Of a stretch of DNA of 64,000 bases, positions 1 through 64,000 are shown piece after piece. Made by a program: the position numbers and the translations under genes. Position 1 is the stretch's first letter. The number at the start of each line of letters is the position of its first letter. Source of the stretch: Tuwongella immobilis. GTDB lineage: Bacteria; Planctomycetota; Planctomycetia; Gemmatales; Gemmataceae. The stretch is taken from assembly GCF_901538355.1 (NCBI RefSeq), contig NZ_LR593887.1:2580920-2644919 (forward strand), given 5' to 3'. A model generated the notes under the pieces. That model saw only the letters and a list, made by a program, of their open reading frames with translations. It had not been told where the DNA came from and ran no database searches.

Positions 1-1
1 T

Positions 2-388
2 CGCGCCATGGCGATTCTGAAGGAAGTCGAACAAGAATTTAAGGTCGATTCCAAGCGGATTTATCTGACTGGATTATCGATGGGCGGCTTTGGCACCTGG
101 AATTTAGCCGCCGCGTATCCCAAACGATTTGCCGCGATTGTCCCCGTGTGTGGCGGGGGCGATCCGAAATCTGCGGAAAAAATCAAAGAGATTCCCTGCT
201 GGTGTTTTCACGGAGATGAAGATAAAGCCGTGAATGTCAAACTCTCACGCGAGATGATTCAAGCGTTGAAAGCGGCAGGAGCGAACCCGAAATATACCGA
301 ATATCCCGGCGTTGGACACAATAGCTGGGATGCGGCATATGGAACCGCCGAATTGTATCCCTGGTTGCTGAGCCATCAATCGCCGTGA
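2..388 (+). CDS. Alpha/beta hydrolase (esterase/PHB depolymerase-like), C-terminal part
   Basis: The 5' end is cut off by the window edge; the frame is open from base 2 and stops with TGA at 386-388. The nucleophile elbow GLSMGGFG is intact. It is followed by a likely acid residue in HGDEDKAVNV and a catalytic His in GVGHNSWD, the usual Ser-Asp-His order of alpha/beta hydrolases. The sequence most resembles the dienelactone hydrolase/PHB-depolymerase-like esterases that are abundant in planctomycetes and are usually exported, but the signal peptide region is not in the window. The substrate is unknown. The next gene starts 40 bases downstream on the same strand, so the two may be co-transcribed. 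Confidence 0.8.
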   Translation, partial: RAMAILKEVEQEFKVDSKRIYLTGLSMGGFGTWNLAAAYPKRFAAIVPVCGGGDPKSAEKIKEIPCWCFHGDEDKAVNVKLSREMIQALKAAGANPKYTEYPGVGHNSWDAAYGTAELYPWLLSHQSP

Positions 389-427
389 TTGGTTCATCAT
401 CCGTTTGCTCTTCTGGAGATCCTCAGG

Positions 428-1954
428 ATGGCCGATCAAACTGATCGTCGAGAATTTATCAAGACCAGCGCAGTGCTGGGCGCAGCTGCGACGATGTCCG
501 CCGCCAGCTATGATCGCGTCTACGGGGCCAACGAAACGATTCGCGTTGGTTTCCTCGGCGTAGGTGGCCGCTGCCAGCAGCACATTGATGTGGTGCTGGA
601 AATGCGCGACCAAAAGAAGGGCGTTGCCCCGATCGCGGTTTGCGATGTGTGGGACGGCGACCCCGAACTGGGTAGCCGCAAAGGTCGTGGGTTGTATCCT
701 TCGGCCAAGCGTTGCGGCCTGGATATCAACGATAAGAAGCACGTCTCGAAGGATTACCGCGTCATTCTCGATCAGAAAGACGTGGACCTGGTGGCGATCG
801 CGACCCCGGACCACTGGCACGCCAAAATGGCGATCGACGCCATGGAAGCCGGCAAGGACGTGTATTGCGAAAAGCCGATGACCCGCACCATTGGCGAAGC
901 CCAATTGGTGGTCGATGCCGCGGTCAAGAACAACCGCGTCATGACGGTCGGCGTGCAATCCATGGCCGATCCCACGTGGCTGGAAGCGTACAACTACATC
1001 CGGTCGGGCAAGCTCGGCCATGTGATGCAAGGCCAAACCAGTTACTTCCGCAACTATATCGGCGGCCAATGGCGCTACTACCCGCTCAAGCGGGACATGA
1101 ATCCCAAGACCATCGATTGGGATATGTTCTTGGGCCATAAGTTCGAGCTGGGCGGCGAAAAGCTCGGACCCACCCCCGAAGAAATGCCGTTTGACCGTGC
1201 CGTGTGGGCGCAATGGCGTTGCTATTGGCCGTTCGGCGGTGGCATGTTCACCGACCTGTTCGTGCACCAAACCACCCACCTGATCTCGGCGATGGGCGTT
1301 CGTTATCCCGCTCGGGTCACCGGGGGCGGCGGGATCTACCTGGAATACGATGGCCGCGATGTGCCGGACGTGGCAACCGTGGTGGCCGATTACAACGAAG
1401 GCTGCCAAGTCATCATCTCCGCCACCATGTGCAACGACACCCAATTGGGCGAAGTGATTCGCGGTCGATTGGGCACCATCAAGTTCATGGGTGGTGGCGA
1501 TTATGTGAAGGGTTTCGAGGTCTTCGGCCAAGAAATCAGCGGTGGCCCGGCCAAGCCGAAGACTGGCTTCGGCAGCCCGATCTTCACCTACAACAATCCC
1601 AAGGCTGGCAACGCGACCTACGCGCTGTGGGCCGATTTCCTGGAACACGTCCGCACCCGCGATCGTCAAACGCTCAGCACGCCGGAACTGGGGGCTGCCG
1701 CCTTCACGACCGTCGCCATGGGTTCGCAAAGCTATCGCACGGGCAAAGTGCTGTTCTGGGACAGCTCGAAGCGCAAGGCCGTCGAAGCCGATGCGAGCTG
1801 GGCTGCCAAGCTCGAAGCCCGCTCGAAGAAGCGCGACAAGCCCAGCCAAATCATCGGCTGGCAAGGTGGCGATAGCGGCAGCGTGGTGATCCCACCCGAC
1901 TATCAAAAGCTCGAAGGCCCGTGGGTCGACGGTAAAGATCCCGCTGGTGCGTGA
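428..1954 (+). CDS. Tat-exported Gfo/Idh/MocA family oxidoreductase
   Basis: This encodes 508 residues. The ATG at 428 is preferred because GGAG lies about 10 bases upstream and the protein then begins with a twin-arginine signal (DRREFIKTSAVLGAA). An N-terminal Rossmann fold follows (VGFLGVGGRCQQH), then the family motifs TPDHWHAKM and YCEKPMTRT with the EKP lysine at residue 149, and the C-terminal catalytic region GGGMFTDLFVHQTTHL. Family members are NAD(P)-dependent sugar or cyclitol dehydrogenases; the many secreted planctomycete members have no assigned substrate. Codon choice is strongly biased (AAG, CTG, ACC), more than in the paralogue just downstream, which suggests high expression. 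Confidence 0.9.
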   Translation: MADQTDRREFIKTSAVLGAAATMSAASYDRVYGANETIRVGFLGVGGRCQQHIDVVLEMRDQKKGVAPIAVCDVWDGDPELGSRKGRGLYPSAKRCGLDINDKKHVSKDYRVILDQKDVDLVAIATPDHWHAKMAIDAMEAGKDVYCEKPMTRTIGEAQLVVDAAVKNNRVMTVGVQSMADPTWLEAYNYIRSGKLGHVMQGQTSYFRNYIGGQWRYYPLKRDMNPKTIDWDMFLGHKFELGGEKLGPTPEEMPFDRAVWAQWRCYWPFGGGMFTDLFVHQTTHLISAMGVRYPARVTGGGGIYLEYDGRDVPDVATVVADYNEGCQVIISATMCNDTQLGEVIRGRLGTIKFMGGGDYVKGFEVFGQEISGGPAKPKTGFGSPIFTYNNPKAGNATYALWADFLEHVRTRDRQTLSTPELGAAAFTTVAMGSQSYRTGKVLFWDSSKRKAVEADASWAAKLEARSKKRDKPSQIIGWQGGDSGSVVIPPDYQKLEGPWVDGKDPAGA

Positions 1955-1986
1955 TCGACAGATTGTGAATCGTGAGATACACTCAG

Positions 1987-2015
1987 GGAGTGGGGATCGT
2001 TCTGATGCCCACTCC
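1987..2015 (+). terminator. Stem-loop between the two Gfo/Idh/MocA genes
   Basis: GGAGTGGG at 1987-1994 pairs with CCCACTCC at 2008-2015 around a 13-base loop. Only TT follows, so it may be a weak or partial terminator, or an mRNA-stabilising hairpin between the paralogues. Confidence 0.4.
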
Positions 2016-2038
2016 TTGACTCATTCGTGAGGCATCGC

Positions 2039-3418
2039 ATGGCCACAGCTCCCAATTCGGACGGCTTAAATCGACGCCGGTTTATTCAACAATCTGCCTC
2101 AGCTGGTGTCACATTATCCGTTACCGCGTCGGGGTATCGCACGGTTCTGGGAGCAAATGAACGACTGGGAGTGGCGATTCTGGGAGCCGGAGCGCGTGCG
2201 CAAGCCCATATTGACACAATCCTTGCGCTCAAACGCGATGGAATACCCATCGATGTTGTCGGGGTTTGTGATGTCTGGGATGGTTGGGAAGGGGAATACT
2301 GGAATGAGTTTCCCGTGGGGCATCGCACGAAGCGGCGATATGCCCAAGGGCTGAATCCCACCGCCGTGAAATGTGGCCTGAATCCGACCGATCGCCAACG
2401 CGTCACCAAAGATTATCGGCGATTATTGGATCGTTCCGATGTGCATGCGGTCTGTATCGCGACGCCGGATCATTGGCATGCGAAAATGATTGTGGATGCA
2501 GCGCGGGCCGGCAAACACATCTTCTGCGAATCTCCGTTGACACGAACCGCACGTGAGGCCGCTCAGGTCAAAGACGTGTTACAGCAAACGCAACGTGTTC
2601 TCACGGTTGGAGTTCCGTCGCTAACCGATTCCGGAATCATGCTCGCTCGGGAATGCCTTCGTCGGGGGCGAATCGGGCCGGCGGTCCACGCACAAGCGGG
2701 AGTGCATCGCAACGATATTCGGGGAATGTGGCGATTCTATCGCGTGTTGCCGACCATGACCCCGCAGACCATCGACTGGCCGAAGTTCCTCGGCGTTGAT
2801 CCGCATTGCGGCATCGATTCTCCCGAATTGGCACCCGATTTTCCATTTAACGCCACATTATTCGCGCAATGGCGAACCTCACGTCACTTTGGCAATGGAC
2901 CGCTATCCGATTTATTGATTCATCCGCTCAGCCGATTGTTAAGTGTGTTACCCTATCGATCGCTTCGCCGCGTGACCGCCGCCGGTGGGTTATTCTTAGA
3001 GACAGACGGCCGTGATGTGCCGGATGTGGCCACCCTGTTGGCAGATTTCTCCGAGGGGGGACAGGTTGCGTTGACCGCGACGACCGTTAATTCGTATCCG
3101 CAAGAAGAAGTCATTCGTGGGCGGTTTGGCACCATGCGATTCGAGCGTGGCAGTGTCTCGATCATTAACGAAGATCCATCACGAAGTTCGCTGCTGCCCA
3201 ACCGGCTGGAAGGATTGATTCCCGCCACGGAAACGCTGCGATACGATCCGGAACGACTGGAAAATCGTGCCCTTTGGCTCGACTGGCTCAAAGCAGTCCA
3301 CGACGGGCGAACCTCCACGATCAGCCCTGCGGAAATCGGCTGTCTTTCATCGACGATTGTACATATGGGGATGGTGACGATGTTAGGCACACTCGGTGAG
3401 AGCCCCGATTCTCGTTGA
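2039..3418 (+). CDS. Gfo/Idh/MocA paralogue with altered EKP motif
   Basis: This encodes 459 residues from the ATG at 2039, which has GAGG six bases upstream; an in-frame GTG at 2027 is less likely. A twin-arginine-like start (NRRRFIQQSASAG) precedes a Rossmann fold (VAILGAGARAQAH). It keeps TPDHWHAKM, but the EKP motif reads ESP: Ser165 replaces the conserved lysine. The second His of the catalytic region present in the upstream paralogue (QTTHL) is replaced (PLSRL), while the Asp and first His remain (SDLLIH). It is a paralogue of the preceding gene with more AT-rich codons. By family knowledge, loss of the EKP lysine would be expected to impair normal dehydrogenase chemistry; this is inference. 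Confidence 0.85.
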   Translation: MATAPNSDGLNRRRFIQQSASAGVTLSVTASGYRTVLGANERLGVAILGAGARAQAHIDTILALKRDGIPIDVVGVCDVWDGWEGEYWNEFPVGHRTKRRYAQGLNPTAVKCGLNPTDRQRVTKDYRRLLDRSDVHAVCIATPDHWHAKMIVDAARAGKHIFCESPLTRTAREAAQVKDVLQQTQRVLTVGVPSLTDSGIMLARECLRRGRIGPAVHAQAGVHRNDIRGMWRFYRVLPTMTPQTIDWPKFLGVDPHCGIDSPELAPDFPFNATLFAQWRTSRHFGNGPLSDLLIHPLSRLLSVLPYRSLRRVTAAGGLFLETDGRDVPDVATLLADFSEGGQVALTATTVNSYPQEEVIRGRFGTMRFERGSVSIINEDPSRSSLLPNRLEGLIPATETLRYDPERLENRALWLDWLKAVHDGRTSTISPAEIGCLSSTIVHMGMVTMLGTLGESPDSR

Positions 3419-3524
3419 AATCGCAGACTCGCGATCATGACAATTCACAATAACGGCGTGTGAACATCTCGACAGTTCTGGAGAAAAATTGAGAGAAATG
3501 AAGTCATCAATCATCAATTCGCAC

Positions 3525-3552
3525 TTGCGACGGGTTAAAGGGATTCTACAAT
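3525..3552 (+). promoter_or_regulatory. Sigma-70-like promoter for the AT-hook gene
   Basis: A -35-like TTGCGA (3525-3530) and a -10-like TACAAT (3547-3552) are separated by 16 bases. They lie about 37 bases before the ATG at 3589, in a relatively AT-rich gap. Confidence 0.5.
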
Positions 3553-3588
3553 AGGTTGAAGGTCCGTTGTCAACCTGAGGAATTATCT

Positions 3589-4062
3589 ATGCCACGTTCG
3601 CGTGATGGCGTCAGTGTGAGTCGGATTTTCCGCGATTACTTCCGCGAAAATCCTGAGTTTCTCACACAAGCCAGCAATGTTGAAATTTATGATCGGTTCA
3701 AACAGGAACACCCAGAAATTGAGCTGACCAAAGCTGTTCAAGGTGTCTGTGCGAATATCAAAAGCATCGAGCGGAAAAAGCTCAAAGATAACGGCGGTGT
3801 CCTGCCCGATGCGCCGCCTCGCCCCCGTGGCCGACCGGCGAAAACCACCGCGGCTCCCACCACTTCGACTGCCGTAACTCCTGCTGCACCCAAGGTTTCT
3901 GTCGCCGCCTCCGCATCTCCCAAAGATGCGTTGACCGCGCTGGAAGAACAAATTGACGATGTGCTGAACATTGCCCGAAATCTGGATAAGACGGGGTTAG
4001 AAGATGTGATTCGGCATCTGCGACGTGCTCGCAATCTCGTCTCTCTCAAACTCGATTCGTGA
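3589..4062 (+). CDS. Small AT-hook-containing protein of unknown function
   Basis: This encodes 157 residues. The ATG at 3589 is chosen because CTGAGG ends eight bases upstream. Residues 1-68 are charged and predicted helical (SRIFRDYFRENPEF, VEIYDRFKQEHPE) and could form a small helix-turn-helix-like domain. Residues 78-85 read RPRGRPAK, matching the AT-hook core PRGRP (79-83) that binds the minor groove of AT-rich DNA. A Pro/Ala/Thr-rich linker (86-110) leads to a C-terminal amphipathic helix region (112-155) suited to oligomerisation. No signal peptide is seen, so it should act in the cytoplasm. A nucleoid-associated or regulatory DNA-binding role is inferred from the AT-hook alone. Confidence 0.7.
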   Translation: MPRSRDGVSVSRIFRDYFRENPEFLTQASNVEIYDRFKQEHPEIELTKAVQGVCANIKSIERKKLKDNGGVLPDAPPRPRGRPAKTTAAPTTSTAVTPAAPKVSVAASASPKDALTALEEQIDDVLNIARNLDKTGLEDVIRHLRRARNLVSLKLDS

Positions 4063-4086
4063 TGTTGGTTCCGAATCGAGTTTGAG
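4045..4086. terminator. 15-bp inverted repeat between convergent genes
   Basis: CTCAAACTCGATTCG at 4045-4059 is perfectly complementary to 4072-4086, with a 12-base loop. The left arm is the last five sense codons of the upstream gene, and the stop codon sits at the loop edge. There is no long T-run. The position between convergent genes suggests a bidirectional terminator. Confidence 0.6.
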
Positions 4087-4102
4087 CCGTTCCAATGAAT
4101 CG

Positions 4103-5365
4103 TCAGGGACGACGGACCCCTTCGATTCGCATCAATGTAAATGGTGCGATGGTGATGATGTTCACAACGCCATCGCTCCCCTCACAAATCCCCAACGGTT
4201 GCCACGGCGTCAGGATCCCATCCGGTTCCTTGCGCATGGTGTGATGCCATGGCTTTGCACTTCCATCTGCATTCACAAATGTCGTGAAATCTGGATTTTT
4301 CACTCCCACAGGTCCGTGATGGATCGGTGCGGAATCTCCTGGTCGATAGCTCACCAAATGCAATTGCGGCCCGCGCGGAAGTCCCTGTTCCGTGACGGCC
4401 ATCCACACCGTTCCCGTTGGACCCACGCACATGCACCGGCAATCGATTCGTTTCGCCTGGCTGAGAATCGGACCGACTCGAGTGCCATTCAGCACCTTCC
4501 CGGACTGCGTCAGGTCGAATTTTACCAGTTCGTTGGTTACCATCTCTACGCTGTAAAGTGTTTTCCGATCTCGAGTTGTGTCCCAATTGAGAATGGCGTG
4601 GTCTTTAGTCCATGAATCCGGGAGCGGCTTGCCATCGAGCGTGACGGTGAGACGTTCGAGCTGATCGGTATTCGGGTCATATCGGGCGATCGTGCCGCCA
4701 CGTATGGGGTGATAGGCACGCCCTTGATGATCCAACACAATAAAGGCATACGCTTGTTCCATGTCGCCGAAATCACGAACCTGCTTGGTTTTGAGATTGA
4801 GCATCATGAAATGGGTGTGGTCAATTGGGCGATCATCGGAGCAGGTGGAAAGATAGACCACCCCCCGAGATTCATCGGGCATGACACTAATCACACCATG
4901 TTTTGGCTTGGGAATGCCATAATGGAGATTTTTCCCCGTTGCGGGATCATGGGTGAGAACATAGCCACCCAGATAGGCATCTTTACTTTCACCTTTTTCG
5001 GGATACCCCTGTTTGCTACCGACATAAATCACGCCGCTTTCGCCGACGTTGTTGCGTGTGTGAATTTTGGCCTGGGCCGCAAACCCCGTTGCGGTTGAGC
5101 CAATTGTCTGCATCACATCCATCACAACCCGAGTGCGATTGGATTTCGGATCATATTCCAACAAGAATCCGTTGACGCCGTATTTTGCGGAGCCAATGTA
5201 GAGTTTCTGATTCTTGCCCTCAATGATCGAAAAGTAGCCGCTTTCCTGATTGGTGGTCTCGCTGGGCAACTTCACGGCGGTGCCCAGAAGCCACTTCGGG
5301 GGATCGGCCAGAAGCGGTGCGGAAATCATGACGTAGCAAAGGGTTACGGCAAGCCATTTGTTCAT
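4103..5365 (-). CDS. Exported beta-propeller-like protein
   Basis: This encodes 420 residues with an N-terminal signal peptide (KWLAVTLCYVMISAPLLA, cleavage near residue 21). The mature part shows repeated propeller-like blades such as KLYIGSAKYGVNGFLLEYD, GVIYVGSKQGY and GVVYLSTCSDD, each carrying Gly/Asp turns. This fits a six- or seven-bladed propeller of the SMP-30/quinoprotein-like class, but no enzyme motif is clear. Its ATG overlaps the stop of the preceding gene by four bases (ATGA), so it is translationally coupled as the last gene of a three-gene minus-strand operon. The substrate or ligand is unknown. Confidence 0.7.
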   Translation of the reverse strand: MNKWLAVTLCYVMISAPLLADPPKWLLGTAVKLPSETTNQESGYFSIIEGKNQKLYIGSAKYGVNGFLLEYDPKSNRTRVVMDVMQTIGSTATGFAAQAKIHTRNNVGESGVIYVGSKQGYPEKGESKDAYLGGYVLTHDPATGKNLHYGIPKPKHGVISVMPDESRGVVYLSTCSDDRPIDHTHFMMLNLKTKQVRDFGDMEQAYAFIVLDHQGRAYHPIRGGTIARYDPNTDQLERLTVTLDGKPLPDSWTKDHAILNWDTTRDRKTLYSVEMVTNELVKFDLTQSGKVLNGTRVGPILSQAKRIDCRCMCVGPTGTVWMAVTEQGLPRGPQLHLVSYRPGDSAPIHHGPVGVKNPDFTTFVNADGSAKPWHHTMRKEPDGILTPWQPLGICEGSDGVVNIITIAPFTLMRIEGVRRP

Positions 5366-6564
5366 GGGATGAGCTTCTTTCGTTGAACGGCGGGCGGAAT
5401 TGGGTCGGTCGCAAATGGGTAGTTCGTCGGCTGATAGCGAATGGCGAGTTCGGGTGTTTCGATGCGGCGATTTTGTTGGTGTCGGCTGCGCATCAAGCCG
5501 TCGAGAATCCCGGATGTTAACAGCGTGCGTTCAAACGGATAGCCGGGTTGTCCGGTATGAATCAATTTTTCAATCGCCTGGAGAAGATAGCTAAAGTGGG
5601 CGAATGGATCATAATTTTGGAGCCAAAATTGACAGGCGAGCGGTTCCGGCTGATTGGCGAGTTGGCCGGCGAATAAGAACGCGCCACCATCGCCTTCATA
5701 GACCCACCCATTGGGCATCATGACGATTCCACGAAAACCGTCACGATATTCGATGACAAATAGCCCGGCATCCGTGGTTTTCGCGGTAATCTCCCGAATA
5801 TCGCCCGGGGCATGGCCAGTGACAAGTTTGCGTGTTCGCTCGAATAAAGCCCGTGTTGGGGCATCTTGATCGATCGGCTTCCACATGTCGGGGCCGCTGA
5901 GATACTGCACGGCCTGCACGCCGACTTCACCGCCGGATCGGCGTTCGACCATCGATTGAAACATTTCCAATGCGTGGAATCCGTATCCTTCCAAGGGACC
6001 GTAACCCATGCCGAATGCGTGCGTGAGTTTCGCGCCTTTCTCCAGATTGACAACGGGTTTACGCCAGGTGAGCGGGACCGAGGAGCCGGCCAAAAATGGC
6101 ACATGCAAGGCGCGGACCCGCTCGGCCATCCACTTGGCATCGGTCCAAGTCGGGCCGAGGTGTTTATCGTGAAACACGGGTACGGAGCGCTTGGCCTGCT
6201 CGAACACATCACAGACTTCAGCCAGCAGTCGGCGTCGGGGGTAGAGAATTTGGCCAACGTCGTTGGTGGGGTAGATGCCGTGTTCGCCGATAATCAGCAC
6301 GCCATCGACGGCGAGTTTTCCGGTGCCCAAAGTGAGGGCGTCGGCAATCGTGGGGCTCACCCGATAGCCAAATCGCTTGGCCATCGGGCGACTGAGATCA
6401 TTTGCCGGGATCTGATCCACGAACATGCTTGCCACTTCTAACGCCGGTTTCTCGCCACCATCATAGAGGAATCCCTCGAGAATTTTTCCCGCGAGAACAT
6501 CCACATGTGACCAATGGCGATACACGGTTGCAACAATGGCAACCCGTTTTGGCGTGGCAGGCAT
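5362..6564 (-). CDS. Conserved-looking protein of unknown function, 400 aa
   Basis: The start at 6564 (MPATPKRVAI) is chosen because AAAGGA (6571-6576) lies six bases upstream; ATG at 6570 and TTG at 6582 are in-frame alternatives. There is no signal peptide, so it is probably cytoplasmic. The N-terminus (RVAIVATVYRHWSHVDVLAGK) and the segment VDGVLIIGEHGIYPTNDVGQ look like alternating strands and helices of an alpha/beta fold. Histidines recur (HWSH, GEHG, FHDKHLG). I do not recognise the family. It sits between the TIM-barrel isomerase gene (12 bases upstream) and the exported propeller gene (four-base overlap), so a role in the same small-molecule pathway is plausible but unproven. Confidence 0.7.
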   Translation of the reverse strand: MPATPKRVAIVATVYRHWSHVDVLAGKILEGFLYDGGEKPALEVASMFVDQIPANDLSRPMAKRFGYRVSPTIADALTLGTGKLAVDGVLIIGEHGIYPTNDVGQILYPRRRLLAEVCDVFEQAKRSVPVFHDKHLGPTWTDAKWMAERVRALHVPFLAGSSVPLTWRKPVVNLEKGAKLTHAFGMGYGPLEGYGFHALEMFQSMVERRSGGEVGVQAVQYLSGPDMWKPIDQDAPTRALFERTRKLVTGHAPGDIREITAKTTDAGLFVIEYRDGFRGIVMMPNGWVYEGDGGAFLFAGQLANQPEPLACQFWLQNYDPFAHFSYLLQAIEKLIHTGQPGYPFERTLLTSGILDGLMRSRHQQNRRIETPELAIRYQPTNYPFATDPIPPAVQRKKLIP

Positions 6565-6575
6565 CCTCATTCCTT

Positions 6576-7454
6576 TCACCAATTATCGGCTTTTTGAACG
6601 GCGAGGGCGGCGGCAAGTTCGGTCGTTTTCGGGCGCAGTTCCAGACCAATATGGCCGTGATATCCCAGTTCTGCAACACCTTTTAATAATTCCGGGAAAT
6701 TGATCTTCCCCGTGCCGGGTTCATTGCGTCCGGGGTGATCGGCGATTTGCAGATATCCGACCTGATCGAATCCTTTCTTCAGATTGGGCAACAGATTTCC
6801 TTCGGTGATGAACATGTGATAGAGATCCCAGTTCAATTTCACCATTTTGGAATTCACCGCTCGGGTGATTTTGGTGGCAGGCTCGCTGCCATACAGACAG
6901 TGGCCTTTGTGATCCACGAGAATGTTCATGGGCTCCAAAATGAGCATGATTCCGTGCTTTTCGGCGATCGGCGCCGCTTTTTTCAAGCCGGTGATAATCG
7001 CCTCGTGCATTTTTTCTTGTGAGACGCCGGGAATGTCATCGCCACCGACGACGGTCATCATCGGGCAGTTCCATTTTTTGGCGATTTCGCAACTGGCGTC
7101 GATTTCTTCGACAAACCGGGTGTGATTGTTGGGATCGTTTAAGCCGGGCTTAAATCCCCAGGCGGTGAATTGAATGATATCGATTTTGAGTCGTTGGCAG
7201 GTCTCATGGATGGCGTTGACATCTTTTCCGCGCCAGGGCCACAGTTCAATGGCGGAGAAGCCCATTTTCGCGGCGGCTTCAATGCGTTGGATGAACGGTA
7301 GCTTGGTCCACCACATTTCGACATTCACGGCGAATTTGCTGTTTTTGGTCTGGCCGGGCAGGGGGGCGGAATCCTTCGCCAGCAGGGTGCTGCCCGAGAG
7401 AATCGCTGCGGGAATGGCCAAGGATTGTGCCAGGAATTCACGACGCTGCATCAT
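6576..7454 (-). CDS. Tat-exported TIM-barrel protein, hydroxypyruvate isomerase family
   Basis: This encodes 292 residues. A twin-arginine signal (MQRREFLAQSLAIPAAIL) is followed by a xylose-isomerase-like TIM barrel. Family landmarks are GFSAIELWPWRGKD, a metal-ligand Glu in LILEPMN, WDLYHMFITEGNL, the His of IADHPGRNEPGTG and the terminal strand HIGLELRP. The arrangement matches Hyi-type sugar isomerases/epimerases; the actual substrate is unknown. GGAG lies nine bases before the ATG at 7454. It is the first gene of a three-gene operon with the unknown 400-residue protein and the exported propeller. Confidence 0.85.
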   Translation of the reverse strand: MMQRREFLAQSLAIPAAILSGSTLLAKDSAPLPGQTKNSKFAVNVEMWWTKLPFIQRIEAAAKMGFSAIELWPWRGKDVNAIHETCQRLKIDIIQFTAWGFKPGLNDPNNHTRFVEEIDASCEIAKKWNCPMMTVVGGDDIPGVSQEKMHEAIITGLKKAAPIAEKHGIMLILEPMNILVDHKGHCLYGSEPATKITRAVNSKMVKLNWDLYHMFITEGNLLPNLKKGFDQVGYLQIADHPGRNEPGTGKINFPELLKGVAELGYHGHIGLELRPKTTELAAALAVQKADNW

Positions 7455-7615
7455 GAGAAATCACTCCAAACCGGGGGAAACCATCGGTACGTTCATGATG
7501 GTCCACGATTGGAGCGAGGGCAAGCAGGCGCGTTCGGGAATTGTGAAAATGCGTGCGGTGATGCCATCGACCGGCCCCGAGAAGCGGATGCTTCCCGAGG
7601 CGCGGCGATCGGCAC

Positions 7616-7882
7616 TTATTCGATCCATCCCAGGGCTTGGGCCAATTCGGTGAGTCCGCCGTTGAAGGCGTCTTCGACTGAATTGTAATGCTTGCCCTGA
7701 TCGAGTCGTTTGCCGCTATTGGCGAGACTCACCGCGCAGGTGAATTTCCCGCCCGCGGGGGTGACAAACAGGCGATATTGCGGTTGGCCGTCCAACATCA
7801 CGACTCGCGTGGTTGCCGTAACCCCTTGGCGAATATCACCTTTGCGGAGCTTCAACCATTCCGGAATCTGGTAACTCGACAT
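7616..7882 (-). CDS. Small protein of unknown function, 88 aa
   Basis: The ATG at 7882 (MSSYQIPEWLKL) is preferred over upstream starts: AGAGGA precedes it, and the longer version would overlap the transporter gene with an unlikely basic N-terminus. The protein has several beta-strand-like segments (TATTRVVMLDGQ, YRLFVTPAGGKFTCAVSLAN) and a C-terminal helix ending LAQALGWIE. There is no signal peptide or known motif. It starts 13 bases after the MFS transporter gene ends and is probably co-transcribed with it. Confidence 0.65.
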   Translation of the reverse strand: MSSYQIPEWLKLRKGDIRQGVTATTRVVMLDGQPQYRLFVTPAGGKFTCAVSLANSGKRLDQGKHYNSVEDAFNGGLTELAQALGWIE

Positions 7883-7895
7883 TCCCGATTTCCTC

Positions 7896-9293
7896 TTATT
7901 CAGGCAACGGTTTGCCCTTTGTTTCCGGCGCAAATAGCAGTGTGACCATGCCGAGGATAAAGATACTGCACATCGTCATCCCGGCGTAGCGCCAGCTTTG
8001 CACTTCTCCAAATTGGCCGTAGACATTGCTGGCCAACAGGCCCAACGTCAGCGGCCCTACGGAGGCAAAGTATCGACCGATATTGTAGCAGAAAGAAATC
8101 CCCGTGCTGCGCAGTCGAGTCGGGAACAATTCCGGGAAGTAGATCGCGAACCCGCCAAAAATGGTGAGTTGGCAGAATCCCAACAGTGGAATCATCCAAT
8201 AGATGTCGTCGAATGTCTTGAGCGAACTGAAGGTCAGTAGCGTCGCCCCCATGGCTGCCAGGAATGCCAGCAAGAAGGCCGGGCGTCGGCCAATGCGCTG
8301 CGTAATCACGGAGAATGCCAACACTCCAAAGAATCCGCCGATATTTTGCAGCAACGATGCGATCCCAGTCCAATACGCGAGTTTGCCATTGAGTTCTTCT
8401 GGGGCTAAATTTTCCGTGCTGAAATGCTCCTTCAGCACGGCCCGCAACAAATCGAAACTGAAGAATCCGACCCCCCACAGGCCAACGACACCGGTGAAGC
8501 CGAGCAGAAAACCGACGATCGCATTTTTCCGCCATCGAGCATCGGAAAACAACTCGGTGAACAGGGAGACGAACCCCGGTGGCACATCGCCCGCATCGCG
8601 TCGGGCTTTCATCTCCAACCACTTTTCCGGTTCGCGGAGTCGAGCCATGATGATCAGAATCAACAGCGCGGGGCCAGTGCCAATGACGAACATCCATCGC
8701 CAGGCTTCCCAGCCCAGCAGCGATCCTTGAGCTTGCATTTCGCCGAGAATCATGCTGATGATGGCAGCCATGCAGTTGCCAATCGCGGAGGAGGCTTGCA
8801 GCCAGCCCAACGCGGGAGCGCGGGCCTTGTCTGGCATGGTCTCCGCGACGAGCGCCACCCCGACGGCGAACTCCCCACCAACGCCCAACCCGGTCAAGAA
8901 TCGATAGAAGCAGAAGTCGTAAATCCCGACCGACAATGCACTTAATCCGGTGAACGCGGAGTAAAGCAGAATCGTGATAATCAAGGTTTTGACACGTCCC
9001 AACAGGTCGCCCAAGACGCCGAAGATCAGGCCGCCCGTCGCCCACCCGATCATGAAGATCATGGTGGTGAGGCCCGCGACGGTCTTGGGATCCAGTCCGC
9101 CTTGCTGACCGCGCGTCAATTCCGCGACGGCCGGGGCACGCGCAAGGTTGAACAACTGTTGATCCATGGTATCGAACAGCCAACCGAGCATGGCCACCAC
9201 GAGAACGAACCAATGGTAGCCGGTCAGTTCTTTCCACCAAGGTCGATCGCCCGGCATGGGCGGTGGCGCCGAGGAAGTGTCAATTCCGTGCAT
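7896..9293 (-). CDS. Major facilitator superfamily transporter
   Basis: This encodes 465 residues with about twelve hydrophobic segments. The MFS loop 2-3 signature is present (GVLGDLLGRVKTL) and a related pattern recurs in the second half (TQRIGRRPAFL), as expected for two six-helix bundles. The N-terminal segment FDTMDQQLFNLARAP resembles the D1 region of the metabolite:H+ symporter subfamily (sugar and aromatic acid uptake types). Substrate cannot be read from sequence. GGGAT lies upstream of the ATG at 9293. The downstream 88-residue gene is likely in the same transcript. Confidence 0.9.
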   Translation of the reverse strand: MHGIDTSSAPPPMPGDRPWWKELTGYHWFVLVVAMLGWLFDTMDQQLFNLARAPAVAELTRGQQGGLDPKTVAGLTTMIFMIGWATGGLIFGVLGDLLGRVKTLIITILLYSAFTGLSALSVGIYDFCFYRFLTGLGVGGEFAVGVALVAETMPDKARAPALGWLQASSAIGNCMAAIISMILGEMQAQGSLLGWEAWRWMFVIGTGPALLILIIMARLREPEKWLEMKARRDAGDVPPGFVSLFTELFSDARWRKNAIVGFLLGFTGVVGLWGVGFFSFDLLRAVLKEHFSTENLAPEELNGKLAYWTGIASLLQNIGGFFGVLAFSVITQRIGRRPAFLLAFLAAMGATLLTFSSLKTFDDIYWMIPLLGFCQLTIFGGFAIYFPELFPTRLRSTGISFCYNIGRYFASVGPLTLGLLASNVYGQFGEVQSWRYAGMTMCSIFILGMVTLLFAPETKGKPLPE

Positions 9294-9456
9294 AAGTCGT
9301 GATCCCGATCGAGTTTCGGAAGAAACAGATTCATCAACCGCATCACTTTACTCGGCAACGCCGAGGGATGCCAGCATTTCCACGAACATGCTTTCCGAGA
9401 TTGCCTTGGTTTCTACAATGACTTTGGAATCGTCGCAGACCGCAACGGGGATGGGC

Positions 9457-10281
9457 ATGACGCAATCAGCAGCCAAACCAATCCAAATCGGCTTCCTTGG
9501 CTCGGGGCAGATGGCCACCGCGCTTGCCAGCGCGTGGAAGCGAGCCGGGCTGATGCACGAGAGCAGTTTGGCCAGCGATCCGATTGCGGTAGCCCGCGAG
9601 CGATTCACGCAAACCACAGGCTTGCAAGCGGTTGCGTCGAATCTGGAAGTCGCCCAGCGTGCGGAACTAATCATCTTGGCAGTCAAGCCGCAAATGCTGC
9701 CCGCACTGCTGAACGAAATCCGCCCGGCGTTAACCCCCGCACAAGTGATCGTTTCGATTGCCGCAGGAATCACCTTGCGACAACTATCGGAGCAATTGGG
9801 GACGACCACGCGGTTGATTCGGGTGATGCCGAATACGCCCTGCTTGGTGAATGCCAGCGCCACGGGAATTGCGGCCTCGCCCTCGGCGACGGCCGACGAT
9901 CTGGCGATGGTGAGTACACTATTCAATGCCGTGGGGCGGGCATTCGTGTTGGCCGAGCCGCTGTTGGACGCCGTCACGGGATTATCAGGCTCTGGCCCCG
10001 CCTTTGTGTATCTGATGATTGAAGCGATGAGCGATGGTGGGGTGCGCATGGGGCTGCCTCGGGATGTCGCCACCGCGCTTGCCGCGCAGACGGTTTTGGG
10101 GGCGGCCCGCATGGTGTTGGAAACCGGGTCGCACCCCGGCGTTCTGAAGGATCAAGTCACCAGTCCGGGTGGCACGACAATTGCTGGAATTCATGAGTTG
10201 GAACGTGGAGGCATGCGGGCGGCTTTCATGAACGCCGTCGAGGCCGCCTCCAAACGGGCAACCGAGTTGGGCCGCGGCTAG
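9457..10281 (+). CDS. proC: Pyrroline-5-carboxylate reductase
   Basis: This encodes 274 residues from the ATG at 9457, with GGGG six bases upstream; in-frame ATGs at 9418 and 9451 are possible. It reduces pyrroline-5-carboxylate to proline with NAD(P)H. The N-terminal Rossmann motif is IGFLGSGQMATAL. The family signatures LIRVMPNTPCLV, VTGLSGSGPAFVYL and the C-terminal DQVTSPGGTTIAGIHELE are all intact. The length is typical of ProC. It begins the long plus-strand run leading into guaA 48 bases later. Confidence 0.95.
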   Translation: MTQSAAKPIQIGFLGSGQMATALASAWKRAGLMHESSLASDPIAVARERFTQTTGLQAVASNLEVAQRAELIILAVKPQMLPALLNEIRPALTPAQVIVSIAAGITLRQLSEQLGTTTRLIRVMPNTPCLVNASATGIAASPSATADDLAMVSTLFNAVGRAFVLAEPLLDAVTGLSGSGPAFVYLMIEAMSDGGVRMGLPRDVATALAAQTVLGAARMVLETGSHPGVLKDQVTSPGGTTIAGIHELERGGMRAAFMNAVEAASKRATELGRG

Positions 10282-10329
10282 GTCCGGCTGGAGGCGATGG
10301 CATTTTCTGACCGCTAACCGAAATGATTG

Positions 10330-11886
10330 ATGATGAACCCATCTCTCGAGAGCGAACGCATTCTCATTTTCGATTTCGGCTCGCAATACGCCCAGCTGAT
10401 TGCCCGACGGGTGCGCGAGCAGAACGTATTCTGCCAGATTGTGCGGCACGATCTGCCGGCCAAACGTGTCGCCGAACTGGCACCCAAGGGGATTATCTTC
10501 TCCGGCGGGCCGTCGAGCGTCTACGAACCCAATGCCCCTCAATGCGATCCCGCGATTTTTGAATTGGGCATTCCAGTTCTCGGAATTTGCTACGGCATGC
10601 AACTCGCCTGCCAAACCCTGGGCGGCAAAGTCGGACGCAACCACGCGCGGGAATACGGCCGCGCCGATTGTCGTGTGCTCGAATCGACCGGGCTGTTCGA
10701 GAATGTCGATGCCTCGACGGTCGTCTGGATGAGCCACGGCGACCAAGTCCAGGCAATCGAAGGCGATTTTCTGCCGCTGGCGGAAACCGACACCTGCCCC
10801 ATCGCTGCGGTGCGCCACCGCACTCGGCCGGTCTACGGTCTGCAATTCCACCCGGAAGTGAGCCACACGCCGCAAGGGAGCATCGTACTTCGCAACTTCT
10901 TGCGGAATGTCTGTGGCTGTCAGGGGTTATGGAAGATGCAGACGTTCATTGAACGCAGCATCGAAGACCTCAAGACGCGAGTGGGAACGTCGCGCGTCAT
11001 CTGCGGACTGAGTGGCGGGGTCGATTCCGCGGTCACGGCCGCATTGCTGTTGCGAGCGATTGGGCATCAAGTCGCATGCATCTTTGTCGACAATGGCTTG
11101 CTCCGCGAAGGCGAATCCGATCTCGTTCGCAAGACTTTCCGCGATTGGTTCCGTGCCGATCTGCACGTCGTGGATGCCAAAGATCGGTTCCTCTCCGCGC
11201 TAAAGGGCGTTACCGACCCGCAGCAGAAGCGGAAAATCATTGGCAAAGTCTTCATCGATGTGTTTAAGGCGGAAGCGCAACATATTCCTGATGCTCGCTT
11301 TCTGGCACAAGGAACGCTCTACCCGGACGTGATCGAATCCGGTGGGGCGGCGGATGGGCCGGCGGCGACGATCAAGACGCACCATAACGTCGGTGGGTTG
11401 CCCAAAGAATTGGGCTTCGAGTTGGTCGAGCCATTGCGGGATCTGTTCAAGGACGAAGTTCGTCGATTGGGCACCGAATTGGGCCTGCCGGAATCGCTCG
11501 TCTGGCGGCATCCATTCCCGGGACCGGGGTTGGCCGTTCGCTGTCTCGGCGAGATTACCCCCGAGAAACTCGCGACGTTGCGTCATGCCGACGTGATTTT
11601 CTTGGATGAATTGGAACGCTCCGGCTGGTATCGTCGCACCGCCCAAGCCTTTGCGGTACTCCTGCCCGTGCAATCGGTCGGTGTCATGGGCGATGGACGC
11701 ACGTATGAAGATACCATTGCACTGCGGGCCGTTCAGACCGACGATTTTATGACCGCCGATTGGTCCCGCTTGCCCGAGGATCTGCTCGCGCGAGCCAGCA
11801 CGCGGATCATCAACAACGTCAAAGGCGTCAATCGGGTGGTGTACGACATCAGTTCGAAGCCACCTGCGACGATCGAATGGGAATAA
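10330..11886 (+). CDS. guaA: GMP synthase (glutamine-hydrolysing)
   Basis: This encodes 518 residues, typical for GuaA. It converts XMP to GMP using glutamine and ATP. The N-terminal class I amidotransferase domain has [18 protein letters not shown], the nucleophile Cys in GICYGMQ, and the His-Glu pair in FHPEVSHT. The ATP-pyrophosphatase domain has the SGGVDSAV P-loop. The C-terminal dimerisation domain has [11 protein letters not shown] and ends in [10 protein letters not shown], as is usual. Start codons ATG at 10330 and 10333 cannot be separated. dapF follows after 39 bases. Confidence 0.97.
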
Positions 11887-11925
11887 TTCGGGATTGCGAC
11901 TTTCTTCCCCAGCGGAAATCGGAAC

Positions 11926-12765
11926 ATGCGCTTTACGAAAATGCAAGGTGCCGGCAACGATTACGTCTACGTGAACTGCTTCCAGGAGCCGGTCCCGGCT
12001 GATCCCGCCAAGGTCAGCATCGCCGTTTCCGATCGGCACTTCGGCATTGGTTCGGATGGGATGATTCTCATTTGTCCATCCGAAGTGGCCGATGCCAAGA
12101 TGCGCATGTTCAATGCCGACGGTTCGGAATCGGAAATGTGCGGCAACGGCCTTCGCTGTGTCGCCAAATATGTCTACGATCACGGCATTGCCCGCAAACC
12201 CGAATTGGCATTGGAGACCGGCCGAGGCATCCTGCATGTCAAACTCGATGTGCAGAATGACAAAGCGGTCCGCGCCACGATTGATATGGGTGAGCCGATT
12301 CTGAAGAGTGAAATGATTCCGACGACGCTGCCGGGCGATCCGCCGATCAATCACCCGCTCGAAGTCGGTGGCCGCACGTTGCACGTCACCTGTGTCTCGA
12401 TGGGCAATCCGCACTGCATTAGCTTCGTCGAAGAATTGGATGATGCCCTCGTCCACGGGATTGGCCCGTTGGTGGAGAAGCATTCGGTGTTTCCGCGGCG
12501 GGTGAATGCCGAGTTTATCCGAATTAACTCCCGTACCGATGCAACGATGCGCGTGTGGGAGCGTGGATCGGGGGAGACGCTGGCCTGTGGCACCGGGGCG
12601 TGTGCGGTCTGCGTGGCCGGTGTGCTGACCGGAAAGATGGATCGAAAGATCACGATTCATCTTCTCGGGGGCGATCTGGAATTGCACTGGTCCGAAGCCG
12701 ATAATCATGTTTACATGACAGGCCCGGCCGTGGAAGTGTTCTCTGGCGAATGGCCGTCAGAGTAA
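11926..12765 (+). CDS. dapF: Diaminopimelate epimerase
   Basis: This encodes 279 residues. It interconverts LL- and meso-diaminopimelate for lysine and peptidoglycan synthesis. It begins with the family start [14 protein letters not shown]. The two catalytic cysteines lie in [11 protein letters not shown] and [12 protein letters not shown]. The length matches the family. Its presence fits with other signs that planctomycetes retain DAP and peptidoglycan genes. The DUF374 acyltransferase gene begins 39 bases downstream. Confidence 0.97.
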
Positions 12766-12804
12766 TTGCGGATTCGGTGCGACTGGAGCAGGGAGGCTCG
12801 GTCC

Positions 12805-13530
12805 ATGAAATTGCGAAAGCCCTGGATGATTTCCACCGCCGCCGCGCTCGGCGCACTCGCGTTGCGCTCCTGGCTGGCGACGGTACGCTATCGCTACCAA
12901 CCACTTGGGCCGAATATGGACCCGCATCGTCCGGAAATGACCGGACGATATTTGTACGCCTTTTGGCACGAAAATATCCTGCTGCCCGCATCGCAATATG
13001 CTCGTCCAGACATTCATGTGCTGATTAGTCAGCATGCGGACGGGCAGCTCATCACGAAAATTTGCAAGCGACTTGGCTTCTCGGTCGTCAACGGCTCGAC
13101 CACTCGCGGCGGCGTCAAGGCATTTCGGGAGATGGTCAGCATCTCCGAAACCTCGCACTTGGCCATCACCCCGGATGGTCCGCGTGGCCCCCGACGGATT
13201 GTGCAACCAGGCGTGGTGATGCTCGCCGCTCGCACGGGGCTGCCGATCGTGACGATGGGCATTGCCTATGCGGCGGCTTGGCGCGCGAAAAGTTGGGACC
13301 GCTTTGCGATGCCCAAACCGTTTAGCCGCGCCCATCTGGTGACCGGCGAGTTGATTCATGTGCCAGCGACGGTGACGCCGGAAACCCTAGAGCCTTATCG
13401 ACTTTGGGTGCAAGCTTCGCTGGATCATGCCACGGCTGCGGCGGAAGCCTGGGCCGCGAGCAATCGCTGGCAAGCACCCGAGCCGCTGATTCCACCCCCA
13501 CTTTCGGAACCGACCGCAGACGCCGCATGA
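12805..13530 (+). CDS. DUF374 family lysophospholipid acyltransferase-like protein
   Basis: This encodes 241 residues from the ATG at 12805, which has GGGAGG eight bases upstream. An N-terminal membrane anchor (WMISTAAALGALALRSWLA) precedes the DUF374 core. YLYAFWHENILLPA carries the acyltransferase-like H-x-n-D/E region. VNGSTTRGGVKAFREM and AITPDGPRGPRRIVQPG match the substrate-binding motifs. DUF374 proteins are related to LPLAT/LpxL acyltransferases and are often placed in lipid A or envelope lipid synthesis, acting at the inner membrane. The C-terminal 25 residues are Pro-rich. The stop overlaps the next start by four bases. Confidence 0.85.
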   Translation: MKLRKPWMISTAAALGALALRSWLATVRYRYQPLGPNMDPHRPEMTGRYLYAFWHENILLPASQYARPDIHVLISQHADGQLITKICKRLGFSVVNGSTTRGGVKAFREMVSISETSHLAITPDGPRGPRRIVQPGVVMLAARTGLPIVTMGIAYAAAWRAKSWDRFAMPKPFSRAHLVTGELIHVPATVTPETLEPYRLWVQASLDHATAAAEAWAASNRWQAPEPLIPPPLSEPTADAA

Positions 13531-15308
13531 ATCCGAATCTGATTTGGCTGGCTGGCTATGTGCTTCACCCCATCACGCGAGCCGTCGCCGCATGGCTGCT
13601 GGTGGTCGCCGTGGCAACCGGTCAATGGGTGCATGCCCGCTATCAGGCGTTCGAGGATTGGCGATCTCCGGATGATCCCGAGCGGCGCGTTGATGGCAAT
13701 CACGGCCATACGACCATCGACTTTGGTGGTCAGTGGTTGATGGGGCGGATGCTCACGTCGGGGAATATCGAACGATTGTATCATCGCGATATTCAGTGGT
13801 TGGTGTTGAGTCGGGCGATGCCGCGTTCCCAAGAGTCGCCCACCGCCGTCGATCACGACGTGGAATTGCTGATGCAAGCCTGCATCGGCCAAGACGATCC
13901 GGAACGCCCCGCGATTGTCGCCGGCACGCTGGCGGTCTTGGCCGGTTCGCCGATCGCGCCCGTCACCATTGGCCTGGGACTGCCGCCGATCACGAAGGCG
14001 GTTTCGAAGTCGCTCACATTAGCGAGTGTGGATCGATTGCAGCATCCGCCGCTGCCGTTCAATCGCGGTGGACCGTTGTATCCGCCGCTCCAAGCCTTTC
14101 TCATGGCACCACTTGCGCAAAGCGATCACCCGCAATGGGCGTACTTCACCTTGCAGTGGTGCATTCTCGGGTTCGGACTGCTCGCCGGTCTCGGAATCTC
14201 GGTGTTATCGCGCGGACAGATTTGGTGGTCAGTGGCCACGCTGTTGATTCTGGTGTTCCCCGGCTTTCGCGGAAGTTTGCAACTGGGGCAGAATCCCGCC
14301 TTGTCGTTGCTGCTGTTGGTGTGGGGTTGGGTGTTTCTGACGCGTGGGCGACCGATTGTTGGCGGAATCGTTTGGGGCTGTTTGGCGTTCAAACCCGTTT
14401 GGGCGGTGTCGTTTCTGCTGATGCCGCTTTTGCTTCGGCAGTGGAAGTTTCTGGCTGCGATGTGTGTGACTGGCGGGTCGCTGGTGCTGCTAACGCTCCC
14501 CGTCACTGGGATCGGCGTTTGGAAAGAGTGGCTCGCGGTCGGATCATTGGCATCTTCGCTTTATGATGTGGATTACAACTGGGTGCATCTCAGCCGCGAT
14601 TTGTTTGGCATTCCGCGCCGATTCTTGCTCGATTGGGAGATTCCCCGAGATGATCGCAACACCTGGGTGGCGAATGTCGCCAGTTGGGGGTTATGGCTGC
14701 TGATCTTCGATGCCACGATTCGCATCTACTTGCCGGGGTGTCGCTTCCGTCAATCTGGCGGGTATGCGAGCGATTCGCGATTCGCCCACCGTTCGCACAC
14801 GCTGCCGCTGATCGGCCCGTTGCCCGCGTTCCTGGCGTTCGCATGCTGGTTACTCTGTTATCACTTCATGTATTACGATGCATTGCTGAGTCTGTTTGGC
14901 TTCGTGCTGCTGTTGGCGAATTGGAAATCGTGGCTGGTCCCGGTGCGACTGCGATTCGATTCTCCGACTGCAAATTCGCCGCATATTCTTCTCAATTCGT
15001 GGGTTGTGACGATTCTGGGGTTGATGATTCTCCTGGAATGTCTGCTTTATGGGTTGAAGGCTGAAGCGACGCTGTTGGCGCATCATTTTGATCGGATTCA
15101 GACTCTTCCCGATGGATCGACCAAGTTGTGGACGCCGACTTTGCATATTGGCACGGATTATTTGTATCCTTGGGAAACCATCGGTGTCCTGCTGATGTGG
15201 GGTTGGTGTGCCGTGCGGCTGCTTACGGGAGACTCGGATGCCGATCGAAAAAATCGAAGCGATTGCCAAATCGAATCAAGCGAAAAAAGTCGTGAGTCTG
15301 GTCGATGA
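13527..15308 (+). CDS. GT87/DUF2029-like polytopic membrane glycosyltransferase
   Basis: This encodes 593 residues, with the start in an ATGA overlap with the previous gene. There are about ten hydrophobic segments, for example WLLVVAVATG, LGFGLLAGLGISVLS and ALSLLLLVWGWVFL. A periplasmic loop after the first segment holds the acidic pair in EDWRSPDD, and FPGFRGSLQLGQNPA matches the QxNP motif of GT87 and related mannosyltransferases that use polyprenyl-phosphate sugars. The acceptor is unknown; coupling to an acyltransferase gene points to envelope glycolipids. Its 3' end overlaps the mscL start by 71 bases. Confidence 0.8.
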   Translation: MNPNLIWLAGYVLHPITRAVAAWLLVVAVATGQWVHARYQAFEDWRSPDDPERRVDGNHGHTTIDFGGQWLMGRMLTSGNIERLYHRDIQWLVLSRAMPRSQESPTAVDHDVELLMQACIGQDDPERPAIVAGTLAVLAGSPIAPVTIGLGLPPITKAVSKSLTLASVDRLQHPPLPFNRGGPLYPPLQAFLMAPLAQSDHPQWAYFTLQWCILGFGLLAGLGISVLSRGQIWWSVATLLILVFPGFRGSLQLGQNPALSLLLLVWGWVFLTRGRPIVGGIVWGCLAFKPVWAVSFLLMPLLLRQWKFLAAMCVTGGSLVLLTLPVTGIGVWKEWLAVGSLASSLYDVDYNWVHLSRDLFGIPRRFLLDWEIPRDDRNTWVANVASWGLWLLIFDATIRIYLPGCRFRQSGGYASDSRFAHRSHTLPLIGPLPAFLAFACWLLCYHFMYYDALLSLFGFVLLLANWKSWLVPVRLRFDSPTANSPHILLNSWVVTILGLMILLECLLYGLKAEATLLAHHFDRIQTLPDGSTKLWTPTLHIGTDYLYPWETIGVLLMWGWCAVRLLTGDSDADRKNRSDCQIESSEKSRESGR

Positions 15309-15786
15309 GTTCAAGCGATTCGCATTCAAAGGGAACGTAATCGATCTCGCGGTGGGGGTGGTCATCGGGGCGGCGTTCGGAAAAATTACCGAATCGCTGG
15401 TCAAGAATGTCATCATGCCCATGGTGGCTGTGGTCATGCCGACCGAGCAAAGTTACGCTACCTGGAAACTAACAATTGGTGGTCAGACAGTTCCGTATGG
15501 GATCTTTCTGGCAGATGTCGTCAATTTCGTGATTGTCGCGGCGGTTCTCTTCCTCTTCGTCAAGAAATTCCTGGCGTGGGTGGTGCGGTCTCGGGAAGAG
15601 GTCGCCGCCGTGGTCCCGCCGACCAAGGAAGAGGAGTTGCTTCAGCAAATTCGCGATCTCCTGCAAGCGCAAGTGGCAATGAGTCAATCGCTTCCGTCAA
15701 ATCCTTCCAACACGCCAGCGGGAACTTCGCCATCGACCGCTTCAAATGCGGGAGGGAATGCGAAGACGGATTCTCCGAAAACATGA
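15238..15786 (+). CDS. mscL: Large-conductance mechanosensitive channel
   Basis: This encodes 182 residues from the ATG at 15238, with GGGAG 6-7 bases upstream. MscL releases solutes under hypo-osmotic shock. The first pore helix FKRFAFKGNVIDLAVGVVIG and AAFGKITESLVKN are canonical, as is the second helix (FLADVVNFVIVAAVLFLFV). The cytoplasmic tail has KEEELLQQIRDLL, typical of MscL, then a non-standard extension of about 40 residues rich in Ser/Thr/Asn/Pro. That makes it longer than the usual 130-150 residues. The gene begins inside the 3' end of the glycosyltransferase gene, so translational coupling is likely. Confidence 0.95.
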   Translation: MPIEKIEAIAKSNQAKKVVSLVDEFKRFAFKGNVIDLAVGVVIGAAFGKITESLVKNVIMPMVAVVMPTEQSYATWKLTIGGQTVPYGIFLADVVNFVIVAAVLFLFVKKFLAWVVRSREEVAAVVPPTKEEELLQQIRDLLQAQVAMSQSLPSNPSNTPAGTSPSTASNAGGNAKTDSPKT

Positions 15787-15871
15787 AATTTTCTTGGCGA
15801 TCGGCATGCCGCTGGGGTTCAATGGGCTCAGCCTTCCAATCCTTGCCATGCTGTCCTACCGGGATCGCCCA

Positions 15872-17107
15872 ATGATGCGTCCGCGATTTGTGCTGTCTCT
15901 TGTCATTTCGGTGTTCGGAATTTCTGGAATTGCTGCGGACTGGCCGACCTGGCGCGGCCCAACGCGCGACGGCATCAGCACGGAACGCGAATTCCCGACA
16001 CAATGGAGTGCGACCGAAAACATCGCCTGGAAGGTAGCGTTGCCCGGAGGCGGGCATTCTTCGCCGATTGTCTCCGGTGATCGAATTTTCGTTACAGCGT
16101 GCAAGGAATCGACTCAGGAACGGTTGCTGCTCTGTTACTCGCGTGATGATGGCAAACTCATTTGGCAGCAAACGGTGTTGACCGCGCCGCTGGAAAAGAA
16201 GCACGGTCTGAACAGCTTTGCCAGCAGTACCCCCGCGACCGATGGCAAGTTCGTGTATGTGTCATTTCTTGACGGAAAGCGAATGCAGGTCGCGTGTTAC
16301 GATCTCGATGGCAAGCGGATTTGGGCGCAATCGCCGGGCGAATTCCACTCCAAGCATGGATTTTGTAGCCCGCCGTTGATTGATGGCGATTTGGTGATTT
16401 TCAACGGCGATCAAGATGCGCTCGCCTATCTGGTGGCTTACGACAAAGCCACGGGGCAGGAACGCTGGCGGGCGGATCGGCCCAATCGAACTCGTTCGTA
16501 CTGTCCCCCGATTGTGATCGAAGCGGCGGGTCGGCGGCAACTGGTGCTGTCCGGAAGTAAGTCGGTGGCCAGTTATGATGTGGCGACCGGCCAGCAAATT
16601 TGGGTGATGGACGGCCCGACGGAGCAGTTTGTTGCCTCGCTGGTTTACCACCAAGGACTGCTGTTTCTCACGGCTGGCTATCCGACCTATCACATTATGG
16701 CGATTCGTCCCAATCTCACGGGGAACGTCACCAAGTCGGCCGTGGTTTGGCACGAGACCAAAGGCGCAGCGTATGTACCTTCCCCAATCGCTTGGGGGGA
16801 TTGTGTTTACGTCGTAGCAGATGGCGGTGTCGCGAGTTGTCTCGATGTGAAGACGGGCAAGCGACATTGGATGGAACGACTGGGGCGACACCACAGCGCC
16901 TCGCCAGTGGCCGCCAATGGGCTGCTCTACTTTCTGGATGATGACGGGGCGATGCACATTGTCAAAGCCGGAACCGAATTTGATGTGATCGGCAAGAATA
17001 AACTCGGCGAAGCGTGCTATGCCTCGCCGGCGCTGTCGAATGGGCAAATTTTCATTCGAGGCGAGAAGCATCTGTTTTGCATTGGAGCGAAAGCCGCCAA
17101 TCGCTGA
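15872..17107 (+). CDS. Exported PQQ-type beta-propeller protein (BamB-like)
   Basis: This encodes 411 residues. The start MMRPRFVL at 15872 is preferred because a signal peptide follows directly (VLSLVISVFGISGIAA). The mature protein opens with WPTWRGPTRDGIS, the standard start of planctomycete PQQ-binding-like propellers. Repeated blades follow (FVYVSFLDGKRMQVACYDLD, YLVAYDKATGQERW, SYDVATGQQIWVM, SCLDVKTGKRHW), showing the A-x-D-x-x-T-G-x-x-W quinoprotein repeat. Whether it binds PQQ is not known; most such proteins are structural or scaffolding. It is the penultimate gene of the plus-strand run. Confidence 0.85.
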   Translation: MMRPRFVLSLVISVFGISGIAADWPTWRGPTRDGISTEREFPTQWSATENIAWKVALPGGGHSSPIVSGDRIFVTACKESTQERLLLCYSRDDGKLIWQQTVLTAPLEKKHGLNSFASSTPATDGKFVYVSFLDGKRMQVACYDLDGKRIWAQSPGEFHSKHGFCSPPLIDGDLVIFNGDQDALAYLVAYDKATGQERWRADRPNRTRSYCPPIVIEAAGRRQLVLSGSKSVASYDVATGQQIWVMDGPTEQFVASLVYHQGLLFLTAGYPTYHIMAIRPNLTGNVTKSAVVWHETKGAAYVPSPIAWGDCVYVVADGGVASCLDVKTGKRHWMERLGRHHSASPVAANGLLYFLDDDGAMHIVKAGTEFDVIGKNKLGEACYASPALSNGQIFIRGEKHLFCIGAKAANR

Positions 17108-17262
17108 TCGTGGATCGTAAGAAAATTTCATCTGTCGGAATTTCGCTTGCCTTCATCGGCTCAGGAAGGCATGATAGAAGTCTCTCCCCGATGCGCATGA
17201 TCGGCAACGGTCTGCGCTCACCCACGCTGCGTTTCTGCCGGCCTGCTTGACGGAGAATGGCC

Positions 17263-18780
17263 ATGCTGCGAGTACTCGGTTCGCCCAAGCGAATGTGCGA
17301 CGGAATGACCCGTCGCGATGCCATCATTGCCGGGGGATTGGGGGGGCTAGGCATCGGCCTGGAGGGGTTCCTCCGCCAACAAGCGGCCCAAGCGGCCTCG
17401 CCTCGGGAGAGTGTCGCCAATTCGCTGCCGGGCTTCGGTCGCGCCAAATCGGTGATTCTGCTGTTTCTCTACGGCAGCCCCAGCCAGCTTGAAACTTTCG
17501 ATATGAAGCCGGACGCCCCCGCCGAAATCCGCGGGGAGATGAAGCCGATTCGCTCATCGTTGCCCGGGCTGGATGTCTGCGAACTGCTGCCATCGACCGC
17601 CAAAGTCATGGACAAAGTCAGTGTGATTCGCAGCGTCACCCACAAGCATCCCATTCACGGGGTGGCATTTGCGACAACGGGCGTGCCGGATATCGATGTG
17701 CCGATGGAGTTGAACCCGCACGATCAACGGCATTGGCCGTTCATCGGTTCGGTGGTGACCTATCTCGAACAGCAACGCAATCCCCGCAGTGCGCAAAAGC
17801 CGGTGCCCGATAACATTGCGCTGCCTTGGGCGTTCTCCAGTCGCCGCGTCGGGGAAGTGCAGCGGGCCGGTCCCTATGCCGCGTTTCTGGGCAGTGCCTA
17901 CAATCCCCACTACGCCGAATTCGAAGGCAAAGCCAATGCGAAGATCACGAAAATGCTTCGCAACGAATATGTGGAATTCGACGAGCCGTATGTCGGGATC
18001 AGCCGCGATTGCAAATTCAATCTCGGCGATGCGACAAAGATGACCAGTGAAATGACGATTGACCGATTGAATCACCGGAAGTCGTTGTTGGATCAACTGG
18101 ATACGGCACGTCGGCAATTCGATACGTCCGCCGCGACCAAGTCGATGGACAAGCATCGGGCGATGGCGTATTCGCTGATTGGCAGCGATGCGGTGCGAAC
18201 GGCGTTGGATGTGCAGCGCGAATCGATGTCCGTGCGCGATCAATACGGGCATACGGTCTTTGGCCAAGGCTGTCTCGCCGCACGCCGGTTGGTCGAAGCG
18301 GGGTCGAAATTTGTCACCGTGTTCTGGGACGAATTCGGGCTCGCTGGGTCGGGGTGGGATACGCACTGGGAACATTACCCGCGGATGCGAAATGAGTTGA
18401 TGCCCGGCTTCGACAAAGGCTTCTACGGTCTCATCAATGACTTGCAGCAACGGGGCACGTTGGACGATACCCTGGTGGTCTGCCTCAGCGAACATGGCCG
18501 CACGCCGAAAATTCAGAATGTCAAAGGTGGGGGCCGCGATCACTGGTCCCGAGCGTATTCGGTGGTGATGGCTGGGGCGGGGCTGAAGCGCGGATTTGTG
18601 CTGGGCAAGACCGATAGCATTGGTGGGGATGTGGTCGATCGGCCAATCTCGCCGAAAGATATTCTGGCGACGATTTATCACTTGCTCGGGATTGATCTGG
18701 AAACGCATCTGTTCGACCGCACCAATCGGCCTCAGATTCTCGTGCCCGGCGGTCAGGTGATTCCGGAAATTATTGCGTGA
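17263..18780 (+). CDS. DUF1501 domain protein
   Basis: This encodes 505 residues from the ATG at 17263; CGGAGA lies six bases upstream, and another in-frame ATG at 17257 is too close to it. A short twin-arginine-like start (TRRDAIIAGGLGGLG) precedes the DUF1501 core: SVILLFLYGSPSQLETFDMK, VSVIRSVTHKHPIHG, GCLAARRLVEAG, WDTHWEH and VVCLSEHGRTPKI. The fold is related to alkaline phosphatase/sulfatase proteins. In planctomycetes these genes usually pair with DUF1549/DUF1553 genes, but no such partner is next to this copy. Substrate unknown. Confidence 0.9.
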   Translation: MLRVLGSPKRMCDGMTRRDAIIAGGLGGLGIGLEGFLRQQAAQAASPRESVANSLPGFGRAKSVILLFLYGSPSQLETFDMKPDAPAEIRGEMKPIRSSLPGLDVCELLPSTAKVMDKVSVIRSVTHKHPIHGVAFATTGVPDIDVPMELNPHDQRHWPFIGSVVTYLEQQRNPRSAQKPVPDNIALPWAFSSRRVGEVQRAGPYAAFLGSAYNPHYAEFEGKANAKITKMLRNEYVEFDEPYVGISRDCKFNLGDATKMTSEMTIDRLNHRKSLLDQLDTARRQFDTSAATKSMDKHRAMAYSLIGSDAVRTALDVQRESMSVRDQYGHTVFGQGCLAARRLVEAGSKFVTVFWDEFGLAGSGWDTHWEHYPRMRNELMPGFDKGFYGLINDLQQRGTLDDTLVVCLSEHGRTPKIQNVKGGGRDHWSRAYSVVMAGAGLKRGFVLGKTDSIGGDVVDRPISPKDILATIYHLLGIDLETHLFDRTNRPQILVPGGQVIPEIIA

Positions 18781-18792
18781 GCCGAAACGATG

Positions 18793-18830
18793 TCGCCGAA
18801 TCGGGAAAGTCAACTCCCCCGATTCGGCGA
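18793..18830. terminator. Bidirectional stem-loop between convergent genes
   Basis: TCGCCGAATCGGG (18793-18805) pairs perfectly with 18818-18830, giving a 13-bp stem and 12-base loop. It lies 12 bases after the DUF1501 stop and 8 bases before the stop of the minus-strand lipoprotein gene. There is no strong T-run. Confidence 0.65.
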
Positions 18831-18837
18831 TGATTCG

Positions 18838-19299
18838 TTAGTCCACTTGGAAGGTGAATTCGTTGACAGTCCCCTTTTTCACCGATGCTTTCAGCACCGG
18901 CTTTTGCGGATTGCTGTAGATCGGCTTCAGTTTGGAAACACCCGCATTCCCGCCTTCACCCAGCGAGAATTTCGGCTGCTTCGCCGATTTCGGACGCCAA
19001 TCGACGGTCACCCCGTATTCCCCTTCCGGGGCACCATCTTCATTTGCGTATGTGGTCAGTGCGAAGGTTCCATCGTCTTTGACGGTCGCAAATGGTTTGC
19101 CGCCAATTTGTTTCTCGACATCAGGCGACGTCGGATGGAAGACCACCAACGCGCCAGCGGGGATTGTCGATTGCTGGTAAACCACCTTGCCTTTGACGGG
19201 GATGACGTCGGGGCGGGTTGGGCCATTGGAGCAACCGATCATCACGACGGCCAGGATCAACCCAGCCGTCAGTCGTCGCCATTTCGAAATCACGATCAC
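18838..19299 (-). CDS. Small lipoprotein with a carboxypeptidase-regulatory-like fold
   Basis: The GTG at 19299 is chosen because GGAG (19309-19312) lies nine bases upstream; a TTG at 19314 is the longer alternative. A hydrophobic signal ends in a lipobox (AVVMIGC). The mature part begins VIPVKGKVVYQQSTIPAGALV, the usual pattern of planctomycete lipoproteins with a transthyretin/CarboxypepD-reg-like beta-sandwich; TVKDDGTFALTTY and GEYGVTVDW continue it. It is predicted to be lipid-anchored in the periplasm or outer membrane. It follows the DUF1559 gene by 20 bases and should be co-transcribed; a similar arrangement recurs near 57 kb. Confidence 0.8.
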   Translation of the reverse strand: MIVISKWRRLTAGLILAVVMIGCSNGPTRPDVIPVKGKVVYQQSTIPAGALVVFHPTSPDVEKQIGGKPFATVKDDGTFALTTYANEDGAPEGEYGVTVDWRPKSAKQPKFSLGEGGNAGVSKLKPIYSNPQKPVLKASVKKGTVNEFTFQVD

Positions 19300-19319
19300 G
19301 AGTGCATTCTCCAAGCCGA

Positions 19320-20390
19320 TTAGTCGATTGAGGGGCTGACTTCCGACGGAGTCAAGCCACCGCCTTGTGCGGTGATCAGCGCCGCATAGGTTTGCGGCGA
19401 GATGCTATCGCGGATGAATCGCACCGAACCATCGGTGAAGACATGGTTTGCGCCGCCGGTGTGGAAGGCGTAGGTTTCGTTATCGTTATCGCAATTGATG
19501 ACGCAATTGCCCGGCCCGGTGCTGGTCGGCGGATTGGTGGCACGGTTGACGGTGACCCCGTCCAACCCGTAATCGGATTCGTGGTCGCCCCAGCCGCCAT
19601 CGGTTTGGCTGCTGGCATTGACGCGCACGCCACCAATCCAGCGTTCCGGTCGGCCCGCATCTTCAAACAGCAGAATCGTGTTGGAGGTACCGTCGGTGAT
19701 GCCGGTGATGGCGATTGGCGAGGAAGCGCCGATTCCGACCAGGCCCAGCCCCGCCCCCTTGGCGTCGAATCGCATCGCCCCGGCCAAGGTCACCGAGGTG
19801 GTTCCTGCCGGGTAGCCAAAGAAGTTGATCGAGCCAGTGTTGATGGAAGTACAGGTGGCGTAATCACTTGGGGCCGTCGTGTACGGGAAGGTCGCCACGA
19901 ACGATTTGGTGCCGCTCATCAACGTGGTTGCAGGACGTGGAGTCGATGGGCAGATGAACGTCTTCACCGGCGTGCGAACGACTGCGGCGTTATCCGGCGT
20001 GCCCGGCACAATCGTGGGCGAGGAGAGCCAGGGGAAGTTCAGGTTGTAGTTGCGGAACAGGTTTTCCTGCTCGATGAACGGCAACAGATTCACGGCCCAG
20101 GAATGCAGAATCAGCGGGTAGGGGAATCCGGGTTGGCCCGCGCTTCCCGGTGCGGCTCCCACATTGATGACCAGACTGGGCGGAAGCGTCCCGTTGGACG
20201 ATTCGAAATTGGCGGCGGCCAGCCCCAACTGTTTCAGGTTGTTTTGGCAGGTCATTCGAGCGGCGGCTTCGCGGACCTTTTGGACCGCCGGCAGCAACAA
20301 CCCGATGAGGATGGCAATGATGGCGATGACCACCAAGAGTTCAATCAGCGTGAACCCAAGCCGAGATCGACGGCAGCGGATGCGAGACAT
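19320..20390 (-). CDS. DUF1559 prepilin-like protein, copy 1
   Basis: This encodes 356 residues from the ATG at 20390. The N-terminus is a type IV prepilin-like signal: basic residues, then [19 protein letters not shown] with the Phe/Glu pattern cleaved by prepilin peptidase. [20 protein letters not shown] follows, the hallmark of DUF1559. The C-terminus has the H-x9-DG element ([16 protein letters not shown]). These proteins are expanded to dozens of copies in planctomycetes; pseudopilin or surface structural roles are suspected but unproven. The gene precedes a lipoprotein gene by 20 bases. Confidence 0.93.
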
Positions 20391-20488
20391 GCCTACATAC
20401 CTCGAAGAATCGACGAAAAAGAGCGTCTGAAATGAGGATAGTCGACTTCGAGAACCGAAGGGACCATTCCAGCTCGAAGAAGTCCAAT

Positions 20489-20550
20489 CTTCATGAGATG
20501 TTCGGGTGGTCGTCATGGTTTCTTCATGAATGGGCGAGAATCATGAAGAA
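20489..20550. repeat. Repeated CTTCATGA sites with an inverted pair
   Basis: TTCTTCATGA (20520-20529) and TCATGAAGAA (20541-20550) form a 10-bp inverted repeat spaced by 11 bases. A further CTTCATGA lies at 20489-20496, 33 bases before the matching octamer in the first arm. The group lies about 100-160 bases upstream of the DUF1559 start at 20390, where an operator would be expected. The binding protein is unknown. Confidence 0.4.
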
Positions 20551-20554
20551 ATCC

Positions 20555-20599
20555 GCAAAAACAACAACCCCCAGCCGTCCGAAGAGCGACTGGGGGCCA
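20555..20599 (-). terminator. Rho-independent terminator of the macroglobulin gene
   Basis: On the minus strand the stem CCCCCAG (plus-strand arms 20568-20574 and 20590-20596), with partial extension inward, is followed by TTGTTGTTTTT. It lies 29-73 bases after the stop at 20628. Confidence 0.75.
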
Positions 20600-20627
20600 G
20601 GTTATTCGGGATCATCCCGGACAGAGG

Positions 20628-23600
20628 TTACTTGCCGGCGACATCCTTCGCCGATTCGGCAGCCGCCGGGGAGATTCGCACCGACAGCGGATCAACCCAA
20701 TGCTTGCTATCGGCGTCGTAGTACAGATAGGCACGGCTGGCCGGCCCACGATACTCACCGGGCAGATCGGCGATCAGATCGACGGGGATCTCAATGACCT
20801 GATCGGCCTTCATGGTTCGCCAGTAGAGAATCAACTCCCGTCCGCGAATCTCGAAGTAACTCAATCGCGGAGCCGTTCCATCCTTGGGAATTTCCGTCAA
20901 TCGTTTGAGTTGCTTCATATCTTCGGGCACCTTCAACCCAGCGGGCAGGCCGACGATGGCCGTCACCATCCCGGTCGATTTGGGCTGCGTGTTTTGCACC
21001 AGCACATCCAACCGCACAGTTTCGCCTTCGGTCAGGTCGGTCTTGGGCAGCAGCGTCGTGAGCTTGATTGGGAGTTTCTCCGCCGATGCGGGCTTGAGCG
21101 ACCGAGCCGACCAACTCAGAGAAAACGGCATGCCGGATTTCGTGGTCAGGTTGAGCGTCAGCAGATTCTTGCCCGGCTTGAGCAGCTTTTCCGAATCGGT
21201 GATGAGCAGCGAAATCGTGTCGCGATCATCCTTGGTGAAATCGCGGCTGGCCACGACTTTGCCATCCAGTTCGATGCTCAGCGTCCCGGCTTCGGCGGGG
21301 CGTCGGGTGGCATCGGCATAGCGAACCAGCGCCTTGAGCGCGAGAACCGTCGATTGCGTGGCCCCGAAGGTGCCGCCGCCGTCGCGTTGCTTGCCGATCC
21401 ACTTCGCCGCCTTCACCACCGATTGATGGTAGTTCTTGTCATCGTTCGCCTTCAGCCAAGCCAGAATCGCGAGCGATGTCGTTTCGATTTGCAGATAGCG
21501 ACCGCTGGATTGCGTGATGCTGGTTTCGGCCTTGTCGAGATAGCCATCCGCATGTTGGTTGGCCGTCAGTTGACCGAGGATCACCGCCGCTTCCGCGTTC
21601 ATGCCCCGATTCAGGAGCACATTCGCCAGCACCGCCAGGAAGTACGAATCGTTCGAGGTCTTGGCCGTGGCTTGCAGTTGGGCAATCTCGGCATCCAACG
21701 GCAATTTCCCGGAATCAGCCAGCACCCGTTCCGATTCGGTGAGTGCCCAGACGATGTAGGCATTGGTGATCTGCTGCGGGGCACCCCCGAAGGCATCCAG
21801 CGCCCGCGGATTCCGCTTGAAGCCACCGTTGCCGTCGCGTTGATCCAGCAGATATTGCTGCGTTCGCTTGAGCATGGCGTCATCCACCGGCATCACCCGC
21901 TTCATATCCAGAAACTGCATCAACCCGAAGGCGGTGAGTGCTTCGTGCGGCGGGGCTTGACCACCGAACCACTCGTACCCACGGCGACCGTCTCCGCTGG
22001 GCAGTTGGCATTCGAACGAGGTCAAGCGTCCGTAGCCGCGATCCAGCAAGTCCCGAGCGCGGCGGCTGGTTTCCGGCGAGGCGGTATCGGTCGATCGCAG
22101 GTAATCGAGAATCATCAGGTTGGGGTAGTTGCTGTTCGAGGTTTGTTCGAAGCAGCCGTTCGGCTCTTGCAGCAATCCTTCCAAGCCCTTTTGCAGCTCG
22201 GCCAACGGTGCGGGAAAGACGCTGGCTTCCACGAACAGGCTACCAGGCACCCACGTCGGCGGCAGATCCAGCTCCACTTGCAGCGATTTTTCCAACTGAT
22301 CGCTCACGCTACCGCTGATCGGGAACCCTTCCGGCATGACGCGGAGTTTGCGTTCGATGGTATCCGCCGGTGCGGGTGGATCGATCGATTCGCCTTGGAG
22401 CCGTAACAGTGCCGTACCCTTGCCGTTGGCGACATCGGGCGTGAAGCGATAGAGTTGCCGTGTGCGTTGATTCGCATTCAACCGGAGCGGATCCACCCAC
22501 ACTTGCTGATCTTGCTTCAGCGTTTTCGACGCCGTGGCTTGCGGATCAATCTTCAGCCCCTGCGGGAAGAAGGTCATCTTCAACTGACGGGGATCGTCCG
22601 AATCGTTGATGATCCGCACCGGCACATCGATGCGATCATTCGCGGACACTTCCACGGGCAATTTCGGATCGACAGAGAACGGCTTGCGGGCTTCGATCTC
22701 CATGACTTGGGCACCAATTCGGCCATCGAGCGAATGCCCTGCCACCAACACCCGATACTGGCCAATATCCGACGCGAGTTGGAACGAAACCTTCGCGTGT
22801 CCTTGCGAATCCAGCACCAACGCCGGTTGCCAGAAGACGGTTTCCGTGAAATCGTTCCGCAGATTGTCCATGACTTCGGGGGCGATGTGGGCATATTCGC
22901 GGACGAAGAATGGGCGATATTGCGGCTCCTGTTGCAATCGAGCGAGGTTTTCTTCGAGATCGTTCAAGGCTTCGCGTTTCGCCAGGGGGCCGCGACCGCC
23001 CATTCCCATCCCCATCCCCATGCCCGCGAGATCTCCGTGCGGCTTATCGGCTTGTTCCATTGCGAATCGACCGCCGGGGGGAAATCCCGGTGGTGGCGGC
23101 ATGGGGGCACCGGGGATGCCACCGCGTGCGAAGGCGTTGGCTCGGGGATTCAATCCGCGTCCGTTTCGCAACGCCAGGGCATCGACTGGCCCATCGCGTT
23201 GGTCCATCTCTTTGGCATCGGCCATCTGCTTGCGTTGGAATCCGAGTTCTCCGACTCGCCCCCGGGCTTCCAGGCGTCGTGGCCCTTTCGCGGCGGGATC
23301 GGCTTGCGCCTTCTCGCCATTCTTGGCCTCTTCTTGCAATCGCGGAGCCGCCGGCATCGCGGCCGCTCGTGGGGGCTGGAAGGCAAATCGATCCATCATC
23401 GGCATCGGAGCCATCGCTTCGGGAGCCATCGGCATTCCGGCACCACCCATCGCGGGCATTCCGCCCAGGGCACCGAGTCCGCCAACCCCACCTGGGCCGT
23501 TGAACGGGGCCATGCCATCTTCGCCACCCGCGGCCATTCCCATGGCCATTTCGGGCATTGCTTCGCGAGCCATCTTCGGCGCTGGTGCATCGATTGCCCC

Positions 23601-26600
23601 GGTTGCTTTGCTGAACGATGTTTCGGCTTGCGAACCGATCATCGCCCAGGATAGCACTCCGACGATACCGACTACCGCAACGCAGCCAATTGCATAGCCC
23701 AATCGGAATCCGCCGGTCGATTCGCTGGGCAGGAATCGTCGAAGCAGGTAGAACAATCCGCCGATCACCAGACCGATTCCGACCACACGCGTCAAGATAC
23801 CCGCCGTTGATTCCAACTCGCTCCAAGCGGCGAATTGCTCTTGGCGTTCCTGTTCCGCTTCCAACTGTTGACTGGCGACTTGGTTGTGGAGCGTTTGCAA
23901 CTGCACTTGCAGATCGTCTTGCAGCAATCGCGCTTGCTGCTCTTCGTTGGCTTGGAGTTTGGCGGTTGCGACATCCAGCTTCGGACGATAATTCGCTTCC
24001 AATGCGGCGATTTCACGACGCGAAACGAGCATCGCCGATTGCGGCTGAATGCCGGAGCTGCTCAAGAAGCGATTGGCCACCGCACCCTGTTGTTGTTGGA
24101 ATCGCTGCGGATTCACTTCCGCAAACCGACGCCATCCTTGGGTGCCGAGGAGCAGATCGAGTGTCATCGCGGCCAAGGGATGCTCGCCGACAATGAAATT
24201 CGCATGCTCCAATTGGTCGGCATTCTGCACTTCGCTGGCCAGGAACAGATGCGCGGGCAAGAAGCGTTCCGTTTTGTCATCGGCCATGCTCAGCACACTG
24301 CGCTGCACGACTGCGACCATCAACACCGCCGGAGTCGGTGCGCCGGTCTCATTCGTGGCGGAAATGCTCAATTCGGCTTTGCTTCCCGGATTGTATCGGG
24401 GCTGATTCGGCTGCACATTCAGGTTGATGACCTGCGTGGGGTGTCGGTAGACCAATCGCTCGGCAATCGGGGTCAATTCCGGCAATTCCCCGGTTTTCTC
24501 GTCGCCCAGTTTGGTGACTTCAAAGACCGTGATTCGCACCACACCGCTTGCAGTGGAATCGGGGCGGAAGGTGACGGTTGCTGGCGTACCGGGCTTGACG
24601 GTGAGCGGTTCTTGCTCGATCAGCCGACCGCGAGCATACGCACCGATGATCAAATTGCGAACCTTGTCCGGCGAATGGACCGTGGCTTCGATTGGCTCGT
24701 TGCCACGCGAGACGCCGTTGGGGACAGTGAGCACAACCCCTTTGGCATTGGCGGCAGGCAGATCAAAATTCCCCTCGATTCCAATGGGGCGATTGATCTT
24801 GAGGCTGTATCGCGTTCCCAGTTTGGGGGTGATTTCAAAGACGCCCAGCCCTTGGTTGACTCCCGGATGATCGGCATCGGTGAGTGTGCGGGCGACGGCG
24901 ACCGTTTCCATGCCGTCCACGATGGTGCCATCCAGATCGGCGGGCTTGCCACGCGAGGTGCGGACTTGGAAGTAGACGCGGTTCTTCACGCCGGCAATCA
25001 GTTCGCCACCTTCGGGATAGAATGCGATGTCGAGTTTCTTGCTGACAATCGGGATTGGCCGCGAAATCGTTTCGACGCTGGCGGCATCTCGGAAGGTCAC
25101 AGAAACCGTGCCATCTTCGGTATTCAGCGGTTTCGGCAGGCTGAATTTCAATCGCACCGAGCCATCGGCATCGGTGGTCGCGGGGGTCTTGATGCCGATT
25201 TCTTCACCGCCGACGTTGACCTGCACCGACACGGGAACCTTCGCCAACGGCTCGCCGGTGTTGCGAAGGCCATCGACTTTCACCTGCACGGGATCGCCCG
25301 CGCCGTAGGTTTTGGCATCGAATTCGAGTTTCTTCAGCAATTGGTCTTGGACATATTGATTGACCAGGATTTTGCGGGTGTCTAGGATCGTGACCGGATC
25401 GCCGGGATACTTGGCCACGCGGGTCACTGTCAGCGTGTATTCGCCGCCCGGTGCATCGTCGGGAATGGCGAATTCACTGGATGCGATTCCACGCAGCGGC
25501 TCGCCATCGGGACCCAAGACGGGGGAGTCAATTCCCGCGATATTCCGGTTGATGCGCGTGACGCCGGCTTCCGTGTAGACTTCCGCGCCGCTGGGGGCGG
25601 TGATGCGGAACTGGACGGCCAATTCTTCCGGCGGCGGCAAAAACGACGATCGTTCCAATGTTAAGGAGCGGAAATAGACCGTTTCGCCGGGCTTGTACAT
25701 CGGCTTGTCGGTCACCAGATGGGTGGCATACACGGGGGCGGCGAGATTGAGCTTCTCGCACAGTGGCGATTTCCCGCCGGCCTCATCGATCGACATCACA
25801 TCCAGGAACAGATCACTTCCTGGGGCGACATCGTTCCACATCGAAATCGGCAACGACAATTTCAACGGCTCTTGCGTGGTCGTTGGCGGTTGGCGATAGA
25901 CGACTTGGTCCTTGGCGTCGCGGATGGTGACTTCCACCTTGGCGGGGGTGTCCAGAAGCTGACGATTCAAGGTGCGAATGCGGTATTCGTTGGGGGCACC
26001 CGGTTGAATGCGCTCTGGCCCGGCGACGCTGACGGTCAACGGCTGGCGACGGAGTGAATCACCGAGTTTGACCGTGGCAGCTTGCCAGCGTTGTTGAAGG
26101 TCATTGAAGGCTTTTTGTGCGGCAAGAAATTCGGCTTCGGCGGCCGCTTGCTTGTCACGAAGCGATTGTTCCAACTCGACTTGTTTGGCGAGGGCGACTT
26201 GCAAGCGATTTTGCGACTCGCGTGCGAGTTGGGATTGTTCGTGATACTCGTTGTATCGCACACCCAGCGGCAATCCGACGGCAATGGCCAAACACGCGGC
26301 CACGGCCAACGCCAGAAACCGCGACGATCGCCGAGCGGGCTGCTTGGCCGATGCGGGAGTGGTCGTTGGAATCGTGGTGGAGTGGGAGGTTCGTGTGGTT
26401 TCCGGGTCGGATGCCGGGGCGGTGAATTGGACGTTGGGGAATTCGCTTTTGGCGGCTTTGGCGATGAGATTGGCCATCGCCTGGGTCTTGGCCCAAATGG
26501 GCTGGCAAACGGGACAATCACGGAGATGCTCGTGGAACGCGCGTTCCGCATCTGCGTCCAGCAGGCCATAGATTTGGTCAAGCATCTGCGCTTGACAGTC

Positions 26601-26615
26601 TTCACAACGGATCAT
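20628..26615 (-). CDS. Anti-sigma-like zinc finger fused to a membrane alpha-2-macroglobulin
   Basis: This encodes 1995 residues. Residues 1-40 form a zinc-finger anti-sigma-like motif: C4-x2-C7, then H30-x3-C34-x2-C37. A Pro/Thr linker leads to a transmembrane helix (about 100-118) and a coiled coil (about 125-188). Residues 190-940 contain macroglobulin beta-sandwich domains, including TDKPMYKPGETVYFRS, the MG2 signature. Two more hydrophobic segments lie near 948-992, then a Met/Gly/Pro-rich linker (about 1000-1170). The A2M domain follows (NDFTETVFWQPALVLDSQG), with thioester motif GCFEQ (Cys1488, Gln1491) and an alpha-helical toroid. By family knowledge, bacterial A2Ms trap external proteases through the thioester. 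The predicted topology puts the zinc finger in the cytoplasm and all macroglobulin parts outside. The ECF sigma gene lies 119 bases upstream on the same strand. Confidence 0.88.
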   Translation of the reverse strand: MIRCEDCQAQMLDQIYGLLDADAERAFHEHLRDCPVCQPIWAKTQAMANLIAKAAKSEFPNVQFTAPASDPETTRTSHSTTIPTTTPASAKQPARRSSRFLALAVAACLAIAVGLPLGVRYNEYHEQSQLARESQNRLQVALAKQVELEQSLRDKQAAAEAEFLAAQKAFNDLQQRWQAATVKLGDSLRRQPLTVSVAGPERIQPGAPNEYRIRTLNRQLLDTPAKVEVTIRDAKDQVVYRQPPTTTQEPLKLSLPISMWNDVAPGSDLFLDVMSIDEAGGKSPLCEKLNLAAPVYATHLVTDKPMYKPGETVYFRSLTLERSSFLPPPEELAVQFRITAPSGAEVYTEAGVTRINRNIAGIDSPVLGPDGEPLRGIASSEFAIPDDAPGGEYTLTVTRVAKYPGDPVTILDTRKILVNQYVQDQLLKKLEFDAKTYGAGDPVQVKVDGLRNTGEPLAKVPVSVQVNVGGEEIGIKTPATTDADGSVRLKFSLPKPLNTEDGTVSVTFRDAASVETISRPIPIVSKKLDIAFYPEGGELIAGVKNRVYFQVRTSRGKPADLDGTIVDGMETVAVARTLTDADHPGVNQGLGVFEITPKLGTRYSLKINRPIGIEGNFDLPAANAKGVVLTVPNGVSRGNEPIEATVHSPDKVRNLIIGAYARGRLIEQEPLTVKPGTPATVTFRPDSTASGVVRITVFEVTKLGDEKTGELPELTPIAERLVYRHPTQVINLNVQPNQPRYNPGSKAELSISATNETGAPTPAVLMVAVVQRSVLSMADDKTERFLPAHLFLASEVQNADQLEHANFIVGEHPLAAMTLDLLLGTQGWRRFAEVNPQRFQQQQGAVANRFLSSSGIQPQSAMLVSRREIAALEANYRPKLDVATAKLQANEEQQARLLQDDLQVQLQTLHNQVASQQLEAEQERQEQFAAWSELESTAGILTRVVGIGLVIGGLFYLLRRFLPSESTGGFRLGYAIGCVAVVGIVGVLSWAMIGSQAETSFSKATGAIDAPAPKMAREAMPEMAMGMAAGGEDGMAPFNGPGGVGGLGALGGMPAMGGAGMPMAPEAMAPMPMMDRFAFQPPRAAAMPAAPRLQEEAKNGEKAQADPAAKGPRRLEARGRVGELGFQRKQMADAKEMDQRDGPVDALALRNGRGLNPRANAFARGGIPGAPMPPPPGFPPGGRFAMEQADKPHGDLAGMGMGMGMGGRGPLAKREALNDLEENLARLQQEPQYRPFFVREYAHIAPEVMDNLRNDFTETVFWQPALVLDSQGHAKVSFQLASDIGQYRVLVAGHSLDGRIGAQVMEIEARKPFSVDPKLPVEVSANDRIDVPVRIINDSDDPRQLKMTFFPQGLKIDPQATASKTLKQDQQVWVDPLRLNANQRTRQLYRFTPDVANGKGTALLRLQGESIDPPAPADTIERKLRVMPEGFPISGSVSDQLEKSLQVELDLPPTWVPGSLFVEASVFPAPLAELQKGLEGLLQEPNGCFEQTSNSNYPNLMILDYLRSTDTASPETSRRARDLLDRGYGRLTSFECQLPSGDGRRGYEWFGGQAPPHEALTAFGLMQFLDMKRVMPVDDAMLKRTQQYLLDQRDGNGGFKRNPRALDAFGGAPQQITNAYIVWALTESERVLADSGKLPLDAEIAQLQATAKTSNDSYFLAVLANVLLNRGMNAEAAVILGQLTANQHADGYLDKAETSITQSSGRYLQIETTSLAILAWLKANDDKNYHQSVVKAAKWIGKQRDGGGTFGATQSTVLALKALVRYADATRRPAEAGTLSIELDGKVVASRDFTKDDRDTISLLITDSEKLLKPGKNLLTLNLTTKSGMPFSLSWSARSLKPASAEKLPIKLTTLLPKTDLTEGETVRLDVLVQNTQPKSTGMVTAIVGLPAGLKVPEDMKQLKRLTEIPKDGTAPRLSYFEIRGRELILYWRTMKADQVIEIPVDLIADLPGEYRGPASRAYLYYDADSKHWVDPLSVRISPAAAESAKDVAGK

Positions 26616-26734
26616 GAAGCCGACTCCTCAACCAGGCAGCCAATCGATCGGTTGGATCGGGAGCCACGTGGGATGTTGAAACCAATGATTTGGTGAATGC
26701 GAGAATAATTGCGAGTCGCGGGTGCAATCCGGAG

Positions 26735-27289
26735 TTAGTTCAAAACACTGCGGAGTTTTTGAAGCGCGGAACGCATTTGAGTTTTGACGGTGCCCACGGG
26801 GCTTTGACGGATCTCCGCGATTTGTTCGTAGGTGAGTCCGCCGTTTTGGCGCAATAAGAAGACTTCTTGTTCTTCCTGGCGTAACTGCCCGATTGCCTCG
26901 CGCAGTCGGGATAAGGATTCTTGATCCTCCAGGAGTTGTCCCGGGGCTAGATCGCGTCCGACGAGCATGGATTCTTCTCCCGAGAAGGGTTTCGCTCGAC
27001 GATTCCAGGCGCTTCGTTGATGATCGCGTGCCGCGTTCAGCCCCACGCGAAAGATCCACGCACGCAGATTCAACACCTGCGAAAGTGCCTCCCGATTGCG
27101 CCAGCACTTCAGGAACGTATCCTGGGCGACATCTTGAGCATCCTCCCGGTTGCCCAAGATAAAGACGAGCGTACTTACCAGCTCGTCGCGCAGTTCGGCG
27201 AACGTCGATATCAGCACCTGTTCCATGGCGATGGAACCATCTCCCATCGATGGGGGTTGGCCGTCCGGTTTGACGTCGAGCGTATTCAT
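26735..27289 (-). CDS. ECF-family RNA polymerase sigma factor
   Basis: This encodes 184 residues. Region 2 is present (ELVSTLVFILGNREDAQDVAQDTF..., then WRNREALSQVLNLRAWIFRV). Region 4 helix-turn-helix is present (QEVFLLRQNGGLTYEQIAEI and GTVKTQMRSALQKLR). There is no signal or extra C-terminal domain. It lies directly upstream of the zinc-finger/macroglobulin gene in the usual sigma/anti-sigma order, so that fused protein is its probable anti-sigma factor. The 263-base gap to the divergent lipoprotein gene should hold the promoters of both; I could not pick out a convincing ECF promoter pair. Confidence 0.93.
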   Translation of the reverse strand: MNTLDVKPDGQPPSMGDGSIAMEQVLISTFAELRDELVSTLVFILGNREDAQDVAQDTFLKCWRNREALSQVLNLRAWIFRVGLNAARDHQRSAWNRRAKPFSGEESMLVGRDLAPGQLLEDQESLSRLREAIGQLRQEEQEVFLLRQNGGLTYEQIAEIRQSPVGTVKTQMRSALQKLRSVLN

Positions 27290-27552
27290 GGTTTCCTACC
27301 TATCCGACGACTCGCCATTGCCAAGCGATTGGGAGAGACGCGATTTTTTTCCGCTTCGTAGAACTGCGTCGGCAATTGGGTGCCCGTCCTTCGCCATGCT
27401 ATGCCTCGCGACAACCAACTGCAAGCGGTCAGCGAGCGGATCGTTGATTTGTTCGGATGTCGAATTGCTTTCCTGAAAAACTTGGCTTGCACGGAAATCC
27501 CCCTCCGAGTATCTCCCCTGATTGCATCGGTCGCGTACCCGGAGAGTGGCTC

Positions 27553-29928
27553 ATGTCCAGCGTGATGAGACAGCAAGGAATCCGCTTGGCGATTGCCAGT
27601 GTTGTTACCCTCGGCCTGATTGGCTGCTTCGGGATGACACAAAATCCCAGCCATTTCCCGTATTTGCTCCCCACCGGGGACATCATTCGCACCCATGCCA
27701 AGCCGCCCGGGAAGGGGTACTTTTCGGATTTCGATCCCGCGGCTAAGCGCCTGATGGTCACTCCCGAGCAATCGTTCCAGCCCATTGGCACGCATCAAGT
27801 GTTTATTGCCACGGTGTTAGATGCCGATGGAAAACCGCGTCGCAAGCGCCGGGTGGAATGGATTCTGGAAGGGGAAGGCAGCATCATCGAAGTCGATGAA
27901 AGCGGCTACTTTGCAGGACGCGGCTACAAGCATGACAATCGCTATGCCGTGAGTTATACCGATTACACCGAACATCGCATCTCGCGCGGGAATTCCGATC
28001 CCAGCGATGATTTCACGATTCTGCCCGGCCAAACCTGGTGCGTGGTGAGTTCGGCGGTGCCCGGTCAGACGAGTTTGACCGTCTACGCGCCGGAAATTCA
28101 CAATTGGGAAAATCATAAAGTCATCGTGCGGACGATGTGGGTGGACGCGATTTGCGAGTTTCCGCCCGATGCCGCCGTGCGCGTGGGGACCGACCAGATT
28201 CTCTCGACCCGCGTGCTTCGCAAGGCGGACCAGCGACCGTTGCCCGGCTACCGCGTGCGTTACAGCATTGTCGAGGGGAGCCCCACGCAATTGGTGGGCA
28301 ACGCCGCCAACATCAAAGAGCCTGGCCCCGGCGTCTTCGAGACCGTCAGCGATCAATCCGGGTTGGCCACGATTCGACTCGCCCAGCGCACTCAAGGCTC
28401 CTCCAAAGCGGAGCCAGGGCAGACCATGCTGCGAATCGAGGTGATTCGTGAGGCCGACGGGGTCGTCGTCGGCATGGCGGAGCGCAAAATCGAATGGCAG
28501 GGTGCCCAACTGAAACTCGCGCTCTCCACTCCCCGCAGCGCCAGCCTGAACGATGATGTCTCCATGACCTTGTCGGTGCTAAACGTGGGGCAGGTGAGTT
28601 CAACACCCGCGACGCTTCGCATGTTTGTCCCAGCGGGCGTGCAAGTGCTGGGCACACTCCCGGCGACGCGCCAAGAAGGAAACCAACTGCTGTGGGAACT
28701 CCCCTCGATTCCTGGTCAGGGGCAGGAAATGATCCACGTGAAGGTGAAACCGACCAAACCGGGACCCATGAAGTTCGACGTGGTTGCGAATGCGAATAAT
28801 AACGATATGGCGAAAATTAGCGAATCGGTTGAGGTGCTGCAGGCGCGCATCCAGATGAGCCGCGAAGGGCCGACGGTGGGCGTTGTTGGCGAAGAGATTC
28901 CAATTCGCATCAAGGTAGCGAATACTGGCACCGGGCCAGTCACCGATATTGAAGTGCAATGCAAGTACGATCCCGGTCTGACTCATACCAGTCAGAAGAA
29001 TCCGGCCGTGGCCAAAATCGCCAAGCTGGAACCCGGACAGATTGAAGACTTAATCATCCGATTGCGTGCGAATGATGTCGGCAAACACAATATCCGCTTC
29101 TTCGCCCGAGCCGCCAACAGTTTGACCGCGGAAACCGACCCGTTGGCCATCGATGTGCGGAAGGCCGGATTGATGCTCACCAGCGAAGCGACGCCGCGGG
29201 CATACCTGCAGCAGGAAATCGCCTGGCAAATTCGCGTCAAAAACGATGGCGAGCTGCCATTGACCAACGTGCTGGTGCGGGGCGAATGGCCGGATGAGGT
29301 GGTGTATCTGCGGGCGAATCTGGACGGAAAAACCGGGAAAAATGTGACGCAGTGGGTCTTGGGCGAACTCAAGCCCGGCGAGGAACGAACCGTCGTGGCA
29401 TCCGGTCGGGCCATGAAGCTGACACCGAATGCGACACTCCGCGCGATTGTGACCGCCGATCCGCTCATGACTCCAGGTGCACCGGCTCGACCGGCGAAGC
29501 TGGACGGCACGGGGCAGATTACCAAGCAAATGGATCGCACGGTTGAAGTCTTGGGCGTGCCATCGGTGCAGGTGGAAGTCAAAGATCGCGATGACCCGCT
29601 GACTGTGGGACAACGCACCACCTACACGATCACGGTGAAAAATACCGGGACGTTGGCAGCCACGGGAATCCAAATCGTGGCAAATGTGCCACCGCAAATG
29701 CGAGCCGTGCGCGGTTCGGGGCCGACGGAAGGGCGAAACGAAGGGAACCTGGTGCAATTCGGGACCATCGATCAGCTTCCGCCGAATCAGCAAGCGACGT
29801 TCCAAGTCGAGGTCGAAGCGACGGCTGCCGGTGATGCCCGATTCCGAGTCGAGGCACGAGGCCCGACACTGAATCAACCGGTGAAAGTGGAAGAAGCGAC
29901 GCGGATTTTGCCCGCGACCGGCCGGTAA
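27553..29928 (+). CDS. Large lipoprotein with DUF11/CARDB-like repeats
   Basis: This encodes 791 residues. The ATG at 27553 has GGAGAG six bases upstream. The signal peptide ends in a lipobox (VTLGLIGC). An N-terminal region of about 300 residues has Ig-like strands (RKRRVEWILEGEGSIIEVDE). Four DUF11/CARDB-type beta-sandwich repeats follow, recognisable by MTLSVLNVGQVSSTPATLRM, IRIKVANTGTGPVTDIEV, WQIRVKNDGELPLTNVLV and YTITVKNTGTLAATGIQIV. Such proteins are cell-surface or periplasmic structural proteins. It is divergent from the ECF sigma gene and may belong to the same regulon; that is inference. Confidence 0.82.
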   Translation: MSSVMRQQGIRLAIASVVTLGLIGCFGMTQNPSHFPYLLPTGDIIRTHAKPPGKGYFSDFDPAAKRLMVTPEQSFQPIGTHQVFIATVLDADGKPRRKRRVEWILEGEGSIIEVDESGYFAGRGYKHDNRYAVSYTDYTEHRISRGNSDPSDDFTILPGQTWCVVSSAVPGQTSLTVYAPEIHNWENHKVIVRTMWVDAICEFPPDAAVRVGTDQILSTRVLRKADQRPLPGYRVRYSIVEGSPTQLVGNAANIKEPGPGVFETVSDQSGLATIRLAQRTQGSSKAEPGQTMLRIEVIREADGVVVGMAERKIEWQGAQLKLALSTPRSASLNDDVSMTLSVLNVGQVSSTPATLRMFVPAGVQVLGTLPATRQEGNQLLWELPSIPGQGQEMIHVKVKPTKPGPMKFDVVANANNNDMAKISESVEVLQARIQMSREGPTVGVVGEEIPIRIKVANTGTGPVTDIEVQCKYDPGLTHTSQKNPAVAKIAKLEPGQIEDLIIRLRANDVGKHNIRFFARAANSLTAETDPLAIDVRKAGLMLTSEATPRAYLQQEIAWQIRVKNDGELPLTNVLVRGEWPDEVVYLRANLDGKTGKNVTQWVLGELKPGEERTVVASGRAMKLTPNATLRAIVTADPLMTPGAPARPAKLDGTGQITKQMDRTVEVLGVPSVQVEVKDRDDPLTVGQRTTYTITVKNTGTLAATGIQIVANVPPQMRAVRGSGPTEGRNEGNLVQFGTIDQLPPNQQATFQVEVEATAAGDARFRVEARGPTLNQPVKVEEATRILPATGR

Positions 29929-30005
29929 TGCTTGACCCTGCGAATGCGTGTCGGCACAATCGGGCGGTATCATCCTCCCGACTGCCGACCGATTCGAGAA
30001 TCCCC

Positions 30006-30995
30006 ATGCAGCGCATTGTCCGTGACCAAGCCAAGAAATTTGCCTTCGATTGGCGAGATGAACCGCTTCTGACCGTCGATCCGGGCGAAACCTTCGAGAT
30101 TGAAACCTTTGACGCCTCGGTGGGTTACTTTCGGTCGCCCACCGATTTGGCCATTCCCGCAAAACGGCCCGGATTCGATCGCAATCCGCCGTTGGTAAAC
30201 CCCATCGGTGGGCCAGTTTACGTTCGCGGTGCGAATCGGGGCGATACCCTCGTTGCGGTCATCGAATCGATTACCGTGGAGGGGTATTCGTGGATTGCCG
30301 TCGGTCCCCGTCGCGGTCCGTTGGGCGATTCCGCGAAGTATCCCGAACTGTCCCAGCAATACACGACGAAAATTTTTCGCCACGAACCCGGCCCCAGCGG
30401 CACGACCCGCGATGGGACACTCCATTTCAGCGAGCGGATTCGCTGGCCGATCACGCCGTTCATCGGCACCATCGGCGTCTGCCCGGATCGAGAAGTGCTG
30501 ACCAGCAACGATGGGCAGGGAGATTGGGGTGGGAATCTGGATGTGCGGGATGTGGCACCGGGGAATCGGATTTACCTGCCGGTTTCGCATCCGGGCGGGC
30601 TGTTCTACCTGGGCGATGTCCATGCCAGCCAAGGGGATACGGAATTCACCGGCACCGCCGCCGAAACGCAAGCCACCGTGCGATTGCGGCTCGAAGTGGT
30701 TCCGAATCGTCGAGTGCCGTGGATGCGCATCGAGAAGCCCGATTCGATTATTTCGCTATACGCCGTGAAACCGTTGGAAGTCGCCGTTGAGACCGCCACG
30801 TTATCGCTGATTGACTGGCTGGTGAGCGACTACGGTTTCACCGCAACGGATGCGTATTGCTTGGTGAGTACCTGTCCCGATTTCCGCATCCATGTCTATC
30901 AGATGTGTAAAATTGGCAAATTGAGCTACGTCGCCGGGGCGGAATTACCGAAGCGGGTGCTGTTGGGGAGTGGAGCGGCCTCAACTGGGGGATGA
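30006..30995 (+). CDS. Acetamidase/formamidase family protein
   Basis: This encodes 329 residues from the ATG at 30006. The FmdA/AmdA family hydrolyses short amides to ammonia and carboxylate. Evidence is the beta-rich core NPIGGPVYVRGANRGDTLVA, the turn DGQGDWGGNLDVRDVAPGNR and the metal-site region HPGGLFYLGDVHASQGDTE, where H, D and E residues match the family zinc/calcium ligands. The C-terminal DAYCLVSTCPDFRIHVYQM also fits. There is no signal peptide, so it is probably cytoplasmic. The length is slightly above the bacterial family norm of about 300. Confidence 0.85.
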   Translation: MQRIVRDQAKKFAFDWRDEPLLTVDPGETFEIETFDASVGYFRSPTDLAIPAKRPGFDRNPPLVNPIGGPVYVRGANRGDTLVAVIESITVEGYSWIAVGPRRGPLGDSAKYPELSQQYTTKIFRHEPGPSGTTRDGTLHFSERIRWPITPFIGTIGVCPDREVLTSNDGQGDWGGNLDVRDVAPGNRIYLPVSHPGGLFYLGDVHASQGDTEFTGTAAETQATVRLRLEVVPNRRVPWMRIEKPDSIISLYAVKPLEVAVETATLSLIDWLVSDYGFTATDAYCLVSTCPDFRIHVYQMCKIGKLSYVAGAELPKRVLLGSGAASTGG

Positions 30996-31102
30996 AGCGG
31001 CGGTTGCGATCGGCCATCGGTCCGGGTTGCAATCTCCGGGCATCCGGGCTATTCCTGGCAATGCTCAGGGACTACTACAGGGACGTTTGGAGATTGTCCG
31101 CG

Positions 31103-32107
31103 ATGGCCAAGAAATTCGGAACCCCCGATTCCAGCATGGACGCCGGGGAACGCCAGTCAGAAGAAATCGTTCTATCCTCCGAAAGTGTGCATGCTGGCAC
31201 GGGGAATCGAACGGGGATCGATCACCCCTCACGCATCGGCTCACCGACGAACCCGTCGCCTGCTCCCGCACAAGAAGAAAAGATTTCGTTATTCTGGCGC
31301 GTGTTCGGTGGGACGATTCTGAGCATCGTCGCCTTGGTTGCGGTCACGCTCTACAACTCGATGAATAATGCGATCAACGAATTACGCGGCGAGTTGCATC
31401 GCATCAACGAAGCTCGTGCCGATCTCATCAAGAAAGATGAATTCAATAGTCGAAACTCGCAAATGTGGACCCGCGTGCAGGAGTTGGGGACGCTCCAAGT
31501 TGCTCAGACGAGCATGAAGGAACAACTCGCCCAGGTCAGCGAGCGACTCACCAGCTTGACCAAAGATCACAAGGATCAGCTCGAAGCGTCTCGCAATCTG
31601 ATCGCCGGAATTCGAGAACGAATGGGACCGCTGGAAGAAGGGCTGAAACAAGCGGAAAAAGATCGCTCGAATTTTGCGACGTTGAAGGAACGGGTCGGGC
31701 CGCTCGAAGATGGGGTCAAACAATCCGAAAAGGATCACGGGTTGATCGTGGCGATGCAAACCGCATTGGCAAATCTTCAAGAACGGATCGGTACTCGCGA
31801 ACAACAGCTGAAAGACATCGATCTGGACAGCAAAGCCTTGACCAAAGAGCTGTTGGATCTGCGCGAACGACTCGCCAAATTGGAAGTATCGTCCGATCGC
31901 AAGACGCCGACGCGAACGACGAATCTCAGCCGCCCAATTCGCGTGACGCCGCCGATGGCCGATCCCATGTCGCCCCCCGCGAATCCGGGGACCGCACCCA
32001 CGCCGATGGTCATGCCGGTCGTTCCGGGGTACGAACTGCTGCCGATGCCGCGACCAAGTTCGGAACCCACACCCACTCCGATGCCGACTCCGATGCCGGG
32101 CGAATAA
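31103..32107 (+). CDS. Single-pass membrane protein with long coiled coil
   Basis: This encodes 334 residues from the ATG at 31103 (MAKKFGTPDS), with GGAGA a short distance upstream. A polar N-terminal tail of about 60 residues precedes one transmembrane helix (VFGGTILSIVALVAVTLY). A long coiled coil follows from about 85 to 270, with repeated units such as RMGPLEEGLKQAEKDRS and RVGPLEDGVKQSEKDHG. The C-terminal tail is Pro/Met/Thr-rich, ending in PTPMPTPMPGE repeats. Topology is likely cytoplasmic N-terminus and periplasmic coiled coil, though the reverse is possible. The function is unknown; an envelope spacer or scaffold is a reasonable guess. Confidence 0.7.
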   Translation: MAKKFGTPDSSMDAGERQSEEIVLSSESVHAGTGNRTGIDHPSRIGSPTNPSPAPAQEEKISLFWRVFGGTILSIVALVAVTLYNSMNNAINELRGELHRINEARADLIKKDEFNSRNSQMWTRVQELGTLQVAQTSMKEQLAQVSERLTSLTKDHKDQLEASRNLIAGIRERMGPLEEGLKQAEKDRSNFATLKERVGPLEDGVKQSEKDHGLIVAMQTALANLQERIGTREQQLKDIDLDSKALTKELLDLRERLAKLEVSSDRKTPTRTTNLSRPIRVTPPMADPMSPPANPGTAPTPMVMPVVPGYELLPMPRPSSEPTPTPMPTPMPGE

Positions 32108-32214
32108 TTGGAGCATGGGGGTGGGGGCATTCGGTATGATTGAGTCGGAAAATCGACAAGAAATTCTTGTTGACACTATTCAGATCTGCTGATCCAAGCT
32201 ATCATACCAAGATC

Positions 32215-32988
32215 ATGATGCAACGACTCAATAAGGTTCTGGCTCACGCGGGCGTCGGCTCGCGCCGCTACTGCGATGAACTCATCGCAGCCGGGCGCGT
32301 GCGGGTCGATGGACAAATTATCCGCGATCTGGGGGTCAAAGTCGACCCCTTCTCGCAAACCCTCGCGGTGGATGACGCCACCGTGCGACTCGAAAAACGA
32401 GTCTACTGGCTGGTCAACAAGCCTCGCGGCTATCTGTGTACCAATCACGATCCGGACAATCGCCCGCGTGCACTCGACCTGATTCCGCATGTCGAGCAGC
32501 GGGTTTACACCGTTGGTCGGTTGGACGAACATAGCGAAGGGTTGCTGCTGTTGACCAACGATGGCGATCTCGCCTATGAATGCATGCACCCGCGATTTGG
32601 TGTCGAAAAGACCTATCGCGTGTTGGTGAAAGGATCGCCGGATCGCGCCGATCTTCAGCAACTCCTCGACGGCATCTGGATCGCCGAAGGGCGAGTCAAA
32701 GCTAAGTCCGTGAAACGGCTCAAACGCCGATCCGGAAATGATACCTGGCTGAAAATCGTGTTAGCCGAAGGCAAGAACCGCGAGATTCGTCGGATGTTGG
32801 CGAAACTCGGCCATAAAGTGCTGCGACTGACCCGAATCGCCATTGGCCCCATTGGGCTGGATGAGTTGAAGCCGGGCCGATCCCGCCGGTTGACCCCCGG
32901 TGAAGTCGAAGCCCTGCGTGCATCGGTGCAAGCCCTGCGCGATCAACCGCAAGATGAGACCGCTATTGTCGAGGATGTGGACGAATGA
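32215..32988 (+). CDS. RsuA/RluB-family pseudouridine synthase
   Basis: This encodes 257 residues; ATGs at 32215 and 32218 are both possible. An N-terminal S4 RNA-binding domain (QRLNKVLAHAGVGSRRYCDE) precedes the catalytic domain. It has YLCTNHD, the active-site Asp in GRLDEHSEGLLLLTNDG, and EGKNREIRRMLAKLGHKV. It should isomerise a uridine in large-subunit (RluB-type) or small-subunit (RsuA-type) rRNA; the S4 fusion and length favour RluB/RluE. Its stop overlaps the start of the next gene by four bases (ATGA). Confidence 0.92.
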   Translation: MMQRLNKVLAHAGVGSRRYCDELIAAGRVRVDGQIIRDLGVKVDPFSQTLAVDDATVRLEKRVYWLVNKPRGYLCTNHDPDNRPRALDLIPHVEQRVYTVGRLDEHSEGLLLLTNDGDLAYECMHPRFGVEKTYRVLVKGSPDRADLQQLLDGIWIAEGRVKAKSVKRLKRRSGNDTWLKIVLAEGKNREIRRMLAKLGHKVLRLTRIAIGPIGLDELKPGRSRRLTPGEVEALRASVQALRDQPQDETAIVEDVDE

Positions 32989-33824
32989 CTTGTGCTGCCC
33001 GGCATGTGACCGCCATCGTTCTGGAAAATGTGCCCCTTGCCGAGCGCACCTTCCGAATTCGGCTCGCCGCCCCGCAGGTTGCGGCCACCATGCGGCCGGG
33101 CCAGTTCCTGATGCTTCGCCTTCCCGGTCGGACCGATCCGCTGTTGGGACGCCCGTTTGCGCTGTATGACACCGTTTTGAACGATGCCGGCGAATGCGTC
33201 GCGCTGGATGTGGTCTATCTGGTGTTGGGCAAAATGACGCGGCCGCTCTCCGAACTCCAAGCCGGAGACGCCATCGAGGTTCTCGGGCCGTTGGGCAACG
33301 GCTTCCTCCCAATTCCCCCCGCCAAATCCGTCTGGATGATTGCCGGTGGAATCGGCCAGACTCCGTTCCTGGCCACCACGCGTTGGCTGCGCGGAACTCG
33401 TGGTTATGCGGGGGACGCACCTCGTCAACTCGCCGAGCAAGTCGAATTTTTCTACGGCGTCCGGTCTGCGAGTTTCGCTGCGGGGGTTGCGGATTTCGCG
33501 GCGGCTGGTGCGACCGTCTCCCTGGCAAGTGACGACGGTTCGATTGGCCATCACGGGCGGGTCACGGAACTGCTTCCCAACGACCGTCGCCCCGACGCAA
33601 TTCTCACCTGTGGTCCCGAACCAATGCTCAAAGCGGTGGCGCGCTGGGCGTTGGAACGCGGCATTCCCTGCCAAGTTTCACTCGAAACGCCCATGGCCTG
33701 CGGAGTCGGGATCTGCTTTAGTTGCGTGACGAAAGTCCAACTTCCACAATCCGGTTGGGACTACAAACGAGTCTGTGTCGAGGGGCCGATTTTTTCAGCA
33801 GATTCCCTTTTCTGGGAAACCTGA
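32985..33824 (+). CDS. PyrK-like dihydroorotate dehydrogenase electron transfer subunit
   Basis: This encodes 279 residues. It is a ferredoxin-reductase-type protein: FAD-binding barrel (RPGQFLMLRLPG, LLGRPFALYD), NAD-binding domain (VWMIAGGIGQTPFLAT), and a C-terminal 2Fe-2S site formed by CGVGICFSC plus the Cys of YKRVCVEGP. The order and cysteine spacing match PyrK, which passes electrons from dihydroorotate dehydrogenase PyrD to NAD+. No pyrD is nearby, so related oxidoreductase subunits remain possible. The start overlaps the pseudouridine synthase stop. Confidence 0.85.
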   Translation: MTCAARHVTAIVLENVPLAERTFRIRLAAPQVAATMRPGQFLMLRLPGRTDPLLGRPFALYDTVLNDAGECVALDVVYLVLGKMTRPLSELQAGDAIEVLGPLGNGFLPIPPAKSVWMIAGGIGQTPFLATTRWLRGTRGYAGDAPRQLAEQVEFFYGVRSASFAAGVADFAAAGATVSLASDDGSIGHHGRVTELLPNDRRPDAILTCGPEPMLKAVARWALERGIPCQVSLETPMACGVGICFSCVTKVQLPQSGWDYKRVCVEGPIFSADSLFWET

Positions 33825-33964
33825 AAATTGTATCATTGGCATCATTCGAAATAAACCCGACGGAGGATGGCGGCCTGCCCAACCACCAATCCAATGTCAG
33901 AATCCGCAATCGTTGATTTGTCGGATTGCTCAACGCCGTAACGGACGATTTTCGTCGGGGTAGC

Positions 33965-36900
33965 ATGCACGCACATCTCACATTTTCGCAATGGCTGCGT
34001 GGGCAATCTTCCCATTGGAATTGGCAAGCACCCGCGTTGGCGATTCTCGGCATTGGCTCGGCTTATCTACTCAATACCATTTTCGCCAACATCTTCTGGG
34101 AGTCGTTTCCCACCTGTTTATACTTTGTGGTCATCGTGTTGCTCGCTCGATTCACCACCGCGATTGCAACTGGCCTGGCGATTGCGTTGGCCGCGATTGT
34201 GCTCGCGACGACCGCCCCGTTGGGGACAGAAACCCACCCCGCACCCAGTTATGCGCTGATCGTCCGATTGCTGCTCTTTATCGCCATGGCGACTGCGGTG
34301 GGCGGATTGGCGTTGTCCTGGCAATGGATTCGCTGGCGATTGCTTCAGCAAATCGATTCCTTGACGATTGCGCAACGGCTGATCCAAGAAGAATTTGCGG
34401 CCCGTTCGCTCGCCGAGCAGAATCTCCGAGAGTCGGAATCGCGATACCGCCGCGCGTTGCATTCGTCCATGGTGGGGATCGGTCTGATCGACCTGCAAGG
34501 CGTCTGTCTCGAGGCCAATCCGGCCTTGTGTGACATGTTCGGGTATTCCGAAACAAGTCTCGTGGGGCGTTCAATTTTTGATCTGACTCATCCCGATGAT
34601 CGGCCAAAGAGTCAGATTTTTTTCAACGATTGTTTGCATGGCGATCAACCGGCGTATCAATTCGAGAAACGCTATCTCCATGCGGATGGCTCGATTGTTC
34701 ATGCGGTATGTTCGGTATCGATGGTCCTGGATGCATCGGGGAATCCGACGTCTGCGGTGATTCAAATTTCGGATTTGACCCGCCAGAAACGAGTGGAGCA
34801 GCAACTGGCCGAGCGGGAATCGCGGCTGCATAAATTGGCGGAAAATATCCCCAATGGTGCAGTTTTTCAGATCATCGTTCACCCCAACGGGAGTCGGCGG
34901 TTTCTGGTCTGTAGCGCCGGGATGGCTGCGATCACGGGCATTCCGCTTCCAGACCTCGTTGATGATTGTTCGGTGCTAAGTTCCCGAATCCATCCCGATG
35001 ATCGCAAGAGCATCGAACAGCATGAGCAGCAAGCGATCATCGATCGCAAGCCGATGGATGTGCAGATTCGCATGTTTCGGGATGATGGCTCGATCCGTTG
35101 GTTGAATTTTCGCTCCTCACCACGACCGTTGCCCACGGGGGAAGTGATTTGGGACGGTATTCTTGCGGATGTTACGGAATATCATCAGACGTTGCAGCAA
35201 CTGATGTTCGGCGAAGCGCGGCTGAAATCAATTCTGACGTCGATGCCCGATACTGTGTTCCTGCTCAATTCCGAAGCCAAGTTCCAAGGTGTGTACACAT
35301 CCCGCCCCGATTTGCTCCCGGCTTCTGAATCGCAACTCATTGGCCAATCGCTGTTTGCGATGTTGCCGATCGATTCGGTCGAATTCGCGAAGCAGGCGTT
35401 CGAGCAACTGGCCGCGACCGGGCAGCCCCAGGGATTTGAGTTCGTCCTGACGCGCGGCAGTGGAACGGAATGCTTCGAAGCATCGCTGAGTGTTTGTGGC
35501 TTGAACGAAGTGCTGGTGATCGTTCGCGATGTGACGGGCCGTCGCTATGCCGAGGCAGCCATGCGCGAAAGCGAAGCCCGCTTCCAAGCGTTCATGGATC
35601 ATATTCCCTTGGGAGCGTGGATCTTAGATCGAAATAGCCGCGTGGTTTACGTGAATCGATTCTATGGCGATATGGCCGGGATTAATCCGAATGTGCTGAT
35701 TGGCCGCAAAGCCTACGATCTCTACACCCCCGAAGCCGCCGAATACCACCGCGCCAATGATTTGCAGGTGCTTCAGACCAATCGGCCGATCGACCGCCTG
35801 GAACCCTACCTTCGCAGCGATGGCGTGCGTGGGGAAGTTCTGGTCGTGAAATTCCCAATCGTTCGACAAGATGGCGAGCGTTACATTGGAGCGGTGGCGT
35901 TGGATATCACCGAACGCACGCGATTCGAGCATGAACTCCGCGAAAGCGAGCGGCGGTTACGCAGCATCTTGGATTTTTCGCCAACGGTCATTTCCATCAA
36001 AGATTTAATGGGCCGGTATCAGTTCGTGAATCAGCGATTTGTGGAATTGTTCAATCGGCCGACGGGTTCGATTATCGGTCGATCTGCATCGGATTTGGTG
36101 CCCACCGAGATTGCCGATCGTTGGCGCGAAACCGAAGTCGAAGTCATCTCGACCCGAAAGCCGATGACCTTCGAAGAGACGCTGCCACTTTCCGCCGGTG
36201 AGCATCACTTCCTGAGCGTCGTCTTTCCGCTTATTGCCGATGATACCACGGTTTACGGCATTTGTACCATCGCCAGCGACATCACCAAGCAGAAGCAAGA
36301 CGAAGCACAAAAAGAACTCATCACCGCCCAACTGCAAGCCTCGGACAAACTGAAATCGTTGGGGGTGCTTGCGGGGGGATTGGCGCACGATTTCAACAAT
36401 CTGCTGCAACCGATTCTGGGCTACACCGAATTGCTGATGAATGCGTTGCCTGAAGATTTCGCATTCCGGTCGATGTTGCCGCCAATCACCCGCGCCGCAC
36501 AACAATCGGCGCAATTGTGTCGGCAACTGCTTGCCTACGCCGGAAAAGGCCGATTCAAGGTCGGGCCCACGAATCTCAATGATGCGATTGCCGAGATGCT
36601 GGAACTGCTGCGGGTCACCGTTTCCAAGCGAGTGACGCTGCTTTTCCAACCCGCGGAATCGCTACCGCTGATCGAGGCCGATCGTTCGCAGCTGGGACAA
36701 GTGTTGCTGAATTTGGTGATTAATGGCTCGGATGCCATCGGGGATGTACCTGGCACCGTGACCATCCGAACTGGGTGCGAGTATTTGGATGAGTCCCAAA
36801 CACGGCAACTCATCCCCGCGATTGAAGGCGACCCGAAGTCCGGTTCGTATGTCTACGTGGAGGTCGAAGATACGGGTTCGGGCATGACGGCGGATGTCAT

Positions 36901-37495
36901 GAAGCAGATTTTCGAGCCGTTCTTCACCACGAAATTTACCGGACGCGGATTGGGAATGTCGGCGGTTTTGGGCATCGCTCGCGGGCATTCCGGCGGGCTA
37001 ACCATCCACAGCCAAGTGGGGGTGGGCACGCGAATTCGCTTCTCGTTTCCCGCGCGGTACGAGTTGAGCCTGCAGCATTCGCCGCCGCAGAATCTGCATC
37101 CGGCGTTTCCCCCCAACAGCCTGATCTATGTGGTGGATGATGATCCATCGGTGCGGGATTCCGCATGCGACACGTTACAATCGTTGGGATACCGGGTTCG
37201 CGGTTTCAGCGATGCGACTGAGGCGATTGAGCAGTTTCGGATTCACGCATCGGAAATCTCGCTGGTACTCTCCGACCTGACGATGCCGGGATTGAGCGGC
37301 GAAGAAATCATGCATCAATTGCTGCAAATTCGTCCTTCGACACCAGTGATTCTCATGAGTGGGTACACCGAAACCGACCTCCAAAATCGGTTTGCCCGTC
37401 TGGGATTCGCGGCATTTCTCTCCAAGCCGTTCAATCAGCAGGAACTTCAGCAGCGGCTCCAGGAAGCTGCGAATCGAACCGTCCAAGTCTCTTGA
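33965..37495 (+). CDS. Hybrid histidine kinase with five PAS domains and a receiver
   Basis: This encodes 1176 residues from the ATG at 33965. The N-terminal 140 residues hold about four membrane helices of a DUF4118/MASE-like sensor region. Five PAS domains follow (about 152-275, 280-395, 420-530, 535-655 and 660-780). The HisKA phosphoacceptor is His808 in LAHDFNN. The HATPase has NGSDAIGD and GRGLGMSAVLGIARGHSGG. The C-terminal receiver has DDD near its start, phosphoacceptor Asp1104 in LSDLTMPG and KPF. Inferred phosphotransfer is from His808 to Asp1104. No DNA-binding output domain or cognate regulator gene is adjacent, so it is an orphan hybrid kinase. Confidence 0.93.
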   Translation: MHAHLTFSQWLRGQSSHWNWQAPALAILGIGSAYLLNTIFANIFWESFPTCLYFVVIVLLARFTTAIATGLAIALAAIVLATTAPLGTETHPAPSYALIVRLLLFIAMATAVGGLALSWQWIRWRLLQQIDSLTIAQRLIQEEFAARSLAEQNLRESESRYRRALHSSMVGIGLIDLQGVCLEANPALCDMFGYSETSLVGRSIFDLTHPDDRPKSQIFFNDCLHGDQPAYQFEKRYLHADGSIVHAVCSVSMVLDASGNPTSAVIQISDLTRQKRVEQQLAERESRLHKLAENIPNGAVFQIIVHPNGSRRFLVCSAGMAAITGIPLPDLVDDCSVLSSRIHPDDRKSIEQHEQQAIIDRKPMDVQIRMFRDDGSIRWLNFRSSPRPLPTGEVIWDGILADVTEYHQTLQQLMFGEARLKSILTSMPDTVFLLNSEAKFQGVYTSRPDLLPASESQLIGQSLFAMLPIDSVEFAKQAFEQLAATGQPQGFEFVLTRGSGTECFEASLSVCGLNEVLVIVRDVTGRRYAEAAMRESEARFQAFMDHIPLGAWILDRNSRVVYVNRFYGDMAGINPNVLIGRKAYDLYTPEAAEYHRANDLQVLQTNRPIDRLEPYLRSDGVRGEVLVVKFPIVRQDGERYIGAVALDITERTRFEHELRESERRLRSILDFSPTVISIKDLMGRYQFVNQRFVELFNRPTGSIIGRSASDLVPTEIADRWRETEVEVISTRKPMTFEETLPLSAGEHHFLSVVFPLIADDTTVYGICTIASDITKQKQDEAQKELITAQLQASDKLKSLGVLAGGLAHDFNNLLQPILGYTELLMNALPEDFAFRSMLPPITRAAQQSAQLCRQLLAYAGKGRFKVGPTNLNDAIAEMLELLRVTVSKRVTLLFQPAESLPLIEADRSQLGQVLLNLVINGSDAIGDVPGTVTIRTGCEYLDESQTRQLIPAIEGDPKSGSYVYVEVEDTGSGMTADVMKQIFEPFFTTKFTGRGLGMSAVLGIARGHSGGLTIHSQVGVGTRIRFSFPARYELSLQHSPPQNLHPAFPPNSLIYVVDDDPSVRDSACDTLQSLGYRVRGFSDATEAIEQFRIHASEISLVLSDLTMPGLSGEEIMHQLLQIRPSTPVILMSGYTETDLQNRFARLGFAAFLSKPFNQQELQQRLQEAANRTVQVS

Positions 37496-37510
37496 ATCGA
37501 GGCCATCGCT

Positions 37511-38155
37511 TTGAGTACGAGTGAATCGGTGCCAACACGGATGCGAATTGCGGTGTTGCTGTCTGGCGGCGGAACGACGCTGCAAAATCTGCTAGATCGC
37601 ATCGCCGAGGGGAGCCTGCCGGTCGAAATCGCGCTGGTGATCTCCAGCCGAGCGGGAGTGAAGGGGATCGAGCGAGCCGAACGCGCTGGCATTCCCACGC
37701 AAGTGATGACTCGCAAAGCCTTTGGATCAATCGATGCAATGTCCGAAGCGATTTTTTCGGAATGTCGGAAGATCGGTGCCGAGCTGATTTGTCTCGCCGG
37801 TTATCTGCAACGATTGCGAATACCAGCGGATTTCGTTCATCGGGTCATCAACATCCATCCATCGCTCTTGCCGGCATTTGGCGGGCAAGGGATGTATGGA
37901 CACCATGTTCATGAAGCTGTCTTAGCGTTTGGCGCGAAAGTGTCGGGCTGTACGGTGCATTTCACCGATGATGAGTACGATCACGGGCCGATCATCGCCC
38001 AGCGGGCGGTTCCCGTGCTGGACGATGACACCCCAGAGACACTCGCTGCCCGCGTGTTCGAGCAGGAGTGCCAAGTGTATCCCGAGGTCATTCGGTCTTT
38101 CGCTTTGCGTCGCTTGCGGATTGACGGGCGATGCGTGCGGCAAGTGCCGGGTTGA
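37511..38155 (+). CDS. purN: Phosphoribosylglycinamide formyltransferase
   Basis: This encodes 214 residues from a TTG at 37511 that has GAGG eight bases upstream; an ATG at 37541 (MRIAVLLSGG) lacks a good ribosome site but is the classical N-terminus. The enzyme transfers formyl from 10-formyl-THF to GAR in purine synthesis. Signature SGGGTTLQNLLD, the catalytic Asn/His of INIHPSLLPAF, and the Asp-containing DDEYDHGPII are intact. The 3' end overlaps the convergent purD gene by 68 bases. Confidence 0.95.
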   Translation: MSTSESVPTRMRIAVLLSGGGTTLQNLLDRIAEGSLPVEIALVISSRAGVKGIERAERAGIPTQVMTRKAFGSIDAMSEAIFSECRKIGAELICLAGYLQRLRIPADFVHRVINIHPSLLPAFGGQGMYGHHVHEAVLAFGAKVSGCTVHFTDDEYDHGPIIAQRAVPVLDDDTPETLAARVFEQECQVYPEVIRSFALRRLRIDGRCVRQVPG

Positions 38156-39464
38156 GTTCGGACGGGGCCTTCGGAGTTGGCTTCACGCGCAACGCCTTGT
38201 CTGCAATATCTTTGCGATAGTGCATGCCGTTGAAATGAATCTTGGCCACCGCTTCATAGGCCCGTGTCTTGGCTGCCAGCAGATCATCGCCCAACGCGGT
38301 GACGGCCAGCACGCGGCCCCCATCGGTCATGACGCGATTGCCGATCAGTTTGGTGCCCGCGTGGAACACCTTCACATCGGGCATCTGGGCGACTTCGTCC
38401 AACCCGGAGATGATCTTGTCGGTTTCGTACTTGCCAGGATAGCCGCCGCTGGCCAGAACGACACAGACTGCCGGCCGCGGATCCCACTGGAGGGATTCGG
38501 CGGGGAACTCGTCGAGTCGCTCATCGACAACCGCTTCCAACAATTCGAGCAAGTCGGTCTTCAGCCGCATCAACAGCGGTTGCGTTTCGGGATCCCCGAA
38601 TCGGCAGTTGAATTCCAGCACCTTCGGCCCTTGGTTGGTCAACATCAGGCCGGTGAACAGCACCCCTTTGAACGGCGTGCGGCCTCGTTTCATGGCGTGA
38701 ACGACCGGCACCAGAATCGATTCATCCACTTCGGCGAGTAATTCCGGAGTGCCGATTGGAGCCGGGCAATAAGCACCCATGCCGCCAGTGTTCGGCCCTT
38801 CATCGTTGTCAAAGACCGCTTTATGATCTTGGGCACACGGCAACGGGAGAATCGTTCGGCCGCTGATGAGTGCAAAGCTGGATAGTTCTTCGCCTTCGAG
38901 CCGCTTTTCGATCACGATTTGTCGGCCCACTTTGGCACCGAACTCTTCGTGAATCATGATGCGTTCCACGGCGCGGACCGCGGCGGGCTTATCGGAGCAA
39001 ACAAACACGCCTTTGCCGGCAGCCAAGCCGTCCGCCTTCACCACCACGGGATATTCCCGCGACTCGATGTAACTTTTCGCGGGGTCGGGGTGGTCGAACA
39101 GGCGGAATTCGCTGGTCGGCACATCGGCATTGCGCATCAACGTCTTGGAGAAGACTTTGCTGGCTTCGAGTTGAGCGGCGGCTTTGGATGGGCCAAAGAC
39201 TCGCAATCCCTCGGCCTGGAACGCATCCACAATCCCCGCCGCCAGCGGATCTTCGGGGCCAATGATGGTCAACCCGATCGATTCTTTCTTGGCAAATTGG
39301 ATCAGCTTCGCCACGTCGTTGGGCTGGATGGGGACATTGGTGGCTTCCAGTGCCGTGCCCGCGTTGCCTGGCGCGACAAAGATTTTGCCCGCGCGAGGCG
39401 ATTGTCGGAGTTTCCAGACGATGGCATGCTCGCGGCCGCCTTTGCCAATCACCAGCACATTCAT
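38088..39464 (-). CDS. purD: Phosphoribosylamine-glycine ligase (GAR synthetase)
   Basis: This encodes 458 residues from the ATG at 39464; a GTG at 39473 would overlap the previous gene. It makes GAR from phosphoribosylamine, glycine and ATP, one step before PurN. ATP-grasp features are GKGGREHAIVWKL, GPEDPLAAGIVDAF, VVKADGLAAGKGV and FNCRFGDPETQPLL. The length is slightly above the usual 420-430 because of a basic C-terminal tail. The tail codons overlap purN on the other strand, an unusual tail-to-tail overlap of two successive pathway genes. Confidence 0.97.
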   Translation of the reverse strand: MNVLVIGKGGREHAIVWKLRQSPRAGKIFVAPGNAGTALEATNVPIQPNDVAKLIQFAKKESIGLTIIGPEDPLAAGIVDAFQAEGLRVFGPSKAAAQLEASKVFSKTLMRNADVPTSEFRLFDHPDPAKSYIESREYPVVVKADGLAAGKGVFVCSDKPAAVRAVERIMIHEEFGAKVGRQIVIEKRLEGEELSSFALISGRTILPLPCAQDHKAVFDNDEGPNTGGMGAYCPAPIGTPELLAEVDESILVPVVHAMKRGRTPFKGVLFTGLMLTNQGPKVLEFNCRFGDPETQPLLMRLKTDLLELLEAVVDERLDEFPAESLQWDPRPAVCVVLASGGYPGKYETDKIISGLDEVAQMPDVKVFHAGTKLIGNRVMTDGGRVLAVTALGDDLLAAKTRAYEAVAKIHFNGMHYRKDIADKALRVKPTPKAPSELNPALAARIARQSASDAKRKTE

Positions 39465-39469
39465 GAGGC

Positions 39470-39835
39470 TCACGCTCCCAGGTCACGACGCAAGGCCGCG
39501 AATAATTCCAGCAAATTTCGGCGATTCTGTCCCAAATCGCCTTTGCCCAACCGACTTTGACTGCGGGCATGCAGTTCGATCCCGGATTCGGTCGGGACGA
39601 TCCGCAGGGTGATATCATCGACAAATCGCAGGGTGCGCGTCCGGCGAGTCAGTCGCAGTGTTCCCGCCTCGGCAGCGGATTCCACAACCTGCCAACGGGG
39701 AAGGGTTTGCACGATTGCGCGAATGCGGTCAATCGCGTCACTGGCGGCAATCGGGTAACGCTGCGGCACCACATCGGCATGGGTGTTGGTGTCGGTGTCG
39801 GCAATGTTTTGGGTGAACCAGCGGATCAGCCCCAT
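39470..39835 (-). CDS. DUF1499-like protein
   Basis: This encodes 121 residues. The ATG at 39835 (MGLIRWFTQN) is favoured by GGGGGCGAG just upstream. The core contains PIAASDAIDRIRAIVQTLPR, WQVVESAAEAGTLRLTRR and TLRFVDDITLRIVPTESG. These match the DUF1499 pattern: a helix, then strands, then an FxDD segment, ending SRLGKGDLGQNRRN. Function is unknown; members are often near membrane proteins. It starts upstream of purD with only five bases between stop and start, so the two are almost certainly co-transcribed. Confidence 0.8.
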   Translation of the reverse strand: MGLIRWFTQNIADTDTNTHADVVPQRYPIAASDAIDRIRAIVQTLPRWQVVESAAEAGTLRLTRRTRTLRFVDDITLRIVPTESGIELHARSQSRLGKGDLGQNRRNLLELFAALRRDLGA

Positions 39836-39948
39836 GCGCTCGCCCCCTTCGCCTTCTGCGAAAAATTCGTATTTCACTACTGTAGCCGAATCGCTGGTTC
39901 TGACCAGCGGCTGTTCCCGGAACTTTCGTCTCGATCGTTGAGGACATG

Positions 39949-40812
39949 ATGCGTCGGATTGCTGCTGTTGGTTTGCTGGCTGCCATGCTCGTCACTGCGG
40001 GAGTGGTGGCCGACGAGAAGTTGAAGGGCATCGCCTGCCGATCGATCCACTTTGGATACCCCGGCCCGGAATCGATCGCTTACTACAACGAAATCACGGT
40101 CCACCAATCGGCGGAGGGCACCTATTTCATGGCCTGCGGCTTTACGCCGGGCTATTTCGGAATCCAAGAATTGGCCAACGGGAAAAAGTTGGTCCTGTTC
40201 TCGGTGTGGGATAATCATTCGGGCGATGATCCGACGAAGGTGCCGGAAGCGGACCGTGTGAAACTCCTGCACAAAGATCCGGCTGTTCGCGTGGGCCGAT
40301 TCGGTGGCGAGGGAACCGGCGGGCAGTCCTTCTTCGATTACGATTGGAAAGTGGGCGCAACCTATCGGTTTCTCGTCTCGGTGGCACCGGATGGCGACGA
40401 TCGCACGGCATTCACGGGATGGTTCTACCTGCCGGAAAAGTCCGAATGGAAAAAGTTGGTGACCTTTTCCACCAAGACGAATGTCAAACGGCTGCGTGGA
40501 TATAACTCGTTCGTCGAAGACTTTCGACGCAACCGCATCTCCGCCACGAAAACCCGTGAAGCCACCTTCGGACCGGCCTGGGTCGTGCAACCCGATGGCT
40601 CGTGGAAAGAACTCACCAAGGCTCGCTTTACTGGAGACAGCAATCCGGTCCGCAACATCCGCGCGGAGGTGGTCGGCAACCGCTTCAAACAAGCGACCGG
40701 CGGAAAAATCGAAGAGGGAGAATGGAAGCTGAACGGATTGCGCGAGCGCGCCGGGACACAACCTCCGAAGTTCCCGACTGAATTGATTCTCCCTGCGGCG
40801 AAAACCAAGTAA
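39949..40812 (+). CDS. Exported DUF3472-family protein
   Basis: This encodes 287 residues from the ATG at 39949, with TGAGGA five bases before it. A signal peptide (RRIAAVGLLAAMLVTAGVVA) is followed by the DUF3472 domain: FMACGFTPGYFGIQEL, VLFSVWDNHSGDDP, GRFGGEGTGGQSFFDYDWKVG, split here by residue class, and FTGWFYLPEKSEWK. A C-terminal segment has TKTREATFGPAWVVQPDGSW. The fold is expected to be a jelly-roll lectin-like sandwich acting outside the cytoplasm. Its ligand is unknown. It is divergent from the DUF1499-purD operon. Confidence 0.8.
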   Translation: MRRIAAVGLLAAMLVTAGVVADEKLKGIACRSIHFGYPGPESIAYYNEITVHQSAEGTYFMACGFTPGYFGIQELANGKKLVLFSVWDNHSGDDPTKVPEADRVKLLHKDPAVRVGRFGGEGTGGQSFFDYDWKVGATYRFLVSVAPDGDDRTAFTGWFYLPEKSEWKKLVTFSTKTNVKRLRGYNSFVEDFRRNRISATKTREATFGPAWVVQPDGSWKELTKARFTGDSNPVRNIRAEVVGNRFKQATGGKIEEGEWKLNGLRERAGTQPPKFPTELILPAAKTK

Positions 40813-40863
40813 ACTACGGTCACACGACAACGCGGCTTCGGTCTTCTTCGGGGAGCGAATGGG

Positions 40864-41355
40864 ATGCTCAAAACAGAAATTAAGCTCTCACGGTTTCTGG
40901 GAAATCATTTTCTCCAGTTGACGGCCGATTGGACGGATGAGCAATTGACTCTCGAGTTGGCTCCGGGTGTGAACACCCCCGTGTGGCTGTTGGGGCACAT
41001 GGCGGTGACCATGGATCTGGGATTGGAACTCATCGGCGATCACGCCCAATGTCCCACGGAATGGCATGAGATGTTCGGTCTGGGATCGACTCCCCGATCG
41101 ATGACCGCACCATTCCCCGCGAAGACCGATTTGGTGAAGATGTTCCAATCGAGCCATTCCCGGTTGCTGGATGCAGCGAATCGGGTGCCCGCCGAGTTGC
41201 TCGCCAGCAAGCATAATCTGCCGATTGATACGTTGCAGAATTATCTACCCACCGTGCAAGACGCGTTGTCTTATCTGATGACGACGCAACTGGCCATGGA
41301 TATCGGGCAGATGATTCTGCTGCGTCGGGCCGCCGGACTTCCCCCCGTTACCTAA
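40864..41355 (+). CDS. DinB-like four-helix protein
   Basis: This encodes 163 residues; GGGAG lies eight bases before the ATG. The protein is predicted all-helical. NTPVWLLGHMAVTMDLGLEL carries the first metal-site His in the WxxxHM context of DinB/DUF664 proteins. A second possible His is in WHEM, but the usual C-terminal H-x3-H is reduced: MTTQLAMDIGQ has Gln where a His is normal. The family includes thiol-dependent S-transferases and damage-inducible proteins; with a metal ligand apparently missing, enzyme activity is uncertain. Confidence 0.75.
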   Translation: MLKTEIKLSRFLGNHFLQLTADWTDEQLTLELAPGVNTPVWLLGHMAVTMDLGLELIGDHAQCPTEWHEMFGLGSTPRSMTAPFPAKTDLVKMFQSSHSRLLDAANRVPAELLASKHNLPIDTLQNYLPTVQDALSYLMTTQLAMDIGQMILLRRAAGLPPVT

Positions 41356-41522
41356 TCCACCGCGATGCAACTGCTTTTCCGATGGACGCTTGCGATTTAC
41401 CGATCAAATCGGAGAATTTTTCCGGTTGGATCGGTAAGTCCGTCTTGACCGAATGGGCAGACTTTGGCATCTTTCCCTGCACGCACTCGTTCTCGCATTC
41501 GCAGACCGTGCAACGCTCCATC

Positions 41523-42620
41523 ATGGATGAAAGGACGTTGACCGTGCCCGTGACCGTACGCCAGCTTGCGGAATGGGTTCACGGCGAGGTCGTCGGTGAT
41601 GCCGACCGGGTCATCGTAGCGGCCCGTACTCCCCGTGAGGCCCAACCGGGCGATATTGTCTTCCTCGATCATTTGCGCCATCGAGCAATGCTTGCACAAT
41701 CGCAGGCTTCCGCTTATGTCGCATCCGAGGATGCCGGTCTCGCCGAAAAGACGTTGATTCGAGTCAAAGACCCATTTGGGGCCTTTCTGATCCTTTTTCA
41801 ACGCCTCAATCAAATTCAAATTCCAGAACTCATCCCTGGAATTGACCCGACTGCACGGATCGATTCCACGGCTTCCGTGGATCCCACCGCGCGAATCGAC
41901 GCCTTCGCCGTGATCGGAGCGAATACCATCATCGGTCCACGCTGTTGGGTTCGTTCGGGAGTTGCCATAGGTGCCCGGTGCCGACTCGGTGCCGAGGTGC
42001 AACTGCACCCCCATGTCGTGTTGTATGATGATTGTTCGCTGGGCGATCGCGTCATTATTCATGCGAACGCGGTCCTTGGCGCGGATGGCTATGGCTATCG
42101 CTTCCAAGGGGGGCGACACGTCAAGATCCCCCAGATGGGCGGGGTCGTCATCGAAAACGATGTCGAAATCGGTGCCGGTAGCACGGTCGATCGTGGCACC
42201 TTTGGCCCCACCCGAATTGGGGAAGGTAGCAAGCTGGATAATCTGGTGATGGTCGGCCACAACACGCAGATTGGCCGCCATGTGCTCTTGTGTGCCCAGG
42301 TCGGAATCGCTGGCTCGTGTACGGTCGGTGATTATGTCGTCATGGGCGGGCAAGTCGGGGTCGGCGACCATCTCGAAATCGGCGATGGTGCCCAACTCGC
42401 CGGACAATCCGGAATCAAAGGCGACATCGAACCGCGACAACGGATCTTTGGCACACCAGGCGTGCCCATTCGGGAATGGAGTCGCTTGGCGATGGCGATG
42501 AAGAAAGTCCCGGAACTGCTGGAACTTGTCGAAAAACTCCGCGATCAACTCGATGCCTACGCGGAGTTACCGCCCGAGCGTGCCGACGAAGGGCGGCCAC
42601 CTCTTCGGGAGGCTTCGTAA
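41523..42620 (+). CDS. lpxD: UDP-3-O-acylglucosamine N-acyltransferase
   Basis: This encodes 365 residues from the ATG at 41523; downstream TTG and GTG codons after AAAGGA are alternatives. LpxD adds the second acyl chain in lipid A synthesis. The N-terminal uridine-binding domain includes PGDIVFLDHLRHRAML. The left-handed beta-helix has many hexapeptide repeats (IDSTASVDPTARIDAFAVIG, IGARCRLGAEVQLHPHVVL). The catalytic His region VGHNTQIGRHVLL is present. The C-terminal helix ends the protein. The stop is fused with the lpxI start (TAATG). Confidence 0.95.
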   Translation: MDERTLTVPVTVRQLAEWVHGEVVGDADRVIVAARTPREAQPGDIVFLDHLRHRAMLAQSQASAYVASEDAGLAEKTLIRVKDPFGAFLILFQRLNQIQIPELIPGIDPTARIDSTASVDPTARIDAFAVIGANTIIGPRCWVRSGVAIGARCRLGAEVQLHPHVVLYDDCSLGDRVIIHANAVLGADGYGYRFQGGRHVKIPQMGGVVIENDVEIGAGSTVDRGTFGPTRIGEGSKLDNLVMVGHNTQIGRHVLLCAQVGIAGSCTVGDYVVMGGQVGVGDHLEIGDGAQLAGQSGIKGDIEPRQRIFGTPGVPIREWSRLAMAMKKVPELLELVEKLRDQLDAYAELPPERADEGRPPLREAS

Positions 42621-43501
42621 TGCTGCAACAGTGGTTCGGTTGGCCGCGGTTTCAAACGCTCCGCAGCCAATCCACACAAGAGCCAATCGGCCTGCTCGCC
42701 GGAGCGGGCCGTTTTCCCATTCGCATCGCCGAGAAAGCCAAAAGTCTTGGCATCCCAGTCGTTTGCGTCGCCGTGCGCAATATGGCTTCCCCCGAATTGG
42801 AAGCCCTGAGCGATCGCTTCTATTGGACGGGGCTGGGCAAACTCGGCTACTCGATTCGCTGCTTTGTTCGCGAGCAAGTCCCACGCTTCACCATGGCCGG
42901 GAAATTCCACAAGGTGGAATTGATGAAGCCCCTGATGATGCTGCATCATCTCCCGGATTGGCGAGCGATTCGGTTTTGGATCAATCGCAACCGCCAGGAT
43001 AATCGGGACGACGCACTATTGTTGGGATTGATTGACGAGTTTGAACGCGACGGAGTCCGTTGCGTATCGGCATTGGAACTATGCCCGGAGTTACTCGTGC
43101 GAACCGGAATCCTGACCAAACGCGCGCCCAGCGAATCGGAATTGGCCGATATTGAATTCGGATGGAACCTCGCCAAGGAGATGGGGCGATTGGATGTGGG
43201 GCAGAGCGTGATGATCCGCAATCGCGCGGTCTTGGCTGTGGAAGCAATCGAAGGGACCGACTTGGCCATCCGCCGCGCGGGCGAGTTGTGCAAGAAAGCT
43301 CCGTTTGTTGTTGTGAAAGTCGCCAAGCCGCAGCAAGATCTGCGCTTTGATATGCCCACGATCGGCACCACGACCATCGAATCGATGCACGCGGTCGGTG
43401 GGAAAGTCCTCGCCATCGAAGCGGGCATGACGATTATCCTCGACGAGAGCGAAACCATCGCCCTCGCCGATCAATACGGAATTAGCATCGTCGCCCGATG
43501 A
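42620..43501 (+). CDS. lpxI: UDP-2,3-diacylglucosamine pyrophosphatase, LpxI type
   Basis: This encodes 293 residues, with the start in TAATG and GGGAGG seven bases upstream. LpxI (DUF1009) cleaves UDP-diacylglucosamine to lipid X by attack on the alpha phosphate, replacing LpxH. Evidence is the N-terminal GLLAGAGRFPIRIAEKAK, the central MAGKFHKVELMK, and the C-terminal DLAIRRAGELCKKAPFVVVK, DMPTIGTTTIESMHAVGG and EAGMTIILDES, all characteristic. The pair with lpxD indicates a lipid A pathway and so a genuine outer membrane. Confidence 0.95.
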   Translation: MLQQWFGWPRFQTLRSQSTQEPIGLLAGAGRFPIRIAEKAKSLGIPVVCVAVRNMASPELEALSDRFYWTGLGKLGYSIRCFVREQVPRFTMAGKFHKVELMKPLMMLHHLPDWRAIRFWINRNRQDNRDDALLLGLIDEFERDGVRCVSALELCPELLVRTGILTKRAPSESELADIEFGWNLAKEMGRLDVGQSVMIRNRAVLAVEAIEGTDLAIRRAGELCKKAPFVVVKVAKPQQDLRFDMPTIGTTTIESMHAVGGKVLAIEAGMTIILDESETIALADQYGISIVAR

Positions 43502-43508
43502 GATGGAT

Positions 43509-44369
43509 TTACTTGGGCGATTTTCGCGGGGTGAGTTCATCGCCGCGAATCGTCCACAAGTGCAGCAGGAATTGCTCGCCGGTTTCGTCTTTCATGGTAA
43601 TCGTCTGATCGGGCTTCCAATCTCCCATGGTGAAGCGGTGCGAGACGATCCGCGATCCCGGCTTCAGCGACTTCTGCAATATCGGGCGTAATTGCAAATT
43701 CAAATCATTGCCCATGTATAGCATCACCACGGACGCATCCGAATAATCGGGAATCTTGAGCACATCCGCCTGTCGGAATTCGACGCGATCGCCCACCTTC
43801 GCGCTCGCCGCGGTCTTCTTGGAATCGGCGATTCGTTCGGGGTCGAGGTCAATGCCGACGCCGCGTTTGGCTCCGAATTTGGACACAGCCGTGACGACGA
43901 TTCGCCCATCGCCGCAGCCCAGATCGTAGACAATATCGCCTTCTTTCACGCCCGCGAGTTCCAGCATGCGGTTGACCACCACTTGCGGCGTTGGCACGTA
44001 GCGAATCACAATCGAATCCGGTTGCGAATCTTCTTTGGGCCGCAGATCGACGCGAAATGGCGTGCCTGCCACGAATTCGACGGTACGCGTGCGCGTGATC
44101 GTGGTGTAATTATTGGGCGACCATACTGCCGTGAGTTTGTATTGATAGCGTTTGCCGGCCGTCAGCCGAGGCGTTTCAAAAATCCGTTCCACGCCGGTGG
44201 TGGTGGTGGCTGTCTCATCAATGGTGAGCTTGGCCGTGGGGTAGGGCATGGTGACCGTCATTTGAGTGGTCACGGAGTCGCTGGACTGAGCCGATGCAGG
44301 AATGGTCACCACCAGTGACCCAATTCCGATCATGAGGCATGCGAACAAACGGCAGATGTGGCGAATCAT
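43509..44369 (-). CDS. Exported TIGR03000-like domain fused to SAM methyltransferase
   Basis: This encodes 286 residues from the ATG at 44369. A signal peptide (FACLMIGIGSLVVTIPASA) precedes an N-terminal beta-sandwich like TIGR03000 of planctomycetes: MPYPTAKLTIDETAT, then GVERIFETPRLTAGKRYQYK. The second half is a class I methyltransferase with the SAM motif VYDLGCGDGRIVVTAV, acidic GVGIDLDPERI and a motif IV region VVMLYMGNDLN. The methyltransferase part resembles methyltransferase-domain proteins that act in the cytoplasm, yet a signal is present here. Substrate unknown. Confidence 0.82.
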   Translation of the reverse strand: MIRHICRLFACLMIGIGSLVVTIPASAQSSDSVTTQMTVTMPYPTAKLTIDETATTTTGVERIFETPRLTAGKRYQYKLTAVWSPNNYTTITRTRTVEFVAGTPFRVDLRPKEDSQPDSIVIRYVPTPQVVVNRMLELAGVKEGDIVYDLGCGDGRIVVTAVSKFGAKRGVGIDLDPERIADSKKTAASAKVGDRVEFRQADVLKIPDYSDASVVMLYMGNDLNLQLRPILQKSLKPGSRIVSHRFTMGDWKPDQTITMKDETGEQFLLHLWTIRGDELTPRKSPK

Positions 44370-44494
44370 CGAATCGTGAACTCCAATCCACGGGACCACG
44401 ACGAATGGTTACGCCCTGATTGTGGCCAATCGTCGCGATTCTCGCTAGATCGCTCGCAACGGAATTTCTCGGAATCGCCCAGACGGGAGCGGCC

Positions 44495-44896
44495 ATGTGG
44501 GATTCGGCATTTCGGGCGATGTTGCCCTGGTTATTGGTGGGACTGGGCGGGGCGATGGGGAGCATGCTTCGCTACACCACGGGGCGCTATCTTGCGGGGT
44601 ATCCCTGGGCGAAGGAATTTCCGGTGGGGACGTTCCTGGTGAACATCGTTGGGAGTTTCGTGCTTGGTGTGCTCATGGTGCTCTGCATCGAGCGCTCGGA
44701 CCCGCCGCGCCGAGAGTGGCAACTGCTGCTGGGCACCGGATTCTGTGGCGGATTAACCACCTTCTCGACATTTCAATGGGAGTTATTTGAACGAGTGCGA
44801 GAAGGTCGGATCGGCCTGGCGTTTCTCTATTTTGCCAGTAGCCTGCTGGCGGGATTTGTGGCAGTGGTCTTGGCCGTGCGATGGTTGGATCGCTGA
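44495..44896 (+). CDS. crcB: Fluoride exporter (Fluc/CrcB)
   Basis: This encodes 133 residues from the ATG at 44495; CGGGAG lies five bases upstream. Four membrane helices carry the family motifs GGAMGSMLRYTTGRYL, PVGTFLVNIVGSFVLG and GTGFCGGLTTFSTFQWE, which form the dual-topology dimeric fluoride channel. A single gene suggests a homodimer. I found no fluoride riboswitch in the 125 bases upstream. It is divergent from the exported methyltransferase and ends head-to-tail with the phosphatase gene on the other strand (no gap). Confidence 0.95.
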   Translation: MWDSAFRAMLPWLLVGLGGAMGSMLRYTTGRYLAGYPWAKEFPVGTFLVNIVGSFVLGVLMVLCIERSDPPRREWQLLLGTGFCGGLTTFSTFQWELFERVREGRIGLAFLYFASSLLAGFVAVVLAVRWLDR

Positions 44897-46837
44897 TTAC
44901 CCGCCGAACACACGCACGACAATCAGGCTGACATTATCATTGCTGTTGGCCAGATTCGCGCGGTTGATGAGCCGGCGCGCGGCGGCTTCGGCCCCGCGTG
45001 CGGCAGTCAGTTCGGCGGCGATCTGCTCCGGTTTGACGGCGTTGGTCAATCCATCGGAACAAACCAAGAGCCAATCGTTGGTTCGCAGCGTCGCAAACAC
45101 CAAATCGGGTTCCACTTCGGGGCGACCACCCAGTGCTTGTTGCAATTCGGCGCGGCGGGGGTGGTTCTCGGCTTCTTCGGGAGTGATGCGGCCCAGTTCG
45201 ACCAATCGCTGGACCAGTGTTTGATCCCGGGTCAACTGCATCAATTTCCCCTGGCGGAACAGATAGACGCGACTGTCGCCGACGTGACCGATATAGAGTT
45301 GATCGTCTTCGATCAGGACGACTTCGGCGGTACAGCCCATGCCCTGCACGCCGTAGCCTTCTCGGGCAGCATGGTAGATGCGGCGATTAACTTCGCGCAT
45401 GGCTTCCAGAATGACTTGGCCACGATCTTCGCGCTGGGGGATCGGTTCGGGGCCGCCGAGTGAGCCGGAGTCGGTCGTTCGATTATCGTCCCACGGGGTG
45501 CGGCGGCGATTCTGCAAATTCAATGGCGTGACATCGGTGGGAGTGGTGCGAATCATGGAACTGGGGGCCGATCGGAACGGCGAGCCGCCATTGACCAGCG
45601 TGCCCAGCGGTGGATTTTGCAGCATCAGCGTCCGCAGCGATTGAATCGCCATCCCGGCGGCAATCTCGCCACACTCCATGCCGCCCATGCCATCAGCCAG
45701 CAGAATCACGACTTTCTCTTCGACATCGTCCAACCGGCCTTCGGTGGTATGCAGCACGGCAATCGCATCTTCGTTGCCACTGCGGACCATGCCGGTGGAG
45801 GAATGGGCGGCAATCTCGAAGCGACCTCCGCTTTGTCGGCGGCGGCAGACTTCCAACATGTGGATCAATTCGCGGAATCCGCTGGCATCTTCGAGCGCGG
45901 TTGCGGGTGTTGGAAATCGGTGCGGAATCTCGCTGCGGAAGGTTTTCCCGATCAGTCGGCCAATCAGCGGCGACGCCTCCGGAAATTGCTCCAAGAAGTT
46001 GCGAGGATTCCCCGGCGAAATGAAATCGCTCTTCATCAGCGGTCGCGCTTGATACAGCGAATAAATTAGCGCGCCAAAGGAATATAAATCGCTCCGCGGT
46101 TCGACCGCACTGGGGGCAATTCGCAACTCGGGAGCATCGTACAAACTATCCCGTGGTGGTAACTGACGGGGCAGCGGCAACGGCAGAAAGTCGGCAATCT
46201 CGCGAATCACGGCGCGACCATCGGCGGCGATCACAACCCATTCGGGGCGAATGCCTTGCGCCAATAAGCCATTGCGATGCAAATAACGAATCGCACTTGC
46301 GAGTTGCAGCAACCAGGTGAAGCGCTCATTGCTCGACGATTCGGGGTGATGCCAGGCTTCGAGCAAGGGGCGACCGGTGGGATATTCTTCGACCAGATAG
46401 ACAAATTCGCCTTCGGTAAACGAATCAATCACGCCCGGCAATTGTCGATGCGGCGACTGATCCAGAATGGCTCGTTCCCAATCCGGATGCGGCCAGTTGG
46501 AACGCGATTGCAGTTGCATCCGAACGGTCGGTTTATTCGCTAACGACGGTTCGGGGAGATTCGAGAGCACTGGTAGTTCGGCCGTCGCGGTGGTGTTTTC
46601 GGATTCCAACTCGCTTGCGACAGTCGGGACGGGATGCGAGGTCGTTTCGGCGACTGAAGTTGGATTGGCGGGGGGAGTCGAATCGGCAGAGGCCACCGAC
46701 AGCGGTTTCGCTCGAATGATTCGGACTTCGACCGGCTTCGGGCCACCCGCGTTGCGATCCCAGGCACGAAATCGCTGTGTGCCCGCAAATTCCCACAAAC
46801 AGGCATCCAACACATACCGATTAGCGAGAACGATCAT
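44897..46837 (-). CDS. Pseudokinase fused to PP2C-type phosphatase
   Basis: This encodes 646 residues. Residues 110-330 resemble a Ser/Thr kinase fold: FVYLVEEYPTGRPLLEAW, LASAIRYLHRNGLL, DAPEL (APE, 235-237) and SDLYSFGALIYSL. The catalytic loop reads QGIRPEWV (194-201) in place of HRDLKPxN, DFG is replaced by IADF, and no Gly-rich loop is seen, so it is a pseudokinase. Residues 339-646 form a PP2C phosphatase with all metal-site motifs: VRSGNEDA, LADGMGG, GHVGDSRVYL, CSDGLTNAV and SNDNVSL. A Thr/Ser/Pro-rich linker lies at 45-110. It is cytoplasmic and probably dephosphorylates Ser/Thr phosphoproteins under control of the pseudokinase. Confidence 0.88.
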   Translation of the reverse strand: MIVLANRYVLDACLWEFAGTQRFRAWDRNAGGPKPVEVRIIRAKPLSVASADSTPPANPTSVAETTSHPVPTVASELESENTTATAELPVLSNLPEPSLANKPTVRMQLQSRSNWPHPDWERAILDQSPHRQLPGVIDSFTEGEFVYLVEEYPTGRPLLEAWHHPESSSNERFTWLLQLASAIRYLHRNGLLAQGIRPEWVVIAADGRAVIREIADFLPLPLPRQLPPRDSLYDAPELRIAPSAVEPRSDLYSFGALIYSLYQARPLMKSDFISPGNPRNFLEQFPEASPLIGRLIGKTFRSEIPHRFPTPATALEDASGFRELIHMLEVCRRRQSGGRFEIAAHSSTGMVRSGNEDAIAVLHTTEGRLDDVEEKVVILLADGMGGMECGEIAAGMAIQSLRTLMLQNPPLGTLVNGGSPFRSAPSSMIRTTPTDVTPLNLQNRRRTPWDDNRTTDSGSLGGPEPIPQREDRGQVILEAMREVNRRIYHAAREGYGVQGMGCTAEVVLIEDDQLYIGHVGDSRVYLFRQGKLMQLTRDQTLVQRLVELGRITPEEAENHPRRAELQQALGGRPEVEPDLVFATLRTNDWLLVCSDGLTNAVKPEQIAAELTAARGAEAAARRLINRANLANSNDNVSLIVVRVFGG

Positions 46838-46958
46838 CGCAACTCACGCGCACCAAGTGTGAAGGTCGAAAAAACAGCGACGGGCAAGGGCGCGTGCAAA
46901 CGCCTCATGCTGATCCTGAGAACTTTGTCATGATTTGTCAAGGTGCCAGAAGCGAAAG

Positions 46959-46991
46959 ATCGCGGATCATCGAAAATCAATGATCCGCGAT
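46959..46991 (-). terminator. Stem-loop downstream of clpX
   Basis: ATCGCGGATCAT (46959-46970) pairs with 46980-46991, a 12-bp stem with a nine-base loop. It lies 38 bases after the clpX stop in the minus direction. A short T-containing stretch follows on the minus strand. Confidence 0.6.
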
Positions 46992-47028
46992 TCCGTGCAA
47001 TCGGTATTTCGAACCCGTGTGGGTCGGG

Positions 47029-48324
47029 TTACGCGCTCTTCTTGTCCGGCGTTTTGCCATCAAACAGCGAGCGTTCGCCGCGAACCACTTCATCGGTCAC
47101 AATATGCTGACCTTTGTTTTCCAGGTCGGGCAGTTCGTACATGACATCGAGCATGATCTCTTCGACGATGCTGCGAAGACCACGAGCGCCGGTGTCCTTC
47201 GCTTTGGCGCGGCGGGCGATTTCTCGCAGGGCGCTTTCTTCGAAGATGATCTCGCTGCCTTCCATTTCAAACAGCTTTTTGTACTGCTTGACCAAGGCGT
47301 TTCGCGGCTCGGTGAGAATGCTGATGAGAGCGTTTTCATCGAGCGGATCGAGCGGTGACAGCACTGGCAAGCGGCCGACGAATTCCGGAATCATCCCGAA
47401 CTCGATCAAGTCGTCGCTGGTCACTTGGGCCAGCAATTCGGCGGTGTCCTTTTCGCGATGCTCGGCAGATGCCCCGAAGCCAATCGTCTTGCGACCGATG
47501 CGGCGTGAAATAATGTCGGTCAGACCGACGAACGTGCCGCCGCAGATGAACAGAATGTTCGACGTATCGATCTGGATGTATTGCTGTTCCGGGTGTTTGC
47601 GGCCACCCTGCGGGGGGACATTCGAGATCGTCCCTTCGAGCATCTTCAGCAAGGCTTGCTGCACGCCTTCGCCGGACACGTCGCGGGTGATGCTGACATT
47701 CTGGCTGGTCTTGGCAATCTTGTCGATTTCGTCAATGTAGACAATCCCGCGTTGAGCGGCTTCGACATCGAAATCGGCGGCGTGGAGTAGCTTCAGCAGC
47801 AAGTTTTCCACGTCTTCGCCGACGTAACCCGCTTCGGTGAGGGTGGTTGCGTCACCAATCGCGAAGGGGACATCCAACACCTTGGCCAATGTGCGGGCCA
47901 ACAGCGTCTTGCCCGAGCCGGTTGGCCCGATGAGCAGAATGTTCGACTTATCCACTTCCACTTCCGAGCGACCGCCTTCACCCAAGCTCAATCGCTTGTA
48001 GTGGTTATGGACGGCGACCGAAAGCACCTTCTTGGCCCGTTGTTGCCCGATGACATAGGCATCGAGACGTTCTTTGAGCGAACGGGGCGAAGGGATGTTG
48101 GCGAGTTGGGAGCGGTTGGGACCGCGACGGCGTTTTTCTTGGTCGATAATCGACTGGCACAGTTCGATGCATTCGCCGCAGATGTACACATCACCGGGAC
48201 CCTCGACGAGCGGCCCGACATCCCGGTGGCTCTTACGACAGAACGAGCAATAGGCGTTGCGATTGCGTCCGGTATTGCCGGTCGGTCGCCGTCCACCATT
48301 GTCACCGGAATCTTTAGTAGCCAT
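47029..48324 (-). CDS. clpX: ATP-dependent Clp protease ATP-binding subunit ClpX
   Basis: This encodes 431 residues from the ATG at 48324, with GGGAG five bases upstream. ClpX unfolds tagged proteins for ClpP. The N-terminal zinc domain has CSFC and CGEC. The AAA+ core has Walker [12 protein letters not shown], pore loop [13 protein letters not shown], Walker [11 protein letters not shown], and sensor 2 [13 protein letters not shown]. The length is typical. clpP is not adjacent, unlike in many proteobacteria. Confidence 0.97.
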
Positions 48325-48508
48325 GCATGCTCCCGTCTAAACTCTGGCACGATCGCAACTGGCCGATCGCGGCAATGCACCCTAGTTGACTCATCCTGCT
48401 TCGAGAAAACAAGCCCAACCCGGCAAGTTCATCCGACGGGGCAATTCAGGCAGAATTGCATTCGGTGGATGACTTGAATATTCGGATCGCGTACCAAGAG
48501 GCGATTGA

Positions 48509-48898
48509 TTATTTCGTCGCGTCTGGCGGATCCAAATCCGGCTCAATCTCAAGGATGGATGATGGATCTTCCTTCGGGAGTTCCCGAGGAGGTTGTGGTT
48601 GCGATGCAGGCGACGGGTCGCCCGGAGCACCCGGTCGTTTCCCGGATGCCGGCGGAGTTTTCCCGACCACCCGATGGGCGACACGAGCCCGAATGGCCTC
48701 GTATTCCTCTCGGGTGAGTTCTCCATTTTCATAGAGTTTGCGGTACGATCCCAAGGATTCGTTGGGTTGATCCGACAATTGCCGTTTCTTCCAACGGTCC
48801 AACCACGTGAGAATTCCGGCTCCCAGCAGCAGCGTGAGGATGAGTAACCCGGCTGCTGCCAAGAAATTCTGATTTTGCAGAATGTTCGCCAGAATCAT
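48509..48898 (-). CDS. Small membrane protein with SHOCT-like motif
   Basis: This encodes 129 residues with GAGG seven bases before the ATG. One N-terminal transmembrane helix (FLAAAGLLILTLLLGAGIL) is followed by a basic segment, then YRKLYENGELTREEYEAIRA, a SHOCT-like short C-terminal helical hairpin. The last 45 residues are Pro-rich and acidic (PQPPRELPKEDPSS). Function unknown. It lies 184 bases downstream of clpX on the same strand and could be in a long transcript with it. Confidence 0.7.
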   Translation of the reverse strand: MILANILQNQNFLAAAGLLILTLLLGAGILTWLDRWKKRQLSDQPNESLGSYRKLYENGELTREEYEAIRARVAHRVVGKTPPASGKRPGAPGDPSPASQPQPPRELPKEDPSSILEIEPDLDPPDATK

Positions 48899-49168
48899 GA
48901 CGTACCTCGCCGGAGAGCAAAGACATGATTTCCCGAATTTCGATCGGTCAATTCACTCGAACTCATCGGCACTTGGATTACCTGCTCGCACTCGATTATA
49001 TCCCTGCCTGAGTGCGGAGCATCAATCCCTTTAGCCAGATTTCGACACTTCTTCCAGAGGCTCCCCGCAGGATTGGTAGACTCGCGCAAAGTCGGCAATT
49101 CGCTGCGTTCGGGAGCTTCTGTGACTTGTGCATTTTGGGTGAATCCCCGCAAATGCGTCGGCTCGCCA

Positions 49169-50278
49169 TCATCCCTGGGCGGTGGCCACCGATGGGGTGG
49201 CATTTGCGGTCGCCCCATTCGCGCTGGTCGAGCTTTCGGGCGAGAATTGTTCGTAGGCTTCGCGGATGAGTTGCTCGGTCTCTTCCCAGCCGATGCAGCC
49301 ATCGGTGATCGAGACGCCGTATTGCAACTTGCAGGGATCGACCAATTTTTGTGCACCGGCGACGAGATTCGATTCGAGCATCAGCCCGAAGATGGCTTCG
49401 TTCCCTTCGATGCGTTGACGCAGCACATCTCGCCAGGCGGTGGATTGCTTCCGATAGTCTTTTTCGGAATTGGCGTGCGAGCAATCGATCATCAATCGCG
49501 GGGGGAGTCCTGCGCTCTCCAGCTTGCGGGCGGCTTCGAGCAGATGCTCTCGGGAGTAATTCGTCCCGGAACGGCCACCGCGAAGAATCACATGCCCCCA
49601 GCTATTTCCCTTGGTTTGCACGATGCAGGTGCGACCCGTGGAATCGATCCCCACAAAAGCGTGCGGCTGTCGTGCGGAGAGCATGGCGTCGATGGCCACT
49701 TGCAAACTGCCATCGGTGCCATTCTTGTAGCCGACGGGCATCGACAAGCCGCTGGCCATTTGGCGGTGCGTGGGGGATTCGGTGGTGCGTGCCCCGATGG
49801 AGGCAAGGGTGACGAGGTCGGCGATGTATTGCGGCGTGATCGGTTCGAGCATTTCCGTGGCGACGGGCATGCCCAGTTCGTTGACCTGATTCAGCAGTCG
49901 GCGGGCGATCTTCAGCCCAGATGCGACATCGAACGTGTCGTTCAGATGCGGGTCGTTAATCAGACCTTTCCATCCGACGGTCGTTCGTGGCTTCTCGAAA
50001 TAGACCCGCATCACCAGTTGCAAGCGATCGTTGACATCATCGGCTAATTGCTTGATTCGGGCGGCATATTCCATGGCCGCGTCCGGGTCATGGATGGAGC
50101 AGGGGCCCACGACAATCAGCAATCGTTTGTCATCCCCACGGATGATCCGCTTGACATCTTCCCGACCCGCGACCACCGTGCGATTGGCCGCCTCGCTCAT
50201 CGGCAAGGCTTCCATGAGATCACAGGGCGGAATCAGCGGGATCGTGGCTTGCACGTTCAAATCTTTAGTCGGTTGCAT
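49169..50278 (-). CDS. 3-deoxy-7-phosphoheptulonate synthase, class I
   Basis: This encodes 369 residues from the ATG at 50278. It condenses phosphoenolpyruvate and erythrose-4-phosphate to DAHP, the first shikimate step. Family motifs are VGPCSIHDPDAAMEYA, EMLEPITPQYIADLV, GARTTESPTHRQMASGL, GYKNGTDGS, LRGGRSGTNY and MIDCSHANSEKDYRKQ. It matches the AroF/AroG/AroH type; which feedback class cannot be told. The C-terminal 20 residues are Ala/Thr/Ser-rich and non-conserved. Confidence 0.96.
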   Translation of the reverse strand: MQPTKDLNVQATIPLIPPCDLMEALPMSEAANRTVVAGREDVKRIIRGDDKRLLIVVGPCSIHDPDAAMEYAARIKQLADDVNDRLQLVMRVYFEKPRTTVGWKGLINDPHLNDTFDVASGLKIARRLLNQVNELGMPVATEMLEPITPQYIADLVTLASIGARTTESPTHRQMASGLSMPVGYKNGTDGSLQVAIDAMLSARQPHAFVGIDSTGRTCIVQTKGNSWGHVILRGGRSGTNYSREHLLEAARKLESAGLPPRLMIDCSHANSEKDYRKQSTAWRDVLRQRIEGNEAIFGLMLESNLVAGAQKLVDPCKLQYGVSITDGCIGWEETEQLIREAYEQFSPESSTSANGATANATPSVATAQG

Positions 50279-50385
50279 GGCGAGCTCTCGTACACGAGCG
50301 ATCCAGGCTCGGAGGAACGACGACCCATCATGGATCGGCATGAACAGGAATTGTAGCAACAATTGGGAAAATCGATCAGAGTGGC

Positions 50386-51324
50386 TTAGGCACCCGGCCA
50401 GCGATACGCTCGGGCGGCGTTGCCCGCAAAAAACTTGCGGTACGCTTCCTGACCTTGGTCGCGGAAAAAGGCATCGACGATGCCAAACACGGTCGCCAGC
50501 GGAGCGAATCGCTCGCTGACGGGCCAGTCGCTTCCAAAGATTAGGCGATCGGGACCGAAGGTGTCCCACAGAACATGCAGAACGGGGCGATAGAATGCGG
50601 GATCGGCAGGGACGGGCGCATTGGCGGGGCGACGTTGAGCGGCACCGCCGACCAACGAAGAGACCTTGCAAAAGACATTGGAATGTTTCGCCGCCATGGT
50701 CATCCCCTGGATCCACTCAGCAGGAGGAGCCTTGCCATCAATCGGCAGGTTCGCGCAATGATTGATCAAAATGCGCAAATCTGGGAGCGCCTTGGCCAAC
50801 TGATTGACCAGCGGCAGCATTCCGGGGCCGCCGTTGATGTCCAATTCCCGATTCGCTTCGCTGAGTTGTTTGAGGTCGCGCAGCACCGGCGATGCGCGAT
50901 CGAGTTTGTCGAGTTGATCTGCATTCAAGCGCATCCCCAACCAGCGATTGGACTTGCGGAATCGCTCCAACTGTCCGGCGAACTCCGGTGTGCCGGCTGC
51001 GAGTCGGCCAACGATTCCCGGAATCGATAACGGGCCGCCCTTCAGATCAAGCAGCCACTGATTATCCTCCACCCAGGAACTCGCTTCGACGATGACGGTG
51101 CCGGTAATCCCCAACGGTTTGGCGACCGCGTGATAATCGGCCGGGAGGACGCGGCGATACAGCAGCTTATCCGCTTTGCCGGGCCAGGGGACGCCTACCG
51201 GGCGGGTGGGATCGTAAAAATGCGTGTGACAATCCAGAATCGAATCCGATTCGTTCGCCCAAGCGGGTACACTCAGTGCAGCCGCGGCAGAAACGGCCAG
51301 AAATTGGCGACGACTCGGATGCAT
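50386..51324 (-). CDS. Tat-exported amidohydrolase (Amidohydro_2 type)
   Basis: This encodes 312 residues. A twin-arginine signal (SRRQFLAVSAAAALSVPAWA) precedes a TIM-barrel metal-dependent hydrolase. LDCHTHFYDPTRP holds the HxH metal ligands, ILINHCANLP the later His, and LIFGSDWPVS the catalytic Asp. It resembles the L-fuconolactonase/2-pyrone-4,6-dicarboxylate lactonase group. Substrate unknown; export suggests an external sugar lactone. GGGAG precedes the ATG. It faces the flavodoxin gene, which starts 35 bases away on the other strand. Confidence 0.88.
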   Translation of the reverse strand: MHPSRRQFLAVSAAAALSVPAWANESDSILDCHTHFYDPTRPVGVPWPGKADKLLYRRVLPADYHAVAKPLGITGTVIVEASSWVEDNQWLLDLKGGPLSIPGIVGRLAAGTPEFAGQLERFRKSNRWLGMRLNADQLDKLDRASPVLRDLKQLSEANRELDINGGPGMLPLVNQLAKALPDLRILINHCANLPIDGKAPPAEWIQGMTMAAKHSNVFCKVSSLVGGAAQRRPANAPVPADPAFYRPVLHVLWDTFGPDRLIFGSDWPVSERFAPLATVFGIVDAFFRDQGQEAYRKFFAGNAARAYRWPGA

Positions 51325-51359
51325 CGACTCTCTCCCAACTGATGGTAAGGATCATTCGC

Positions 51360-51920
51360 ATGGGCAAGGTACTGGTATTGTATCATTCTGCAACTGGAAA
51401 TACTGCGAAGATGGCGAAGTATGTCGCCGAGGGGGCCAGCCGAATCGATGGCATCGAAGTCCGATGTTTGAGCGTCGAATCCGCCACCGCAGAGGATGTC
51501 ATCTGGTGCGATGGCATGGCTTTGGGTAGTCCCACCAACATTGGCTTGCTCGCTTGGGAAATGAAGCGATTCTGGGATGTCACCCTTGCGCCCCATTGGA
51601 TGAAGTTGGACGGCAAGATCGGCTGCGCTTTCTCCAGCGCGGGCGGCTACGGCGGCGGTCAGGAACTCACCTGCCAATCGCTGATGACGGTCATGCTCAA
51701 CTACGGCTTTCTGGTGTTCGGCGTCACGGATTATGTCGCCAAAGCGACAACTGCCCATTACGGGGCGATCACAGTCCGCGAGCCGCGCGAAACAGCGCAT
51801 CAAGATGCCTGTCGAATGCTGGGGCAACGCTTATCCGAATGGGTGGGCTACTATGTCGATGGGCGGGCGGAATTGCATCCAGGGCCAAAATACGCGAGCC
51901 GCAACAACGGAAGCGAGTGA
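51360..51920 (+). CDS. Flavodoxin/WrbA-like NAD(P)H:quinone oxidoreductase
   Basis: This encodes 186 residues from the ATG at 51360, with AAGGAT seven bases upstream. The FMN phosphate-binding loop is VLVLYHSATGNTAKMAKYV. GMALGSPTNIGLL and FSSAGGYGGGQELT are typical flavin-contact loops of the WrbA/flavodoxin-like family. It is cytoplasmic and likely does two-electron quinone reduction. The stop codon overlaps the next start (TGATG), so the next small gene is translationally coupled. Confidence 0.87.
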   Translation: MGKVLVLYHSATGNTAKMAKYVAEGASRIDGIEVRCLSVESATAEDVIWCDGMALGSPTNIGLLAWEMKRFWDVTLAPHWMKLDGKIGCAFSSAGGYGGGQELTCQSLMTVMLNYGFLVFGVTDYVAKATTAHYGAITVREPRETAHQDACRMLGQRLSEWVGYYVDGRAELHPGPKYASRNNGSE

Positions 51921-52189
51921 TGGGAATGCTCGACGACTATTTGAATACCAAAGTGGTCATTGATATGCGAAGTTCGTTTGTCTGTTTGGGGACATTGATC
52001 CGCATCGATGAGCACTTTCTGGAATTGAAGAACGCGGATTTTCACGACTTGCGGGATACCGACACGAACCGCGAAAACTATGTTGCCGCGTCCATCGCCA
52101 CCGGTATCAAGCGCAACCGCAAGCGGGTCATGCTGTTCCGAGATGAAATCGTCGCCATCTCGAAGCTCGAAGATGTCGTCGATGGGTAA
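51920..52189 (+). CDS. Small Sm-fold-like protein, unknown function
   Basis: This encodes 89 residues; the start overlaps the flavodoxin stop by one base (ATG at 51920; a second in-frame ATG at 51926). The pattern LNTKVVIDMRSSFVCLGTLI, then RIDEHFLELKNADFHDL, resembles the Sm1 motif (strands 1-3 with a Gly between strands 1 and 2 and an Asp/His before strand 3). RVMLFRDEIVAISKL resembles Sm2, where a basic residue precedes two strands. This is a reading of the pattern, not a proven family. If right, it could bind RNA or form a ring. Confidence 0.65.
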   Translation: MGMLDDYLNTKVVIDMRSSFVCLGTLIRIDEHFLELKNADFHDLRDTDTNRENYVAASIATGIKRNRKRVMLFRDEIVAISKLEDVVDG

Positions 52190-52323
52190 CGCATTCCGAC
52201 AGTTGAAACGCTCGTTTCGGGAATCCGCGTGATTTGCGTGTAACCGATCGACCCCTGGGGAGTCCAAGCCAGGGTGATCGCAAACGATTGTTTCGGTTAT
52301 CGAGCTTTCCACACGGGTGAACC

Positions 52324-52887
52324 ATGCGAATGATGACGGGATGGATCTGGGCGGTATTGTCGGCAGGCTTGGTGGCTTCTGGCTGCGACGCCGCTCCGCC
52401 CAAACCACCGAAAGTCGGCGAGAAAGCGGCAGATTTCGAACTGTCCGCCATCGATGGTGACACCGTGCAACTGTCGAAGTTGACCAAAACGGCTCCGGTG
52501 GTCGTTGTCGTGATGCGCGGCTTCCCGGGCTATCAATGCCCGATTTGCAGTCAGCAGTTTGGCCAATTCGTCAACAAAGCCGAAGAATTTGGCAAAGCCG
52601 GCGTGCAAGTCGTGTTCGTTTACCCTGGCCCCTCAGCCGAATTGATGGAGCGGGCCAAAGCGTTTGTCAAAGGCCAAGATTATCCCGACCATTTCAATCT
52701 GGTCATTGATCCCGATTACGCATTCACGCAATCGTATGGCCTGCGATGGAATGCCCGCAATGAAACCGCGTATCCCTCGACATTCGTCGTCGATCGATCC
52801 GGGAAGGTGGTCTACGCCAAAGTCAGCACGACGCATGGTGGCCGCGCCGGAGTGCAAGAAGTGCTGAAAGCGTTACCGAAGGAATAA
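52324..52887 (+). CDS. AhpC/TSA-family peroxiredoxin-like lipoprotein
   Basis: This encodes 187 residues from the ATG at 52324. A lipoprotein signal ends in LVASGC, so it is anchored in the cell envelope. The thioredoxin-fold core has GEKAADFELSAIDGDTVQL. The active site GYQCPICSQQF has two cysteines separated by Pro-Ile, in a region where peroxiredoxins have the peroxidatic Cys. The resolving arrangement inside CPxC is also like thiol-disulfide oxidoreductases. YPSTFVVDRSGKVVYAK completes the fold. A role in envelope peroxide or thiol control is inferred. Confidence 0.85.
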   Translation: MRMMTGWIWAVLSAGLVASGCDAAPPKPPKVGEKAADFELSAIDGDTVQLSKLTKTAPVVVVVMRGFPGYQCPICSQQFGQFVNKAEEFGKAGVQVVFVYPGPSAELMERAKAFVKGQDYPDHFNLVIDPDYAFTQSYGLRWNARNETAYPSTFVVDRSGKVVYAKVSTTHGGRAGVQEVLKALPKE

Positions 52888-52985
52888 TTCGGGATTCGCA
52901 GGGAATCGAGCGAGTTGGGATGAATTTTTGACCAATTCGCGGGATTCGCTCGGGGTTGCTTGACGGGGGCACCCCCGCGACTTAG

Positions 52986-54506
<1,521 letters not shown>

Positions 54507-54532
54507 GGATTCTGCCGGCTGGAATTTCGCAG

Positions 54533-54563
54533 CGTCGGGATCAGCATCCCACTTTTCCCGACG
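54533..54563 (+). terminator. Stem-loop after thiC
   Basis: CGTCGGGA (54533-54540) pairs with TCCCGACG (54556-54563), 27 bases after the thiC stop. There is no T-run after it; TTTT occurs inside the loop next to the second arm. Confidence 0.5.
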
Positions 54564-54605
54564 ATGCGATTGACTTCGCCGCAGTTGCCGGTATACGATT
54601 CGGTT

Positions 54606-55025
54606 ATGAAAACCTTCCCGCGATTTCTGGCAGTGATTTGTAGCATTCTGGTGGCATTGCCGCCGGGGTGGTGCTGCACGGTCGCCGAAATCGTGCGAGT
54701 GGATGCGGTTGCGGATCCAGGCAATCATTCCGAGAACGATCATTCCGATCTCGGTGGTTGTTGCTGCTGTTCGGAAGAATCGGGGACGTGCCCGATTCCG
54801 AACGATTCGTCGAAACCCAATCCGCCCAAACAAAAGCCATGCTGCGAGCAGCCGCCGGTTACTCCGCAGACGATGGAAGGTTTTCCGGTTGATTTCCCAC
54901 CTGCGGTTATCCTATGGGAATTGGCGCCGATTTCGACTTGCGAAATCCAGCTGCCTGAACCCGAAGCGATCCTTGGCTCGACCGAGCCACCGTTGCACGT
55001 CCGTCATTGCGTTTGGCGATGTTGA
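54606..55025 (+). CDS. Exported cysteine-rich protein of unknown function
   Basis: This encodes 139 residues from the ATG at 54606. A signal peptide (FPRFLAVICSILVALPPGWC) is followed by an acidic, Ser-rich stretch with CCCC and a Pro-rich stretch with PKQKPCCEQPP. The C-terminal half is less unusual and ends CVWRC. Cysteine content suggests metal binding or disulfides. I do not recognise a family with certainty; similar short proteins occur in planctomycetes. The next gene downstream also encodes a Cys-rich exported protein, so the two may be linked. Confidence 0.7.
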   Translation: MKTFPRFLAVICSILVALPPGWCCTVAEIVRVDAVADPGNHSENDHSDLGGCCCCSEESGTCPIPNDSSKPNPPKQKPCCEQPPVTPQTMEGFPVDFPPAVILWELAPISTCEIQLPEPEAILGSTEPPLHVRHCVWRC

Positions 55026-55109
55026 TCGACCAGTCAACCCGTGAAGTTAAGTTCATGTGTGTGTGATTGTGTTTGATTGATTCGGCTTACTCAATGAAGG
55101 ATAATTCTC

Positions 55110-55595
55110 ATGATCCGTTCCAATCGGTTTGTGTTTGCGGTTGCTGGTCTGTTGACGGTTGCCAGCGCGGTGGTCTGGGCATTTTCGGGAAGCCGCGCTG
55201 TTGGCTCATCCCAAGATTGCTGCGAACTCGGTCTGCCCTGCTGCGACGAAGGCGCGGCCTGCTGCGTGTCGCAACAATCGTGCTGTGCCAGTGAAGCCGC
55301 CACGTGTTGCCAAGCGGAATCGGCCTGCTGCGAAGCGAAATCATCTTGCTGCGGTAGCGCCGCCGCTTGCTGCCCGGATGGCGATTGCTGCGGTCTGGGC
55401 TTGCCCTGCTGCGAATCGGGCGGTTGCTGCGATCTGGCCGGATGCTGCACGGAAGCGGGCTGTCTGATGGGTGGTGTTTGCTGCACCGATGCCCCGTGTT
55501 GCCAAACTGCCGCTGCTTGCTGCCCGGATGGCGATTGCTGCGAACTCGGGTTGCCTTGCTGCGAAGCAAAATCTGCTTGCTGTGCCGGCAAATAA
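55110..55595 (+). CDS. Exported protein with 18 Cys-Cys pairs
   Basis: This encodes 161 residues with GAAGGA eight bases before the ATG. A signal or anchor helix (FVFAVAGLLTVASAVVWAFS) is followed by about 125 residues in which Cys-Cys dipeptides recur every 3-10 residues: 18 pairs plus one single Cys, 37 in all. The unit AAACCPDGDCC-LGLPCCE occurs twice, and a shorter form (QDCCELGLPCC) opens the mature part. The other residues are mainly Ala, Gly, Ser, Glu and Asp. There is no CxxC thioredoxin pattern or known metallothionein signature. Expected location is outside the inner membrane. Metal storage, a crosslinked coat or redox buffering are all possible; function unknown. Confidence 0.85.
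   Translation: MIRSNRFVFAVAGLLTVASAVVWAFSGSRAVGSSQDCCELGLPCCDEGAACCVSQQSCCASEAATCCQAESACCEAKSSCCGSAAACCPDGDCCGLGLPCCESGGCCDLAGCCTEAGCLMGGVCCTDAPCCQTAAACCPDGDCCELGLPCCEAKSACCAGK
55362..55565 (+). repeat. Direct DNA repeat inside the Cys-Cys protein gene
   Basis: A 54-base unit at 55362-55415 recurs at 55512-55565, 150 bases later, with few differences (sharing GCTTGCTGCCCGGATGGCGA). It encodes the repeated AAACCPDGDCC unit. The in-frame spacing indicates internal duplication. Confidence 0.8.
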
Positions 55596-55939
55596 TCGTC
55601 GTAATGTTCCTTGAATAAGAGTCAGGCTGTCGTTTGACTCATTTCCGATCGCAGTCTCAAGTGTCACGCCGAGCTGGAAACTCGCATGTGCCTTGGGATT
55701 GCGATTGTTCGTTGGGATTGCGATCTGCCCAAACGCGGTCTGAAAATTCGCCAGGAAATGATCTCGTTTCTCTTGACGAAACATGGGATCTGTGACAATA
55801 ATCACTGTGGATTTATGTCGATTCCATGAAGGGGGTAAGTGGTTTCTGTAGGGCAACTCGCTCATTCTATCTCGACTCTACACGAAATGCGCTTCTCCGG
55901 CTGGCTTCTTCTCTCCAGCAGTCATCGGAGGTCATTCCA
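55596..55939. other. 344-base gene-free stretch before the second DUF1559 gene
   Basis: I see no convincing gene, RNA or strong promoter here. An 11-base direct repeat (GGGATTGCGAT) occurs twice, eight bases apart, near 55700-55730. An open frame on the minus strand crosses the left part (see findings). The right part should hold the promoter of the DUF1559 cluster, but no clear -35/-10 pair was found. Confidence 0.5.
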
Positions 55940-57028
55940 ATGCTTCGTTCGAAGTCTCGCTCGGGGTTCACCCTGATCGAACTGTTGGTGGTGATCGCGA
56001 TCATCGCCATCCTCATCGGTCTCTTGCTCCCGGCAGTTCAAAAGGTCCGCGAAGCGGCGGCCCGCATGAAGTGCCAAAACAACCTGAAGCAACTCGGCCT
56101 GGCGATCCATGGTTACCATGACGCCGTCGGCAAGTTCCCCGCGAACCAACAGCAAATTGGTAGCAACGTGTGGGAATCGCTCAGCGCTCATTACTTCATT
56201 CTGCCGTACATCGAACAAAACAACGTCTTCAACACGATTGTTGTGCCGACCAATGCTCCGCGTCCTGGCGGCTCGTGTGGCGGTTGCGGTGACAACGGGT
56301 ACTTCTATGGCACGGTTTACCCCGGTGCCATGAACACGACCATTTCGACCTTCATCTGCCCGTCGTCGTTGCCCGCTCCGCGTCGTGGCTCGAACCCCTC
56401 GGGTTGGGATGGCCCCGGTTCGAACTATGCTTGGAGCATCGGTAGCAAGCTGCAAGTGATGTGGGACGGCAATGCGACCAGCCGAACCAGCAACTCCAAC
56501 GGCATCATCGCTCAGCAAGAAGAACGTCCGATGGCGTCGGTCACCGACGGTCTGTCGAACACGATTCTCGGTGCGGAAATCCTGTCTGGCTCGAACGCTC
56601 CGCAAGCGGGCCCAGGCCGATATCCGTATGACATCTTCTATGCCGGTGACGGCCCATTCAACTCGGTGGTGAACAAAGAATTCGCCACGACCGCCGAACT
56701 CGATGCGATCGGTTCCGCAGCTCGGAACAGCCCGCAAGGGATTCGTTCCAACAACGGGACGATGCCGCTCTGGTATGCCGCGGGACAATCGGTGCTGAAC
56801 ACGGCTGCTCCTCCCAACTGGCGTTGGCCCAGCGCGGGTGGCAACTGCTGCCCGGGTGGCGCGCACGACTGGACCTGGGGCGTGATTCCGCCGCGTTCGC
56901 TGCACACCGGTGGCGTGAATGCGGTCATGGGTGATGGCTCGGTCCGCTTCATCCGCGATTCGATCGACGTGCTGACCTTCCAACGTCTGGGTAATGCCCG
57001 CGACGGCGCCGTGGTCGGCGATTTCTAA
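55940..57028 (+). CDS. DUF1559 prepilin-like protein, copy 2
   Basis: This encodes 362 residues; GGAGG lies eight bases before the ATG at 55940. The N-terminus is almost identical to the 19.3-20.4 kb copy ([19 protein letters not shown], then [20 protein letters not shown]). The middle has diverged and has cysteine in [11 protein letters not shown]. The C-terminus keeps H-x9-DG ([16 protein letters not shown]). Prepilin-like export through the type II/IV assembly pathway is expected. The gene is followed by two lipoprotein genes. Confidence 0.93.
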
Positions 57029-57172
57029 TCTGATTTGCATCCAGGATCATTCGATGATTGGATGAATCCGGTCGGGGGTGGGCATCGCCTATCCCCGATT
57101 GATCGTTTTTAGGCCCGAGTTTTGCGGCGGCTCGCGTCGGTTGCTCCTCTCCTCGCTTGCGAAAGGGATTGT

Positions 57173-57508
57173 ATGCGGTTCCCGAAAGCCTTTTGGTGTC
57201 TGGGGTTGTGCCTGTTGGGTGGTGTGGTGGGTTGCGGCGGTGGTGTTCAAGAAGAAATGATCGAAGTGAAGGGCGTGGATCCCTATGCCCAGGTCCGCTC
57301 CACGCTGACGAATTACATCAAAGGCCAGCCCATGAGTAGCGAAGTAACCAGCTTCGATTACATGGTCAACGAAATCAAGAAGGTCGATCCGGCCAAAGCG
57401 GATATCCTCAAAGCCGGGCTGGATGATATGGTCAAATCGAAGGGCGGATTGGCGGGTAAAGCCAAGGCACTGCTCACGAAATTGGGATTGAAAGAAGCCG
57501 GCAAATAA
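57173..57508 (+). CDS. Small lipoprotein, unknown function
   Basis: This encodes 111 residues from the ATG at 57173, with AAAGGG five bases upstream. The signal ends in a lipobox (LLGGVVGC). The mature part begins GGGVQEEMIEVKGVDPYAQV and continues as a charged helical protein (VNEIKKVDPAKADILKAGLD), ending in Lys/Ala/Leu-rich helices. No known domain. It lies between the DUF1559 gene and another lipoprotein gene and is likely part of that surface cluster. Confidence 0.75.
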   Translation: MRFPKAFWCLGLCLLGGVVGCGGGVQEEMIEVKGVDPYAQVRSTLTNYIKGQPMSSEVTSFDYMVNEIKKVDPAKADILKAGLDDMVKSKGGLAGKAKALLTKLGLKEAGK

Positions 57509-57531
57509 TCGCAACCGCTGGAGATTTCATC

Positions 57532-57951
57532 GTGCGAATATCTGCGATTGGTTTCCTTCTGGTCAGCATGTTCGGAATCGGGCTGGTCGGGTGTACCCCG
57601 CCGCCATTGCCGCGCTGCGAGTTGCAAGGCACGTTGCTGCTGGATGAGAAACCCGTGGAAGCGGGGACGGTCTCGCTGATCTCGACCACTGCCAAAGATG
57701 GCCCATCTTACGGTGGACCGATTCAGAACGGGAAGTATCGCATATACGCCGATACCGGACTGCAACCGGGAACGTATCGCGTGGAAATTCGTTGGAGCAA
57801 GCCAACGGGCGAGAAAAATCCCGATGCGGGGTATGGCCAAAGTGCCGACATCTTCGCAGAGGCAATTCCCGCCAAATACAATTCGGAATCGACATTGACG
57901 GTTGAGATTCGCGAGGGCGAGAACATCGCCGATTTCAATCTGCAATCCTAA
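57532..57951 (+). CDS. Small carboxypeptidase-regulatory-like lipoprotein
   Basis: This encodes 139 residues from a GTG at 57532, with TGGAGA 6-7 bases upstream. The lipobox is GIGLVGC. The mature part ELQGTLLLDEKPVEAGTVSL, then GKYRIYADTGLQPGTYRVEI, is the transthyretin-like beta-sandwich pattern found in the 18.8 kb lipoprotein too. It closes the DUF1559-lipoprotein-lipoprotein cluster. A strong stem-loop follows 22 bases after the stop. Confidence 0.8.
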   Translation: MRISAIGFLLVSMFGIGLVGCTPPPLPRCELQGTLLLDEKPVEAGTVSLISTTAKDGPSYGGPIQNGKYRIYADTGLQPGTYRVEIRWSKPTGEKNPDAGYGQSADIFAEAIPAKYNSESTLTVEIREGENIADFNLQS

Positions 57952-57972
57952 GTCGGTCGAAACGATCACGTC

Positions 57973-58026
57973 CAACCTCGGCATCTGACGGAAATTCCGT
58001 GAGTTGCCGAGGTTGCGGCATTTTTC
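57973..58026 (+). terminator. Nested terminator hairpin
   Basis: CAACCTCGGCA (57973-57983) pairs with 58005-58015, an 11-bp stem. A second, inner palindrome ACGGAA-A-TTCCGT lies at 57988-58000. A five-T run follows at 58021-58025. It ends the DUF1559/lipoprotein cluster. Confidence 0.75.
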
Positions 58027-58229
58027 CAGCGTCGTTCGAGGCCGACAATCGGGATGGATTGCGCGAGCGGGATTCCATTGGGTGAGATTCGGCCGACTTC
58101 TGGCACGCAAGTTGCCTGCAATCGCGGCATTTCGGTTGAGTCGGAAGGATTCTTCACTTAATCTGAATCGGTTCCAAACATTGGTTGGACACCAATTCGG
58201 GTGTCTCTCTCCGTGGAGTGGTTGGCTTC

Positions 58230-61200
58230 ATGCATCGTCGAAAACTGCTGGGGGCGGCATTGCTCCTGACCTGCGGGGCCTTGGTGCCCATGCTGCAATC
58301 CTCGCCCGTCCCCTCTCCCTCCGGATACAATCCCCCCTTGGCTCCCGCCTCGGATGAGGCGTTGAAGGCGATTCCGCGGTTCCAAATGCCGGCGAATCTG
58401 CAAGCGTCCGTCTGGGCGGCGGAACCCTTGCTCGCGCAACCGGTTGCGTTCTGCATCGATGAGAAGGGGCGAATCTACGTCGCCGAGACGTTCCGACACT
58501 CCAACGGCGTGACGGATAATCGAAGCCACATGAACTGGCTCGACGATGAACTGGCCTGCCGCACGGTTGAAGATCGCGTGGCGATGTATCGCAAATACCT
58601 GGGCGATAAAGGGGTTGCGAGTTTCGAGAAGGCCCATGATCGCGTTCGCCAAGTGGTGGATACCAACGGCGATGGCGTGGCCGATCGATCGACCGTATTC
58701 GCCGATGGATTCAACAAGGCGGAAGACGGCATCGGCTCAGGACTTCTTGCCCGCAATGGCGAAGTCTTCTACACCTGCATCCCCAGCTTGTGGAAGCTGA
58801 AAGACACCAAAGATACCGGCCGCGCGGATGTCAAAGAAGAAATGTCCCGCGGATACGGCGTGCATGTCGCGTTCATCGGGCACGATCTCCACGGGCTGCG
58901 GATGGGGCCGGATGGCAAGCTGTACTTCACGGTCGGTGATCGTGGATTGAACGTCAAGACGCGAGAAGGCAAGCATTTGTTCTACCCGGACACTGGTTGT
59001 GTGCTGCGCTGCGATCCGGATGGAGCGAATCTGGAAGTGGTGGCGTCGGGATTGCGGAACCCGCAGGAACTGGCGTTTGACGACTACGGCAATCTGTTCA
59101 CCTGCGATAACAACTCGGACTCCGGCGACCAAGCCCGATGGGTCTACGTGGTGCCGGGTGGGGATTCCGGCTGGCGGATTGGCTATCAATATGGCTCGTC
59201 GTTGTCCAATCGTGGGCCGTGGAATGCCGAGAAGATTTGGCACACCCCGCATGCCGACCAGCCAGCGTATGTTGTGCCGCCGCTCGCGCATTTCGGCGCG
59301 GGGCCGTCGGGATTGACGCACTATCCCGGAATCGGGCTTGATTCGCGCTATGCGGATCATTTCTTCATGTGTGATTTCCGCGGTGGTTCGGGTGGTTCGG
59401 GGATTTGGTCGGTGAAGGTGGAGCCGAATGGCGCCGCGTTCAAGTTGGCCAACCCGCAGCAATTCATCTGGAAGATTTTGGCCACCGATGTGGATTTCGG
59501 CCCGGATGGTGGGCTGTACGTTTCGGACTGGGTGGAAGGGTGGAATCTCAACGGCAAGGGCCGGATTTATCGCTTCACCGATCCCAAAGCGATCCAAGCG
59601 CCGGAAGTCGCCCAGGCGAAGAAGCTGATCGCCGATGGTTTCGCCCATCGGAATCTCAGCGAATTGGCGGATCTGCTGAAGTTTCCGCATCAGCAAGTGC
59701 GTCTCGAATCGCAATATGCGATTGCCTCGAAGGGTGAAGAAGGCATTGTGACATTGGTGCCGGTGATGAACGATGCCAACGCCGGGCTGGGGCGGCTGCA
59801 CGCAATTTGGGGGCTGGGCATGATTGCCCGCAACGCCAAGCTGAAAGATCTGGCGCTGGAGCCGGTGATTGCCCGACTGCAAGACCCGGATGCGAATGTC
59901 GCCATGCAAGCGCTGAAAGTCTACGGCGAGGCCAAAGGTAAGGCCGACCCGCGGGTGCTGAAGGCGATTGTCGCCCATCTGAAATCGACGAATGCACGGT
60001 TGCAGTTTTTCGCCGCCACGGCGTTGGGTGCGATCAGTCAGACCGCTGCACCGAATGCCGCTGGTGCAGCGCAGCTCGATCCACAATTGCTGGAATCGGT
60101 GCTGACCATGTTGCGCGAAAATGCCGACCGCGATGCCTATTTGCGGCATGCGGGTGTGATGGCGTTGGTTGGAATGGCGATCGATCAACATCCCGATGTG
60201 CTCAAGCAGTTGGCGGCGGATAGCTCGCCGGCGGTGCGGGTGGCCACGGTGGTTGCCCTTCGCAAGCGTGTCTCGCCGGAAGCGGCCCGATTCCTGAATG
60301 ATGTCGATCCGAAGGTGGTGGTCGAAGCGGCTCGCGCGATCCACGATACCCCGATTTCCGCAGCGATTCCCGCGCTGGCGGCGTTGACGGAAAAGCCGAA
60401 GCAGTCATCGTTTGTGTTGATGCGTGCGGCCAATGCCCATTTCCGATTGGGCAAGCCGGAAAACGCCGTGGCACTGGCGCAATTGGCGGCTAATGCGGAT
60501 GCGCCGGAAGATGTGCGGATCGAAGCGCTGGCGATGCTCGGCACCTGGGCCAAGCCCGGTCGTCGCGATCGAATCACCGGCGAAACGCAATCGCTGCCGG
60601 ATCGGTCGGCGGAAGTCGCGGTGAATGCGCTGAAGCCCTCGCTGGGTGGAATTTTCCGTGGCAGCAACAAACTGCGTGGCGAAGCGGCCAAGATCGCTGG
60701 CAATTTGGGCATCAAGGAAGTCGGACCGGCGCTGATTGCCTTGGTGAACAATGCCGATCTCGCGGGAACGGCCCGAGTCGAAGCACTGCAAGCCTTGGAT
60801 GCGTTGAAAGATGGTCAACTGGCGGCCGTGGCCAAAACCGCGAGTGAATCGAACGATCCGCAGCTTCGCAATGCCGGTCGAGCGATTCGCGGTCGGTCGG
60901 AAGTTGCGGCGGTGGTGACGGAGTTGGCGACGGTGTTGGACGCCGCCAATGCGCCATTGGTCGAAAAGCAGGGGGCGTTGGATCTGCTGGCGAAGTTGGC
61001 CAAGCCGGAAGCGGATGCGATTCTTGCGAAGTGGACCGAGGCATTGGCAGCGGGCAAGGTCGCGGATGGGCTGCAATTGGATGTCCGCGATGCGGCCCAA
61101 CTGCGGGCAAAGTCGGCGAAGGCGATTCAAGAATCGTTGGCCAAGTTTACCGCGAATCTCTCGCCGAGTGATCCGTTGGCGGCGTATGCCATCTCGCAAG

Positions 61201-61622
61201 TGGGCGGCGATGCGGCTCGCGGTCGAGAAATCTTCCTGAATAAGTCCGAAGTGCAATGCCTGCGCTGCCATAAGGTGCAGGGCAACGGTGGCGAAGTCGG
61301 CCCGGAACTGACCGGCATCGGCGGCAAGCAAAATCGGGCGTACCTGCTCGAAGCGATTGTGTTGCCCAGCAAGCAAATCGCCAAGGGGTACGAATCGGTG
61401 GTGCTGAATCTGGCCGATGGCAAGACGGTGAACGGGATTCTCAAGTCCGAATCCCCGACCGAAGTGCAATTGATGACCGCAGAAGGAAAGCTGATTCGCA
61501 TTCCGAAGGAAGACATCGATGATCGTCAGACCGGCCCATCCGCGATGCCCGCCGATCTGATGAAGCATCTTTCGGCACGGGAATTACGCGATCTGGTGGA
61601 ATATCTGGCGACTGTGAAGTAA
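58230..61622 (+). CDS. PVC-type heme-binding membrane-bound dehydrogenase
   Basis: This encodes 1130 residues from the ATG at 58230. A basic signal sequence (HRRKLLGAALLLTCGALVPM) precedes an NHL/PQQ-sugar-dehydrogenase-like beta-propeller (FCIDEKGRIYVAETFRHSNG, GLRMGPDGKLYFTVGDRG, GLRNPQELAFDDYGNLFTCD), as in TIGR02604. A middle region of about 450 residues has HEAT-like Ala/Leu helices. The C-terminus is a cytochrome c domain (TIGR02603) with CLRCH, the ligand region GPELTGIGG, and LVEYLATVK at the end. It should bind one heme c and oxidise an unknown sugar or alcohol outside the cytoplasm. Confidence 0.93.
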   Translation: MHRRKLLGAALLLTCGALVPMLQSSPVPSPSGYNPPLAPASDEALKAIPRFQMPANLQASVWAAEPLLAQPVAFCIDEKGRIYVAETFRHSNGVTDNRSHMNWLDDELACRTVEDRVAMYRKYLGDKGVASFEKAHDRVRQVVDTNGDGVADRSTVFADGFNKAEDGIGSGLLARNGEVFYTCIPSLWKLKDTKDTGRADVKEEMSRGYGVHVAFIGHDLHGLRMGPDGKLYFTVGDRGLNVKTREGKHLFYPDTGCVLRCDPDGANLEVVASGLRNPQELAFDDYGNLFTCDNNSDSGDQARWVYVVPGGDSGWRIGYQYGSSLSNRGPWNAEKIWHTPHADQPAYVVPPLAHFGAGPSGLTHYPGIGLDSRYADHFFMCDFRGGSGGSGIWSVKVEPNGAAFKLANPQQFIWKILATDVDFGPDGGLYVSDWVEGWNLNGKGRIYRFTDPKAIQAPEVAQAKKLIADGFAHRNLSELADLLKFPHQQVRLESQYAIASKGEEGIVTLVPVMNDANAGLGRLHAIWGLGMIARNAKLKDLALEPVIARLQDPDANVAMQALKVYGEAKGKADPRVLKAIVAHLKSTNARLQFFAATALGAISQTAAPNAAGAAQLDPQLLESVLTMLRENADRDAYLRHAGVMALVGMAIDQHPDVLKQLAADSSPAVRVATVVALRKRVSPEAARFLNDVDPKVVVEAARAIHDTPISAAIPALAALTEKPKQSSFVLMRAANAHFRLGKPENAVALAQLAANADAPEDVRIEALAMLGTWAKPGRRDRITGETQSLPDRSAEVAVNALKPSLGGIFRGSNKLRGEAAKIAGNLGIKEVGPALIALVNNADLAGTARVEALQALDALKDGQLAAVAKTASESNDPQLRNAGRAIRGRSEVAAVVTELATVLDAANAPLVEKQGALDLLAKLAKPEADAILAKWTEALAAGKVADGLQLDVRDAAQLRAKSAKAIQESLAKFTANLSPSDPLAAYAISQVGGDAARGREIFLNKSEVQCLRCHKVQGNGGEVGPELTGIGGKQNRAYLLEAIVLPSKQIAKGYESVVLNLADGKTVNGILKSESPTEVQLMTAEGKLIRIPKEDIDDRQTGPSAMPADLMKHLSARELRDLVEYLATVK

Positions 61623-61686
61623 TCCGAAACTTCGGATTCCCGCAAAAACCGCACCCCCGGCACGGCGACTTGCCATGTCGGGGGTG
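61621..61686. terminator. Two stem-loops between convergent genes
   Basis: AATCCGAA (61621-61628) pairs with TTCGGATT (61631-61638), an 8-bp stem starting at the stop codon. CACCCCCG (61652-61659) pairs with CGGGGGTG (61679-61686). They separate the convergent dehydrogenase and BBP7 genes and could end transcription in both directions. Confidence 0.65.
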
Positions 61687-61718
61687 TTGCGTTTCGATCC
61701 GGGGGCGATCCGATCCGA

Positions 61719-63473
61719 TCACCAATCAAACTTCAAGCCGAAGCTGATGCCCTGTGCCCAGAAATCCGTATCGCGGAACGTCGGAGTCGGGCGGACGCCG
61801 GGGAACGGTGGTGCGGTGCCCGGTGCACCCAATCCGAGCGGAACTTGCGTGCCCGGTTGGAACACTGGAACCGGGAATCGAGGCACACGGTTGATATCGA
61901 CCGTGGTGTCGATTTGGTCGGCAGCCCGAACCACGCTCGATAGGTACATAAAGTTGTAGCCAACGAACGCCTTCAATCGTGGGGTGAGCGCGTAATTCAA
62001 ATTCACGCCCAATTCGGGCATCCACGCGAAGCGATTGCGGTCGTAGCTGCCGATGTTGCTGTTGAGTGCAAGCAGGCCACCCGGTTGTGCGGGGCCGGTG
62101 AAGAACGGTGCGGCGGTGCCGGTTCCTGCCGACAACACATTTTGCGAGCCCTCGATTTCGATGTTCTGGCTCACCGTGCCCAACGCCACGCTCGTTCGCC
62201 AATCCAATTCCCAGCGACCGCGTTGGATCGACCCGGTCAACCCGAGTTGACCCCCATGGAAGTGGTTGGTCGTGCGGAAGCTATCGTTGACGGTCACAAT
62301 CGTGCCGCTAAAGGTTTGACTTTGCGGCAGGCCGTAGATGCGCTCTGTGATGCTGATGGTGTCGCGCAGGCTGACGTAGCGATAACCAATCAACCCATCG
62401 ACGTTCCAATCACACCCGCGCCACAGTCGGCGACGGCCGTTTAACTCGGCACCCCACAGGGAGCTTTCCGAAGCGATCGTCATATTGCCAGCGAGTTCGC
62501 CGATGGATGCGACCGCTTCCGCGAATTGGCCGCCGAATAGATTGCCGAAGTTCTGCGTGGAGAACGGCCGGGCCAGCAAGGCATTCGGTGCCTGGGGGCT
62601 GGCGAAGGGATTATTCGAATAGTTGTAGCTATCCGAGAGATCATTCGTGAAGAAGATACTGGCATCGATCCCCCACAGTTGGCAGGGATCACACCACCAT
62701 ACGCCGCGGAATCGCATCCCGTCGCGGCGATTATCGAGCAGATCTTGCCCACCGGCCACCACCGTTGTACCGGGTTGACCGATGATCCCGAATGAATTCA
62801 CAGGCGAATTCGTCGCCAATGCCGGAGCGGTGGTTCCCTTGGTCCACCAAGAAAGATACTCGGCGGACATCATGAAGCGTTGCGGGGGCAGGCCGACTTC
62901 ATCGAGCATGCCCGATTCCAACACGGTATCACCGGTTGGGCATTCTCCGGTTGCGCATCCGCCGCCACCGATGATTTCACCGGGGCCGGAGAGCATTGGG
63001 CCTTCGACCACCGATTCGCTAATCACGGTGCTATTGACCAGCGTGCCGCCTGATGGTGGGGCGGTGACGGTGCCGGGCAGTGCATTCGGCATCGGAGTGG
63101 CGACGCGAGGTGTACCGGGGTTGGTGGGCATTGGCACCAACTCGCCGTTGCGCATCTCGCTGACTTGGGGGCCGGTTGTGCGGCGCGGCTGTCCCAAGGG
63201 CAACGATGCTCCCGGATCTTGCGCTCGGAAGATCGTGCTATGCGATCCGACCGGAATCACTTGAGATGGTGCACCGAGTTGGACGCGTGGCGCACCCAGG
63301 CTAACCCGCGGTTGCGGGGTGAGGTTCGGGGAGTTGCCTTCCGGCACCGCCCGAATCGGGGCGGGAACTGGTTTCCCCAGCGTGGCCGCTTTCCATTGTA
63401 ATTCTTCTGCTGCAAGCGGCGAAACCGCCGTCGCAAACCATAATCCCAAACTACCAAACCAAAGTTTTCGCAT
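61719..63473 (-). CDS. BBP7-type outer membrane beta-barrel protein
   Basis: This encodes 584 residues from the ATG at 63473, with GGAGG eight bases upstream. A signal peptide (LWFGSLGLWFATAVSPLAA) is followed by a disordered Pro/Gly/Thr region of about 190 residues. The barrel begins at RFMMSAEYLSWWTKGTTAPA, the BBP7 signature, and contains GFRG/GYRYVSLRDTISITER strands and many aromatic-ended beta strands. The C-terminus ends FGLKFDW, an aromatic terminal strand expected for the outer membrane insertion machinery. BBP7 proteins are planctomycete-specific porin-like barrels; substrate unknown. Confidence 0.88.
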   Translation of the reverse strand: MRKLWFGSLGLWFATAVSPLAAEELQWKAATLGKPVPAPIRAVPEGNSPNLTPQPRVSLGAPRVQLGAPSQVIPVGSHSTIFRAQDPGASLPLGQPRRTTGPQVSEMRNGELVPMPTNPGTPRVATPMPNALPGTVTAPPSGGTLVNSTVISESVVEGPMLSGPGEIIGGGGCATGECPTGDTVLESGMLDEVGLPPQRFMMSAEYLSWWTKGTTAPALATNSPVNSFGIIGQPGTTVVAGGQDLLDNRRDGMRFRGVWWCDPCQLWGIDASIFFTNDLSDSYNYSNNPFASPQAPNALLARPFSTQNFGNLFGGQFAEAVASIGELAGNMTIASESSLWGAELNGRRRLWRGCDWNVDGLIGYRYVSLRDTISITERIYGLPQSQTFSGTIVTVNDSFRTTNHFHGGQLGLTGSIQRGRWELDWRTSVALGTVSQNIEIEGSQNVLSAGTGTAAPFFTGPAQPGGLLALNSNIGSYDRNRFAWMPELGVNLNYALTPRLKAFVGYNFMYLSSVVRAADQIDTTVDINRVPRFPVPVFQPGTQVPLGLGAPGTAPPFPGVRPTPTFRDTDFWAQGISFGLKFDW

Positions 63474-63818
63474 TGGTCCGCCCTCCGGACGAAGTCGCGC
63501 CGCACGGGCTCGAACCGGCGCGGGGCAATCCGTTGCTCCACCGAAAAAACGCAATGTCTCTAGCTTCGGCGAACAGAAATCGAAGCAGCCATCGAACTTC
63601 GCAGATTTAGCCGCTTGCCGGAATCATCTCGGTCGGGCAATCCTCACAGATTCCGTAGATTCTCAACCGATCTGACGGAAGTTCCGGGATGCGCGGAATG
63701 TAGGCGATTCTGCCACACAAAGAAGTTGCCGGGTTTGTAGGGATTTCATCGAAGAACCAGCGCGCGTCGAGACGATAGCAACAAGGAATGGAATCGACTT
63801 CCCGGAAGGAGCCGGATC
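63474..63818. other. Divergent intergenic region, 345 bases
   Basis: This gap separates the divergent BBP7 and proline-rich protein genes, so it should carry both promoters. I could not identify a convincing -35/-10 pair, repeat or RNA in it. The only clear signals are the ribosome sites at each edge. Confidence 0.5.
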
Positions 63819-64000
63819 ATGACCAAGCAATCGACAGAAACACGCATCTGGAAGCGTGCCGGCGTGCTCGCGGTGGTGGCGACTGTTGCCAGCCACTCCA
63901 CCACGCAAGCATTCTTCCCACCGTTTTTCAACTTTCCGCCTCCGACGACGATCACCCCGCCGCCGGTCGTCCCGCCGCCACCCGTGAACCCGCCGCCAAA
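63819..64000 (+). CDS. Exported proline-rich protein, 5' part
   Basis: The ATG at 63819 has GAAGGAG seven bases upstream. The reading frame stays open to the window end, so the 3' part is missing. The first 30 residues form a signal-like sequence (RAGVLAVVATVASHSTTQAF). A stretch rich in Phe then Pro follows (FFPPFFNFPPPTT, then PPVVPPPPVNPPP), probably an extended linker or cell-wall-spanning segment. The family cannot be named from this part. Confidence 0.65.
   Translation, partial: MTKQSTETRIWKRAGVLAVVATVASHSTTQAFFPPFFNFPPPTTITPPPVVPPPPVNPPP

Follow-up and report, generated by a model that had tools for sequence, protein, structure and literature searches.

Why should a macroglobulin carry an anti-sigma-like N terminus and be encoded beside an ECF sigma factor? 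This question was raised by a locus in the window, the 64,000-nucleotide stretch of Tuwongella immobilis DNA analyzed here, where an initial annotation had described an ECF gene followed by a 1995-residue protein. The open reading frames and Pfam analysis bore this out. Both genes lie on the minus strand, with the ECF gene upstream and a gap of 119 bp between them (ORF list). The ECF protein scored 74.3 bits against TIGR02937 (cut-off, 42.9), and a DUF1559 pilin-like gene (Pfam) flanks the fusion gene on its other side. From N to C terminus, the fusion protein is comprised of a class I anti-sigma domain, a membrane helix (TM1), a C3/A2M-like body, two further membrane helices (TM2 and TM3), a disordered bait-like linker of ~205 residues, and a thioester domain with the motif GCFEQ. 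The features of the locus are as follows.

27306..27332, minus strand: candidate promoter for autoregulation, CCAATC-N17-CGTC, ahead of the ECF start (motif fit; weak evidence)
26735..27289, minus strand: gene for the 184-aa ECF sigma factor that presumably pairs with the anti-sigma domain (Sigma70_r2, Sigma70_r4_2 and TIGR02937 over cut-off)
20628..26615, minus strand: anti-sigma/macroglobulin fusion gene, 1995 aa, ATG start (ORF list; Pfam zf-HC2 [weak], MG2, A2M, TED)
26445..26615, minus strand: predicted anti-sigma domain, residues 1-57 (AlphaFold2; family profile matches to 3hug, RsrA, DdvA, RsiW)
26595..26606, minus strand: CxxC, residues 4-7 (sequence)
26505..26528, minus strand: HxxxCxxC zinc motif, residues 30-37 (sequence)
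26259..26315, minus strand: TM1, residues 101-119 (hydropathy scan)
26046..26258, minus strand: long helix following TM1 (residues 120-190), proposed as the first stalk arm (AlphaFold2; length covariation)
24123..26036, minus strand: predicted macroglobulin domains MG1-MG6, residues 194-831 (AlphaFold2 beta domains; Foldseek)
23799..24038, minus strand: residues 860-939, proposed as the second stalk arm (predicted helix; length covariation)
23742..23798, minus strand: TM2, residues 940-958 (hydropathy scan)
23637..23693, minus strand: TM3, residues 975-993 (hydropathy scan)
22989..23603, minus strand: disordered Gly/Ala/Pro/Met-rich bait-like linker, residues 1005-1209 (AlphaFold2; composition)
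22575..22841, minus strand: A2M domain (MG7), residues 1259-1347 (Pfam A2M, 51.6 bits)
21318..22196, minus strand: thioester domain, residues 1474-1766 (Pfam TED_complement, 111.6 bits; predicted helical domain)
22143..22157, minus strand: thioester motif GCFEQ, residues 1487-1491, with Cys1488 and Gln1491 (sequence)
21795..21797, minus strand: Asp1607, placed where C3 and C4B have the catalytic His and C4A has Asp (profile alignment to human A2M)
20715..21038, minus strand: bMG10-like macroglobulin domain at the C terminus, residues 1860-1967 (Pfam bMG10 score of 16.3 bits, under the cut-off of 26.2)

The fusion is not confined to T. immobilis. Full-length matches (from residue 1-8 to residue 1983-1990, 39-44% identity) were found in 8 other genomes, each of another genus, with one stop codon within the matched stretch in 3 of the 8. 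The ORFs of relatives, read with their N termini, contain the fusion too, and this conservation in other genera excludes a sequencing or ORF-calling error as its source. We found no published description of an anti-sigma/A2M fusion in the literature searched.

AlphaFold2 predicted helices at residues 4-9, 11-15, 21-33, and 37-56 of the N-terminal domain (block pLDDT, 92-96 for residues 1-50 and 77 for residues 51-60). The CxxC and HxxxCxxC motifs that had been noted near the N terminus are both present, and zf-HC2 matched residues 4-38 with 17.8 bits in a whole-protein hmmscan (below the cut-off of 22.2) and 24.4 bits, above the cut-off, in a genome scan. A profile of 52 family N termini was searched against 177,635 distinct PDB sequences, and the top four matches were 3hug_B (2.2e-6), RsrA (5frf; 8e-4), DdvA (8rlz; 0.004), and RsiW (5wuq; 0.0096). 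The PDB listing of 3hug_B reads membrane protein; we take 3hug to be the anti-sigma factor RslA, in which case all four top matches would be anti-sigma factors. These matches exclude a secreted A2M with a chance N terminus. The HxxxCxxC motif is found in the window protein, yet it is not a family-wide feature: zinc ligands are missing in several relatives, which retain the helical core and the ECF neighbor. According to an extract of PMC7406223, the zinc motif is absent from roughly half of the anti-sigma domains that are membrane bound. With class I anti-sigma factors (ASDI/ZAS: RslA, RsrA, RsiW) the fusion shares an N-terminal helical domain with HxxxCxxC, a membrane helix, and a position directly downstream of an ECF gene. 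Unlike them, it has an ectodomain that is a thioester macroglobulin and spans almost 1,900 residues, two extra membrane helices, and a putative stalk.

The sigma-A2M order, whose conservation had been proposed as a check on the initial annotation, is conserved in relatives. Among 80 loci, some of which are near-copies of each other, 62 carry the family anti-sigma domain with 700 bp or more of sequence ahead of the match. In 61 of these, the family ECF gene lies upstream on the same strand; the exception, L122, is on the same contig as L046. Loci L094 and L102 come from cultured relatives, Limnoglobus roseus and Zavarzinella formosa. A second genome set of 52 loci, many on the same contigs as the 80, gave an ECF match at 48, of which that at L050 is weak. 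Among the four loci without a match, three are cut at a contig end, and L046 is apparently frameshifted. All four loci with another N terminus (L095, L103, L104, L105) have another ECF type, with TIGR02989 over cut-off in both loci scanned with that library. Six loci have neither the N-terminus types nor the ECF types, yet L108 and L115 carry a third, divergent sigma gene upstream. N terminus and sigma type change together. The tree shows roughly a single loss of the first N-terminal type, which leaves one independent contrast for the first type and two for the second; Fisher tests of the pairing ignore kinship and were not relied on. The tree omits L122, the paired test omits L122 and loci with <700 bp upstream, and the count of N-terminal types leaves out rows L100, L128, L134, and L146.

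When neighboring ORFs were clustered, the ECF cluster was by far the largest (44 loci; 58 ORFs, of which 36 occupy the -1 position in the same orientation); the next (15 loci, opposite strand, -1) is probably an antisense shadow of the ECF gene. Same-strand downstream neighbor clusters were seen in 6 and 5 loci. Twelve of the 14 complete members without a thioester domain keep the ECF gene, and for the remaining two the sequence starts within the gene, at the edge of a contig; thus, neither the thioester nor covalent capture is needed for the pairing. A phylum search gave matches in 233 of 294 genomes, a figure that mixes matches to the MG part only and to the N terminus only and was not used as a count of fusions.

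The best Foldseek match of the body was the C3b chain 6rur_A (E value, 7e-28; TM-score, 0.44/0.55), and the body and C-terminal half match the folds of C3, A2ML1, CD109, and TEP1. Confidence in the model of the C-terminal half is no more than moderate (mean pLDDT, 72.7). Pfam placed MG2 at residues 298-350, while MG4, A2M_BRD, and bMG10 fell below their cut-offs in the fusion protein. The MG domains together with a thioester domain carrying CxEQ place the protein in the thioester alpha-macroglobulin superfamily. Complement C3/C4, CD109, and TEP1 have the same fold as the body and thioester domain; to our knowledge, these animal proteins are without a cytosolic transcription switch. The thioester motif, which the initial annotation had judged apparently intact, was confirmed, and GCFEQ occurs in 51 of 52 complete long relatives. 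Asp1607 was assigned to the catalytic position by alignment together with known C3/C4 motifs. This position is Asp in 41 and His in 11 of 52 rows, with five changes on the tree, and C4A and C4B alternate in the same way. In human C4 the Asp/His switch sets amino versus hydroxyl targets, according to an extract of PMC4753731.

No structure was predicted for residues 1005-1209 (block pLDDT, 26-39), and their disorder and position suggest a bait role. The linker is long both in members with a thioester domain (median, 168 aa; n = 57) and in shorter members without GCFEQ (median, 178 aa; n = 17, some merely cut at a contig end). Bait-like disorder is shared with bacterial type I A2Ms (Escherichia coli YfhM/ECAM and Salmonella Sa-A2M), as are MG domains, a CxEQ thioester, and membrane anchoring, the features given for that type in extracts of PMC4498604 and PMC5764988. 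The fusion differs from type I A2Ms in its N-terminal anti-sigma domain and in having its linker after TM3; its neighbor in the window is an ECF gene and not PBP1c, the neighbor in the ECAM kind, and the family profile matches human A2M (2.6e-53) better than YfhM (2e-7). MagD, a type II A2M, lacks CxEQ, as do the thioester-free members of this family, but it is part of a six-gene mag operon (extract of PMC5764988), while the partner in the fusion family is an ECF gene.

The initial annotation had a single membrane helix leading into the macroglobulin domains. TM1 stood, but TM2, TM3, and the disordered linker had been missed. TM1 is preceded by the 57-residue anti-sigma domain and a linker, and the protein has neither the signal sequence nor the lipoprotein N terminus of type I A2Ms of the ECAM kind. 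The loop between TM2 and TM3 begins with RR in the window protein, and its net charge is positive in 60 of 62 proteins (those with both helices called and a loop of <40 residues). Hydropathy and this positive loop are consistent with a predicted topology of cytosolic N terminus, membrane helix, and outer domain. AlphaFold2 predicted a continuous helix at residues 115-190 (block pLDDT, 88-97 for residues 131-190) and a single helix at 860-961 that runs into TM2. The lengths of these two arms covary (57 loci with a clear TM pair; Spearman, 0.86; the first-arm length includes MG1). Phylogenetic contrasts gave an r of 0.64, with 0 of 20,000 permutations as high; r dropped to 0.52 without the two largest contrasts, and by rank the contrasts were weaker (0.31; p, 0.02).

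Fifteen places with distant A2M genes had been chosen as a control for ECF adjacency. Eight of them proved to have an ECF gene immediately upstream and an anti-sigma-like N terminus, identified by profile (L265, L266, L269, L271, L278) or by eye only (L267, L268, L274). Four are true controls with neither the N terminus nor a same-strand ECF gene (L276 has a weak ECF match, 4e-4, on the opposite strand), and three are cut short. In three genomes, serpins, which are suicide protease inhibitors unrelated to macroglobulins, are fused to an anti-sigma-like N terminus and encoded next to an ECF gene. This second, distant A2M family and the three serpins are wired similarly to the fusion family. Because unrelated inhibitors are joined to the same kind of module, the serpins lend indirect support to a protease-related stimulus. 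N termini like the second type also occur on FecR proteins, one of which has a laminin-G-like domain.

Taken together, we think it probable that the fusion is a complement-like macroglobulin membrane receptor with the function of a class I anti-sigma factor. Its N-terminal domain, in the cytosol, would hold the ECF sigma factor encoded just upstream, and the helix following TM1 would pair with the helix into TM2 to form a stalk. On this stalk the macroglobulin ring would be held outside the cytoplasmic membrane, and the exposed linker would serve as bait. A protease cut in it, or another change of shape, would rearrange the ring as in known A2Ms and C3, and in most members the thioester would bond covalently to the attacker. 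The change may travel down the stalk to TM1, or the spent receptor may become a target of regulated proteolysis; the anti-sigma domain would then be released or degraded and the sigma factor freed, perhaps to supply fresh traps. The initial annotation had proposed a direct protease sensor. Its core, a sigma/anti-sigma pair with an outer thioester macroglobulin, is retained and conserved. Direct release of sigma by cleavage or thioester reaction is unlikely as stated, and direct release by bait cleavage was rejected in that form, since the linker lies after TM3 and a cut there would leave everything from the anti-sigma domain through the body to TM3 connected. In addition, the ECF gene is kept by 12 of the 14 complete thioester-free members. 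With the linker beyond three membrane anchors, a stalk relay, regulated proteolysis, or turnover would be needed.

An anti-sigma receptor of this kind might instead sense a stimulus that is not a protease, for example stress on the envelope or cell wall or a thioester-reactive surface, with the linker as no more than a flexible tether. The ECF gene kept by thioester-free members, the recurrent Asp/His switch with its bearing on target chemistry, and the FecR proteins are all consistent with this notion, but the linker is long both with and without GCFEQ, serpins are fused in a similar way, and, according to an extract of PMC5764988, thioester-free MagD still traps protease through its bait. 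We consider this rather doubtful. The loss of zinc ligands in several relatives would fit an N-terminal domain that is a vestige or mere anchor without sigma binding; against this, the helical core and ECF neighbor persist, membrane-bound anti-sigma domains often lack the zinc motif in any case, and N terminus and sigma type change together, so that we regard this as very improbable.

It is also conceivable, though improbable, that the macroglobulin is mainly an effector trap whose supply is metered by the anti-sigma domain: the intact trap would hold sigma, and degradation of the spent trap would let sigma make new ones. The thioester motif is intact, and copies lacking the anti-sigma domain can be matched by contig prefix, and so probably by MAG, to a second copy with an N-terminal domain (L109/L139, L111/L140, L110/L142, L097/L108, L112/L115). 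L109, L111, and L112 have no family ECF gene upstream; L097 and L110 have too short an upstream sequence for a call. Against this reading, we found no evidence of sigma control over the fusion gene, and the upstream motif is weak. That motif was fitted on 56 of 59 upstream regions, with three near-copies dropped (L143, L154, L159, and L166 are the near-copies left out of the set). It scored modestly above shuffles (mean, 12.2, compared with 10.5 to 11.4 in six refitted shuffles), and its pattern had 133 genome matches, compared with 11 for the reversed pattern. The motif fit and genome matches resolved no regulon.

If the fusion is such a receptor, bacteria would use the complement/A2M fold for signaling and not solely as a passive trap, and protease attack would gain a direct transcriptional output. 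This would explain the macroglobulins beside sigma genes in this phylum. The sensor would be modular, with a swappable pair of N-terminal domain and sigma factor, and the Asp/His switch makes its target chemistry testable. More tentatively, the Planctomycetes may have placed suicide traps (two macroglobulin families and serpins) on anti-sigma domains as covalent one-shot receptors, in which each attack would both capture the attacker and free sigma. Such a system, its sigma modules being swappable, would be a bacterial counterpart of complement-based immune sensing.

We noted that the ECF sigma gene of the window is followed by a gene whose product combines zf-HC2 (weak), MG2, A2M (alpha-2-macroglobulin) and TED_complement (thioester) Pfam domains within a single chain. 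A profile scan of the 6.69-Mb genome returned this fusion gene as the only TED_complement match. The CxxC, HxxxCxxC and GCFEQ motifs were each found where the initial annotation had placed them in the protein.

26735-27289, minus strand: ECF sigma gene, 184 aa (ORF)
20628-26615, minus strand: fusion gene, 1995-residue ORF, 119 bp after the ECF gene
21795-21797: residue 1607 of the fusion protein, the Asp/His column of the thioester domain

A weak CCAATC-N17-CGTC element, common to some relatives, was seen just 5' of the ECF start (27306-27332), and a DUF1559 pilin-like gene (19320-20516) lies downstream of the fusion gene on the same strand.

Against a cut-off of 22.2 bits, zf-HC2 reached 17.8 when the whole protein was scanned and 24.4 when the genome was, so the assignment by Pfam alone is borderline. 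A profile built from 52 family N-termini was compared with 177,635 distinct PDB sequences. The top four matches were 3hug_B (E 2.2e-6), RsrA (8e-4), DdvA (0.004) and RsiW (0.0096), followed at rank five by a CHAT-domain protein (0.077). 3hug_B, annotated in the PDB list as a probable conserved membrane protein, is presumably the anti-sigma factor RslA; it was also matched (residues 10-76, E 0.0022) by a profile of the whole N-terminal half. Helices were predicted at residues 4-9, 11-15, 21-33 and 37-56, and AlphaFold2 gave a block pLDDT of 92-96 over residues 1-50. Several relatives lack the zinc ligands and retain the YGLL core; the zinc motif is missing from about half of membrane-bound anti-sigma domains (PMC7406223).

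The order of sigma gene then fusion gene, which the initial annotation had set as a test, is conserved in relatives. A contig scan of genomes yielded 294 relatives, and analysis was carried out on the best 80, most of them titled planctomycete and a few looking mis-binned. Among these best 80 of 294, 62 loci carried the first anti-sigma type (that of the window protein) and had 700 bp or more ahead of the match; the ECF type paired with it (the family ECF) lay upstream in 61. The sole exception (L122) is on the same contig as L046, one of the loci read in another set. That set gave an ECF match at 48 of 52 loci (one, L050, weak). Many of the 80 belong to genomes already represented in it and some are near-copies, so the counts are neither additive nor independent. 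Three of the other four loci end at a contig edge, and L046 looks frameshifted. Of 59 genomes, counting that of the window, 53 matched some part of the fusion protein, a figure that includes ordinary A2M genes and is not the number of fusions. Copies without the anti-sigma domain were observed at L097, L101, L109, L110, L111 and L112; all except L101 have a contig prefix in common with a second copy bearing an N-terminal domain. Contigs whose records are titled Bacteroidales (L096), Nealsonbacteria (L153) and Kuenenia (L141) fall among other planctomycete sequences in the tree and are probably mis-binned or mislabelled.

The N-terminus is replaced together with the sigma type. L095, L103, L104 and L105 have a different N-terminal domain, similar to N-termini of FecR proteins, each with an adjoining ECF of a different type; all four ECFs passed Pfam sigma-70 region 2, and both of those scanned with NCBIfam passed TIGR02989. 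L108 (3-1210) and L115 (4308-5360; coordinates within each locus) have a third kind of N-terminus and a divergent sigma gene upstream. By Pfam, region 4 of this sigma exceeds the cut-off at both loci, though barely at L108, and region 2 is below it. The family ECF was found at none of the six loci, L108 and L115 included, that lacked the first two N-termini and had enough upstream sequence. Because the first type was lost about once on the tree, few comparisons of N-terminus with sigma type are independent: 1 pair for the first type and 2 for the second, each of them consistent.

A second, distant A2M family (L265-L269, L271, L274 and L278) was seen to carry an anti-sigma-like N-terminus, an upstream ECF and GCFEQ. 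Of 15 distant-A2M places fetched as a control, eight had an ECF immediately upstream and such an N-terminus, four had neither and three were cut short. The N-terminus was matched by profile in five of the eight and recognized by eye in L267, L268 and L274; three TM helices were called in seven at the threshold used, and one in L265. Three proteins were scanned with Pfam: zf-HC2 passed in L266 (23.2 bits), with no match in L267 or L274.

Three serpins, L214 (2645-5622), L245 (2026-4534) and L246 (1964-5073), each have an ECF directly upstream and a nearly full-length serpin domain (358-382 bits). The second-type N-terminal profile matched L214 (4e-6) and L246 (1e-6); the resemblance in L245, and a membrane segment in all three, were seen by eye. 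L214 came from an N-terminus search. The others were among 20 loci picked, mainly for long frames, out of 50 partly overlapping serpin loci, so three fusions do not give a rate. Within the class, 71 of 148 genomes have serpins. L214 carries EEGTEAAAATG, which we take to be the hinge of inhibitory serpins.

Besides TM1 (101-119), the fusion protein is predicted to have TM2 (940-958) and TM3 (975-993). The TM2-TM3 loop was net positive in 60 of the 62 proteins where it was called; by the positive-inside rule, on which positively charged loops are read as cytosolic, this fits a cytosolic loop and a cytosolic N-terminus. A long predicted helix (115-190) follows TM1 and another (860-961) runs into TM2, and the TM1-to-MG2 and GWRRF-motif-to-TM2 distances covary (Spearman 0.86, Pearson 0.92; 57 loci). 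Phylogenetic contrasts gave r 0.64 (0 of 20,000 permutations as high), r 0.52 without the two largest, and a rank correlation of 0.31 (p 0.02). From these helices and the covarying distances we infer that the two would form a paired stalk. Residues 1005-1209 are predicted to be disordered and occupy a bait-like position between TM3 and MG7. In fold, C3b (6rur_A, E 7e-28, TM-score 0.44/0.55) is the counterpart that the body resembles, and the C-terminal half resembles C3, A2ML1, CD109 and TEP1; by profile, human A2M (2.6e-53) is nearer than Escherichia coli YfhM (2e-7).

Among 52 complete long tails, GCFEQ is present in all but L127. In 52 rows selected for holding GCFEQ (the window protein and 51 relatives), the column of the C3/C4B catalytic His, placed by aligning the profile with human A2M and by the motifs of C3 and C4, was Asp in 41 rows, His in the other 11 and never another residue, with five changes on the tree. 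We take this column to be the position distinguishing complement C4A from C4B. C4A prefers amino groups and C4B hydroxyls (PMC4753731). Together with the retained GCFEQ and the switching column, these preferences suggest that the thioester is probably live chemistry with changing targets. As judged from gene order, sigma pairing does not require it, because ECF genes lie upstream at 12 of 14 loci with complete short tails without GCFEQ; at the other two (L128 and L146) the contig itself starts within the gene.

No description of the fusion was found in the literature searched, which covered few subscription journals, so that an earlier listing, for example in a supplement, is possible; the word macroglobulin was absent from the ECF reviews checked. 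A BREX paper containing both terms was rejected as a prior description, being unrelated.

In known A2Ms a shape change follows bait cleavage (PMC4498604), and one A2M that lacks a thioester still traps a protease (PMC5764988). The proposal that bait cleavage directly releases sigma was not borne out by the predicted topology: the linker lies beyond TM3, and a cut there would leave the anti-sigma domain unfreed. For coupling, the signal would thus have to pass along the stalk, or the receptor would have to undergo regulated proteolysis or be turned over once spent; M50-type proteases, candidates for regulated proteolysis, are encoded in the genome. The architecture, the sigma pairing, the paired replacement and the conservation are shown by the data; beyond these, we propose that the fusion protein may bind its sigma factor, respond to a stimulus and relay it by one of these routes.
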